Origin: Bacilli bacterium
Lineage (GTDB): Bacteria; Bacillota_I; Bacilli_A; RF39; UBA660
DNA length: 49,749 bases
Assembly (NCBI GenBank): GCA_017887425.1
Contig: JAGHHZ010000023.1
Span: forward strand, 1-49,749
Direction of reading: 5' to 3'
In this document: positions 1-49,749 of the stretch, one piece after another
Position numbering within the stretch: the first letter of the stretch is position 1
Layout: every line of letters starts with the position of its first letter
Notes under the pieces: model-generated
Databases searched by the model: none
The model's input: only the letters and a program-made list of their open reading frames with translations
What the model was told of the DNA's origin: nothing
Made by a program: the position numbers and the translations under genes

Positions 1-279
1 AACTCTAACTTTTTTTCCTGCTTTATTGGTAGTATGGCCTATACGAGTAGGTTTTTTAGTTTTAGGATCGATAATCATTACATTTGAAGCGTGAATAGGT
101 GCTTCTTTTTCAACGATTGATCCTGATTGTTGCCCGTTTGGTTTAATATGTTTTTTTACCATATTAGCGCCTTCAACAACTACTTTATTTTCATCTTTTA
201 AAACACTGATGATTGTTCCTTCTTTACCTTTACTCTTTCCGGCGATAACTACTACTTTATCTCCTGTTTTTAATTTCAT
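1..279 (-). CDS. rplX: 50S ribosomal protein L24, partial (3' end beyond left edge)
   Basis: Assembly-initiator protein of the large subunit, binding the 5' region of 23S rRNA. The start is ATG at 277-279, preceded on the minus strand by AGGAGG. The product begins [19 protein letters not shown], the KOW motif typical of L24, and continues with the family's conserved [11 protein letters not shown] segment. About 93 codons are present and the frame stays open to base 1, so the C-terminus lies outside the window. It is the last visible gene of the S10 operon and follows rplN by 9 bases. Confidence 0.95.
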
Positions 280-288
280 AGTTTCCTC

Positions 289-657
289 CTATAACACTTC
301 TTTAGCTAGTGATACAATTTTCATGAAATCTTTATCACGTAATTCACGTGCTACTGGACCAAAAACACGAGTTCCGATTGGACTTTTGTCATCTTTTATG
401 ATAACACAAGCATTGTCATCGAATTTAATATATGAACCATCTTCGCGTCTTAATCCTCTTTTACTTCTAACAACAACAGCCTTGACAACTTTTCCTTTTC
501 CAACTGTTCCGTTAGGAGTAGCATTTTTTACAGTTCCAACAACTATATCACCAATATTACCAGTCTTAACTTTACTACCACCTAGAACTCTAATTACAGA
601 TATTTCTCTAGCTCCAGAGTTATCAGCAACTTTAAGACGACTTTCTTGTTGAATCAT
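289..657 (-). CDS. rplN: 50S ribosomal protein L14
   Basis: Large-subunit protein of the intersubunit face, contacting 16S rRNA in the bridge region near L19. The 122-residue length is exactly usual for bacterial L14. The start [19 protein letters not shown] and the C-terminal segment with [10 protein letters not shown] are family signatures. AAGGAGG lies 7-8 bases before the ATG. It sits between rpsQ and rplX, the standard S10-operon order. Confidence 0.97.
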
Positions 658-681
658 AATTAATCCTCCTTATGTCTACAA

Positions 682-933
682 TTATAAAATAATTGCTTTC
701 TCTACTACTTCAACTAAGCGATAACGTTTAGTTTTTGATAGAGGTCTTGTTTCTTGAATACGTACAGTGTCACCAACGACTGCTTCGTTTTTAGGATCAT
801 GTGCTGTATATTTCTTAGAATATTTAACACGTTTCCCATATTTGCTATCTCTTTTGTGAGTTTCAACTAATACTGTGATTGTTTTATCATTTGCGTTACT
901 AACTACTTTACCAATTAATTCATGTCTATTCAT
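682..933 (-). CDS. rpsQ: 30S ribosomal protein S17
   Basis: Primary 16S rRNA-binding protein of the small subunit. It has 83 residues, close to the usual 84-87. The OB-fold core shows [17 protein letters not shown] and the later [18 protein letters not shown], both typical of S17. AGGAGG precedes the ATG by a few bases. It lies between rpmC and rplN. Confidence 0.97.
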
Positions 934-942
934 AAGTACCTC

Positions 943-1137
943 CTAGTCATTTAGTTCGCGTTCACGGATGATTGTTTTCATCTTAGCGACTAACTTTCTT
1001 AATTCTTTAATTCTTGAAGGTTTTTCAAGATTTCCAGTTGCTTGGCTAAAACGTAAATTAAATAATTCTTCTTTATATTCTTCGATTTTTTTGTTTAATT
1101 CTTCAGTTGACATTTCTCTAATATCTTTAGTTTTCAC
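943..1137 (-). CDS. rpmC: 50S ribosomal protein L29 (GTG start)
   Basis: Small two-helix protein at the peptide exit tunnel, where SRP and trigger factor dock. I chose the GTG at 1135-1137 as start, giving 64 residues beginning [14 protein letters not shown], which matches the usual L29 N-terminus. An AAGGAAGG stands 8 bases upstream of it. The alternative GTG at 1146 would overlap that ribosome binding site. The start lies inside the 3' end of rplP (11-base overlap), suggesting coupled translation. Confidence 0.93.
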
Positions 1138-1555
1138 GTTTTTCACCTTCCTTTTTTACAAATTTACATTTAATTGGTAATTTGTGCATTGCAAGTCTTA
1201 ATGCTTCTCTAGCAACGTCTTCTGAAACACCAGCAATTTCAAATAAAATTTTGTTTTTCTTAACAACTGCAACCCATAGTTCTGGTTGACCTTTACCTTT
1301 ACCCATACGAGTTTCTAGAGGTATTCTAGTTAATGATAAGTGAGGGAAAATATTAATCCATACTTTACCACCACGTTTCATGTAACGAGTCATTGCTACA
1401 CGAGCTGCTTCGATTTGTTGTTGTGTGATCCAAGCACCTTCCATTGCTTGTAATCCATATTCACCAAAGCTTAATTTAGTGTTTCCTTTTGCTAATCCAT
1501 CATAAGGTAATCTATGAGGGCGTCTATACTTAGTTCTTTTTGGTATTACGGCCAT
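1127..1555 (-). CDS. rplP: 50S ribosomal protein L16
   Basis: Large-subunit protein at the A-site/central protuberance. The start chosen is ATG at 1553-1555, giving [15 protein letters not shown] and 142 residues, the normal L16 size. AAGGAGG lies 8 bases upstream. An ATG six codons earlier (1573) has no ribosome binding site and adds an atypical extension. The first 26 bases, and the ribosome binding site, lie inside the 3' end of rpsC. The conserved [16 protein letters not shown] segment is present. Confidence 0.96.
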
Positions 1556-2207
1556 CTTTATTACCTCCTTCATTAGCTGAACCTAAAATTTCACCTTTAT
1601 AAATCCATACTTTAACACCAATTTTTCCGTAAGTTGTGTTAGCTTCTTTGTGAGCATAATCAACATCAGCTCTTAAAGTATGTAGTGGAATCATTCCTTC
1701 AGTGTAACCTTCAGTTCTTGCCATGTCAGCACCGCCAAGACGTCCTGATACAGCAGTTTTGATTCCTTTAGCTCCCGCTTTCATAACGTTTCTAATTGCT
1801 CTTTTTTGAGCGATACGGAATGAAACACGGTTTTCAATTTGGTGAGCGATATTTTCAGCTACTAAAGCAGCTACTAAATCAGGTTTTTTGATTTCCATGA
1901 TTGAAATTTGAATATCTTCACCAACTAATTTACTTAATTCTTTCTTAAGTTTTTCAATTTCTTCGCCACCATGGCCGATTACGACACCTGGTTTAGCGGT
2001 ATTGATAATTACATCGGTCTTTTTGGCTGTTCTTTCAATTAAAACATTTGCTACAGCTGCATCTTTTAATTTTTTACTTAAATATTTACGAATTTTATTA
2101 TCGTTTAATAAATATTTAGCAAAATCTTTATTATCTGCATACCAATTAGATTCCCATGTTTTATTGATGCCGATACGAAGTCCGATTGGACTAACTTTTT
2201 GACCCAT
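1530..2207 (-). CDS. rpsC: 30S ribosomal protein S3
   Basis: Small-subunit head protein at the mRNA entry channel, with helicase activity in the ribosome. It has 225 residues. The N-terminal [14 protein letters not shown], the KH-domain loop [16 protein letters not shown] (a GxxG-type loop, with GHGG) and the C-terminal [12 protein letters not shown] segment are all diagnostic. GGTGGG precedes the ATG. The 3' end overlaps rplP. Confidence 0.97.
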
Positions 2208-2224
2208 GCTTTTCCCACCTTTCT

Positions 2225-2560
2225 TTATTTATTATCACTTACAACGATTGTGATGTGGCTTGTTCTCTTTTTGATTGGAGCAACATATCCACGCGAATCG
2301 AAATTCATTCTTTTCATAACTAATCCGCCATCTACATAGGCTTCTTTAACTTTTAAATCTTCTTGTTTTAGTCCTAAATTGTTAGTAGCATTAGCAGTAG
2401 CACTAGTTAAAACTTTTCTAATTAAACGAGCTGCTTCTTTATTTAAATTACTTAAAATAATATCAGCTTCGGCTACGCTTTTACCACGAATCAAATCAAT
2501 AACTAAACGAGCTTTACGAGGGGCTATTCTTACATTTTTAGCGATAGCTCTTGCTTCCAT
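2225..2560 (-). CDS. rplV: 50S ribosomal protein L22
   Basis: Large-subunit protein whose beta-hairpin lines the peptide exit tunnel; macrolide resistance changes map to that hairpin in other bacteria. The 111 residues include the conserved [17 protein letters not shown] and a C-terminal hairpin region with [18 protein letters not shown]. The ribosome binding site is AGGGAGAG-like upstream of ATG 2558-2560. It lies between rpsS and rpsC. Confidence 0.97.
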
Positions 2561-2583
2561 TTGTTACTCTCCCTTCTTGGTAA

Positions 2584-2856
2584 TTATTTTTTACCTTTAT
2601 CATCACCGTGTCCACCAAATTTACGTGTTGGTGCGAATTCTCCTAATTTATGTCCAACCATATCTTCTGTTACATAAACAGGAATAAATTCTTTACCATT
2701 ATGAACAGCAAATGTGTGTCCAATAAATTCAGGATAAATTGTTGAACGGCGAGACCATGTTTTTATAACTTCTTTTTTGCCGCTTTCGTTAACTGCTTTT
2801 ACTTTTTTCATTAAGCTTTCATCAACGAAAGGACCTTTTTTTAGACTTCTTGCCAT
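2584..2856 (-). CDS. rpsS: 30S ribosomal protein S19
   Basis: Small-subunit head protein forming a complex with S13 and the A-site finger bridge. It has 90 residues, near the usual 92. The start [18 protein letters not shown], the [21 protein letters not shown] core and [13 protein letters not shown] are classic S19 segments. GAAAGGAT serves as ribosome binding site. It follows rplB by 17 bases. Confidence 0.97.
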
Positions 2857-2873
2857 CTAATCAATCCTTTCAA

Positions 2874-3704
2874 TTATTTTTTGCGACGACGTACAATAAG
2901 TTTGTCGCTAGCTTTCTTATTTTTACGAGTTTTGTAACCAAGTGCTGGTTTACCCCAAGGTGTAACTGGTCCTTTACGTCCAACTGGAGCACGACCTTCA
3001 CCACCACCATGTGGGTGATCATTAGGGTTCATAACAGAACCACGAACAGTTGGTTTAATACCCATATGTCTAGTTCTTCCGGCTTTACCGATATTAACTA
3101 ATTCATGATCTTCGTTTCCTACTTCACCGATTGTTGCTCTATTAGTAGCGATTACTTTTCTTACCTCACCACTAGTTAATCTAAGTAAAGCATATTTGCC
3201 TTCAAACCCTAAGATTTGAACTGAACTACCTGCGGCTCTTGCCATTTGTCCGCCTTTACCAGCTTTTAATTCAACATTATGTACCATTGTTCCTTCTGGA
3301 ATTTTGTTAAGTGGTAAGTTGTTACCAACTTTGATATCAGCATTTTCTCCTGATTCAATCTTCATTCCTACTTTTAATCCTTTAGGAGCAATTATATATC
3401 TTTTTTCACCATCGGCATAATTAATCAATGCAATATTTGATGTTCTGTTTGGATCATATTCGATTGAAGCCACAGTACCAATAACGCCATCTTTGTTTCT
3501 TTTAAAATCGATGATACGATATTTTCTTTTAGCTCCACCGCCACGATGTCTAACAGTTATTTTACCTTGGTTATTACGTCCACCTTTTTTAGTTAAGGTA
3601 ACAGTCAATGACTTTTCGGGAGTTGTTTTAGTAATTTCATCGTTAACTAACTTTGACATACCACGAGTTCCATTAGTCATTGCTTTATATGTTTTAACTG
3701 CCAT
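2874..3704 (-). CDS. rplB: 50S ribosomal protein L2
   Basis: Core large-subunit protein required for subunit joining and peptidyl transferase organisation. The 276 residues match the family. It starts [17 protein letters not shown] and contains the C-terminal loop with [20 protein letters not shown], which carries the universally conserved histidine near the peptidyl transferase centre. AGGAGG precedes the ATG. Its neighbours are rplW upstream and rpsS downstream. Confidence 0.98.
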
Positions 3705-3717
3705 AGTTTCCTCCTTA

Positions 3718-3996
3718 TTAGTTTAGTTCGATTGAACTTCCATCTTTTAATTTAACAATAGCTTTTTTTACTTTGCTTGTATAACCTGTATATTTACCAA
3801 CTCTTCTTTTTCTTGGTCTAACATTTACAGTATTTACGCTTTCAACTTTAACGTTGAAGATTTTTTCAATTGCTTGTTTAATTTGTGTTTTGTTTGCTTT
3901 TGGATCTACGCTAAATGTAATAACATTTTGTTTAGCTAAATCACTTGATTTTTCAGTCATGATTGGGCCTTTAATAATATCTCTATAGTTTTGCAT
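3718..3996 (-). CDS. rplW: 50S ribosomal protein L23
   Basis: Exit-tunnel protein and docking site for trigger factor and SRP. The 92 residues start [17 protein letters not shown]; the [11 protein letters not shown] segment is the L23 signature and is followed by the conserved [17 protein letters not shown] strong AGGAGG lies upstream inside the rplD 3' end. The ATG shares one base with the rplD stop (TAATG), a coupling arrangement. Confidence 0.97.
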
Positions 3997-4616
3997 TAAA
4001 CAAGCACCTCCTCTAATTGTTTAACTGCTTTTTCAGTAATAACTAATGTATCAGCACATACAATGTCATATACATTTAATTCTTCAACAGTTAATAATAA
4101 TACATTATTTAAGTTTCTACTACTTAAAATTACGTCATCGTTTAATTCATCGACTACAAATAAAACTTTTTTATCTATTTTTAAATTATTTAAAACAGCT
4201 TTGAAATCTTTTGTTTTATTTGATACTTCTAATTTATCGATAACGATTAATTTACTTTCGATTGCTTTATAAGCTAAAGCTGATTTTAAAGCTAAACGAC
4301 GTTCTTTACGATTCATCTTAATAGCATAACTTCTTGGATGTGGTCCGAATACAATTCCACCTTTGATCCAATGTGGAGCTCTAGTAGATCCTTGTCTTGC
4401 ACGACCTGTTCCTTTTTGTCTCCAAGGTTTTCTTCCTCCACCTGATACTTCACTTCTTGTTTTTGTATCAGCAGTACCTTGTCTAAAGTTATTTCTAGCT
4501 AATCTTAAAGCATCGTATAAAACTGCATCATTTGGTTCAATTCCCCAAATTTCTTCATTTAATTTGATGTCGCTAACTTTTTCACCTTTAGTGTTGATAA
4601 TTGATAAGTTCTTCAT
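3996..4616 (-). CDS. rplD: 50S ribosomal protein L4
   Basis: Large-subunit protein with a tunnel-lining loop. In E. coli it also represses its own S10 operon, but a similar role here is not shown. The 206 residues contain RQGTADTKTRSEVSGGGRKPW and RQGSTRAPHWIKGGIVFGPH (the extended loop) followed by the conserved RKERRLALKSAL. It starts one base after the rplC stop and ends overlapping the rplW start. Confidence 0.97.
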   Translation of the reverse strand: MKNLSIINTKGEKVSDIKLNEEIWGIEPNDAVLYDALRLARNNFRQGTADTKTRSEVSGGGRKPWRQKGTGRARQGSTRAPHWIKGGIVFGPHPRSYAIKMNRKERRLALKSALAYKAIESKLIVIDKLEVSNKTKDFKAVLNNLKIDKKVLFVVDELNDDVILSSRNLNNVLLLTVEELNVYDIVCADTLVITEKAVKQLEEVLV

Positions 4617-4617
4617 A

Positions 4618-5352
4618 TTATGCCTCCTCGCTTTCGTTTGTACTTTCTAAAGCGTCATTTTCAGTAGGTGCTTCATTAGCTTCTTCTACTTCATAAGAAA
4701 TTAATTCTTGTTTTTCGTTTACTTTACCATTAGCTTTAACAGCTGATTTGATAATTACTAAACTATTTTTTGCTCCTGGTACATTTCCTTTAACTAATAA
4801 ACAATTGTTTTCTAAATCGACAGCAATTATTTCTAAGTTTTGAATTGTAACAGTTAATGTTCCCATGTGTCCTGGTAAATGTTTACCTTTGAATACACGC
4901 ATTGGACGCATAGTTCCCATTGAACCTGGGCTTCTGTGGTATTGTGAACCATGTCCCATTGGTCCTCTTGATTGATTGTGGCGTTTAATAACACCTTGGA
5001 ACCCTTTACCTTTAGTAGTTCCAGTTACATCAACAACTTCTCCTTCTTCAAAAATATCAGCTTTGATTTCTTGACCTAAAGTATAATTGTTGATATCTAC
5101 ACCTCTAATTTCTTTAAAGAAGCGCTTAGGTGTAGTGTTTGCTTTATTGGTATGTCCAATAGAAGCTTTTGTCGCTAACTTTTCACGTTTCGTATCAAAA
5201 CCTAATTGAATGGCTTCATAACCGTCGTTTTCTTTAGTCTTAATTTGGGTAACAACATTTGGTTCTACCGAAATAACAGTTACTGGAACTACTTTATTAG
5301 ATTTTGTAAATACTTGCGTCATTCCAATTTTACGACCTAAGATTCCTTTCAT
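4618..5352 (-). CDS. rplC: 50S ribosomal protein L3 with acidic C-terminal tail
   Basis: Early-assembling large-subunit protein near the peptidyl transferase centre. It starts [15 protein letters not shown] and contains the hallmark [14 protein letters not shown] with the modified-Gln context, then GKHLPGHMG. At 244 residues it is about 35 longer than usual L3. The extra length is a C-terminal tail of Glu/Asn/Ser/Thr with no basic residues. AGGAGG lies upstream. It is second in the operon after rpsJ. Confidence 0.96.
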
Positions 5353-5364
5353 ATTTTTCTCCTC

Positions 5365-5673
5365 CTACATTTTAATTTGAATATCAACACCACTTGGGAT
5401 ATCTAAATGAGTTAGTGCCTCAATAGTCTCCTTACTTGGGTTTTTGATATCAATTAGTCTTTTGTGTGTTCTCTTTTCGAATTGTTCACGGCTATCTTTA
5501 TATTTATGAACAGCTCTTAAGATTGTGATTTTTTCGATTTCAGTTGGTAATGGAATTGGACCTGATACTTCGCCACCAGTTCTTCTAACTGTTTCCACTA
5601 TTTTCGCACAAGCTTTATCTAATGATTTGTGTTCGAAAGCTTTCAACCTAATACGAATTTTTTCTTTAGACAT
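5365..5673 (-). CDS. rpsJ: 30S ribosomal protein S10
   Basis: Small-subunit head protein; as NusE it also joins antitermination complexes with NusB. The 102 residues are the standard length, with the start [19 protein letters not shown], the [11 protein letters not shown] core and [17 protein letters not shown] precedes the ATG. It is the first gene of the S10 operon, with a strong promoter and about 120 bases of leader upstream. Confidence 0.98.
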
Positions 5674-5796
5674 AATATCCTCCCTTCGCCTATATCTCGT
5701 ATAGACATACTCCGTGTAAATAACCCGATTTTCTTTATTTTATGTTTCAACTCAACCTGGTGTATCGGCAACCTCACACATCATCGCAGTCACACA
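5674..5796 (-). promoter_or_regulatory. Candidate S10-operon leader RNA
   Basis: This untranslated leader lies between the predicted transcription start (about 5796) and the rpsJ ATG. The minus strand contains GTGTGAGGTTGCCGATACAC, which closes as a small GTGT/ACAC hairpin. I recall a similar element from Firmicutes S10 leaders, but could not check this. A second hairpin, CTATA-CGAGA-TATAG at 5693-5707, sits just before the ribosome binding site. A regulatory role is inference. Confidence 0.5.
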
Positions 5797-5802
5797 TTCA
5801 AA

Positions 5803-5831
5803 ATTATACAATAAAAGTATATGAAAATCAA
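5803..5831 (-). promoter_or_regulatory. SigA-type promoter of the S10 operon
   Basis: On the minus strand TTGATT (5826-5831) and TATAAT (5803-5808) are separated by exactly 17 bases. This is a near-consensus housekeeping promoter, fitting strong expression of ribosomal protein genes. Confidence 0.85.
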
Positions 5832-5868
5832 GGTTTTTTTAGAAATTTCTTTAGTTTTTTTATCAAAC

Positions 5869-5905
5869 GATAAAAACTGTGAATTTTTATCCACAGTTTT
5901 ATTGT
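5869..5905 (-). terminator. Hairpin terminator after the prepilin-like gene
   Basis: AAAACTGTG (5874-5882 region) pairs with CACAGTTTT (5892-5900). One bulge and one G.U pair extend the stem on the outside to about 16 pairs. The stop codon of the upstream gene (5899-5901) lies in the arm. The trailing T-run on the minus strand is short, so termination strength is uncertain. Confidence 0.6.
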
Positions 5906-8513
5906 TTTACATACCAGTAACTACCTGATACACCATTTGTTGGGTAAGCACTACTACTTGATGAGGTTACTGTTCCAACTAAAGTACCACGTGATTGAGT
6001 TACTGAAGGTGTATATTCTGTTCCATTAAAGAAATCACCATTAGATGTTGTTGTAGAGTAAGATTTAATGTAGAAGACTGAAGCACAGTTAGCTAAATTT
6101 GAAAAGCCTCCATCAAGGCAATTATCTAGTTTTAAATATTTATAACCACTATTAAAATTTGATCTTGTATATTCACTTACAAATTTAGTTCTTCCTGAGA
6201 CCTCATATCTTTGGGTAGAAGAGTCGTATGTATAGCTAGTTCCAATCAACACGTAAGTACTCCAACCACGCCTACTAAAAGAATCTGACTCCCTAGTAAC
6301 ACTTTCATCAATAGTATATTTATTCCATACATATTGATATGGTGTCTGTTGTGATATTGTATTACTTGTTCTAGTATTTCCTGCTTTGTCTGTAGCAATT
6401 ACATATGCTGAATACGTTGTACCAGAAGCTAAACCACTAAGTGTAAATCTACCTGTTGTATTTGAAGTATGATAAGAGCCATTTAAGTATAATTTATAAC
6501 TTGCTATTCCACTTGTACTATCAGTTGTAGTTCCCGATACTGTAAATCCACTTGATGTTACACTTGAAGCTGATATTGTAAATGAATTTGGAAGTGTTTT
6601 ATCTACTTTAATTGTATAACTTCTAGTTGAAGAATTTCCAGCTAAATCAGTTGTTGTGATTGTTACTGTTTTTCCTGAAGTATTGCTCGTAACACTTGAT
6701 ATATTGCTTGTTGTACTATTATGTCCTGATAATGAATCGCTTCCATTAGATACATTTACTGTTACATTGCTTCGATACCAATTATCACTTCCTGATGTTC
6801 CTGTGAAAGTTGCAGTTCCAGCTGTTGGAGCAGTTTTATCTAATTTATATGTGTTGCTACATACTTTGGTTGTTTTGTTATTATTATCAGTTACTTGAAC
6901 ACACGCTCTATTACTTCCTTCAACTGATATTAAGAAATCTTTAGTAGTTCCTGTGAAACTTGCTACTGGTGTACATTCACTACTACTGTTGGTTGTACAA
7001 CTCATTCCACTTTGAATTCCCGTTCCACTATTATCAGTTATTGTTGCTCTTACATAGAAATCACTCTTTGCCCAACCGTTTGAGTTTATTGCACTACTAT
7101 TTACTAAACTAAATACGATTGTTGGGGCTTCGGCATCGATGATGATATTTCTTGTTACTTCTCTTACATTTCCAGCCTTATCACTTATACTATATACTAC
7201 TTGTTTTGTTCCAATTGTTGATGTGTCTATACTGCTTGGTGTTACTGTTAACTCACCATCGATTTGAGATAAAGTATCACTATAAGTTACACCATTGGTT
7301 AAGTTTACGGTTTCGTTTCGACTAACTGTTAAATCTCCAACCCCATCGATAATTGGTAATACTTTATCAATTTGATAATTATCACTACATATTTTTGAAC
7401 TTGTATTATTATTATCAATCGCTTCAATGCATACTTTATTAGTTGCGCTGCTTTCTTCTAATATTACTATTCCACCATTTTCGATATTTGTGGTTGGTTC
7501 ACAGTCAATTGTTCCTTTACAATATTTTATTTCTTTTATTCCTAATCCACTATTGTCTGTTACATCAATTTTAATTGAAACGTTTTCCTTTGACCAATTA
7601 TTACTATTAAATGGATTGCCCTGAACAGTAAATTCAACTACTGGTGGTTCACTTTGAACAGTAATAGTCCTATTTACAGTTGTTACATTGTCAGCATTAT
7701 CGCTAACGGTATAAGTTACGGTTTTAGTTCCGGCAGTTGAAGTATCAACAGTATTTGGTTCAACAGTATAAGCTCCAGCTAACCCTGAACCTGATGGATT
7801 ATCACTAATTGTAATTCCTTTGTTGAGATCTACTTCGGCAAATCGATCAACCGTTATTGGTTCAACTCCATTTATAACTGGTGGAGTCTTATCTAATTTA
7901 ATACTTTTGCATAAAGTTTCACTTTTACCTAAAGGATTTTCTGTATATCCACATAAATAAGTTGTTCCTTCGTTTACTACAAACTTAGTATTAGAATTAT
8001 TTTGAATTAATTCTGTTGGTTCGCATTCTTCATTACTAATACAATATCTAATTTCACCATTACCAACAAATGTAACACCAATATTTTCTTTTGCCCAACC
8101 TTTACTATTAATCAATTGTTCGTTATATGTAATATTTATAGTTGGATCTGTTATATCACACGTATTATCATATTCAAAATCATATTGGTTAAATTCTGGA
8201 TTCCATTTATACCAAACACATCCGTTCATTTCTTGATCGTTGACTGGGTTAATTATTGCTTGTTCCAACAATCCATACTCTTTAAGAGTACTTAAAAACA
8301 AGATTTTTTCTTCGGTTGATTCCCCCAAATCTTCTAATGTACTATAGTTTTTAGCTGCTTCGATTATGCTATCTACTGTTCTATCATAGGCAGCTTGACG
8401 ACTATTACTTATTATAGCATCAATTATAGGTGTAGTTATTAAAGCTATTGCTGCTAACATAACTAGTATTCCAATTACTTCTGTCAATGTAAAACCATTT
8501 TTTTATCTACCAT
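5899..8513 (-). CDS. Large prepilin-type surface protein with Ig-like repeats; leader out of frame
   Basis: The open frame reads (N)GFTLTEVIGILVMLAAIALITTPII, a type IV prepilin methylation motif with the Glu at +5 and a hydrophobic helix. The only in-frame start is a TTG inside that motif (8487). ATG 8511-8513, with AAGGAAGGG 7 bases upstream, would give the leader MVDKKNG just before FTLTE, but is one base out of phase across the A7 run at 8498-8504. After a pilin-like N-terminal 100 residues come alternating modules: segments with a GW(A/S)K motif and paired cysteines, and DUF5011/HYR-like Ig domains with LDKTPP linkers. Then comes an FN3-like domain and a C-terminal domain ending YPTNGVSGSYWYVKQ. 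The total is near 870 residues, far larger than ordinary pilins. No pilus assembly genes lie nearby and no sortase signal is present. It may be an adhesin-like minor pilin; the function is not known. Confidence 0.8.
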
Positions 8514-8520
8514 CCAACAT

Positions 8521-8529
8521 CCCTTCCTT
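8521..8529 (-). promoter_or_regulatory. Ribosome binding site that decides the prepilin start
   Basis: AAGGAAGGG on the minus strand is spaced 7 bases from ATG 8513. It is badly placed for the TTG at 8487 (over 30 bases away). It therefore supports initiation at ATG 8513 and a frame change at the A7 run. Confidence 0.7.
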
Positions 8530-8563
8530 AATTACAAACTTTTTATTATATATAACTAACATA

Positions 8564-8592
8564 ATTCTATCGTATTTCATATTAATAGTCAA
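8564..8592 (-). promoter_or_regulatory. Promoter of the prepilin-like gene
   Basis: TTGACT (8587-8592) and TAGAAT (8564-8569) lie 17 bases apart on the minus strand. They are about 50 bases before the ATG at 8513 and downstream of the vanY terminator, so the gene has its own transcription unit. Confidence 0.75.
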
Positions 8593-8611
8593 TGTGATTT
8601 ATACAAATAAA

Positions 8612-8641
8612 ATGAAAAAAGTGATTTTCTACATCACTTTT
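8612..8641 (-). terminator. Rho-independent terminator after the vanY-like gene
   Basis: The 9-bp stem AAAAGTGAT/ATCACTTTT with a 7-base loop (8617-8641) is followed on the minus strand by a T-rich run. It lies 20 bases after the stop of the carboxypeptidase gene. Confidence 0.85.
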
Positions 8642-8661
8642 ACAATATTTAAATATTATAA

Positions 8662-9231
8662 TTATTTTAGTAATTCATTTTGATAATATTCTTCTAATGT
8701 AATATTGTTATCGAATAATTTTCTAGCTAATTTCTTACCAACAAAACGAATATGCCACGGTTCATAATTATATTTAGTAATTTGCTCTTTATTTTTAGGA
8801 TATCTCAAAATAAAACCATACTTTGGTAATATTTTATATATTTTTAAATATTCCCCTTCATTTTCAAAGATAGTATTATAATCAATATCATAATTCATAC
8901 TTTTTAAAACTATATCGATAGCTAAACCAGTATGATGCTCACTTGTTTTAGGTAAAGCAACTATTTTTTGTGTTAAATCAGAGCCATATTTTAAAAGAAA
9001 TTCATTATATAATTCTTCTTGATGTTCAATAGTACGGAAGGCACTTGAAATAGCAATTATAATATTAGATTTTTTTAATTCTTTTTTTAATTTTAAATAA
9101 TAACGATATGTCTTTTTATCGATTAAAACAACTTCATTATCAACGTTTTTTACTTTAATCAATTTTTCTTTATTATAATAATCCATTGAAATAGGATTAT
9201 CTTTATTTACTAAAATATGATATTTATTCAT
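8662..9231 (-). CDS. VanY-family D-alanyl-D-alanine carboxypeptidase (M15B)
   Basis: Zinc peptidase that trims the terminal D-Ala from peptidoglycan stem peptides. The 189 residues show the M15B signatures: SAFRTIEHQEELYNEF, then SEHHTGLAIDIV, containing the HxxGxAxD zinc motif, and EPWHIRFVG, containing the catalytic Glu and third ligand His. I chose ATG 9229-9231 over the upstream TTG because GAGG lies 6 bases before it. No clear signal peptide is seen, so export is uncertain. The start overlaps the end of the U32 gene by 8 bases. Confidence 0.88.
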   Translation of the reverse strand: MNKYHILVNKDNPISMDYYNKEKLIKVKNVDNEVVLIDKKTYRYYLKLKKELKKSNIIIAISSAFRTIEHQEELYNEFLLKYGSDLTQKIVALPKTSEHHTGLAIDIVLKSMNYDIDYNTIFENEGEYLKIYKILPKYGFILRYPKNKEQITKYNYEPWHIRFVGKKLARKLFDNNITLEEYYQNELLK

Positions 9232-11383
9232 CTTCAACCTCTAAATTATATCTTAAATTATTAATACCCATGTCAAAATATTTATTAATATCTTTATAAT
9301 TCCTTTTTTGGTAGTCATAAATATGCATTAAATTATCTTTAATAATAATTTTATATTTATTATTGAATCTGTCTAATAAAATTGATTTATCGACATTGTA
9401 TTTTTGATTGATATTATATTTGGAAATCATCGCTTCTAAATTACCATATATCACTAATTCTAAATTAGGGTGTTTATGATACCTTGTGTGATAAGCGTCA
9501 ATTAAGTTTTTAATTTGCGTATCAGTTAATTCATAAGACAAGCAAACTTGTTTAACATTTAAACTGTGCAATAATGCAACAGAATAAGAATTAGTTACAT
9601 TGAAAGAAAAATCAGTTAAAATATCTTCATAGATTAAACTACCCAATTCACCAACCAATAATTTTTGATTATATGTTTGATGATGTTCTAAAACACGATT
9701 TAATCTTAACACTTTTCTTTCATCTTTTATCTTATTAAATAAATCTTGTTCCATATAAATATATTTATAATTATTATTTTTAATTTTATTGTACTGATTT
9801 ATATTAGAAATTAAAACATTATAGTTTTTTTCTTTTTTAAAATCAAGTATTTCAATAGCATAATTTTCTTTAATATATTCATATTTATATAATCTTTTTT
9901 CATCTAATAAATTAATAGCTTTATTTCTTAAATCATTTAATTCTTTAATAGGAATAAAAATATTAGTATCACCATCTATTTTTAACTCTTTAAATTGATA
10001 AATTGTATTGCCTGTTTTATTTAGTTGTTCTATTATTCTTTCATGACTGATTGGACTAGTAATCGATTTTTGAACTATATTGCCTGTTACGACAACTTCA
10101 TTATTACCATCAGTTATTTTTAATTTAATTGGTTCATCTAAATAAGATTCTAAAGTGCCAAAAATATCTATTTTCTTTTTATTTTTTAAAATATCTTCGA
10201 TTTTTTTATTTAATAAATAATCAGTTGTTTTAATTACTTTAGAATTACTTATTTTATCTTTACAATAAATAGAAACTACATCACCTTTTTTAGCGTGTTC
10301 AACTCTTTTTTTATCTTTAAATAATGAAGTAACAGTAAAACCAATATCATCATCGATAAATCTAATACCATCATTGATATTTAAATCATCTGTCAGCAAA
10401 ATATCAATATAATTATTTTGCGATTTTATTACCTTACCTATTTCTACTCCTAAATGGTTAGGACGATATGAGTTAACAATATCACTTTCGTTAAATAAAA
10501 ATCCTTTGGTATACTTACGATTAAATATCTTCTTTAAATCGTTTAATTCTTCTAAATTTATTTTGACTTTTTTATTTTTTAAATAAGAATCAATAGCTTC
10601 ACGATATAATTTAGTAACCAAATAAACATAACTAGGTGATTTCATTCTTCCTTCGATTTTTAAACTATCAACACCGATTTCAATCAATTCACCAATATTT
10701 TCTAAACTACATAAATCTTTCGTACTTAATAAATATTCTTCATCGTTAACTTTTTTATTATTAATTAACAGGTTATATTTTTGTCTACAACTACCCGCAC
10801 AACTACCTCTATTACCGCTTCGATTACCGATTAAACTACTAAATAAACATTGTCCTGAATAACTGATGCATAAAGCCCCATGGATAAAAACTTCTAATTC
10901 GATATTGGTATTTTGTTTTATCTCCTTGATTAAATCGATAGATGATTCGCGAGCTAAAACAGCTCTTTTTAATCCCAATTCTTCAATTAATTTAACGCCT
11001 TCTAAGTTATGAATATGCATTTGGGTTGATGCGTGAAGTTCTAATAAAGGATAGGTTTTTCTAATTAAATCCATCATTCCAATATCTTGAATAATTAAAG
11101 CATCAACATTGTTTTGATATAAGAAGTCTACATATGCCATGAATTTATTAACTTCGTGTTCATATATTAAGGTATTAACAGTTACATAAACCTTAACACC
11201 ATATAGATGGGCATATTTAATTGCCTCAACTAATTCGTCATTAGAAAAATTATTAGAAAATGCTCTAGCACCAAATAATTTTCCACCTAAATAAACAGCA
11301 TCACATCCGGCTAATATAGCAGCTTTTAAGCTTTCAAAATTGCCAGCTGGTGATAATAATTCTGGTCTTTTCAATCTAATCAC
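9224..11383 (-). CDS. U32-family peptidase-like protein (RlhA/TrhP type, long form)
   Basis: Members of U32 described in E. coli and B. subtilis (RlhA, TrhP) take part in prephenate-dependent hydroxylation of rRNA cytidine or tRNA wobble uridine. The N-terminal 300 residues form the U32 barrel: RPELLSPAGNFESLKAAI near the start, then a cysteine-rich cluster from CISYSGQC to RGSCAGSCRQ that matches the family's iron-sulfur ligands. The 719-residue length indicates the long form with a C-terminal DUF3656-like region. The GTG start (11381-11383) overlaps the DUF488 stop in GTGA. A TTG at 11374 is an alternative. Which RNA it modifies cannot be told from sequence. Confidence 0.85.
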   Translation of the reverse strand: MIRLKRPELLSPAGNFESLKAAILAGCDAVYLGGKLFGARAFSNNFSNDELVEAIKYAHLYGVKVYVTVNTLIYEHEVNKFMAYVDFLYQNNVDALIIQDIGMMDLIRKTYPLLELHASTQMHIHNLEGVKLIEELGLKRAVLARESSIDLIKEIKQNTNIELEVFIHGALCISYSGQCLFSSLIGNRSGNRGSCAGSCRQKYNLLINNKKVNDEEYLLSTKDLCSLENIGELIEIGVDSLKIEGRMKSPSYVYLVTKLYREAIDSYLKNKKVKINLEELNDLKKIFNRKYTKGFLFNESDIVNSYRPNHLGVEIGKVIKSQNNYIDILLTDDLNINDGIRFIDDDIGFTVTSLFKDKKRVEHAKKGDVVSIYCKDKISNSKVIKTTDYLLNKKIEDILKNKKKIDIFGTLESYLDEPIKLKITDGNNEVVVTGNIVQKSITSPISHERIIEQLNKTGNTIYQFKELKIDGDTNIFIPIKELNDLRNKAINLLDEKRLYKYEYIKENYAIEILDFKKEKNYNVLISNINQYNKIKNNNYKYIYMEQDLFNKIKDERKVLRLNRVLEHHQTYNQKLLVGELGSLIYEDILTDFSFNVTNSYSVALLHSLNVKQVCLSYELTDTQIKNLIDAYHTRYHKHPNLELVIYGNLEAMISKYNINQKYNVDKSILLDRFNNKYKIIIKDNLMHIYDYQKRNYKDINKYFDMGINNLRYNLEVEDE

Positions 11384-11925
11384 TTTCTTTCAGTACATTT
11401 TTTAAAAAATTCTAAATTTGGATCATAATAATTTATTTTTTTTACTAATTGCTTATCTGTCTTCTGGGAATCTTTTTTTACTATTTGTTTAAACATTACC
11501 TCGTCCAAAACCTCTTTAATCCAAGTTGGTCTATTTAAAATGATAATATTTCCTATTTCATCAACTTTAATCTCTGGAACATTAATTCCTAAAGTTCTTT
11601 CTAACCAATAAGCAACAATATGACGATGACAAAATTCGTTATTATCTTCATAACATAAAAATATTGTTCCATCGATAAAAAAATTAATTATTTCTTTTGG
11701 ATCGAGTTGTTTTAAAACTTGTTTATAATACTCTTTAATATAATATTTATTATTTTCTTCATCTGATATCTTACCAATATTATCGTGCCAAATTTGCCAA
11801 AATGATCGCTTAGGGGCTAAAGCAGAAAAGCAAGCTCCTTGAAATCCAACACTTTTTCCTCGGTCTCCTGATATAGACACTAGATGTCCTTTTAAACAAT
11901 TTTTATAACTTCCTGTATAAATCAT
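11380..11925 (-). CDS. DUF488-family protein
   Basis: A 181-residue protein of the DUF488 family, whose role is unknown. The characteristic segment is FLCYEDNNEFCHRHIVAYWL around residues 97-117, matching the family's LCxE..(x)CHR pattern. AGGGGGA precedes the ATG. It lies 8 bases after fic and shares a GTGA overlap with the U32 gene, so the three are probably co-transcribed. I do not see a catalytic signature that suggests a reaction. Confidence 0.7.
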   Translation of the reverse strand: MIYTGSYKNCLKGHLVSISGDRGKSVGFQGACFSALAPKRSFWQIWHDNIGKISDEENNKYYIKEYYKQVLKQLDPKEIINFFIDGTIFLCYEDNNEFCHRHIVAYWLERTLGINVPEIKVDEIGNIIILNRPTWIKEVLDEVMFKQIVKKDSQKTDKQLVKKINYYDPNLEFFKKCTERK

Positions 11926-11933
11926 AAATCCCC

Positions 11934-13058
11934 CTATAAAACTAATCTTTTAACCTTATCTTTAGGTATTTCATCGGTATTCCTTAAAGTTAAGACAACG
12001 TTACTACTATCATCAAACATATTTTTTTTAGTTGGTCTTTCAATATCTAAAACTTTTTTATCTAATAACGGAACAATCATTGTCTCATAAACTTCTTGAG
12101 CTTTTTTCTTATCATTAAAACGATTATACATATTAACAAAATCCAAAACTGATTTGCATCCCCTCATCGTTAAAAAATAAAGTAATGTTTGATAATCTGT
12201 TCCTGTTAATTTATCACTTGCTAAATTAGCTTCTAACTGCATAACATATTCTTTTTCTAACTCAACTTTTACCGTAGATAACATATAATCGATAAAATAT
12301 GATAAATCATGAAATTTTCTAACATCTTCGATTACTTTGGTATATTCACTATCTTTAAAACTAATTCCTCGATTAAAAATAATGTAAGGATAGCTTTTTT
12401 TATTGATTAAATACCACATACTTAAAGTTCGACTAGTTCTTCCATTAACATCAAAATAAGGATGAATATAGACAAAATAATAATGTAAAATCTGACTTTT
12501 AATATACTCATCGGTTATATCACCATCAACCTCAGTATTTAAAATTTTAAAATAATCTTCCATATATTTGTCGATATCAGTAGCTATTACACCTTGATCT
12601 GGTTCAATATCCAATCTTCCATGTTTTAAAATATAAACTGGAGCAGTTCGGTAATATTCTCCCATTCTTGCTAAATCTCTAGGCTCTAATAAATCTTTAC
12701 TTAAAATACTATATAGTTTTTTTAATGTATCAGGATTAATTTCTTTAGTTCTTAAAATATAATTATAACCATGATATAAGTTTAAAATTCTTTGCCTTTT
12801 ATCTTTATCATGAATATCTTTGGCACGAGCAATAACCTTTTTTATTATTTCAACATCGTCGCCATATCCTTCAATTTGATTATTAGCTTTTAATTCATGA
12901 GAAAACATTACAGTTTTAGCAAATACTTTGGTACATAAATGTCTTTCGCCTTTTAAAAAATCAATTAATTCTTTTTTTACTTCTAAAAAACGTTCTGGTC
13001 TTATAAATAATTTAGTACCATCAGTTGTTTTTAAATCTAAATAAATTACATCTTTCAT
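11934..13058 (-). CDS. Fic-domain protein (putative AMPylase)
   Basis: Fic enzymes transfer AMP or related groups from nucleotides to target hydroxyls. The active-site loop near residues 199-210 reads HPYFDVNGRTSR. It has the catalytic His, the acidic residue and NGR, but Val where most family members have Gly. Near residues 58-64 NNQIEG resembles the N-terminal inhibitory motif (S/T)xxxE(G/N), so this may be a self-inhibited class II Fic. A C-terminal region of about 120 residues probably holds a winged helix. No antitoxin-like small gene lies next to it. Its target is unknown. Confidence 0.85.
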   Translation of the reverse strand: MKDVIYLDLKTTDGTKLFIRPERFLEVKKELIDFLKGERHLCTKVFAKTVMFSHELKANNQIEGYGDDVEIIKKVIARAKDIHDKDKRQRILNLYHGYNYILRTKEINPDTLKKLYSILSKDLLEPRDLARMGEYYRTAPVYILKHGRLDIEPDQGVIATDIDKYMEDYFKILNTEVDGDITDEYIKSQILHYYFVYIHPYFDVNGRTSRTLSMWYLINKKSYPYIIFNRGISFKDSEYTKVIEDVRKFHDLSYFIDYMLSTVKVELEKEYVMQLEANLASDKLTGTDYQTLLYFLTMRGCKSVLDFVNMYNRFNDKKKAQEVYETMIVPLLDKKVLDIERPTKKNMFDDSSNVVLTLRNTDEIPKDKVKRLVL

Positions 13059-13088
13059 AAAATCACCGCTTTAAAACATCGATATTAT

Positions 13089-13125
13089 TCTATCATATTT
13101 AGTTAAAAAAAACTAATTTTTATTG
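13089..13125 (-). promoter_or_regulatory. Probable promoter of the fic operon with an inverted repeat
   Basis: On the minus strand a TGATAGAAT extended -10 lies about 40 bases before the fic ATG. The -35 region is poor and is covered by the inverted repeat TTAGTT-TTTTTT-AACTAA, which could be an operator. No regulator is evident. Confidence 0.4.
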
Positions 13126-13136
13126 CAAAATAGATA

Positions 13137-13166
13137 TTAAAAAACCATTCACTATTTTGTGAATGG
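13137..13166 (-). terminator. Rho-independent terminator after rpsR
   Basis: CCATTCAC (13145-13152) pairs with GTGAATGG (13159-13166) around a 6-base loop, followed by six T on the minus strand. The rpsR stop codon (13152-13154) begins in the stem. Confidence 0.9.
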
Positions 13167-13370
13167 GATTAAAGCCATAAAACGTGCTTTTTTAACTTCA
13201 TTAGCAATATGTCTTTGATGTTTAGCACATGCTCCAGTAATTCTTCGAGGTAAGATTTTACCTTTTTCATTGCTTATATATCTTTTAATTGTTTCAACAT
13301 CTTTATAATCAACTTCTTTACCGGCACACATTTGGCATACTTTTTTCTTTTTACGATAAAATTCAGCCAC
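13152..13370 (-). CDS. rpsR: 30S ribosomal protein S18 (GTG start)
   Basis: Small-subunit platform protein that binds 16S rRNA together with S6. The 72 residues contain [22 protein letters not shown], shown here in part as the RRITG...KHQR signature. Cysteines in CQMC plus a later Cys and His could bind zinc, as in the cysteine-containing S18 form. The start is GTG 13368-13370 with AGGAGG 7 bases upstream. It is third in the rpsF-ssb-rpsR operon. Confidence 0.96.
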
Positions 13371-13382
13371 TTAAATTCCTCC

Positions 13383-13826
13383 TTAATCTAAAAAGTTATC
13401 ATCGATTGATACACTATCGCCAAAATCAGCAAAAGGATCATTATCGATACTAATATCATTAGATGGTTGTTGGAAATCATATGGAGTAGCATTAGCTCTA
13501 GACTCAGATTGAGCTTTAGACTCTAAAAATCTAACATTATCAGCTGCTACATCTGTTGTATATCTCTTGTTACCATCTTTATCTGTATAACTACCTGTTT
13601 GAATTCTTCCTTCAACAGAAACTAAACTACCTTTGTTTAAATATTGGCAAATGTTTTCTGCTTGTTTTCTCCAAGCAACAGTATTGATGAAATCAGTTCT
13701 TCTTTCACCATTAGCATTAGGTACTCCATCTACTGCTACAGAAAAACGAGTATATGGAATATTAGAATTAGTATATCTTAATTCTGGTTTAGCAGTTAAT
13801 CTTCCTACTAATAATACTTTATTCAT
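13383..13826 (-). CDS. ssb: Single-stranded DNA-binding protein
   Basis: Binds single-stranded DNA as a tetramer and recruits replication and repair partners through its C-terminus. The 147 residues start MNKVLLVGRLTAKPELRYT, with the OB-fold motif EGRIQTGSYTDKDG, then a low-complexity linker. The tail is acidic and ends IDDNFLD rather than the usual DDDIPF, so the partner-binding tip is altered. It lies between rpsF and rpsR, the conserved arrangement. Confidence 0.96.
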   Translation of the reverse strand: MNKVLLVGRLTAKPELRYTNSNIPYTRFSVAVDGVPNANGERRTDFINTVAWRKQAENICQYLNKGSLVSVEGRIQTGSYTDKDGNKRYTTDVAADNVRFLESKAQSESRANATPYDFQQPSNDISIDNDPFADFGDSVSIDDNFLD

Positions 13827-13835
13827 AAATCCTCC

Positions 13836-14126
13836 TTAGTCTTCGATTTTTGTAATCAAATGACGAACGATATCTGATGTATTTCTTGCTTGTCTATCAA
13901 ATTCATTGATAGCAGAATCATCATTAGCTTCAAGAGTAATAACATAATAAAAACCAGATTTGAAATCTTTGATTTCATAAGCTAATTCTCTTTGTCCCAT
14001 ATCTTTTTCACTAGTTATAGTAGCTTTATTATCTGTTAAAATTTTAGAAAATTTAGCAATCACATTTTTCTTTTCTTCTTCAGATAAAGTTGGTCTAGCT
14101 ATAAACATAATTTCATATTTACGCAT
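13836..14126 (-). CDS. rpsF: 30S ribosomal protein S6
   Basis: Small-subunit platform protein forming a dimer with S18. The start chosen is ATG 14124-14126 (MRKYEIMFIARPTL), 96 residues, with AAGGAGG 7-8 bases upstream. The GTG two codons earlier lies too close to that site. It is first in the rpsF-ssb-rpsR operon and has its own promoter and a structured leader. Confidence 0.95.
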   Translation of the reverse strand: MRKYEIMFIARPTLSEEEKKNVIAKFSKILTDNKATITSEKDMGQRELAYEIKDFKSGFYYVITLEANDDSAINEFDRQARNTSDIVRHLITKIED

Positions 14127-14133
14127 TCTCACA

Positions 14134-14192
14134 CCTCCTTATGGACTATTGGCTTTTAATTAAAAAGCAAGGAGTAAATAATTACTCGCTAT
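14134..14192 (-). promoter_or_regulatory. Structured leader of rpsF
   Basis: On the minus strand GAGTAA pairs with TTACTC (14172-14187, loop of 4). The 3' arm runs into CTCCTT (14169-14174), which is perfectly complementary to AAGGAG of the rpsF ribosome binding site (14134-14140). A further GCTTTT/AAAAGC hairpin lies between. The first hairpin and the pairing that hides the ribosome binding site exclude each other. In other bacteria S6:S18 binds the rpsF leader; whether this is the same element is not shown. Confidence 0.4.
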
Positions 14193-14194
14193 AG

Positions 14195-14223
14195 ATTATA
14201 ACAAACTATATTAAATTTGTAAA
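14195..14223 (-). promoter_or_regulatory. SigA-type promoter of rpsF-ssb-rpsR
   Basis: TTTACA (14218-14223) and TATAAT (14195-14200) are separated by 17 bases on the minus strand, about 70 bases before the rpsF start. Confidence 0.85.
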
Positions 14224-14254
14224 TAGTTTATACTTAATTTTATTTAGTATATAT

Positions 14255-14260
14255 TATAAT
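14255..14260 (+). promoter_or_regulatory. Possible -10 element of the DUF/PF06541-type membrane gene
   Basis: A TATAAT lies 31 bases before ATG 14291 on the plus strand. No convincing -35 hexamer is seen at the right distance, so this is a weak call. Confidence 0.35.
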
Positions 14261-14290
14261 TTTTAACTCAAAATATAATTGGTGATTAAT

Positions 14291-14773
14291 ATGCATTATT
14301 TAAATTATTTTTTTATCTTTTCTATTATTGGTCATATAATCGAAAGTATAATTTATTATAATGGAGATAGTGGGATTTTATTAGGTTGGTGGACACCAAT
14401 TTATGGAATAGGAGTTGTTATAATATTATTAATTGATAAACTAGTGAATAAAATCAAAACAAATAATTTTATCAAAATAATATTGTTATTTATAATATCG
14501 GCTATTTTATTATCTATTATTGAAGCAATCGGCGGATATTTAATTGAATGGATATTTGGCTATAGTTTTTGGGATTATAGCAGTTATAAATTTAATATTG
14601 GGAAATATGCAGCCTTAGAGATGGGAATAATTTGGGGACTAAGTAGTATTATCGTTATTATTATTAAACCTTTTTTAGACAAAATAATAAGTAAAATACC
14701 TAAATATTTTACTTATATTCTAATTATTATATTCATTTTGGATTTATTTTTTACTATTATTGTTAAACATTAA
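14291..14773 (+). CDS. Putative ABC-transporter type IV membrane protein (PF06541-like)
   Basis: A 160-residue hydrophobic protein with about five membrane helices. The pattern GWWTPIYGIGVV followed by the late WDYSSYKFNIGKYAALEMGIIWG resembles the CmpB-like 'putative ABC-transporter type IV' family, whose function is not established. I chose ATG 14291 with GGTGAT 5-6 bases upstream; TTG 14279 and GTG 14282 are alternatives. It is the only plus-strand gene in the first 39 kb. Its 3' end overlaps that of ychF by 11 bases, tail to tail. Confidence 0.65.
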   Translation: MHYLNYFFIFSIIGHIIESIIYYNGDSGILLGWWTPIYGIGVVIILLIDKLVNKIKTNNFIKIILLFIISAILLSIIEAIGGYLIEWIFGYSFWDYSSYKFNIGKYAALEMGIIWGLSSIIVIIIKPFLDKIISKIPKYFTYILIIIFILDLFFTIIVKH

Positions 14774-15863
14774 ATCTAAAGTAGCAAATATCACCATCTT
14801 GCATTAAATAATCTTTGCCTTCTAATCTTACTTTGCCAGCTTCTTTAACGGCTTTTTCACTACCATATTTTTCTAAAGCATAGTAACTAAAAACTTCAGC
14901 ACGTATGAAACCTTTTTCAAAATCAGTGTGGATAATTCCTGCACATTCTGGAGCTTTCATTCCCTTTTTAAAAGTCCAAGCTCTTACTTCGTCAGTTCCA
15001 GCTGTAAAGAAAGTCTGTAAACCAAGTAAAGAATAAGTTGCTTTAATTAATTTGTCTAAACCACTTTCTTCAATACCTAAATCATTTAAAAATAAAGTCT
15101 TTTCTTCATCATTTAAGTCACTTAACTCTGATTCGATTTTCGCACATACTTTGATTACTTTAGCATTTTCTCCTTCGGCATAACCTTCAACTTTAATAAC
15201 ATGAGGATTATTTTTATCAAGTAAATCTTCTTCACTAACATTAGCCATATAAATGATTGGTTTAGCAGTTAAAAAATTAAATGGTCTAATTATCTTTAGT
15301 TCATCTTCATCTAATTCCATTCTTCTAATTGGAAAGTTTTTAAGTAAACTTTCTTTTATTTTGTTTAATAGTTCCACTTCTTTTAAACTTTCTTTATCCT
15401 TTGACATAACGGCCTTTTTTCCAATTCGATTTAATCTATTTTCAACCACTTCTAAATCAGCTAAAACTAATTCGACATTGATGATTTCGATATCTCTAAT
15501 TGGATCTACTGTTTCTTCGACATGAATAATATTTTTATCTTCAAAACATCTAACTACTTCGACAATTGCATCAACTTCACGAATATGGGATAAAAACTTA
15601 TTTCCCAACCCTTCACCATGGGATGCTCCACTAACAAGACCAGCAATATCAGTAAATTCAAAAGTTGTCGGTACTAAACTCTTAGGTTGATATATTTCAT
15701 TTAAAAAATCTAGTCTTTTATCAGGGACAATAACGACGCCAACATTTGGTTCAATTGTCGCAAAAGGATAATTAGCAGCTAAAATATTTTTTTTAGTTAT
15801 CGCATTAAATAAAGTACTTTTACCAACATTAGGAAGTCCTACTATTCCTGCAGTTAATGCCAT
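14763..15863 (-). CDS. ychF: YchF/Obg-related ATPase
   Basis: Ribosome-associated P-loop ATPase of the OLA1/YchF family, implicated in translation and stress responses. The 366 residues are standard. It starts MALTAGIVGLPNVGKSTLFN (Walker A), with DIAGLVSGASHGEGLGN as G3/switch region and a C-terminal TGS domain with the AGTDEVRAWT and DFEKGFIRAEV segments. TGAGGTGAT precedes the ATG. It is next to rpsF in Bacillus too. Tail-to-tail overlap with the plus-strand membrane gene leaves no room for a terminator. Confidence 0.96.
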   Translation of the reverse strand: MALTAGIVGLPNVGKSTLFNAITKKNILAANYPFATIEPNVGVVIVPDKRLDFLNEIYQPKSLVPTTFEFTDIAGLVSGASHGEGLGNKFLSHIREVDAIVEVVRCFEDKNIIHVEETVDPIRDIEIINVELVLADLEVVENRLNRIGKKAVMSKDKESLKEVELLNKIKESLLKNFPIRRMELDEDELKIIRPFNFLTAKPIIYMANVSEEDLLDKNNPHVIKVEGYAEGENAKVIKVCAKIESELSDLNDEEKTLFLNDLGIEESGLDKLIKATYSLLGLQTFFTAGTDEVRAWTFKKGMKAPECAGIIHTDFEKGFIRAEVFSYYALEKYGSEKAVKEAGKVRLEGKDYLMQDGDICYFRFNV

Positions 15864-15886
15864 AAAATCACCTCAAATACTAATAT

Positions 15887-15915
15887 AGTATATCATTTTA
15901 TTTGCTTTTAAACAA
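15887..15915 (-). promoter_or_regulatory. SigA-type promoter of ychF
   Basis: TTGTTT (15910-15915) and TATACT (15887-15892) lie 17 bases apart on the minus strand, with TG one base before the -10 (extended -10). It is just downstream of the terminator of the transporter gene. Confidence 0.75.
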
Positions 15916-15964
15916 TAGAAAAATCAATTATTAATTTCAAAAAAGAAACTAAATAATTGATTTT
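15915..15964 (-). terminator. Hairpin terminator after the AbgT-family gene
   Basis: AAAATCAATTATT (15920-15932) pairs perfectly with AATAATTGATTTT (15952-15964). A TTTC/GAAA pair extends it inside the loop. T-rich sequence follows on the minus strand. It starts 2 bases after the transporter stop. Confidence 0.8.
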
Positions 15965-15966
15965 AT

Positions 15967-17475
15967 TTACATTGTAGCTAAAGTATCAAGTCCTAAAGGA
16001 AGACCAGCTACATACCAAACAATTAAAATTAATAACCAGAATATAATCATTGTTAAAATAATTGGCCAAATTAATTTCATTGTGTTAAATAAAGTTACTT
16101 TATTTTCATTGGTGTTATATTTTTGAATAAAGCCAACCATGACAATAAAGTAAATAAATAAAGGAGTTATTATTTTACCGACGCTATCAGCAGCTTTAAA
16201 GACAAATTGCGCAAAATCAGGAGTTAAATTTCCTCTCATAAATAGTGGAACTAAAACAGGAGAGATTAAAACCCATTTTTCCACACTACCAGGAATAAAA
16301 ATGCTCATTAAAATTATAAATATAAAGGTAATAACAATAAGTAATATTCCTGTAAAATCAAATAAACTAATTAAAGAAATTAACTGATTAGCGATAACAA
16401 CACCTAAATTAGTCCAATCAATAATACCAATTAAAATAGAAGCTAAAAACATTAAAACAAATAAATAACCGATATTATTAAATTCTTTAGAAAAAGCCCA
16501 ACTAAAATCATGATTGTTTTTAAAGTTTTTACTTAATACACCATAAACTAAGCTAACTAAAGAAACTATGAATAAGAATAAGAACATGAAAGATAAGTTA
16601 AATGGAGATGTAGGACTAAATAATTTGGCTACATAATGAGTTTGCGTTTCATCTAATAAAATTCCTCCTGGGCGAATTAAAAAGAAAGTTCCAACTAAAC
16701 ATAAAACTAAAGTTATTAATCCTCCAATTAAAGCTTTTTTAGAAATAACTAGTTCATCACTATATTTTTCTGAACTACTAACTCTTTTGCTTAAGTATTT
16801 TTCGACTAAAGCAGTTAAAATAAAACTTATTGCTATTGTGCTGGCTAGCATAATATAAAGATTAGAATATAAATCAAATTTATATGATGAGTCAACATCG
16901 ACAATAGCAGCGGCTTCAGTTAGCATTCCTAAAGCATAATCGTTGTAATTATAAAATATTCCTGTACCATATCCTAAAGTTATCCCTATAAAGACAGTAA
17001 TAACTCCCAAAACAGGGCTTTTATTAATATACTGATATAAAACGGCAACTAATGGTATCAGAATAATATAACTATAGTCACCAATAATTGTCGCTATAAC
17101 ACTTATAAAAATAACAATAAAAGTTAAAACATGTGATTTCAATCTTTTTAAAGGAGAAAATAAATGCTTTAGCAAACCACTATTTTTAGCAACACCAATA
17201 GCCATAAGTGATAAAACAATTAAAATAAATGGCTCTAATAAAGTAAAATTTGTGATTATATTGCTAAAGAAGTATGTTAATCCTTCCTTAGAAAAAATAT
17301 TTTGAACGACGACAATCGATGTCTCTAATATCCCATTTTCAATTGTTGTCTGAGTACTATCAACATTTAATATTGCTAACCAACTACTACCAATTAAAGC
17401 AATAAATATTAATAATAGCATTGTTGTAATTGGCGACAGTAACTTTTTCTTTTTTTCCTTTTTCTTTTTAGCCAT
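15967..17475 (-). CDS. AbgT-family transporter
   Basis: Multi-pass membrane transporter of the AbgT family; E. coli AbgT takes up p-aminobenzoyl-glutamate, and other members export antimetabolites. The 502 residues start with a lysine-rich cytoplasmic tail (MAKKKKEKKKKLLSP) and have about 11-13 hydrophobic segments. Conserved family segments include GSVEKWVLISPVLVPLFM and FKAADSVGKIITPLFIYF. The ATG has AGGAGG upstream. It follows the DUF951 gene by 9 bases and ends the parA operon. The substrate is unknown. Confidence 0.85.
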   Translation of the reverse strand: MAKKKKEKKKKLLSPITTMLLLIFIALIGSSWLAILNVDSTQTTIENGILETSIVVVQNIFSKEGLTYFFSNIITNFTLLEPFILIVLSLMAIGVAKNSGLLKHLFSPLKRLKSHVLTFIVIFISVIATIIGDYSYIILIPLVAVLYQYINKSPVLGVITVFIGITLGYGTGIFYNYNDYALGMLTEAAAIVDVDSSYKFDLYSNLYIMLASTIAISFILTALVEKYLSKRVSSSEKYSDELVISKKALIGGLITLVLCLVGTFFLIRPGGILLDETQTHYVAKLFSPTSPFNLSFMFLFLFIVSLVSLVYGVLSKNFKNNHDFSWAFSKEFNNIGYLFVLMFLASILIGIIDWTNLGVVIANQLISLISLFDFTGILLIVITFIFIILMSIFIPGSVEKWVLISPVLVPLFMRGNLTPDFAQFVFKAADSVGKIITPLFIYFIVMVGFIQKYNTNENKVTLFNTMKLIWPIILTMIIFWLLILIVWYVAGLPLGLDTLATM

Positions 17476-17484
17476 AATTTCCTC

Positions 17485-17667
17485 CTACAAGTTAATTATT
17501 TTTTTTAATTTTTTGTTAAATTCAATTCGTGGTAGCATAATTGTTCTCCCACAATTGGTACATTTTATTTTAATATCAGCACCTACTCTTACAATTTCAA
17601 ACTCATTAGTACCGCAAGGGTGATCTTTTTTCATCATTACAATACTACCTAGTTTATATTCTTTCAT
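17485..17667 (-). CDS. DUF951-family protein
   Basis: A 60-residue conserved protein of unknown function, like YyzM of B. subtilis. It starts MKEYKLGSIVMMKKDHPCG and has CTNCGRTIMLPR near the C-terminus, so three cysteines could form a metal site. The upstream ATG at 17715 is rejected: this start has GGTGG 6 bases before it and fits the family. It overlaps the mscS 3' end by 14 bases, and sits between a mscS gene and ychF as in Bacillus origin regions. Confidence 0.88.
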   Translation of the reverse strand: MKEYKLGSIVMMKKDHPCGTNEFEIVRVGADIKIKCTNCGRTIMLPRIEFNKKLKKIINL

Positions 17668-18460
17668 TGTGAACCACCAATTGATCATAAGGTACTTTAA
17701 TTTTACTCTTATCAAGTTCTAGTTTAACTTGCTTTCTTATTTCTCTTTGAACTCCGAATTGTTCACCAGCCTCTACTTCAGCAGTAATTCTGAAAACTAA
17801 AGCATTATTATCTAATTCTTCTATTCCTAATAATTCTACTTTTCCTTTTAATTTTTTTAATTCACCTTGTAATCTTGTGCATAAATCACTTAATATTTTT
17901 TCGGCTTTTTCAGTATCTGCTTCATAGGGAATACGAACATCAACAATAGCTAATGAATTGGCTGCATTATGGTTGATTACTTCGGTAATAGCTCCATTAT
18001 TGATGATTAATATTTGTCCCTCATAAGCCTTAACTCGAGTTGTTTTCATTCCTAAACTTACAACTTCACCTTTAAAACCATTGATTGTTACCCAATCGCC
18101 AACATTATAACTATTTTCTAAAATAAATGAAATTCCGGCAATGAAATCTTTTAATAAATCTTGAAAAGCAAGTCCTAAAACAACAGTAACAGCTCCTAAA
18201 GATGTAATAATTGCACTAGTTTCAACACCATAAATTCCAAGAATTATAACAGCTGCAATAACAAAACAAATCACTCTTGCAACATTGATAAAAAAATTCA
18301 TTAAAGTTATTTGTTTGTTATGTTTAATCCTTTTTGTCTTAAAATTAAATACTTTTTTGATAATCTTTTTTAAAATTCGATAAAAGATAAACATAACAAT
18401 TATAGTTATAATTGGTCCGATAACTTTAGGAGATAAAAATACTTCTAAAAATTTTTCCAT
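17654..18460 (-). CDS. Small-conductance mechanosensitive channel (MscS family)
   Basis: Membrane channel that opens on hypo-osmotic stress. The 268 residues have an N-terminal hydrophobic helix, a second helix near 60-80 and the pore helix TSLGAVTVVLGLAFQDLLKD near 90-110, rich in Gly/Ala as in MscS. The beta-domain segment YNVGDWVTINGFKGEVVSLG follows. It begins 4 bases after the parB stop, within the parA operon. Confidence 0.9.
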   Translation of the reverse strand: MEKFLEVFLSPKVIGPIITIIVMFIFYRILKKIIKKVFNFKTKRIKHNKQITLMNFFINVARVICFVIAAVIILGIYGVETSAIITSLGAVTVVLGLAFQDLLKDFIAGISFILENSYNVGDWVTINGFKGEVVSLGMKTTRVKAYEGQILIINNGAITEVINHNAANSLAIVDVRIPYEADTEKAEKILSDLCTRLQGELKKLKGKVELLGIEELDNNALVFRITAEVEAGEQFGVQREIRKQVKLELDKSKIKVPYDQLVVHNERI

Positions 18461-18464
18461 AACA

Positions 18465-19340
18465 TCACTCTCTTACGTTTAATATTTCTAAAATACGATT
18501 TAAATCAGCTACGTTAGTAAAATTAATTTCGATTTTTTTCTCTTTAACTTTTACTTTGGTATCTAATTTTTCTCTCAATAAATCTTCAACATATTTATAA
18601 TCTTTATTTATTTCTTTAACTGGTTTTTTTATTTTATTTTTTCGTTCTTCTTCAATAGTAATTTCTTCAGTTTCTCTAACTGGAAGTTTGTTTTCAACAA
18701 TCATTTTAGCATATTCTAACATTTTTTCTTCATTTTCTAATTTACTTAATACCCTTGCATGACCCATTGTTAATTCGTTATTGATTAACATTTTTTGAAT
18801 CTCACTAGGTAATCTTAATAATCCCAATATATTAGTAATATGACTTCTGCTTTTACTTACTTTTTGACTTAATTCCTCTTGCGTTAAATTTAATTTTTCA
18901 ATCATTGATTTATAAGCTAAAGCTTCCTCGATAACATTTAAATTTTCCCTTTGTAAGTTTTCAAGTAGAGCTATTTCAATCATTTGATTTTCTGAAAAAT
19001 CTCTAATTATTGCTGGTATTGTTTGTTTGCCAGCTAATTTAGACGCTCTAAATCTTCTTTCACCAGCTACTAAATCATAGCCTTTAATACTTTTTTTAAC
19101 AATAATTGGTTGAAAAACACCGTTAATTTTGATTGATTCAGCTAATTCCTTTAATGAATCTTCTTTAAATATTTTTCTTGGTTGATAAGGATTTGGCCTA
19201 ATTTCATCTAAATTTAATTCAATTATTTCATCATTACTTACAGTATCATAAATTTGTTTTTCAAAACTATTATAGTCTAAGTTTTCACTATTAAATAATT
19301 GTTCTAATCCTCTTCCTAAAGCTCTTTTTTTAGTTTCCAT
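18465..19340 (-). CDS. parB: Chromosome-partitioning protein ParB/Spo0J
   Basis: Binds parS sites, clamps DNA as a CTP-dependent switch and loads SMC. The product is 291 residues from ATG 19338-19340 (METKKRALGRGLEQLF), which has AGAGGTGAT upstream; the TTG three codons earlier is too close to that site. It shows the N-terminal CTP-binding region with GERRFRA and ENLQREN, then the helix-turn-helix around LTQEELSQKVSKSRSHITN. The start overlaps parA by 11 bases. No parS site is seen in the window. Confidence 0.95.
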   Translation of the reverse strand: METKKRALGRGLEQLFNSENLDYNSFEKQIYDTVSNDEIIELNLDEIRPNPYQPRKIFKEDSLKELAESIKINGVFQPIIVKKSIKGYDLVAGERRFRASKLAGKQTIPAIIRDFSENQMIEIALLENLQRENLNVIEEALAYKSMIEKLNLTQEELSQKVSKSRSHITNILGLLRLPSEIQKMLINNELTMGHARVLSKLENEEKMLEYAKMIVENKLPVRETEEITIEEERKNKIKKPVKEINKDYKYVEDLLREKLDTKVKVKEKKIEINFTNVADLNRILEILNVRE

Positions 19341-20115
19341 TGTGATCAATCACCTCTTTAGCTAAATTAAGATATGCTACAGTTCCTCGATTTTTTGGAT
19401 CATAAGCTAATATTGGTTTGCCATGACTTGGTGCTTCAGATATTTTAATCAATCTAGGTATAATTGTATCATATACTTTTTCTTTAAAATAAGCTTTAAT
19501 CTCTTCGACAACTTCAAGACCTAAAATTGTTCTACTATCTAACATAGTTAATAATACACCTTCAATATCTAAAGTTGGGTTTAAATCTTTTTGAATAAGT
19601 AAGATTGAGTGTAATAATTGAGTTATTCCTTCCAAAGCGAAAAATTCACATTGGACAGGAATAATTACTGAATTAGCAGCAGCTAAAGCATTTGTAGTTA
19701 AAATTCCTAAAGATGGTGGGCAATCAATTATAATATAATCAAATTTTTCTTTAGCAACATCTAAGTATTTTTTTAATTGTCCTGATTTATTAAAACTATG
19801 GTCAACTCGACTTCTTTCCATTAGTTCAATATCAGCACCGGCTAAGTTAATTGATGCTGGCATAATATATAAATTTTTAAATTTAGTTTTAATAATTACT
19901 TCGTCTAATGTAGCGCGATCAACAATCAAATCATATATTGTCTTTTCATGGGAACTCTTACTAATTCCAACACCAGTTGTACTATTTCCTTGGCTATCTA
20001 AATCAACTAATAAAACTTTTTTACCCAATACACCTAAAGATGCAGATAAATTTATACTAGTAGTTGTTTTACCAACTCCACCTTTTTGATTAACTAAAGC
20101 TATAATACGTCCCAT
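19330..20115 (-). CDS. parA: Chromosome-partitioning ATPase ParA/Soj
   Basis: Deviant Walker A ATPase partnering ParB in origin segregation and, in Bacillus, regulating DnaA. The 261 residues start MGRIIALVNQKGGVGKTTT, with the deviant Walker A at residues 11-18. They contain the Walker A' region (VDLDSQGN) and Walker B YIIIDCPPSLG. It is first of the parA-parB-mscS-DUF951-abgT operon. A possible extended -10 TGATAAAAT lies about 35 bases upstream, without a good -35. Confidence 0.96.
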   Translation of the reverse strand: MGRIIALVNQKGGVGKTTTSINLSASLGVLGKKVLLVDLDSQGNSTTGVGISKSSHEKTIYDLIVDRATLDEVIIKTKFKNLYIMPASINLAGADIELMERSRVDHSFNKSGQLKKYLDVAKEKFDYIIIDCPPSLGILTTNALAAANSVIIPVQCEFFALEGITQLLHSILLIQKDLNPTLDIEGVLLTMLDSRTILGLEVVEEIKAYFKEKVYDTIIPRLIKISEAPSHGKPILAYDPKNRGTVAYLNLAKEVIDHNGN

Positions 20116-20236
20116 AACATCACCATTTTTCTACAAATACTATTTTATCACATTTTAGTCTAATTAGATAGTAGTAAATAGTAAAAATTTAAAATCACTT
20201 TATCATAATACAATTTATTTCCCAAAAATATTCAAT

Positions 20237-20273
20237 TATCAAAAACACTAAAGATTTTACTCTTTAGTGTTTT
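20237..20273 (-). terminator. Rho-independent terminator after ftsH
   Basis: AAAACACTAAAGA (20242-20254) pairs perfectly over 13 bp with TCTTTAGTGTTTT (20261-20273), followed by a T-run on the minus strand. The ftsH stop codon (20257-20259) lies in the loop. Confidence 0.92.
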
Positions 20274-22230
20274 CCTTATTGTTTTCAATAGCATCTTTCA
20301 ATTCTTCTTTAGTCATTTTAGTATAACCTTTAATTTTTAACTCTTTAGCCTTAGCTTTTAAATCTTCTAAAGTTTCTTCATTTTCAATTTCTTCTTCTGG
20401 TAAACATTTATGTTCAACTAAATAATCAATTTCTTCTTTAGTTAATGTTTCTTTAGTAATTAAAGTATCAGCAATTAAATCTAATAAATCTCTATTTTCT
20501 TTAATAATTTTTTCGGCATTTTTATAGCATTCGTCCATTATTTTACGCATTTCTTGGTCGATTTCATAAGCAACTTGACTAGAAAAATTACGTGATTTAT
20601 TATAATCTCTTCCTAAGAAGACGCTACCTTCATTTTGCTCTAATTGAAGTGGGCCTAAACTACTCATACCATATTCAGTAACCATAGCTCTAACTATTTT
20701 AGTTGCTTGTTCAAAATCATTATGAGCACCAGTTGTTACTTCATTAAAGACTAATTCTTCCGCAACACGACCACCTAATAATCCAGTAATACGTTCTAAT
20801 AGTTCTTGTTTAGTTGCGGTAAATCTTTCTTCTTTAGGTAACATCATAGTATAACCACCAGCATAACCACGTGGAATAATAGTTATCTTTTGAACATCGT
20901 TAGCACCATCTAATTTAATACCTAAAACAGCATGACCTGCTTCGTGATAAGCTACTAATTTTTTATCATTTTCAGTATATTTTTTAGATTTTTTAGCTGG
21001 TCCCATTAAAACTCTATCATGAGCTTCATCTATTTCGGCCATTGTAATATTTTCTTTATTTCTTCTAACAGCTAATAGAGCAGCTTCATTAAGTAAGTTT
21101 TCTAAGTCAGCTCCACTAAATCCAACTGTTCTTTGAGCAATATTTTTTAATGAAACATTTTTAGCAAATGTTTTACCACGAGCATGAACATCTAAAATTT
21201 CTTCTCTACCTTTAGCATCTGGTAAATTAACTTGAACTTGTCTATCAAATCTACCTGGTCTTAGTAGTGCTGGATCCAATACGTCTGGTCTATTGGTTGC
21301 AGCAATAATGATAATACCTTCATTAGCACCAAAGCCATCCATTTCGGTTAATAATTGGTTTAAGGTTTGTTCTCTTTCATCGTGGCCACCGCCAAGACCT
21401 GCACCTCTTTGACGACCTACAGCATCTATTTCATCGATAAATATCAAACATGGAGCATTATGTTTAGCTTGTTTAAACATATCTCTAACACGAGAAGCAC
21501 CAACACCGACAAATAATTCAACGAATTCTGAACCACTTATATAATAAAATGGTACATTAGCTTCGCCAGCGACAGCACGCGCTAATAAAGTTTTACCTGT
21601 TCCTGGAGGACCAACTAATAAAACACCTTTAGGAATACGCGCACCTAATCTTTGGAATTTTTTAGGATTTTTTAAGAAGTCAATCAATTCAGCCACTTCT
21701 TCTTTTTCTTCATCTAATCCCGCAACATCTTTAAATGTTACTTTATTGTTTTGTTCGTTTAATTTAGCTCTACTTCTTCCAAAGTCCATTGATTTATTAG
21801 CTGAACCCATTTGTTTTGTTACAAAATAGAAACCAGCTCCTAAAATAATTAACATTGGTAAAATATTCAAAAGAAATAAAACAAAAGTATTAGAATCAGG
21901 ATCAGAAACTGTAGTTATTTTAAATTCATTTGCTTCTTCAGCATCTAAAATTCTAGCAATAACTTCATTAGATAATGGTACTTTTAAATAAAAAGTCTCA
22001 TATTGTCCATATCCTTCTAATTTTCCCTCAATTTCATAAACACCTGCTCCGCTTCTTGGAACAATAGTGATTTCCTCTATTTTCTCTTCTTCCATATTGG
22101 TAATAAATTCATCATAAGTAAATTGATGAACTTCATGTCTAGACATATTAAAGAAATATAATAATCCAAGCATGACTAGAAATAGAAATAAATAAGGTAC
22201 TATTCCTTTTCTTACATCTTTTTTGCTCAT
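20257..22230 (-). CDS. ftsH: ATP-dependent zinc metalloprotease FtsH with Rho_N-like tail
   Basis: Membrane-anchored AAA+ protease for quality control and regulated proteolysis. Two membrane helices (about residues 11-28 and 112-137) flank the extracytoplasmic domain. The AAA domain has GPPGTGKT near 207-214 and the second region of homology with [20 protein letters not shown]. The zinc site HEAGH is near 429-433. After the protease domain, residues about 618-647 ([20 protein letters not shown], then KEELKDAI) match the pattern of a Rho_N/SAP-like motif, which is unusual in FtsH. It follows tilS by 14 bases, the common tilS-ftsH order. Confidence 0.96.
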
Positions 22231-22244
22231 AAATTCCTCCTTTT

Positions 22245-23573
22245 TTAATAGTACTTAAGTATTATATCATACTTTTCATTTTTTTCTTTACAAAATTTAG
22301 ATTTTTTTAATCCTGGTAACCAAACTATGTTATCGTCAGCATCGCAAACGATTGGCCACAAATCGCGTTCTTTAGTCGCAATTTTATCATCGATAAAAAT
22401 ATCAGAGATTTTTTTTCTTCCTAACATTCCTTTAACTGTCATTTTATCGCCATCACGTCTATTTCTTACATATAAAGGTTGTTTTACTTCATCTAAATCT
22501 AATCGACAAATATCATTGCCATCAGTTTTGCTTTCTTTTATAACTTCGATGTTTTTACCATTTGGTAAATTTAAATATTCTTCAATTTGAATTTCATAAA
22601 TATTATCTTTAATATCTAATTTAGAAAGTTCTAAATTATTATATGATTTAATTGCCTGAATATTATTTGGCAAATGAATTGTCGCATTAGCTTTTTTGGA
22701 AGTTATTAAATTATGGATTAATTCACAATGTTTATCAGTAATCAACATCAAATCATCTTGATAGATTTTTTCTAGCATTGAATAAATTATTTCTTTTTGA
22801 ATTAACTCATCTTCTTTTAAAAATTCATCGATGTTTAAAACATTATCGGGAACTATTTTTTTATATTTTTTATTTACTTGTCGATCAATATAATCACTAT
22901 ATTCTAATAGTGTTTTACTAAATTTATAAAATTTTTCATGAACTAATTTATCTTCTTTTTTAAACTCAGGAACAATATATTTTCTAAATCTATTTCTTGT
23001 ATATAAATCTTTAGTATTAGAAGAATCTAACATATATTTTATTTTATGTTTATTTAAGTAAGCATAAATTTCATCTTTAGTTACATGAATAAGAGGTCTT
23101 ACAATATAATAACCATTCATCTTAACTGTTTCAGAAAAACCACTATATCCTTTTAATGTTGATCCTCTTACAATACGCATTAAAATTGTCTCAATTAAAT
23201 CATCAGCATGATGCGCAGTAAAGACATATTTAGCGTGATATTTTTTAACTAAACTAGCAAAATAATTATATCTGATACTTCTTGCTTCATTGTGAAAATT
23301 ATCGTCGCCATATTCTTCAATAACCATTGTTTCAAAAGTTAAACTGTTTTTTTTACAATAATCTTCGACAAATTTTTGTTCTTCAAATTGTCCTTTTCTT
23401 CCCGTATTATGATTAACGTGAGCTACTATTATTTGTAAATCTAAAGCTTTTTTAAGTCTTATTAATATATGTAATAAAGCCATTGAATCAGGTCCACCTG
23501 ATACACCGACAATAACAGCATCACCGTATTTTATTTTTAATCTTTCCAATAAATCTTGATATACTTTATCCAT
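22245..23573 (-). CDS. tilS: tRNA(Ile)-lysidine synthase
   Basis: Modifies C34 of tRNA-Ile(CAU) to lysidine with lysine and ATP, allowing AUA decoding; essential in most bacteria. From ATG 23571-23573 the product has 442 residues, with the PP-loop SGGPDS at 25-30 and the conserved later [14 protein letters not shown]. The C-terminal domain includes [27 protein letters not shown] lies 5-6 bases before this ATG; the GTG three codons earlier overlaps it. tilS precedes ftsH. Confidence 0.95.
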
Positions 23574-23610
23574 AGTCTTCACCTTTATAATTATATAATA
23601 AAAATAATAA

Positions 23611-23648
23611 AAATAAAAGAGTTATAAATATTTTTCTAATAACTCTTT
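23611..23648 (-). terminator. Hairpin terminator at the end of spoIIR
   Basis: AAAGAGTTAT (23616-23625) pairs with ATAACTCTTT (23639-23648), followed by a long T-rich stretch on the minus strand. The stop codon (23622-23624) lies in the arm, so the hairpin overlaps the last codons of spoIIR. Confidence 0.8.
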
Positions 23649-24140
23649 AACAAAAGAAGTATACTCTACTTCGTCGCTTGCTTCAGCTTCAATTAGACAT
23701 AAAGGAGGAAATAAAACACACCACCAGTTATCGCCTTTACCTTCACCTAAAGTGATAACCAATGATTCATAATAACCTTCATTATAAGTAACACCTTTAT
23801 ATTCTTTACTTGGAAAATAGTTTAAACCATAATTAATGTCATAGCCTAAGTTGTAATTCAAAGAAGTTAATGTGTTTTTTACCTCTTGGTCAATATAATT
23901 TAAATTATCATTAATTATTATTCTTGCTTCATCAACACCTTTAGTATCTTTTAATAAGTCATACATTTTATATTGAATATTATCTTTAACTAACGTTTTA
24001 ATATTTTGATCATATTCGCTATTACTATTAGCTATCACTCTGATCCTTAAAGCGTCTTCTGGTATTACTAAACTGCTGACATGTCCCAAACAAACATAAA
24101 AGCAAATAATCATAAAAATAACCAATATTAATTTTTTCAT
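23622..24140 (-). CDS. spoIIR: Stage II sporulation protein R
   Basis: In Bacillus SpoIIR is made in the forespore, exported, and triggers SpoIIGA processing of pro-sigma-E. The 172 residues start with a signal-anchor MKKLILVIFMIICFYVCLG, then IPEDALRIRVIANSNSEYDQ, the SpoIIR signature, and later KEYKGVTYNEGYYESLVITLG with the WWCVLFPPLC segment also typical. I chose ATG 24138-24140 with AGGTGA 5-6 bases upstream; a GTG three codons earlier overlaps it. The start lies inside a large inverted repeat. No other sporulation gene is nearby. Confidence 0.9.
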   Translation of the reverse strand: MKKLILVIFMIICFYVCLGHVSSLVIPEDALRIRVIANSNSEYDQNIKTLVKDNIQYKMYDLLKDTKGVDEARIIINDNLNYIDQEVKNTLTSLNYNLGYDINYGLNYFPSKEYKGVTYNEGYYESLVITLGEGKGDNWWCVLFPPLCLIEAEASDEVEYTSFVKELLEKYL

Positions 24141-24165
24141 GTTTCTCACCTAATTAATATTGGTT
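24120..24165. repeat. 14-bp perfect inverted repeat enclosing the spoIIR start
   Basis: AACCAATATTAATT (24120-24133) is the exact reverse complement of AATTAATATTGGTT (24152-24165), with an 18-base spacer. The spacer holds the spoIIR ribosome binding site and start codon. The mRNA could fold with both in the loop, or the DNA could bind a dimeric regulator. The downstream sequence includes ATTTTTATG, so an attenuator is another option. Confidence 0.7.
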
Positions 24166-24179
24166 TTTAATTATTATTT

Positions 24180-24644
24180 TTATACGATTGTTTTAAGCAA
24201 ATCAATGATTCTATTTACGACATATTTTTTATTTTCACTTCTTGGTAAATCTAGTGCTTCTAAACTCATCGTATAATAATAGTTTTTATTTCTATCATAT
24301 ACACTAACGTAAACTAAATTATCATTATCAGTAGGATTAGCGTCATCAGCTTTTTTCAATTGTCCAGTAATACCAACCCCATAATCAGAATTAGTAAAAT
24401 CTGTTATTGCCTTACTCATTTCCATAGCTACTTCAACACTATAAACCGTATACTTATCGATAGTATCACTATTAACACCCATTTTTATTTTAAATTCATT
24501 AGAATAAGTTACTGCACTAAATTTAAGAATTTTACTAGAGTCGGGGATATTAGTTATTTCACTAGCTAATAATCCTCCAGTACAAGATTCCATTGTTGAA
24601 ATGGTTCTGTTGTTTTTTATTAATCTATTTACTACTTCGTTCAT
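24180..24644 (-). CDS. CinA C-terminal-type protein (nicotinamide-nucleotide amidase-like)
   Basis: The CinA C-terminal domain (PncC) deamidates nicotinamide mononucleotide in NAD recycling. The 154 residues contain the TMESCTGGLLASEITNIPDSS segment and YSNEFKIKMGV, both typical. The usual glycine-rich ITGxAGP segment is replaced by VGITGQLKKADDANP, so activity needs checking. No N-terminal CinA domain is attached. The start overlaps the pdp stop in ATGA, with AGGTGAT upstream. Confidence 0.82.
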   Translation of the reverse strand: MNEVVNRLIKNNRTISTMESCTGGLLASEITNIPDSSKILKFSAVTYSNEFKIKMGVNSDTIDKYTVYSVEVAMEMSKAITDFTNSDYGVGITGQLKKADDANPTDNDNLVYVSVYDRNKNYYYTMSLEALDLPRSENKKYVVNRIIDLLKTIV

Positions 24645-25906
24645 TTTATCACCTCGATAATTAGTTCATTTTCAATTGGTTGTTCAGTTATTTCAATTGC
24701 CTTTAAATAATCATTGGTTAAATCAATTTCTTTATTAGTATAAAGAGTGGCTAATAAATCATTTTCTTTAACATAATAATTGATTTTTTTATTTAAAATA
24801 ATTCCTGCTTCATAGTCGATAATATCATCTTTAGTCATTCTTCCTGCTCCTAATAAGGATGCTATTTTACCGATTTCTTCAGTATTCATTTTAGTTATAT
24901 AACCTTGCTTTTTAGAATATACTTTATATTCGTATTTAGGATTAAAACTTATTTTTTCTATGTTACCACCTTGAGCATTAATAAATTGATGAAATTTATT
25001 TAAAGCTTGTTTACTTTCTAATGTTTTTAATACTTCTTGTTTAGCTAAATTATAATCGATATTTTTATATAAACTAACCATATATGTAGCTAATTCAATA
25101 GACAATTCTTTTAAATCAATAGGGCCATTACCTTCTAGCACTTCGATAGCTTCTTTCACTTCTAAAACATTACCGATATTATTTCCCAAAGGTTGATTCA
25201 TATTTGATAATACGGCTAAAGTATTAATATTAGCGTTTTTTCCAATATTAACCATAGTTATGGCTAGTTTTTTAGCATCTTCAATATTTTTCATAAAAGC
25301 TCCTGTTCCTACTTTAACATCTAAAACTAAATTGGAAGCACCACTAGCTATTTTTTTACTCATAATGCTAGAAGCAATTAAAGGTATACTATCGACAGTT
25401 GCTGTTACATCTCTTAAAGCATATATTTTTTTATCAGCCGGAGCAATATTTTTAGTTTGACTGATTAATGCAATATTAATATTATTAATTTGATTAATAA
25501 AATCATCATCAGTTAATTGAACTTTAAATCCTGGGATTGATTCTAATTTATCGATTGTTCCGCCTGTAAATCCTAAACCTCGGCCACTCATTTTAGCTAC
25601 TTTACAATCAAGACTTGCTACAATTGGTGCAACAATTAGGGTTGTTTTATCGCCAACTCCGCCAGTTGAATGTTTATCCGCAGCATTAAAATTAAATTTT
25701 ATTTTATCCCCAGAATTAGCCATAGCAATCGTTAAGTTAGTTGTTTCTTCATCATTCATACCATTTAAGACTATTGCCATAAGTAGACTAGATACTTGAT
25801 AATCAGGTATTTCATTATTAACATAGCCACTTACAAAAAAAGAAATTTCTTCTTTAGTTAATTTTAAATTATTTTTCTTTTTTTCAATAATATCATACAT
25901 TGTCAT
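24641..25906 (-). CDS. pdp: Pyrimidine-nucleoside phosphorylase
   Basis: Cleaves uridine, thymidine or deoxyuridine with phosphate to base and (deoxy)ribose 1-phosphate. The 421 residues contain the phosphate-binding KHSTGGVGDKTTLIVAP, the family signature SGRGLGFTGGTIDKLESIPG and a C-terminal domain ending near residue 420. ATG 25906 has GGAG 6 bases upstream. Four bases separate it from cdd; together with deoD they form a nucleoside salvage operon. Confidence 0.93.
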   Translation of the reverse strand: MTMYDIIEKKKNNLKLTKEEISFFVSGYVNNEIPDYQVSSLLMAIVLNGMNDEETTNLTIAMANSGDKIKFNFNAADKHSTGGVGDKTTLIVAPIVASLDCKVAKMSGRGLGFTGGTIDKLESIPGFKVQLTDDDFINQINNINIALISQTKNIAPADKKIYALRDVTATVDSIPLIASSIMSKKIASGASNLVLDVKVGTGAFMKNIEDAKKLAITMVNIGKNANINTLAVLSNMNQPLGNNIGNVLEVKEAIEVLEGNGPIDLKELSIELATYMVSLYKNIDYNLAKQEVLKTLESKQALNKFHQFINAQGGNIEKISFNPKYEYKVYSKKQGYITKMNTEEIGKIASLLGAGRMTKDDIIDYEAGIILNKKINYYVKENDLLATLYTNKEIDLTNDYLKAIEITEQPIENELIIEVIK

Positions 25907-25909
25907 AAA

Positions 25910-26281
25910 TTACTCCATATCGAAAGAATAGGGTAATAACTCTTTTAAAGTATATTCCTTATATTCTTTATCATTTCCCACATATATTTTAAAATCATCG
26001 TCACAAAATTCACTCATAACTTGACGGCACACGCCGCATGGATAACAAAATGGCGTATCGCCAGTAATAGCAATGGCTTTAAACTCTTTTCTACCTTCAC
26101 TAACAGCTTTAAAGAAGGCAGTTCGCTCAGCACAGCAACTTGGTGTATAAGATACACTTTCTATATTACATCCTGTATAAATTTCATCATCTTTTGTTAA
26201 TAAAGCCGCACCAACTTTAAAGTTAGAGTAGGGGCTATATGAATTTTTTTTAGCTTCAATAGCTTTTTCCATCAATTCCAT
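25910..26281 (-). CDS. cdd: Cytidine deaminase
   Basis: Zinc enzyme converting cytidine and deoxycytidine to uridine forms. It has 123 residues from ATG 26279-26281, with GGAGG 7 bases upstream; the ATG at 26299 would add six residues and has no support. YSPYSNFKVGAALL and CCAERTAF are present, with the catalytic Glu in the CAE motif, then PCGVCRQVMSEF as the second zinc motif. The ATG overlaps the deoD stop (TAATG). Confidence 0.95.
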   Translation of the reverse strand: MELMEKAIEAKKNSYSPYSNFKVGAALLTKDDEIYTGCNIESVSYTPSCCAERTAFFKAVSEGRKEFKAIAITGDTPFCYPCGVCRQVMSEFCDDDFKIYVGNDKEYKEYTLKELLPYSFDME

Positions 26282-27003
26282 TATTCTACCTCCAAACAAG
26301 ATTCTAAACCTAATTCGATCATTTCTTTTAAATTGTTTTGACGTTCTGATGTACTTATTTGTTTATTTTCATAAACAGAATCTGATACTGTAAGTAAGCA
26401 ACTAGCTTGTTTTCTTAACTTATTAGCTATATAAAACAAAGCAAAGGCTTCCATTTCACTAGCTATTACATCTTTAGGTAATCGTTTATTATAACTTTCT
26501 TTGTCTTCCATGTAAGGGTCGAAAATTAAGTTACAAGCTGTTTTACCCAACTTCAAATCGATATTTTTTGCTTTAGCTTTATCAATAATAATGTCATTTA
26601 ATTTACTACTAGAATTTACTTCATGAATGTTTTCCGAATTAAACGTATAGCTAAAATTAGTTTCCGTATAACTAGATGTCGATAATATAATATCTAACAA
26701 TTTTATATCAGGATTATTGCTTCCACATGAACCAATTCTAATAATATATTTAACATCAAAAAACTTGTATAACTCATAACAATAGATAGTAGCACTAGCT
26801 AGTCCCATACCAGAAGAAAAAACAGTTATTTTCTTTCCTTTATAAAAACCGGTATAGGCTAACATATTCCTAACACTATTTACTAATTTATAATCTTCTA
26901 AATAAGTTTCAGCTATAAATTTAGCTCTCAATGGATCTCCAGGCAATAAAACAATGTCAGAGATATCTTCTTTATTACATTTTATATGTGGTGTTTCTAT
27001 CAT
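26281..27003 (-). CDS. deoD: Purine-nucleoside phosphorylase, DeoD type
   Basis: Reversible phosphorolysis of purine (deoxy)nucleosides in salvage. The 240 residues start MIETPHIKCNKEDISDIVLLPGDPLRAKFI, the hexameric DeoD-type N-terminus, with SSGMGLASATIYCYELY and the later EMEAFALFYIA for ribose and base binding. AGGAGG precedes the ATG. It is first in deoD-cdd-pdp-cinA and has its own promoter. Confidence 0.94.
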   Translation of the reverse strand: MIETPHIKCNKEDISDIVLLPGDPLRAKFIAETYLEDYKLVNSVRNMLAYTGFYKGKKITVFSSGMGLASATIYCYELYKFFDVKYIIRIGSCGSNNPDIKLLDIILSTSSYTETNFSYTFNSENIHEVNSSSKLNDIIIDKAKAKNIDLKLGKTACNLIFDPYMEDKESYNKRLPKDVIASEMEAFALFYIANKLRKQASCLLTVSDSVYENKQISTSERQNNLKEMIELGLESCLEVE

Positions 27004-27025
27004 ATGTCCTCCTTGATATAATTAT

Positions 27026-27054
27026 ATTATATAATTTTTTAGTAAAAAAAACAA
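27026..27054 (-). promoter_or_regulatory. Promoter of the deoD operon
   Basis: TTGTTT (27049-27054) and TATAAT (27026-27031) are 17 bases apart on the minus strand. A second TATAAT begins immediately after, overlapping by one base, so the exact start may vary. Confidence 0.7.
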
Positions 27055-27068
27055 TTATTTAAGAAATA

Positions 27069-27094
27069 TAAAAATCCATCATTATAGATGGATT
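27069..27094 (-). terminator. Hairpin terminator after rlmH
   Basis: AATCCATC (27073-27080) pairs with GATGGATT (27087-27094) around a 6-base loop, with a T-run after it on the minus strand. The rlmH stop (27093-27095) overlaps the stem. It closes the DHH-rplI-helicase operon. Confidence 0.85.
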
Positions 27095-27524
27095 ATTTAT
27101 GATAAGTTTCATTATTCATTATTTTAAAACTACGGTATATTTGCTCTAATAACATAACTCTAAATAATTGATGAGGAAATGTTAATTTAGAAAAAGACAG
27201 ACTATAATTACTTAAATTTTTAATATCTTGATGTAAGCCATATGAGCCACCAATAATAAAAGTAATATTAGGATTACTAATTAAAATATTATCGATTTTT
27301 TTAGCTAAAGTAGGGGAGTCTATACTATTTCCCTCAATATCCAAAGTAATAATATAATCTTTGTTGATATGTTTTAAAATATTATCTTTTTCTTCTAAAA
27401 TATTACTATCTTTTAACTCAATTATTTCTATTTTAGTATATTTAGTAATCCTTTTTAAATATTCTTGACAAGCGTCAAATAAATATTTTTCCTTTAATTT
27501 TCCCACACATATTATTTTAATCAT
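27093..27524 (-). CDS. rlmH: 23S rRNA pseudouridine-1915 N3-methyltransferase
   Basis: SPOUT methyltransferase that modifies pseudouridine 1915 of 23S rRNA in assembled ribosomes. The 143 residues start MIKIICVGKLKEKYL. They carry the SAM-binding knot IIGGSYGLHQDI near residue 92-103 and the C-terminal LTFPHQLFRVMLLEQIYRSF and NNETYHK, all diagnostic. The start overlaps the walJ stop in ATGA. In Bacillus it is also close to walJ and oriC. Confidence 0.96.
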   Translation of the reverse strand: MIKIICVGKLKEKYLFDACQEYLKRITKYTKIEIIELKDSNILEEKDNILKHINKDYIITLDIEGNSIDSPTLAKKIDNILISNPNITFIIGGSYGLHQDIKNLSNYSLSFSKLTFPHQLFRVMLLEQIYRSFKIMNNETYHK

Positions 27525-28270
27525 ATTTCTATCAACTCGGTATTTTCATTTTGACTAGCGATAATTATTTTAATGCTATCGTCTAATTTTGACTTTATAT
27601 TATCTAAAGCTAAAGTCGGAGTATTATTTTGTTCAGAAAGATGGGCTAAAACAACATATTTAGTTTTATTTCCCACTATTTTTTTTAAATATTCCGCACA
27701 TTGCATATTCGATAAATGTCCTTTATCGCCTAAAATTCTTTGTTTAATATGATATGGATAATTAGGATTATTCATAAGCATTTCAATATCATGATTACTT
27801 TCAAAAGCATAAAAATCTTTATTAACTATTTTTTTTAAGCTTTTAAAATTGATATATCCAGTATCAGTTACATAAACAAATTCCTTATCATTACTATTAA
27901 ATATATAGCCAACTGAATCAGATGCATCGTGAGAAGTTTTAAAAAAGTCAACAGTTAAATCAGATAATACTACTTTATCTTCGATAATAACATAATCGAT
28001 AAGATCATCTTTTAATTCTTCATACATTTTAGCAGTTAAATAAACAGTTGGATGGTGTTTTTTCACAAAAACCTTTAACCCTGCCACATGATCAACATGA
28101 GGATGAGTAATAAATATACTATTAATATCATCAGGATTAATTCCTAATGATATTAGTTTTTTTTCAATATATAAATTACTCATTCCAGCATCGATTAATG
28201 TCTTAGTATGATCAGTTTCAATATAAGTACAATTGCCTTTAGAACCTGACGCTAAAACAGATATTTTCAT
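27521..28270 (-). CDS. walJ: WalJ/YycJ-type MBL-fold metallohydrolase
   Basis: Metallo-beta-lactamase-fold protein; in Bacillus it belongs to the walRK locus and has exonuclease activity. The 249 residues start MKISVLASGSKGNCTYIET, with the HPHVDHVAGL metal motif (HxHxDH near residues 57-62) and later VTDTGY and HLSEQN metal-site segments. I chose ATG 28268-28270; the upstream TTG would include the ribosome binding site. Its ATG overlaps the stop of the M23 gene (TAATG). No walRK or walHI genes are adjacent. Confidence 0.93.
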   Translation of the reverse strand: MKISVLASGSKGNCTYIETDHTKTLIDAGMSNLYIEKKLISLGINPDDINSIFITHPHVDHVAGLKVFVKKHHPTVYLTAKMYEELKDDLIDYVIIEDKVVLSDLTVDFFKTSHDASDSVGYIFNSNDKEFVYVTDTGYINFKSLKKIVNKDFYAFESNHDIEMLMNNPNYPYHIKQRILGDKGHLSNMQCAEYLKKIVGNKTKYVVLAHLSEQNNTPTLALDNIKSKLDDSIKIIIASQNENTELIEI

Positions 28271-29883
28271 TAATATAGACTCCAAGGATTTATTTTACAG
28301 TAACGGCAATCTTTCCATACCTCAAAGTGAATATGAGGTCCGGTTGAATATCCTGTGGATCCGACATATCCAATTTGTTGACCACGAGCGACAGTAGTAC
28401 CAATATCGACGCCTTCCATAAATTTATTCATATGGGCATAAACAGTATAATAACCATTATTGTGATCAATTACCATATAATTACCATAGTCATAACGATA
28501 TTCTTTAATAATTACTGTTCCGTTATTAGCTGAATAAATAGGGGAGTTATAACCCATTCCGGCGATATCTAAAGCATCGTGGAAATCACGGCCACCGGTA
28601 ATTGGGTGGATTCGCCATGCATAATCAGTAGTAATTACCCAACCACTGACACTAGGCCAAGCCCAGTTATTCACATCGCCAACATTTGGAACATATTTAT
28701 CGCCTTTTACAATTATTTCATCAATTGTATTTTTTAAAGTTTCTTTACCAACCGGTTCAACGAAAGCAATATCTCCATTGACGACTTTTTGTTTTTGACT
28801 AACTCTTTCTAATCCAGCTTCTCCTTCTTGAACAACTTCTTCATAACCAATATATTCATCTTCATCATACTGATAAATTGTTTCATAATCACTTTCTTTA
28901 TCTTCGACAACATATAATTCCATAACCACACTTAACTGTGGATTAGTTTCTTTAATTAAAACTTCTGTTCCAGCAGTGATTAAACTATTCTCATCACGAT
29001 ATCTTGGATTTGAAATTAAAAATTCTTGATTACTTATCTTATTGTTAAAAGCAATATCACGAATCATTTCGTTTTCTTGAACAGTATAAGTAGTTGTTAC
29101 TGGTTCGTTTCCGTATAATAGAAATTGCGTTAAATCGTCTGCATCTGTGTATATAACTTCATCAATTGGAATTTGTATTTCTTTAACCGTTATTTCATCT
29201 TCAATATAGACATTTTCAACTAAAGTTCCAACTGTTTCAATTGGTTGTTGAGTATCATTTAGATATTCTTGATATGTTTCTGTTCCAACATAAGTTTCAA
29301 TTAATTTATTAGTGGCTTGTTCAAAAATATCTTTATCTGTAACATAAATATAAACATTCTCATTTTCATCATCAGGATTTTTAATAGTAAACTGATAGCC
29401 TCTAATTGTAAATGATTTCAAATTAACAATCTTAGAGTATATTTCTTCAACAGTATTTAAATTATCTGAAAAAGTTAAAATTTTTTCGATGTTTAATCCT
29501 TCTGGAGTATAAACTGTTTCTATTGTATCGCCATCTTCAATTGTAATATCTATACAATTTAGACCATCATTATTTTGATAATACTCATGATCTTTGCTAT
29601 TATCAATTACTTCTTGAAGATTTTCTTCAGCTATTATCTGTTCTAAAGATTTTTCATCTTCACAATAAGTGGTAGTTACATTTTCAATATTTATAAGGTG
29701 GTTAGCTTTTTCATCAATATAATTTTCTAAAGCAGATTTAGATTCAATAACACCTAAATACTCTCCATCTAGATAAACATTATAAAATTCATTAGGGTAT
29801 TCACGTTTGTTATAATCAAAACAAATAACAAATAAAACAACACCTAAAATTAAACAAGTTATAATAGAACCTATTTTTTTCAA
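28270..29883 (-). CDS. M23-family peptidase with LysM and G5 domains
   Basis: Cell-wall endopeptidase. The TTG start (29881-29883) is chosen, with AAGGTGAT 5-6 bases upstream; the GTG at 29892 overlaps that site. The 537 residues begin with an N-terminal membrane anchor (MKKIGSIITCLILGVVLFV), then a long acidic region. A LysM-like segment TYTVQENEMIRDIAF lies near residue 265, a G5-type domain near 310-390, and the C-terminal M23 domain from about 426. The zinc ligands in M23 are represented by GGRDFHDALDIAG (H...D) and PHIHFE (HxH). The start follows the helicase stop. It is probably a regulated peptidoglycan hydrolase on the outer face. Confidence 0.88.
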   Translation of the reverse strand: MKKIGSIITCLILGVVLFVICFDYNKREYPNEFYNVYLDGEYLGVIESKSALENYIDEKANHLINIENVTTTYCEDEKSLEQIIAEENLQEVIDNSKDHEYYQNNDGLNCIDITIEDGDTIETVYTPEGLNIEKILTFSDNLNTVEEIYSKIVNLKSFTIRGYQFTIKNPDDENENVYIYVTDKDIFEQATNKLIETYVGTETYQEYLNDTQQPIETVGTLVENVYIEDEITVKEIQIPIDEVIYTDADDLTQFLLYGNEPVTTTYTVQENEMIRDIAFNNKISNQEFLISNPRYRDENSLITAGTEVLIKETNPQLSVVMELYVVEDKESDYETIYQYDEDEYIGYEEVVQEGEAGLERVSQKQKVVNGDIAFVEPVGKETLKNTIDEIIVKGDKYVPNVGDVNNWAWPSVSGWVITTDYAWRIHPITGGRDFHDALDIAGMGYNSPIYSANNGTVIIKEYRYDYGNYMVIDHNNGYYTVYAHMNKFMEGVDIGTTVARGQQIGYVGSTGYSTGPHIHFEVWKDCRYCKINPWSLY

Positions 29884-29884
29884 A

Positions 29885-31234
29885 TTAATCACCTTCTACA
29901 CTTTCATCGACAGAATTGAATGTACTAGTATTAGTTTTAAAAATAAGAGGAATATCCGTAACAGGACCATTACGGTGTTTAGCAATAATTAAAGTAGTTC
30001 GACTAGTATTTTCATCGATTAATGCTTCACGGTTATAATAATCTTCACGATGAAGCATAGCTACAATATCTGCGTCTTGCTCAATTGAACCAGATTCCCT
30101 TAAATCACTTAAGATAGGACGGTTATCTTTTCTTCCTTTGCCTTCAACACTACGTGATAATTGTGATAGAGCAATAACTGGAACTTTTAACTCCATTGCT
30201 AAAGTTTTCAAATTTCGTGAAATTTCCGTTACTTCTTGAACACGATTTCCTTTATAACGATCAGAACCTTGGATCAATTGTAAATAGTCGATGATAATAA
30301 CATCTAATCCATCTTTCATTGAAGCAAGTCTTCGACATTTAGCTCTTATTTCACTAATTGTCATACCAGCTGTATCGTCAATATACATTTTAGTATCAGC
30401 CAAACGACTAATAGCTTCATTGACTCTTCGCCAATCATCATTTTTTAAATTACCACTTTTTAATTTATCACCAAAAATTTGACCTACTGATGCTAACATA
30501 CGCATCGCTAATTGTTCAGCGCTCATTTCCATGTTAAATAAAGCAACTGTTTTACCACTAATAGCCATATTAGTGGCTAAATTTAAAGCAAAGGCTGTTT
30601 TACCCATACCAGGGCGAGCAGCTATAATGATTAATTCATTAGGATGTAATCCAGAAGTTATCTTATCTAATTTATAAAATCCAGTAGCAATACCAGTCAT
30701 TTCGCCTTTATTTTTAGACATTTTTTCCAAATCAGATTGCGTTTTAAACAATACATCCTGAATACTTCTAAATTCTGTACCTTTTCTTGTTTTAACGACA
30801 TTTAAAATTTTTGTTTCAGCATTATCTAAAATTTCATTGATTGAATTAGTTGAATTATAAGCCTCTGTTACAATAGCTGTTCCTTCATCAATTAATCTTC
30901 TTAATATTGCTTTCTCTTCGACGATTCTAATATATTCCTCAATATTAGCAGCAGTCGGAACGCTACGAGCTACTTCTGTTAAATATTCAATTCCACCAAC
31001 TGTATTAAGTAAGTTTCTTTTTTTAAGTTCTTCACTTACTGTCATTATATCAATCGGTTTACTATTTTCTGCTAAATCCCTAATAACAGAAAAAATCTTA
31101 CTATGACTATCTAAATAAAATAAATTTTCATTTAAACTTTCTATACCTTTTTGCAAAGCATATTTAGTCAAAAACATCGAACCTAAAACAGCTTGTTCAG
31201 CTTCAATGCTATGAGGGATTATCTTTTCTTTCAT
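29885..31234 (-). CDS. dnaB: Replicative DNA helicase (DnaB family, dnaC of Bacillus)
   Basis: Hexameric 5'-3' helicase driving the replication fork. The 449 residues start MKEKIIPHSIEAEQAVLGSM; the N-terminal domain is followed by Walker A AARPGMGKTAFALN near residues 205-218, Walker B around IIDYLQLIQ, and the DnaB motif SRSVEGKGRKDNRPILSDLRE (shown in part, SLSR-type with arginine finger). It lies 9 bases after rplI, the usual gdpP-rplI-dnaC order. Confidence 0.97.
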   Translation of the reverse strand: MKEKIIPHSIEAEQAVLGSMFLTKYALQKGIESLNENLFYLDSHSKIFSVIRDLAENSKPIDIMTVSEELKKRNLLNTVGGIEYLTEVARSVPTAANIEEYIRIVEEKAILRRLIDEGTAIVTEAYNSTNSINEILDNAETKILNVVKTRKGTEFRSIQDVLFKTQSDLEKMSKNKGEMTGIATGFYKLDKITSGLHPNELIIIAARPGMGKTAFALNLATNMAISGKTVALFNMEMSAEQLAMRMLASVGQIFGDKLKSGNLKNDDWRRVNEAISRLADTKMYIDDTAGMTISEIRAKCRRLASMKDGLDVIIIDYLQLIQGSDRYKGNRVQEVTEISRNLKTLAMELKVPVIALSQLSRSVEGKGRKDNRPILSDLRESGSIEQDADIVAMLHREDYYNREALIDENTSRTTLIIAKHRNGPVTDIPLIFKTNTSTFNSVDESVEGD

Positions 31235-31243
31235 AATATCGAC

Positions 31244-31684
31244 CTACTTTATTAAATTGATTTTTAAATTAGCAATAACCTTTTTGTGAAGTTCAATAGC
31301 TACAACATGTGTTCCCAAACTAGATAGGGGAGTAGTTATTTTTATTTTATTCTTATCAATATCGAAATTTAGTTTTTTCAACTCAGTTACTATTTGTTTA
31401 GTACTAACACTACCAAATACTTTATCTTCTTTTCCAACTTTAACTTTAATATTAATTTTTAGTTTTTCTAGCTGTTCTTTTATTTTTTCACATTCTTTAA
31501 TATATAAACTTTCTTCTAATAACTCTTTGTTTTTTTGCGTGTTAAAATGTTTTAGATTAGATTCGTTAGCTAAAACAGCATAACCATTTTTTATTAAAAA
31601 GTTAGTTCCATATCCATCTTTTACTTCTTTTATTTCACCTTTTTTCCCTTGACCTTTTAGATCTTTAATAAATATTACTTTCAT
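31244..31684 (-). CDS. rplI: 50S ribosomal protein L9
   Basis: Elongated large-subunit protein that helps maintain reading frame. The 146 residues start [20 protein letters not shown], then [16 protein letters not shown], the family signature, a long connecting helix and a C-terminal domain with [24 protein letters not shown] precedes the ATG, which overlaps the stop of the DHH gene in ATGA. Confidence 0.97.
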
Positions 31685-32658
31685 TTAGTACCTCCAATCT
31701 GTTCGATTAATTGTTTTTCAACTTTTTTTAATGTACTATTTTTTATTTGCGTAGCCGCTTCAGTTAAGTGACCTCCGCCACCTAATTTAGCCATTATTTC
31801 TTCAACATTAATATTTCCTAGTGATCTTGCACTAATACCGATTGTATCTTTAGATAAATGACCAATCACAAAAGAGGCAGCGACATTTTCAAATTGTAGT
31901 AACTGTTCAGCAATATAAGCTAAATCTTTACTTTCATATATTTGATTATCAGCAATACATAAAGCCATATTTTCATTAACCATATAACTCTTTTCAATCA
32001 ATTTTTGTCTTCTGATATAATCATCTTTGTTTTCTTGCAACAATTCTTGTTTTAAAACATTATCTGCTCCTAATTGTGACAAAAAAGAAGCTGCTTCATA
32101 TGTATCTTTAGTTGTTTTTAATCTAAAATTATTAGTATCTATTTCCAGACCAACTAACATAAAAGTAGCAATTATTGGATCGACTGTCTTATTTAAATAC
32201 TTAAAATATTTAGTAACAAATTCAACGGTACTTGATAGATTAGCATTTATATAAGTTAATGTAGCATCTTTAATATAATCCTTACTTTTAATGTGGTGAT
32301 CAATAATGACAACATTTTTAGACTTATTAATTAATTCTGGTAATTCTGTCATTTCGGCCTTATGGGTATCTAAAATTATCAATAATGTATCTTCTTTAAT
32401 AACACTATTGGCTTTCGTTTTAAGGATTGGATTAAAATACAAATCATTTTCCTTTAATAAATCATAACTTTCATCTAATGATTTATTTTTTTCATTACTG
32501 TTTAAAACAATGTAGCTATTTTTTTTAAAACTGTGGATAATTTGTTGTAATCCAATAGCTGAACCCATTCCATCAAAGTCAGGATTTTTATGTGTCATGA
32601 TTAAAATATCATCATTATTTTTTATTAATTGTGTTAGTGTTTTAAAAATTTGTTCCAT
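31681..32658 (-). CDS. DHH/DHHA1 phosphodiesterase, GdpP catalytic half without N-terminal domains
   Basis: GdpP hydrolyses c-di-AMP; its usual form has two membrane helices, a PAS domain and a degenerate GGDEF domain before DHH/DHHA1. Here only DHH and DHHA1 remain in 325 residues. Motifs are [16 protein letters not shown] near 20-35, [15 protein letters not shown] with the name-giving DHH near residues 126-128, and the DHHA1 ending [16 protein letters not shown]. The context (immediately before rplI-dnaB) is that of gdpP. NrnA-like nanoRNase is the alternative. ATG 32656-32658 or the GTG three codons earlier could be the start. A -10 TATAAT lies at 32676-32681. Confidence 0.8.
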
Positions 32659-32675
32659 TTTTTTCACCCATCAAT

Positions 32676-32681
32676 ATTATA
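32676..32681 (-). promoter_or_regulatory. Probable -10 of the DHH-rplI-dnaB-M23-walJ-rlmH operon
   Basis: TATAAT on the minus strand lies about 18 bases before the predicted start. No good -35 is seen. The upstream whiA terminator makes an independent promoter necessary. Confidence 0.5.
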
Positions 32682-32699
32682 CTATAAAATGTTGATAAT

Positions 32700-32733
32700 A
32701 AAAAGAGAAAATAGTTTTGTTTCACATTTTCTC
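32700..32733 (-). terminator. Hairpin terminator at the end of whiA
   Basis: GAGAAAAT (32705-32712) pairs with ATTTTCTC (32726-32733), followed on the minus strand by TTTTT. The whiA stop TGA (32732-32734) touches the stem. Confidence 0.8.
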
Positions 32734-33640
32734 ATAATTTATTTTTTATTTTATTAGCAATATCATCGATTTTTTTTAGTCGGTGATAAATACCTGATTT
32801 AGTTATTTTTTTACCGGTTTCAATCGATATTATATCACTTAATTCTAATAGTGATATGTCTTTATATTTTAAACGATATTCAGCGACAATTCTTTCTTTT
32901 TCATCTAACAAATCTAAACCGACTTTATCTTTGATTATTTCGATGTTTTTAATTTGTTTGTTAGCTGTTTCAATAATTTTATCAACATTAGCTTGTTCAC
33001 AATTATTTAACCTATTAGTCATGTTTTTGTGATCTCTATATATTCTAATATCTTCAAAATACATAACGGCATTATAAGCATTGATTATTCTTAAAAAATC
33101 ACCTATTTTTTCAGCTTCTTTGACATAAATCATGTATTTATTTCCTCTTTTTATGACTTTACTATTCAACTGATATCTATTTAATAATTGTTTGATAAAT
33201 AAAGCATAATTTCGACTATCAACAGTGAATTCTAAATGATATCTTGCGGTCTTTGGGTCATTTAGTGAACCAGTCATTAAAAATAAACCTCTTAAATAAG
33301 CTCTAACTGATTCTTCATCATCAATAATATATTCTTTAGGTATTTTTAATAATTTCTTTTCATAGATTCCTAAATTCTTTAAAATTTCTTTATTTTTAAT
33401 TTGTAAAATATATAAATTTTTTTTACTAATTCTTCTTATCGTAATTAAAGGACTTATTTGATATAGGTCTTTAACTAAATTATAAATTCTTCTCGCTATA
33501 CTAGCATTTTCGGTCGTTATTTTAATTTCTTTATCAATAATAGCACCATTAGAAATTATAGCTGATAATTCAGCTATTTTCTCTAATTCATTTGTTTCTA
33601 GTTTACTTACTTCATTTTTAACAATACTAGTAAAAGACAT
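32732..33640 (-). CDS. whiA: DNA-binding protein WhiA
   Basis: LAGLIDADG-like protein with a C-terminal helix-turn-helix. It is needed for sporulation septation in Streptomyces and affects cell division in Bacillus. The 302 residues start MSFTSIVKNEVSKLE, contain the RRAYLRGLFLM-type segment (here VRAYLRGLFLMTGSLNDP) and end with a helix-turn-helix around LLELSDIISIETGKKITKSG. AGGTGAT precedes the ATG. It follows yvcK, the normal order. Confidence 0.95.
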   Translation of the reverse strand: MSFTSIVKNEVSKLETNELEKIAELSAIISNGAIIDKEIKITTENASIARRIYNLVKDLYQISPLITIRRISKKNLYILQIKNKEILKNLGIYEKKLLKIPKEYIIDDEESVRAYLRGLFLMTGSLNDPKTARYHLEFTVDSRNYALFIKQLLNRYQLNSKVIKRGNKYMIYVKEAEKIGDFLRIINAYNAVMYFEDIRIYRDHKNMTNRLNNCEQANVDKIIETANKQIKNIEIIKDKVGLDLLDEKERIVAEYRLKYKDISLLELSDIISIETGKKITKSGIYHRLKKIDDIANKIKNKL

Positions 33641-33644
33641 TTAA

Positions 33645-34598
33645 TCACCTACCTAAAATCAAGTACGAATAGATATGGAATCCCAATTTAGTTGTATCAT
33701 GTCTTAACATGCCATCACTAATAGCGACAAAATCATCAGAAATTATTTTAACATTCATATTTTTTAAATTCTTTTTATCAAATGTAACCGGATCTTTTTG
33801 CTCTAAACTAGCATATTTTTCTTTCATAACTTTTGTTATTGAGCCTGTATTGGCTAAAATAATATCTATTTTCTTTTTATTTAAATAGCTATTAACTATG
33901 TTGACATGATCGCTAGCTGTAAATTTATCAGTTTCTCCAGGTTGCGTCATAATATTACAAATATACATAACTTCAGCTTTGCTTTCATCAATAGCTTGTT
34001 TTATTTCATCGCATATTAAATTAGGTAATAAACTAGTATATAAACTACCCATGCTTAAAATAATTAAATCAGCTTCTTTTATTTCTCTTATTACATCATT
34101 ATTAATTTCTGGCTTTTCTTTATAAAAAATTTCTTTTATTTTTCCTTTATATTCGGTAATATTATGTTCTCCTTCAATAATGCTATCATTTTCCATTCTT
34201 GCCATCAAAGTAACGTTATCTTCTGTTAGAGGTAAAACTTTACCCTTTAAATTTAAAATTTTACCTAATGATTCTATTCCAGTTGACATATTCCCAGCAA
34301 CATTTATAAGGGCCGTAAGTAACAAATTTCCTAAAGCATGACCATTTAAATCACTATTAGTTTTAAAACGATAATTCAACAAATCCTGAACTAATGGCTC
34401 AGTTTCCGACAAGGCTACAATAACCTGTCTAACATCTCCAACTGCAGGAACATTGAACTCTTGTCTTAATTTTCCTGTACTTCTTCCATCATCAGATACA
34501 GCAACAATCGCTGTTATATCGATTGGAAATTGTTTTAATCCACGAAGTAGGGTAGATAAACCTGTTCCTCCACCTAAAACAACAACTTTTTTATTCAT
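33645..34598 (-). CDS. yvcK: YvcK/GlmR gluconeogenesis factor
   Basis: UDP-GlcNAc-binding protein that, in Bacillus, regulates carbon flow to cell-wall precursors; the family is related to CofD. The 317 residues start KKVVVLGGGTGLSTLLRGLK, then AIVAVSDDGRSTGKLR, and later VMYICNIMTQPGETDKFT, all conserved. GGTGATG lies upstream. In many Firmicutes rapZ lies between trxB and yvcK; here trxB is followed by a terminator and this gene, without rapZ. Confidence 0.95.
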   Translation of the reverse strand: MNKKVVVLGGGTGLSTLLRGLKQFPIDITAIVAVSDDGRSTGKLRQEFNVPAVGDVRQVIVALSETEPLVQDLLNYRFKTNSDLNGHALGNLLLTALINVAGNMSTGIESLGKILNLKGKVLPLTEDNVTLMARMENDSIIEGEHNITEYKGKIKEIFYKEKPEINNDVIREIKEADLIILSMGSLYTSLLPNLICDEIKQAIDESKAEVMYICNIMTQPGETDKFTASDHVNIVNSYLNKKKIDIILANTGSITKVMKEKYASLEQKDPVTFDKKNLKNMNVKIISDDFVAISDGMLRHDTTKLGFHIYSYLILGR

Positions 34599-34635
34599 TT
34601 ACATCACCACTTAATTTTATTTGTTTGTTTAATTA

Positions 34636-34644
34636 ATTATATCA
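34636..34644 (-). promoter_or_regulatory. Extended -10 promoter of yvcK-whiA
   Basis: TGATATAAT on the minus strand (TATAAT at 34636-34641) is about 40 bases before the yvcK start and just after the trxB terminator. The -35 region is only T-rich. Confidence 0.55.
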
Positions 34645-34657
34645 TAATTTTTATAAA

Positions 34658-34683
34658 GAAAAAACGATTTAAATATTAAACCG
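34658..34683 (-). terminator. Rho-independent terminator after trxB
   Basis: CGGTTTAA pairs with TTAAATCG with one G.U pair and a 3-base loop (34665-34683), followed by a run of six T on the minus strand. It starts one base after the trxB stop (34685-34687). Confidence 0.8.
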
Positions 34684-34684
34684 C

Positions 34685-35554
34685 TTAAGAATCTATTTCT
34701 TTTTTAACATTAATAGCTGCCGTTGTTGCTTCACCAACAGCCGTTGTTAATTGATAGACATCTTTTTTAATAATATCACCACAAGCAAAGATATAATCAA
34801 TATTTGTTTTCATTTTACTATCGACTATAATATAGCCTTTATCTTTAGTAATATCTTTTAAAAATTCAGTATTAGGTTCATAACCGATAGCAATAAACAT
34901 GCCATCTACTTCAAATTCACCTTTGTTTGTAATAATTTTATTTAGAATACCATTATTACTATCCAATGTTTTAATAACACACTCTAACTGAACTTCAATA
35001 TTTTCTTTATTTCTTATTTTATCGGCTAAAGAATCTTCACCTTTAAATTCTTTACCACGACCGATAATAATGACTTTTTTACAAATATCAGATAAATATA
35101 AAGCTTCTTCCATTGCCGAATTACTATATCCAACAATAGCCACTATTTTATCTTTATAAAAATTCGCATCACATAAAGCACAATAACTAACATTTTTTAA
35201 ATTATTAGTATTTTCTAGTTTACGAGCTTTACGACCAATAGCTAATATTACTTTTTTAGTATTAATTGTTTCTAAATCAGTTATAACTTGGTGATTATTA
35301 ATAGATATTACTTTACCATAGCGAATTTCAATACCTAAATTAGTAACTTGTTCATAAATTTTACTAGCTAAATCTGGTCCACTGATACTTGTAAACCCTG
35401 GATAGTTTTCAATTGAACTAATTTTATTTAGTAAGCCACCTGGAGCATCATTATCTAAAATCAATACATTTAAATTTGATCTTTTTAAATAAATAGCAGC
35501 AGTCATTCCGGCGATACCAGCGCCGACTACAACACAATCAAAATCTAATTTCAT
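34685..35554 (-). CDS. trxB: Thioredoxin-reductase-like FAD/NAD(P) oxidoreductase
   Basis: Low-molecular-weight thioredoxin reductase transferring electrons from NADPH to thioredoxin. The 289 residues have an FAD-binding start (VVVGAGIAGMTAAIYLKRS), an active site CALCDANFYKDK (CxxC present, where most have CATCDG), the NAD(P) loop and the C-terminal FACGDI segment. I chose ATG 35552-35554 with GGAG 7 bases before it rather than 35572. It overlaps the lgt 3' end by 17 bases. The Ala-Leu spacing and Asn in place of Gly make the substrate uncertain. Confidence 0.88.
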   Translation of the reverse strand: MKLDFDCVVVGAGIAGMTAAIYLKRSNLNVLILDNDAPGGLLNKISSIENYPGFTSISGPDLASKIYEQVTNLGIEIRYGKVISINNHQVITDLETINTKKVILAIGRKARKLENTNNLKNVSYCALCDANFYKDKIVAIVGYSNSAMEEALYLSDICKKVIIIGRGKEFKGEDSLADKIRNKENIEVQLECVIKTLDSNNGILNKIITNKGEFEVDGMFIAIGYEPNTEFLKDITKDKGYIIVDSKMKTNIDYIFACGDIIKKDVYQLTTAVGEATTAAINVKKEIDS

Positions 35555-36353
35555 CAATATTCTCCATATCATTATAACGATTAATTAATCTAGAACCTCG
35601 TGACTTAACTAATAATATGATTAATCCTATTATAACAGCTGCTAAAGAGATTATCTGGGCTATTTTAAAATCAAATAACATTAAACTATCTGTTCTTAAT
35701 CCTTCAATAATATAACGTCCTATTCCATACCAAACAAGATATAATCCTGTTGTTTCACCAATTTTACAATAGTATCTTCTTCTAAATAATAATAGGAAAA
35801 TAAATCCTAATAGACACCATAATGATTCATATAGGAAAGTAGGGTGGTAGTACATTCCATGAATATTCATTCCATCAATAATAAATTCTGGAATAAATAA
35901 TTTTTGAAGAACTTCTAAAGTAGTAGCTGGTCCATGAGCTTCACCATTAAAGAAATTTCCCCAGCGACCGATTGCCTGACCTATTATTAATCCAACAACG
36001 ACGATATCTAGCATTCGCCAAGTATTAACTTTATATTTTTTAGTATAAAATATAATAAAGATTAAACCAAATAATATACCACCATGAATAGCTAGACCAC
36101 CTTCCCAAATTTTAATAATATCAAGAAGATGATTACTATAATAACTCCAATTAAAAGCTACATAATATAATCTTGCTCCTAATATACCAAACAACATACA
36201 AAATAAAATTAAATTTATAATATAATCTTCTGGTATTTTAAATTTCTTAGCTTCTTTAATTATAAATGATCCTCCCACAAAAATTCCTAATAAAATCATT
36301 ATTGAGTACCAATATATTTTAATAAAACCTAAATCTAATAAAACTGGATTCAT
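35538..36353 (-). CDS. lgt: Phosphatidylglycerol-prolipoprotein diacylglyceryl transferase
   Basis: First enzyme of lipoprotein maturation, adding diacylglycerol to the lipobox cysteine. The 271 residues have seven hydrophobic segments. The signature from IGRWGNFFNGEAHG (near 140-153) includes the conserved Arg and His neighbours, with GARLYYV and IHGGILFG earlier and YGIGRYIIEGLR later. It precedes trxB, as in Bacillus operons. Confidence 0.96.
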   Translation of the reverse strand: MNPVLLDLGFIKIYWYSIMILLGIFVGGSFIIKEAKKFKIPEDYIINLILFCMLFGILGARLYYVAFNWSYYSNHLLDIIKIWEGGLAIHGGILFGLIFIIFYTKKYKVNTWRMLDIVVVGLIIGQAIGRWGNFFNGEAHGPATTLEVLQKLFIPEFIIDGMNIHGMYYHPTFLYESLWCLLGFIFLLLFRRRYYCKIGETTGLYLVWYGIGRYIIEGLRTDSLMLFDFKIAQIISLAAVIIGLIILLVKSRGSRLINRYNDMENIDEIRF

Positions 36354-36376
36354 ATCGTCATTCCTTTCTATTATTA

Positions 36377-36404
36377 ATTATATCATGAATAGATAATTTG
36401 TTAA
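36377..36404 (-). promoter_or_regulatory. Promoter of lgt-trxB
   Basis: TTAACA (36399-36404) and TATAAT (36377-36382) are 16 bases apart on the minus strand, with TGA before the -10 (extended -10). It follows the terminator of the DUF4143 gene. Confidence 0.7.
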
Positions 36405-36434
36405 CAAAAAATTCAAGATTTAATACTTGAATTT
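36403..36434 (-). terminator. Rho-independent terminator after the DUF4143 ATPase gene
   Basis: AAATTCAAG (36409-36417) pairs with CTTGAATTT (36426-36434) around an 8-base loop, then a T-run on the minus strand. The stop codon (36433-36435) touches the stem. Confidence 0.85.
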
Positions 36435-37644
36435 AATGATTATTAACAACTGAAGATATAGGTACTATATAATTATCATCATCTAATTTAGTCAAAGTAT
36501 CGTAAAAACAAATAATTCCACCTTGACCAATTTTTTTACCATGATTTTTAATTTTTTTAAAATTCTTAATCATTTCTTTAGTTGGTAATGCTGTTTTTTT
36601 TATTTCAAAAGGAAATAAAGTATCATTCTTGTAAAATAACAAATCAATTTCATTCTTTTCTTTATCGCGATAGTAAGATATATTAGGCCTAATACCTTTG
36701 GCGTTATATGATTTTACTATTTCACTAATAATAAAAGATTCTAAAAAATGACCAGAATTAGAACTCATTTGCAATTCTTTAGCACTACTAAATCCAGATA
36801 AATAACAAGCTAAGCCAGTATCCATAAAAATTATTTTAGGAATATGCGTTAAACGTTTTAAAGAAGAAGACATAAATGGTTCTAGCAAGTAAACTAAACC
36901 AGAAGTAGTAAGAATCGATAACCAATTAATGGCGGTTGGGACACTAATGCCTGCGTCATTAGCTAAAGTTGTATAATTTAATTGTTCACCAGTTTTAGAG
37001 GCAACACTAACAATAAATTTACGAAACGATGATTCATTTCCTACTTGAGTCAATAGTTTAACATCTCTGGAAATATAAGTATCAATGTATCCTTGAAAAT
37101 ATAAATTTGTTGACATTTCTTGTTCCATATATAATCTTGGCATGCCACCTCTAAAAATAATTTCGAATATTTTATTAACGCTAATTTTCGGAACTTTATT
37201 TAAAGTTATTGGATCAAATAATTTCTTATTTTTTACTTTATTTATTTCTGAATAAGTAAAACTATTTAAATTAATTATACCAACTCTTCCAGCTAAGGAT
37301 TCACTAACATTATTCATCAAATGAAATTGTTGTGATCCCGTCAACCAATACATCCCATTTTTTTGTTTTTTATCAACATTAATTTTAATATAGGAAAATA
37401 ATCGTGGAGCATACTGAACCTCATCAATTAATAAAGGCGCAGGATGTTCCTCTAAAAATAATTTAGGGTCTTCTTGAGCCTGTGTCCTTAATACCTCATC
37501 ATCTAAAGTAATATACTCCATATTTTGTGGCTTTAAATTCAACAATAAAGTTGTTTTCCCCACTTGTCTTGGACCTGTTACTAAAAGAACCGGAAAAGTT
37601 TTATTAACTTCTTTAATCATTTGTTCAGCTTCTCTTGCATACAT
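36433..37644 (-). CDS. DUF4143-type AAA ATPase
   Basis: ATPase of the archaeal-like AAA_14/DUF4143 family, common in gut bacteria and of unknown function. Start ATG 37642-37644 gives 403 residues, with Walker A GPRQVGKTT near 24-32 and LLIDEVQYAPRLFSYIK as Walker B. The C-terminal part has ISYYRDKEKNEIDLLFY and later PFEIKKT, spaced like the D...ExK of PD-(D/E)XK nuclease folds. The gene is a single transcription unit with its own promoter, three phased upstream repeats and a terminator. Such genes are often mobile; no transposase is nearby. Confidence 0.82.
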   Translation of the reverse strand: MYAREAEQMIKEVNKTFPVLLVTGPRQVGKTTLLLNLKPQNMEYITLDDEVLRTQAQEDPKLFLEEHPAPLLIDEVQYAPRLFSYIKINVDKKQKNGMYWLTGSQQFHLMNNVSESLAGRVGIINLNSFTYSEINKVKNKKLFDPITLNKVPKISVNKIFEIIFRGGMPRLYMEQEMSTNLYFQGYIDTYISRDVKLLTQVGNESSFRKFIVSVASKTGEQLNYTTLANDAGISVPTAINWLSILTTSGLVYLLEPFMSSSLKRLTHIPKIIFMDTGLACYLSGFSSAKELQMSSNSGHFLESFIISEIVKSYNAKGIRPNISYYRDKEKNEIDLLFYKNDTLFPFEIKKTALPTKEMIKNFKKIKNHGKKIGQGGIICFYDTLTKLDDDNYIVPISSVVNNH

Positions 37645-37662
37645 AATCATCACCATATATAA

Positions 37663-37690
37663 TTTTATAATATAACTTTACAAAAGTCAA
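37663..37690 (-). promoter_or_regulatory. Promoter of the DUF4143 ATPase gene
   Basis: TTGACT (about 37685-37690) and TAAAAT (about 37662-37667) are spaced by 17 bases on the minus strand. The -35 is the first part of a repeated motif, so a repressor bound to the repeats would cover it. Confidence 0.65.
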
Positions 37691-37736
37691 CACATACACT
37701 TTATAAAAGTCAAATTATATACTTTAAATTAGTCAG
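37675..37736. repeat. Three 16-bp direct repeats at 23-bp period
   Basis: Copies begin at 37675, 37698 and 37721. The first two, ACTTTACAAAAGTCAA and ACTTTATAAAAGTCAA, differ by one base; the third, ACTTTAAATTAGTCAG, is weaker and overlaps the uvrB stop. Each copy contains an ACTTT/AAAGT inverted pair, as a dimer site would. The spacing is about two helix turns. Confidence 0.75.
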
Positions 37737-39678
37737 AGCTTTTATATTCAAATAATATATCTCTTAATTCCATAGCTCTTTCAAAATCTAAATTCTTAGC
37801 AGCTTCTTTCATTTCTTTTTCAATTTCAATCATTAATTTTTGTTTATCTTTTTTAGTCATTTTACTTGGTTCTTTTTCTAATTCTTGATTGTTAGTAACA
37901 ACTTCTCTAATTTCTTTAATAATTGTTTTAGGGATAATATTATGTTCTTTATTATATTTTTCTTGAATTTCTCGACGACGATTAGTCTCTTTAATAGCTT
38001 TATCCATTGAATCGCTAATAATATCAGCATACATGATGACTCTTCCATTAGCGTTTCTAGCAGCTCGACCAATTGTTTGAATTAAACTACGCTCACTTCT
38101 TAAAAATCCTTGTTTATCAGCATCTAATATAGCAACTAAACTTACTTCAGGAATATCTAATCCTTCACGTAATAAATTAATTCCAACTAAAACATCATAT
38201 TTTCCTTTTCTTAAATCACTGATTATTTTTAACCGTTCTAAAGTTTTTACTTCCGTGTGTAAATAAGCAACTTTGATATCTAATTTTTTTAGATAATTAG
38301 TTAGTTCTTCAGCCATTCTAATCGTTAATGTTGTAATTAAAGTTCTTTCATTGTTACTAATTTGTTTGTTTATTTCATTAATTAAATCGTCAATCTGTCC
38401 TTTAGCCGGTTTTACAGTGATTTCTGGATCTAATAGACCGGTTGGACGAATTATCTGTTCAACATATTGATGATTTGTTTTTTCTAATTCATAATCGCCT
38501 GGAGTAGCAGAAATACAAATAACTTGATTTATTTTTGATTCAAATTCATCAAACTTTAAAGGACGATTGTCTAAAGCACTTGGTAATCTAAAACCATAGT
38601 TTACTAATACTTCTTTTCTGGCACGATCACCATTATACATACCTCTTACTTGAGGTAAAGTCACATGTGATTCATCGACTACCATTAAAAAGTCTTTATC
38701 AAAGAAATCTATTAAAGTAGTAGGTGTTGCTCCTGGTGGTTTTAGTGCTAATGGTCTTGAATAGTTTTCCACACCACGACAAAATCCTGTCTCTTCTAGC
38801 ATTTCTAAATCATAATTAGTTCTTTCCTGTAATCTTTGATACTCAAGTAATTTATTTTCTTTTTTAAATTTTTCTAGTTGTTCCTCAAGTTCTTTTCTGA
38901 TATTTTCAATAGCTATTTTTAATTTACCATCACTAGTTACGAAATGACTAGCGGGAAATATTGAAACTGATTTTTTATTGTTGATTATTTTACCTGTTAA
39001 AATATCCACTTCAGCAATCTTGTCTACTTCATCACCAAAAAATTCGATTCTAATAGCATGATTATGTTGCGAAATAGGAACAATTTCTAAAATATCGCCA
39101 CGAACTCTAAAGCAACCTCTTTTTAAATCTAAATTATTTCTTTCATATAACATTTCAACTAATTTTTCTAAAACTTGATTGCGCTCTATTTTGTCACCAA
39201 CAGTTAAATTTAACATTTTACTACGATATTCTTCTTTTTCTCCAATTCCATAAATACAAGATACAGAGGCAACAACAATAACATCTCTTCGATTAAGTAA
39301 TGAAGCAGTTGCAGCATGTCTTAGTTCATCAATTTCATCATTAATTGCAGCATCTTTTTCAATATAAGTATCTGTTTTAGCCACATATGCTTCAGGTTGA
39401 TAATAATCGTAATATGAAACAAAATATTCAACTCGATTATTAGGAAATAATTCTTTTAATTCAGCATAAAGTTGACCAGCTAGAGTTTTATTGTGAGCTA
39501 AAACTAGAGTTGGTTTATTAACTTTAGCTATAACATTAGCAATTGTAAAAGTTTTACCTGTGCCAGTTGCTCCTAATAGAACTTGATATTTTTTATTATC
39601 ATTAATTCCTTCGACTAATTTTTCAATCGCCTGTGGCTGATCGCCACTTGGCTCGAATTTTGATACTAACTCAAACAT
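37729..39678 (-). CDS. uvrB: Excinuclease ABC subunit B
   Basis: Damage-recognition helicase of nucleotide excision repair. The 649 residues start [20 protein letters not shown], with Walker A GATGTGKT near 38-45, the beta-hairpin [23 protein letters not shown] and helicase motif [17 protein letters not shown]. The C-terminal UVR domain is present ([18 protein letters not shown]). AGGAGG precedes the ATG. No uvrA follows. It is divergent from a DNA glycosylase gene. Confidence 0.97.
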
Positions 39679-39712
39679 TTTTGCCTCCTTTTAATAAAAT
39701 ATTTCTTCAATA

Positions 39713-39741
39713 ATAATACAATAAAATTATATAAAAAACAA
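39713..39741 (-). promoter_or_regulatory. Promoter of uvrB
   Basis: TTGTTT (39736-39741) and TATTAT (39713-39718) are 17 bases apart on the minus strand. I see no typical Gram-positive LexA box nearby. Confidence 0.7.
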
Positions 39742-39764
39742 TGTTTTTGTTATCTTGATAAATA

Positions 39765-39773
39765 TGATATAAT
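39765..39773 (+). promoter_or_regulatory. Extended -10 promoter of the DNA glycosylase gene
   Basis: TGATATAAT on the plus strand (TATAAT 39768-39773) is 15 bases before ATG 39789. The -35 at 17 bases is TTTTGT, weak, as is common with an extended -10. The leader is very short. Confidence 0.6.
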
Positions 39774-39788
39774 TAAATAGGTGAGAAA

Positions 39789-40289
39789 ATGTCGATAGTT
39801 CATCCATTAAAACCAATTTATAACAAAGATAGTATCGTATTAATCTTAGGAAGTTTTCCTTCGGTTATATCTAGAAAAAATAATTTTTATTATAGTAATC
39901 CTAAAAATAGGTTTTGGAAAATATTAGGAATAATTTTTAACGAGGAAAATCTAACAACAAATGAAGAAAAAATAGATTTTTTATTGAATAATCATATTGC
40001 TTTATTTGATGTTATAAAAAGTTGTGAAATTGATGGTTCAAGTGATAGTTCAATTAAAAATGTAATACCAAATGATATAAGTAAGCTTATTAAAAATAGT
40101 AAAATTAAGTATATTTTTACAAATGGAAATAAAGCTCATGAGTTATATCAAAAATACATTTTTAAAAGTACAAAAATTGTTGATATAAAGCTACCTTCGA
40201 CTTCACCGGCTAACTGTCAAAAAGGCATAGAAAAAAAACTAATAGAACATTATAGAAAAATAAAAGTAATATTAGAAGAATCTAACTAA
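39789..40289 (+). CDS. DNA-deoxyinosine glycosylase-like protein (UDG superfamily)
   Basis: UDG-superfamily glycosylases of this type remove hypoxanthine (deoxyinosine) or uracil from DNA. The 166 residues contain ILGSFPSVISRKNNFYYSNP in the N-terminal third, NRFWKILG, and the late LPSTSPAN segment of the family. AGGTGAG precedes the ATG closely. It is divergent from uvrB, sharing about 110 bases of control region. Confidence 0.8.
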   Translation: MSIVHPLKPIYNKDSIVLILGSFPSVISRKNNFYYSNPKNRFWKILGIIFNEENLTTNEEKIDFLLNNHIALFDVIKSCEIDGSSDSSIKNVIPNDISKLIKNSKIKYIFTNGNKAHELYQKYIFKSTKIVDIKLPSTSPANCQKGIEKKLIEHYRKIKVILEESN

Positions 40290-40296
40290 AAAATAA

Positions 40297-40326
40297 TTTA
40301 CATAAATTTAAAAAATATAATATATT
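40297..40326 (+). promoter_or_regulatory. Candidate promoter of the glucan synthase gene
   Basis: TTTACA (40297-40302) and TATATT (40321-40326) are 18 bases apart; TATAAT at 40316-40321 is an alternative -10. With either, transcription would begin within a few bases of ATG 40334. Confidence 0.45.
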
Positions 40327-40333
40327 AGTAAAA

Positions 40334-43300
40334 ATGTTGGAAAGCAGGGATAATTTGAAAACTAAAAGAGATTTAAAAATAATTACTAAACATTATAATG
40401 AATTAATAAAAATAACAAAACAGCATTATTTTATTGGTATAACAAACGAATGGATTATTGATAATTATTATTTATTAGTTGAAAAAGAAAATGAAATAAA
40501 ACATTTTTATAAAAATAAAAAAGAAAATCGTTATTTATATAAAAATATCAATTTAGTTAATATTTTGACGCATATTTTGGAATTTAGAAATTATAAAATT
40601 GATCAACTTAGCTTAATTGAAAATATTAATGATTATTGTAAAAAAAACAATATTCATTTAAAGTATCAAGAAATAAAAATAATTCCAGTTACTTTATCGA
40701 TTATTATTATTAACAAGTTGAGTGAAATCTGTCAAAATGAAAGTAATGAATTAAAAGAAAAAGCTAATATCGATAATATTATCAAGAAAATACAAAAAGA
40801 TTATTTAAAAAAAGGCAAAATCAAATTAGAAAATTATTTTTATGAAGATTTTTACAGTTCATTATCAGCAATCACTATATTTAATGATAAAATTAAAAAA
40901 TTTGGAAAAAATTCCAATGAAATATTTAAGCAATTTAATAAAATTTTAGAAAGCAGAAAAATATCTTTAAAAGACGTTATAAATAAAGAGCATTTTAATA
41001 ACACAAATAGTAATATTTTGGTTGCTAATATTTTCCACAGTATAAAACAAATTGATAATATTGAAATTGAAAGTCTAGTTCATAATCTTTGTGATATTGA
41101 AAAAATTTTAAATAAAGATCCTTATTACAATATGATGACACTTGAAACAAAAAACGCCTATCGTAGACAATTAATAAAATTAGCTAAAAAGAAAAAAGTT
41201 GATATTATTGAATTAACCGAAAAACTAATTAACATTGACAATAATATTGGTAATGTTTTGTTTAAAAGTCAAAACGATGGTATAAAAGTTGTTATCTATT
41301 TATTGTTAGTAACTGTTATTAGTGTCAGTTTATCTATTCTCTTATCACTTTATTTTATACCTGTTAAATGGCTAGGATTTTTAATTTTACTTATTCCAGT
41401 AAGTGAAATTGTTATAACTTTTTTAAATAAAATTTATCTTAAAATATTTCCACCAAAACCTTTGGCAAAATTAGATTTTGAAAAGGGAATACCTAAAAAT
41501 TACAAAACGATGGTAGTTATTCCTACTATTTTAAAAAATAAAGAGAAAGTTGATGAAGTATTTAATAAATTAGAAGCTTATTATTTGGCAAATAAATCAA
41601 AAAATCTTTATTTTACTCTTTTAGGAGATGCTTGTGAAAGTAAAACAGAAACATTTGCAAAAGATGACGAAGTAAAAAAAGCGGGTATTGCAAAAGTTAA
41701 CGAATTAAACAAAAAATATAAAGAAGAGATCTTCTATTTTGCTTATCGAACTAGAAAATATAGTGAAAGTGAAGGATGTCATCTTGGATTTGAAAGAAAA
41801 AGAGGTGCATTATTACACTTTAATGATTTAATTTTAAATAATATGAGTGAAGAAGAACAAAATTATTGGTTTCAGATTCATACATTTAATAATTTTAAAC
41901 ATAAGATTAAATATGTTATTACTTTAGATGTTGATACACAATTGATTTTAAACAGCGCTTTAAAATTAGTTGGAACAATGGCTCATCCAATCAATAAACC
42001 TATCCTAAATGAAGAAAAAACAAAAGTAATAAAAGGATATGGTATTTTGCAGCCTAAAATAAGTGTCGATGTTGAATCAACTAATCAATCCTTATTTTCT
42101 CAAATTTATGCAGGAATAGGGGGACTAGATCCATATTCAACTATCGTTCCTAATTTTTATCAAGATGTTTTTTCAGAAGGAAGTTTTATTGGAAAAGGAA
42201 TTTATGATTTAGAGGTTTATCAAACAATTTTAAAAGGAAGATTTCCTAATCAACTTATTTTAAGTCACGATTTATTAGAAGGTAACTACTTAAGATGTGG
42301 GGTAGTTAGTGATATTGAATTATTTGATGATTTTCCTTCTAAATTTTTAGTCGATGTTACAAGACGTTCACGTTGGGCAAGAGGAGATATGCAAGTAATC
42401 GGCTGGATTTTTAGAAAGGTAAAAGATGAAAAAGGAAGTAAATATAAAAATCCTATCAATCTTTTAGGGAAATGGAAGATTATTGATAATATTCGAAGAA
42501 GTTTATTAGATTTTTCTTTATTGTTAATTTTAATATGCCTAGCAAGTTATTCTATAGTTCACCCTTATTGGTGGTTATTATTTATATTATTTGTAGTTAT
42601 TTTACCTGTTATTTCCCACATAATTCAATTATTTACTATTCAAAGCAAAAACAGTAAAAATTTAAAATATTACAACATTATGGCTTTTGGTTATCAAGCA
42701 TTTATTTTAAGAACGTTATCAGTCTTTACTAGTATTCCTTATAACGCATATTTATATGTTAAAGCATTTATGACTTCTCTTTATCGAATGCTAATTAGTA
42801 AAAAACATTTACTACAATGGATGACAGCGGAAGATGCTTCAAAAAAAGTAAAAACTAATCTTGCTAATCACATAAGACAATTTTGGGTAAATTATGTTGT
42901 TTCATTAGCAATTATTCTTTTAGCAATATTTGTAAGCGATAGAGCCATTGAATGCTTTATTATTGCTTTATTTTTTATGATAGCTCCTTTCTTAGCATAT
43001 GCAATCAGTGAAGATATTAAAAGTAATAATCGAAAAATTAAAGCTAACGATTTTGAATATTTAAATAATGTCGCTAAATTAACATGGAATTTCTTTAAAG
43101 ATAATCTTACTTTAGAAAACAATTGTTTAATTCCTGATAATTATCAACTAAATCGTGAAAAAAAGGCTGATTATAAAACTTCTCCTACAAATATAGGCCT
43201 ATCTTTAACATCAATTTTATCAGCTTATGAATTAGGCTTTATTTCCAAGAAAGAAACAATAAATTATTTAGATAAAATTATTAATACTGTGGAAAAATTA

Positions 43301-46300
43301 CCTAAATGGAATGGACATCTTTATAATTGGTATAGAATCGATACTTTAGAAGTTATTCTTCCACATTTCATTTCAACTGTTGATAGCGGTAATTTCATAG
43401 CTTCATTGATAACTGTTAAAGAATTTTTATATTCAATCAAAGAGAATAGTTTAGCTGAAAAAGTACAAAAATTAATTAAGAAGACCGATTTTTCTAAGCT
43501 TTATACAAAAGAGGATGTTTTCAGTATCGGATATAATGTCGATGAAGGTGTTTTAGAACCATTTAATTATAATAAGTTTGCTAGCGAAAGCAGAATTACT
43601 AGTTATCTAGCTATTGCCAAAGGTGATGTTCCAAGTAAACATTGGTTTAATTTAGATAAAACTCTTACAACTTATAAAAGAAAAAAAGGACTTGTTTCAT
43701 GGTCTGGTACTTCTTTTGAATATTTTATGCCTTTATTATTTATTCCAACTTATGATAATACTCTAATTGATGAAAGCTATGATTTTGCTTTTTATACACA
43801 AAAAGAATTTATGAAAGAAGTAAATAAAAAACTACCTTGGGGAATATCTGAATCAGCTTACAATGAGTTAGACGATGCTCAAAATTATAAATATAAAGCA
43901 TTTGCCACTCCTTATTTAAAACTCCAAGAAGATTCAGGAAGTCGCATTGTTATTTCACCATATAGTTCTATTTTAGCCTTATCATTATTTCCAACTGAAG
44001 TATTAACTAATATGAAAAAATTAGAAAGTTTAAATCTTCTTGGAAAATATGGCTTTTATGAATCTTATGATGTCGATGATGAAGCTATTGTTTATTCTTA
44101 TTTTGCTCATCATCAAGGAATGATTTTAGGAAGTATTGCGAATACATTAAAATCTAATATTTTACAAAAATATTTCGTTAGTGATATCAATAATAATGCT
44201 TTTGAAATATTAAACAAAGAGAAAGTTCAATTAAAACCAATAATCGATGTAAATATCACAAAATATAAAAAATATTCTTATGATAAGGAACCATTCGTTA
44301 ACGATATTCGTGTTTTCCATCAACTTTCTACTTTACCGGAAGTTTCAGTCCTTTCTAATTCTAAATATAGTGTATTTATGAATGATCGAGGAAATGGTTT
44401 TAGTAGATACCGAACAATTCAATTAAATCGTTATCGTAAAATTACAGAACAAGATTATGGTATGTTCTTGTATATAAAAGATACTGACACTAATTATGTT
44501 TGGTCTAACACTTATGCTCCAATTAATAAAATGCCAGAAAAATATGAAGTAGTTTTTGCTTTAGATAAAATGAAATTTATTAGATTGGATCACGACATCA
44601 TCACAACAACAGAGGTAGTTGTTACTAAAACTCATCATGCTGAAATTAGAAAAATTACTTTTAAAAATATTGGTGATAAAGATAAAAATCTAGAATTGAC
44701 AAGTTACACTGAACCAATACTAAGCGAGAATATGGATGATATTAGTCATAAAACATTTCAAAATTTATTTGTTCAAAGTGAATATGATGAAGAAAATAAA
44801 TCAGTTATCATGCATCGTAAATTAAGAGATAGTGATACAACTTATTATTTAATAAACAAATTATTAATTAATGATAATAGTGAAATTAGCTACGAAACTA
44901 ACCGTAATAATTTTATTGGACGAAATCGAACTGGCGCTAATCCAATTGGTTTGGATAAAGAACTTAGTAATAAAAGTGGAACTTGTATAGATCCTATTAT
45001 CAGTTTAAGAAGTAATGTGAAGATTAAAGCTAATAGTGAAAAATCTATATATCTTATAAGCGGTTTTGGGAAATCAAAAGAACAAGTTTTAGAAATCGTA
45101 AAAACATTTTCTAATCCTGATACAATTTCTGAAAAGGCTTTTGAAGTCGCAACTATTATGAGTAATGTTACTAATAAAATGGTTGACATTTCAGGACACG
45201 ATATGCGACTTTACAATACAATGCTTAATTATTTATATCAAACTAGTCATATTATCGTTAATAATGAAAGAAAAGAAATTCTACACAAAAACGTTTTAAA
45301 TCAAACAGGATTGTGGAAATTCGGTATTTCTGGTGATCGTCCAATTATCTTATTAGAAGTTGAAGAACTAGATAATTTAAGTTTAGTTAAAGAATTACTA
45401 CATGCTTTTGAATATTATAAAAGTAAATCTATATTTATCGATTTAATCATTTTAAATAGTTATATTGAACAAGATAAACAAATAATCAATGATGAAATCG
45501 ATAACGAAAAATATCATATGTATGCTTTAAATAGTTTCAACAAAACTCCAGGAAACATCTATGTAATTAATCCTGATGATGTTAATGAAGATGAAATAAA
45601 TCTATTTAAAACAACTGCTAGAATATATATTAATAGTAGCAAATTTCATTCTTTAGAAGAATTTGTTTTAAATCTTCAAAAACTAAATACTATTAGCAGA
45701 AAAGAAACGGTTAAAAGAGAAAATAGCTTACCTATTGAATATAATAAAGATAAACTTGTATTTTATAATGGCTATGGTGGATTTTGTGACAATGGAAAAA
45801 AATATGTAATTACTAATCCTGATACGCCTTTAATTTGGTGTAATATTTTAGCTAATGAAAACTTTGGTAGTATTGTTTCAAATAATCAGACTGGATTTAC
45901 CTATGCTGAAAACAGCCGAGAATATAAATTGACTTCTTGGACTAACGATCCTTTATTAGCAGATGCATCAGAAGGAATAAAAATAAACGATATCCATTTA
46001 AAATATCAACTAACCGAAGTAAGTTTTGGTAAAATGTATTTTATAGGTAAATGGAAGGATTTAGAATTTGAATTAACGCAATTCGTTGCCACTAATGATC
46101 CGATTAAATTTTACTATTTAAAAATTAAAAACACTGGCAAAAATAGCCAAAAAATAAAATTAAATTATTGGATTAATCCTTGCTTAGGCGTTACTGAAGA
46201 AAAAACAAGTCGTTATATCTTAAGTGAATTTAATAAAGAAGAAAATTGCGTAATATTAAAAAATAAATATAGCCAACATTTTTCTAATTTAGTAACTTTA

Positions 46301-48019
46301 ATGAGTTGCACTTTACCAATTGAAGATGCAAAAATTAAAAGAATTCTATCAAAAGAAATAGAAACTTATGTTGAAGTTGATAGTAATGAAGATATTAGTT
46401 TATGTTTTATGTTAGCTTCAATAACTGAAGATAATATCGATAATCTATTAAATAAATATAATTCGATAAATAAAATTAAAAACGAAGAAAAAAATGTGGA
46501 AAAATATTGGCAAAATATGTTAAACACAATTCAAGTTAAAACTAGTGATGACAGCTTTAATTACATGATAAATGGTTGGTTAGCATATCAAGCAATTACT
46601 TCAAGAATTTATTCAAAAGCAGGTTTCTATCAAGTCGGTGGTGCTTATGGTTATCGTGATCAATTACAAGACTGTATGAATATTTGTACCATTCATCCTG
46701 AAATGACTCGCCAACAAATTTTATTTAATGCAAAACATCAATTTCAAGAAGGAGATGTCCTTCATTGGTGGCATAAAGAAAATAGATTTGGCTTAAGATC
46801 AAGATATAAAGACGATTATTTATGGCTTATTTATGCAACTAGTGAATACCTTGACATTACCCAAGATTATTCAATTTTAGATGAACAAATATGTTTTGTC
46901 GATGGACCTATCTTATCAGAGAAGGAAATGGAAAAAGGAATGGAATATTCTTATACTGAAAAAACAGCTAGCCTTTATGAACATTGCTTATTAGCTCTTA
47001 AATTAGCTAAAAACGAAATTGGTGAAAATGGACTACCACTTATGCGTGGAGGCGATTGGAACGACGGAATGAATAAAGTTGGAGAAGAAGGCAAAGGAAC
47101 TAGTGTATGGCTAGGATTCTTCCTATATCAAGTATTAGAAAAATTCATTAATTTTACAACAAAATACAATAAAAAGATCGATGTTGAAGAATGGGTGAAA
47201 TTTAAAAATGATTTAGCTAATTCTTTAAAAAATAATGCTTGGGACGGCGAATATTATTTAAGAGCTTTCTTCGATAATAACAATAAATTAGGTTCTAAAA
47301 GTAATTTAGAATGTAAAATTGATTTAATTTCACAAAGTTTTTCAATTCTTTCTGGAATTGCTAGTGATGAACAAATTCCTTCAATTTTGAATGCTGTGGA
47401 TAAACAATTAGTTGATAAGAATTTAAAAATTGTTAAATTACTATGGCCAGCTTTCCAACACAATAAAGATAACCCAGGATATATTATGAATTATCCTCCT
47501 GGAATTAGAGAAAATGGTGGACAATACACGCATGCTGTAGCATGGTATATTCAAACCTTGATAAAAGTTGGAGATTATGATTCAGCTTATCAAATTTATC
47601 AAATGATTAATCCAATTGAAAGAACAAAAGAGAAAAATGATACTGATATTTATCAATTAGAGCCATATGTAATTGCTGCTGATATTTATAGTAATAGCGA
47701 TTTTCCTGCTAAAGGTGGCTGGAGCTGGTATACAGGTAGTGCGGGATGGTTTTATCGCGTTGCTTTGATTGATATATTAGGTTTTAACAAAGTTGGTAAT
47801 AAACTTTATATAAAACCGCATGTTCCAAACACTTGGAATAAATTTGAAATTATATATAAATTTAATGATTCAACTTATCATTTATTAATTGAAAAAAGTA
47901 AAAATAATAGTATTACTGTGGATAATAATGTTATTAAAAAAGATTATATTGAGTTAATTGACGATGGTGACAATCATGAAGTCATTGTTAAAATAGGAGG
48001 AAATAATGTTAAAAACTGA
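40334..48019 (+). CDS. Cyclic beta-1,2-glucan synthase-like protein (GT84-cyclisation domain-GH94)
   Basis: A 2561-residue membrane protein with the order of Brucella/Rhizobium Cgs/NdvB: an N-terminal region, membrane helices near 320-375, a GT84 domain with TLDVDTQL (Asp 532/534), SHDLLEG near 644 and RRSRWARGDMQ near 677, more membrane helices to about 900, a glycoamylase-like cyclisation domain from about 945 (TSPTNIGLS, NWYRIDTLEV, VDSGN), two Glyco_transf_36 sandwiches and a C-terminal GH94 domain with GGAYGYRDQLQD near 2102 and RGGDWNDGMNKVG near 2236. Expected chemistry: beta-1,2-glucan made from UDP-glucose, then cyclised; GH94 trims by phosphorolysis. ATG 40334 lacks a ribosome binding site; TTG 40355 after AGGGAT is an alternative. 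It overlaps pgi by 14 bases. Confidence 0.85.
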   Translation: MLESRDNLKTKRDLKIITKHYNELIKITKQHYFIGITNEWIIDNYYLLVEKENEIKHFYKNKKENRYLYKNINLVNILTHILEFRNYKIDQLSLIENINDYCKKNNIHLKYQEIKIIPVTLSIIIINKLSEICQNESNELKEKANIDNIIKKIQKDYLKKGKIKLENYFYEDFYSSLSAITIFNDKIKKFGKNSNEIFKQFNKILESRKISLKDVINKEHFNNTNSNILVANIFHSIKQIDNIEIESLVHNLCDIEKILNKDPYYNMMTLETKNAYRRQLIKLAKKKKVDIIELTEKLINIDNNIGNVLFKSQNDGIKVVIYLLLVTVISVSLSILLSLYFIPVKWLGFLILLIPVSEIVITFLNKIYLKIFPPKPLAKLDFEKGIPKNYKTMVVIPTILKNKEKVDEVFNKLEAYYLANKSKNLYFTLLGDACESKTETFAKDDEVKKAGIAKVNELNKKYKEEIFYFAYRTRKYSESEGCHLGFERKRGALLHFNDLILNNMSEEEQNYWFQIHTFNNFKHKIKYVITLDVDTQLILNSALKLVGTMAHPINKPILNEEKTKVIKGYGILQPKISVDVESTNQSLFSQIYAGIGGLDPYSTIVPNFYQDVFSEGSFIGKGIYDLEVYQTILKGRFPNQLILSHDLLEGNYLRCGVVSDIELFDDFPSKFLVDVTRRSRWARGDMQVIGWIFRKVKDEKGSKYKNPINLLGKWKIIDNIRRSLLDFSLLLILICLASYSIVHPYWWLLFILFVVILPVISHIIQLFTIQSKNSKNLKYYNIMAFGYQAFILRTLSVFTSIPYNAYLYVKAFMTSLYRMLISKKHLLQWMTAEDASKKVKTNLANHIRQFWVNYVVSLAIILLAIFVSDRAIECFIIALFFMIAPFLAYAISEDIKSNNRKIKANDFEYLNNVAKLTWNFFKDNLTLENNCLIPDNYQLNREKKADYKTSPTNIGLSLTSILSAYELGFISKKETINYLDKIINTVEKLPKWNGHLYNWYRIDTLEVILPHFISTVDSGNFIASLITVKEFLYSIKENSLAEKVQKLIKKTDFSKLYTKEDVFSIGYNVDEGVLEPFNYNKFASESRITSYLAIAKGDVPSKHWFNLDKTLTTYKRKKGLVSWSGTSFEYFMPLLFIPTYDNTLIDESYDFAFYTQKEFMKEVNKKLPWGISESAYNELDDAQNYKYKAFATPYLKLQEDSGSRIVISPYSSILALSLFPTEVLTNMKKLESLNLLGKYGFYESYDVDDEAIVYSYFAHHQGMILGSIANTLKSNILQKYFVSDINNNAFEILNKEKVQLKPIIDVNITKYKKYSYDKEPFVNDIRVFHQLSTLPEVSVLSNSKYSVFMNDRGNGFSRYRTIQLNRYRKITEQDYGMFLYIKDTDTNYVWSNTYAPINKMPEKYEVVFALDKMKFIRLDHDIITTTEVVVTKTHHAEIRKITFKNIGDKDKNLELTSYTEPILSENMDDISHKTFQNLFVQSEYDEENKSVIMHRKLRDSDTTYYLINKLLINDNSEISYETNRNNFIGRNRTGANPIGLDKELSNKSGTCIDPIISLRSNVKIKANSEKSIYLISGFGKSKEQVLEIVKTFSNPDTISEKAFEVATIMSNVTNKMVDISGHDMRLYNTMLNYLYQTSHIIVNNERKEILHKNVLNQTGLWKFGISGDRPIILLEVEELDNLSLVKELLHAFEYYKSKSIFIDLIILNSYIEQDKQIINDEIDNEKYHMYALNSFNKTPGNIYVINPDDVNEDEINLFKTTARIYINSSKFHSLEEFVLNLQKLNTISRKETVKRENSLPIEYNKDKLVFYNGYGGFCDNGKKYVITNPDTPLIWCNILANENFGSIVSNNQTGFTYAENSREYKLTSWTNDPLLADASEGIKINDIHLKYQLTEVSFGKMYFIGKWKDLEFELTQFVATNDPIKFYYLKIKNTGKNSQKIKLNYWINPCLGVTEEKTSRYILSEFNKEENCVILKNKYSQHFSNLVTLMSCTLPIEDAKIKRILSKEIETYVEVDSNEDISLCFMLASITEDNIDNLLNKYNSINKIKNEEKNVEKYWQNMLNTIQVKTSDDSFNYMINGWLAYQAITSRIYSKAGFYQVGGAYGYRDQLQDCMNICTIHPEMTRQQILFNAKHQFQEGDVLHWWHKENRFGLRSRYKDDYLWLIYATSEYLDITQDYSILDEQICFVDGPILSEKEMEKGMEYSYTEKTASLYEHCLLALKLAKNEIGENGLPLMRGGDWNDGMNKVGEEGKGTSVWLGFFLYQVLEKFINFTTKYNKKIDVEEWVKFKNDLANSLKNNAWDGEYYLRAFFDNNNKLGSKSNLECKIDLISQSFSILSGIASDEQIPSILNAVDKQLVDKNLKIVKLLWPAFQHNKDNPGYIMNYPPGIRENGGQYTHAVAWYIQTLIKVGDYDSAYQIYQMINPIERTKEKNDTDIYQLEPYVIAADIYSNSDFPAKGGWSWYTGSAGWFYRVALIDILGFNKVGNKLYIKPHVPNTWNKFEIIYKFNDSTYHLLIEKSKNNSITVDNNVIKKDYIELIDDGDNHEVIVKIGGNNVKN

Positions 48020-49199
48020 CTTTAAAACATATATAAAAGATAAAAATATTGAATTATATAAGGAAAAAATAATTAATATCAAAAATACTTTAAATGCTGG
48101 TGGAGAAATGCTTGATTGGTATGATATTGACAAATGTATTTCTCAAAGTGATTTAAACAAGATTAAAGATATTAGCAAAGATATTCAAGAAAATTGCGAA
48201 TTATTTATTGTTATTGGAATAGGTGGTTCATTTTTAGGAGCTAAAGCTATTATTAGTGCCTTAAATCCATATTTTAAAAATAAAAAACCAGAAATTATAT
48301 TTGCTGGTAATTCCCTATCCGAAACTTATTTAACCGAATTAATTGAATATATGGAAGATAAAGATACAATTGTAAATGTTATTTCTAAATCAGGAACAAC
48401 TTTAGAGCCTAGTATAGCTTTTGATATCATTTATAACAAAATGCAAGAAAAATACAATCAGGATGAATTAAAAAGAAGAATCATTATTACAACTGATCCT
48501 GAAAAAGGAATCTTAAGAAAATTAGCAAATGATAATAATTATCCATCGTTCATTGTTCCAGAACAAATAGGAGGACGATACTCAGTTTTAACAGCTGTTG
48601 GCCTTCTTCCTATTGCTGTAGCTGGAATTGATATCGATAAGTTACTACTAGGAGCAAGACAAGTTAATAATGATTCAGCATTTGAATATGCAATAATTCG
48701 TGATATATTGTATCGTCAAGGAAAAACAGTCGAATTATTTACCTTTTATGAACCTAAATTAGAATATTTTATTGAGTGGCTTAAACAATTATTTGGTGAA
48801 ACTCAAGGCAAAGATAAAAAAGGAATTTTACCTAGCTCATCTAATAATACTAGAGATTTACATTCTTTAGGACAATTTTATCAAGAAGGAACGCCTATTA
48901 TTTTTGAAACAATAATCGGAATAGATAAAAAAGGAACATTAAAAAGCAACTTATATAACTATTCTATAGAGGATATTAACATGATTGCGCTTAAACAAGT
49001 AGCATATGCTCATTTAGATGCAGGCGTTGAAAGTAATGTTATAATGATAGACAAATTAGATGAAATTAATTTAGGTATGTTAATTTATTATTTTGAAACT
49101 GCAGCTGCAACTGGTGCTTATTTGCTTGATGTAAATCCTTTTGATCAACCTGGAGTATCCGCTTATAAAAAATTAATTGAAAAAGAACTAAAAAAATAG
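48006..49199 (+). CDS. pgi: Glucose-6-phosphate isomerase
   Basis: Interconverts glucose 6-phosphate and fructose 6-phosphate. The 397 residues are on the short side for the family. They carry IGIGGSFLGAKAI near 74-86, SKSGTTLEPS near 127-136 (sugar phosphate loop) and IGGRYSVLTAVGLLP. AGGAGG, inside the end of the glucan synthase gene, lies 5 bases before the ATG. The coupling to a GH94-bearing protein suits hexose-phosphate use, but this is inference. Confidence 0.95.
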   Translation: MLKTDFKTYIKDKNIELYKEKIINIKNTLNAGGEMLDWYDIDKCISQSDLNKIKDISKDIQENCELFIVIGIGGSFLGAKAIISALNPYFKNKKPEIIFAGNSLSETYLTELIEYMEDKDTIVNVISKSGTTLEPSIAFDIIYNKMQEKYNQDELKRRIIITTDPEKGILRKLANDNNYPSFIVPEQIGGRYSVLTAVGLLPIAVAGIDIDKLLLGARQVNNDSAFEYAIIRDILYRQGKTVELFTFYEPKLEYFIEWLKQLFGETQGKDKKGILPSSSNNTRDLHSLGQFYQEGTPIIFETIIGIDKKGTLKSNLYNYSIEDINMIALKQVAYAHLDAGVESNVIMIDKLDEINLGMLIYYFETAAATGAYLLDVNPFDQPGVSAYKKLIEKELKK

Positions 49200-49220
49200 C
49201 CCAACGGCTATTTTTTTTCT
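49193..49220. terminator. Bidirectional terminator between pgi and the repeat protein
   Basis: AAAATAGCC (49193-49201) pairs with GGCTATTTT (49206-49214) with a CAAC loop. T8 follows on the plus strand, and an A-run on the other side serves the minus strand. Both stop codons (49197-49199 and 49208-49210) lie in the stem. Confidence 0.9.
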
Positions 49221-49749
49221 ATCTTGAATATTACTTGATATGAATCTTCAAAATCTATTTCTTCTACATCAACTGTAAATCCATATTTTTCTAATGTGTT
49301 TTCACATTCTCTTATTGTATTTAATGCTAGACGAATATTAGGAGCAGCAGCTGTTATTGTAGTGCCAACATTTTGCGCTGCAATATTATCTTCAGTAGAT
49401 AATGTTTGTTCAGCGATAGGAGTATTAACTGCTTCATCGATTGTTGGAATTTCAGTAGTATCTTCAGCAATAGGAACTTCGTATAAAGGACTTGATTCCT
49501 CTGGAGTAACTGTCGCTGACTCAATATTAGGAATTTCAGAATCCACACTTGGGATGCTTGGTTCAATACTTGGTATTACTGGTTCTTCAAGTGTTGTTGG
49601 TTCTACACTTGGAACACTTGGTTCGATGCTTGGCATTACTGGTTCTTCAAGTGTTGTTGGTTCTACACTTGGAACACTTGGTTCAATGCTTGGCATTACT
49701 GGTTCCTCTGGCATTGTTGGTTCTACACTTGGAACACTTGGTTCAATGC
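49208..49749 (-). CDS. Pro/Glu/Ser-rich repeat protein, partial (5' end beyond right edge)
   Basis: The frame is open to base 49749 (about 180 codons seen); the start is outside the window. The visible N-terminal part is made of 20-residue repeats of the type EPVMPSIEPSVPSVEPTTLE, encoded by near-identical 60-base units. A degraded linker with PNIESATV and a negatively charged stretch follows, then a conserved-looking C-terminal domain of about 45 residues (NIRLALNTIRECENTLEKYG and VDVEEIDFEDSYQVIFKIEKK are split by a few residues). Function is unknown. It has no visible anchor in this part. Confidence 0.75.
   Translation of the reverse strand, partial: IEPSVPSVEPTMPEEPVMPSIEPSVPSVEPTTLEEPVMPSIEPSVPSVEPTTLEEPVIPSIEPSIPSVDSEIPNIESATVTPEESSPLYEVPIAEDTTEIPTIDEAVNTPIAEQTLSTEDNIAAQNVGTTITAAAPNIRLALNTIRECENTLEKYGFTVDVEEIDFEDSYQVIFKIEKK
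49561..49749 (-). repeat. 60-bp tandem coding repeats
   Basis: Units starting at 49561, 49621, 49681 and 49741 (cut by the edge) are aligned at exactly 60 bases and differ at only a few positions. They encode the 20-residue repeats of the terminal protein. The array continues past the window, so copy number is unknown. Confidence 0.9.

Follow-up and report, generated by a model that had tools for sequence, protein, structure and literature searches.

The window, i.e., the whole stretch of 49,749 nt that was analyzed, comes from the draft genome of a Bacilli bacterium (genome G000) and contains on its minus strand an open frame for a prepilin-headed surface protein (Table 1). The 866-codon frame starts NGFTLTEVIGILVMLAAIALITT at AAT 8499, a textbook prepilin head in which the motif is encoded by AAT GGT TTT ACA TTG ACA GAA. 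Just upstream lies an ATG with a good ribosome binding site, one base out of this frame; its codons, ATG GTA GAT AAA AAA ATG GTT TTA CAT TGA, yield the peptide MVDKKMVLH and a stop. The pilin frame itself is closed upstream by a TAA (8505–8503) immediately 5′ of AAA AAT, and the sole start listed within it, TTG 8487, sits inside FTLTE. An ATG of the pilin frame at 8520 was considered as a start and rejected, as it runs into the same TAA at any number of As. An earlier note on this DNA had read MVDKK and a stop after nine codons from ATG 8513, a pilin frame one base off and open for more than 860 codons, and a prepilin motif without a proper start; we recovered all three on the minus strand, with the long frame intact. 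The frame break falls into a leader of ~24 nt, ~1% of the gene length, and the A7 run in this leader is the only homopolymer of at least 7 nt in the gene.

Upstream of the gene, TTGACT-17-TAGAAT was among the two best promoter matches, with a total number of matches at chance level, and several paralogs show an equal promoter layout, TTGACT-17-TAAAAT. The coding frame displays the features of a prepilin leader, namely a short basic leader ending in G or A, the F-T-L-x-E motif and a hydrophobic stretch (NG/FTLTEVIGILVMLAAIALITT, with the slash at the predicted cut); a start in frame with this motif is lacking as assembled. The N-terminus of the protein strongly matched in-frame paralogs, and residues 1–37 gave a weak NCBIfam match to the ComGF pilin below the cut-off (E 0.02). 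Because there is no in-frame start as assembled, we claim type IV prepilin-like membership for the coding frame and not for a product.

Table 1 Features of the window gene, pilus-related genes of the same genome and example loci with poly-G leaders in Planctomycetota.
Feature	Position or locus	Strand	Remarks
Promoter-like TTGACT-17 bp-TAGAAT, sigma-70-like	8564..8592	(-)	upstream of the gene
Shine-Dalgarno-like AAGGAAGGG	8521..8529	(-)	7 nt 5′ of ATG 8513, read directly
A of the ATG	8513	(-)	frame start as assembled, read directly
Short frame MVDKKMVLH, then stop	8484..8513	(-)	as assembled from ATG 8513
Leader A7 run	8498..8504	(-)	site of the apparent frame loss; A8 in same-layout relatives matching the leader design
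Prepilin-headed surface protein, open frame NGFTLTEVIG...	5899..8499	(-)	866 aa plus stop codon (5899–5901)
Predicted prepilin peptidase cut	G (8494–8496) / F (8491–8493)	(-)	
Bacterial surface Ig-like domain PF16403, best stretch	7657..7818	(-)	Pfam match
Fibronectin type III-like region PF00041	6349..6576	(-)	slightly below the Pfam cut-off
Variable C-terminal part	5902..6516	(-)	24–30% identity to paralogs that are mostly 68–79% identical just upstream
Intrinsic-terminator-like hairpin	5873..5900	(-)	directly 3′ of the stop codon
Prepilin peptidase PF01478	G000:C32		own genome
PilB-type assembly ATPase PF00437	G000:C31		own genome
DUF1559 poly-G loci, examples	L154:3751-4902, L163, L172:3298-4254, L101 (two copies), L183		range L081–L200

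The window gene belongs to a multi-copy family. In a search of 100 relatives, matches were obtained in 70, most heavily in 17 genus-mates with many copies each, and the window's own genome contains 11 matching stretches. The paralogs in this genome are mostly 68–79% identical to the window protein over residues 290–660 and ~25% identical over residues 660–866. Against these paralogs, dN/dS is ~0.2 for amino acids 290–660, a value that reflects old divergence and not present function. Taken together, identity and dN/dS give the picture of what would be a maintained protein with a variable tip. A single gene encoding a prepilin peptidase (PF01478) was detected in each of the 18 genus genomes. 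PF00437 was matched in all 18 of them as well, with a strong PilB-type match in 17 and only a weaker one in G015.

In G005, a family gene with a poly-G leader (described below) is located directly upstream of rpsJ, the same locus as that of the window gene. The region between rpsJ and the genes for VanY and the U32 peptidase (window 5680–8660) resembles an insertion hot spot. Between the U32-peptidase gene and rpsJ, a short prepilin-like frame is present in G009, and the spot is empty in G001, G012 and G015. Elsewhere in the window, positions 40334–48019 encode a 2561-aa protein with glucoamylase-like and GH94 domains, resembling cyclic beta-glucan synthases, after which a phosphoglucose isomerase frame follows (48006–49199).

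Many paralogs possess a longer type of leader, e.g., MIKLTNSKN-GGGG-HLLNN/AFTLIELLGVL, whose middle part corresponds to a run of 9 to 14 Gs. We read 41 distinct tracts of at least 8 Gs within the genus and found 31 of them immediately 5′ of [GA]FTLxE. Nearly all of the remaining tracts are of the same leader type and are followed by the end of a contig, a degenerate motif, a head of another kind (GFAISGIIYSIL) or nothing recognizable as a head; L203 is the sole tract of this length in the genus that seems unrelated to this leader type. Altogether, G9 to G14 tracts occur in the 5′ coding region, within the leaders, of ~40 genus paralogs. The paralogs L023, L032, L043 and L050 have the same leader without the long tract and stay in frame, which argues that the leader is coding sequence. 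The window's own genome harbors three poly-G copies (on contigs C26, C29 and C36), all with G10 and all out of frame, where 0.04 runs of at least nine Gs would be expected.

Among the 30 assembled genus copies with a clear ATG, 8 are on, while 12 and 10 are in the two wrong frames, a split that fits random tract length (p=0.67); in metagenome assemblies, poly-G lengths may themselves be miscounted by one base. Three near-identical pairs of copies differ by a single G that shifts the frame, and two of the three pairs consist of an on and an off copy. In the first pair, G000:C26 (G10, off) matches G010:C70 (G9, on) without a mismatch for 639 bases 3′ of the tract; in the second, G003:C13 (G10, off) and G002:C74 (G9, on) show 96% identity in the flanks to either side; the third consists of G003:C17 with G13 and G002:C47 with G12, whose upstream DNA is 97.7% identical. 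Judged from the assembled sequences, the genus paralogs appear to undergo translational phase variation by means of poly-G. The 639 identical bases of G000:C26 (L022) and G010:C70 (L029) occur in two species with differing upstream DNA, suggesting a recent transfer, recombination between copies, or one contig that was binned twice.

At L210, L211 and L212 (in G012 and G014), the same poly-G leader stands ahead of a different head, GFAISGIIYSILIL. No Pfam match was found for L210, and these genes perhaps represent another class of phase-variable envelope proteins. At four further loci (L202, L218, L223 and L224), a sequence resembling the poly-G leader, LANxxxGGG, lacks a prepilin motif downstream and may represent a remnant or a silent cassette. 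Across the wider family, poly-G leaders were identified in 19 of 386 genomes, representing 13 of 150 genera, and a reversed control pattern gave no match in the scan of these 386 genomes.

In a collection of named genomes, we also scanned for poly-G upstream of FT[LIM][IV]E and obtained at least 120 stretches. Besides gut Bacilli, the matches listed came mainly from assemblies of Planctomycetaceae, Thermoguttaceae and Planctomycetia, several of them from ruminant gut. The three Planctomycetota proteins tested were DUF1559 proteins (PF07596) with an N-methylation motif. Among the matches listed, the Planctomycetota tracts comprise G8–G13 in the leader just 5′ of FTLVELLVVIAIIG, often in the context NVK[LIM]GGGG, with G8 matches in GC-rich genomes likely being due to chance. 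Thirty-five of the matches listed have a ribosome binding site and an ATG; 16 of these are on, and 9 and 10 are in the wrong frames. The DUF1559 proteins of gut Planctomycetota hence resemble the Bacilli family in that a poly-G tract lies in the leader and all three frames are seen, and differ from it in that they belong to another phylum and have another protein behind the prepilin head. Because both protein family and phylum differ, the poly-G leaders of the Planctomycetota DUF1559 genes probably had an independent origin.

The leader of the window gene is of a different design, for which the family-wide pattern A≥7-TG[GC]-FT was matched in 51 of 386 genomes. We read 31 of these A-run leaders in full: 24 with A8 and 6 with A7 are in frame with their start, and the window is the only exception. 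The leader of L312, ATG TTA GAT A8 TGG GTT TAC (MLDKKNG/FTLVE), follows the same design as the MVDKK leader in the window. As all 30 relatives including the L312 type are in frame and A8 prevails among them, A8 appears to be the usual form, from which the window would have lost one base. The earlier note had predicted that an eighth A would create a perfect short prepilin leader, and the nearly identical leader with GAT-A8 in L312 bears this out.

None of the 30 A7/A8 leaders found elsewhere starts in a wrong frame (upper 95% bound, 9.5%), compared to 22 of the 30 poly-G leaders (p about 1e-9); the A run therefore does not behave as a switch. Within the genus, 59 of 62 leaders without poly-G have an in-frame start, the exceptions being the window, L051 and L217, and in L217 a poly-G tract lies further upstream. 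At L051:1096 (G011:C1, about 70095), the leader reads ATGTTA with an A6 run in total ahead of GGATTT, one base short of an in-frame start, and 352 codons are open 3′ of the frame break. Phase variation, one of the explanations offered in the earlier note, is thus relevant to the gene family, but the A run as its switch is not borne out by the relatives. What the note had missed is the family's apparent switch, the poly-G tract in the leaders of many paralogs, including the three in the window's own genome.

From these comparisons, we regard the window gene, on balance, as a probable off allele from a multi-copy, type IV prepilin-headed family that would be switched by homopolymer slippage in the leader. 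During replication, slipped-strand mispairing in the G tract would shift the frame between the ATG and the GFTL/AFTL motif, and a given pilin would be made by a cell only when the tract length fits. From an in-frame prepilin, the prepilin peptidase would cut off the leader including the glycines, and because the leader is cut away, extra glycines would leave the mature protein unaltered. Many copies switching independently would produce a random surface repertoire. In the window gene, which has no G tract, the loss of one base in an A8 run would turn expression off and spare the promoter, the ribosome binding site and all 866 codons. The resulting A7 run could revert by slippage, at a low rate and not as a dedicated switch. 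A true loss of frame would be far more tolerable in a family with most assembled copies off than in an ordinary gene. With a little better than even confidence, we extend this to a broader proposal: gut Bacilli and, independently, gut Planctomycetota would possess pilin-headed repertoires with a stochastic poly-G switch in the cleaved leader, giving random combinations of pili with unchanged mature proteins, and the window gene would be an off member with an A run.

As the window gene has no poly-G tract and A-run leaders elsewhere are never off, it is possibly just broken or misassembled. In the latter case, the genome would truly contain A8 and the gene would normally be on, with one A dropped from the draft. 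The assembly consists of 36 contigs with an estimated completeness of 87.6%, and the correction would restore the usual form found among the same-layout leaders. However, the 65 other A/T runs of at least 7 nt that lie within ORFs of the window all keep the frame, and a 427-kb sample of the genome with 555 such coding runs contained only 13 candidates for unstarted junctions, of which few coincide with homopolymers, so that homopolymer errors seem to be rare in this draft. An error would, moreover, have to strike by coincidence the leader of a family in which off copies are common. We consider such an error a serious, though rather unlikely, explanation.

A broken gene would be an incipient pseudogene with the deletion in the leader as its first lesion. 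This overlaps with the off-allele reading and is inseparable from it by sequence. A frame break without an in-frame start is what decay would leave behind, and the loss of a single member would be tolerable in a large paralog family; against it, nothing else is damaged in the 866 codons, the promoter or the terminator, and the dN/dS against paralogs is low. Plain decay thus appears unlikely.

That the A run is itself a dedicated poly-A phase switch, analogous to the G tracts of the paralogs, is doubtful. It occupies the same functional place as these tracts, and a second A-run leader in the genus (L051) is also one base out, but the in-frame state of all A7/A8 relatives speaks against this idea, and A7 runs are common in a genome with 28% GC, where the tract is not unusually long. 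Missing mismatch repair was considered as a cause of unstable short runs and rejected, as genes for MutS and MutL were found; these would be expected to keep a short A run fairly stable. Programmed slippage of RNA polymerase or the ribosome on the A run, which the earlier note had also put forward and by which some protein would come from the A7 gene, is very improbable: AAA AAA in frame would permit one-tRNA slippage and the ribosome binding site and ATG are intact, but the run is only A7 and the frame reads T AAA AAA instead of a canonical X XXY YYZ heptamer, folding compared to shuffled sequence revealed no stimulatory RNA structure around the run (z-score -0.63), no same-layout relative retains an off-by-one A-run leader, and the poly-G copies use both wrong frames equally, without a preferred offset.

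Repeat-driven on/off switching has long been known, and the most familiar examples of poly-G contingency loci come from pathogens such as Neisseria; in modular type IV pilins such as PilB of Streptococcus sanguinis, we know of no switching tract. The proposed Bacilli poly-G switch can be likened to Neisseria pilC and opa (PMC5320596, PMC5953494). For pilC1/pilC2, poly-G translational phase variation is described (Jonsson et al. 1991, as cited in PMC5320596 and PMC5953494), with a G tract (G9–G15) close to the 5′ end in a gene for pilus function and two thirds of the lengths out of frame. PilC is a pilus-associated accessory protein with two copies and not a prepilin, whereas in the Bacilli family it is the type III (prepilin) leader itself, in many pilin-headed paralogs, that contains the tract. 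The opa genes likewise form a multi-copy surface family, in which each copy is switched separately near its 5′ end, resulting in a combinatorial surface, but they use a pentamer repeat (CTTCT) and encode outer-membrane beta barrels with another secretion route.

In pilE/pilS antigenic variation of Neisseria, a surface type IV pilin is varied as well, by gene conversion into a single expressed locus, whereas the Bacilli copies each come with a start and a tract of their own. In addition, the Bacilli copies may recombine with one another, considering the identical 639-bp blocks at different loci. PilB of S. sanguinis (PMC8179133) is similar in being a modular type IV pilin with a large extra domain in a Gram-positive bacterium; the extra domains differ, those of the Bacilli family being Ig-like repeats and a variable C-terminus.

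We did not find poly-G in cleaved prepilin leaders as a repertoire-wide switch in the literature searched, which included few subscription journals and no preprints. By itself, the A7 frame break is of low interest. The leader is a neat site for a switch, as any in-frame change is removed along with it. For annotation, the poly-G family calls for caution: with 22 of 30 such genus genes out of frame in assemblies, they would be called leaderless or pseudogenes. Counts of tract lengths in existing metagenome reads could probe the switching immediately. Poly-G tracts in the prepilin leaders of multiple genes of uncultured gut commensals, with a similar layout in another phylum, suggest random switching of pilus composition as a general answer to pressure from phages or the immune system in the gut.
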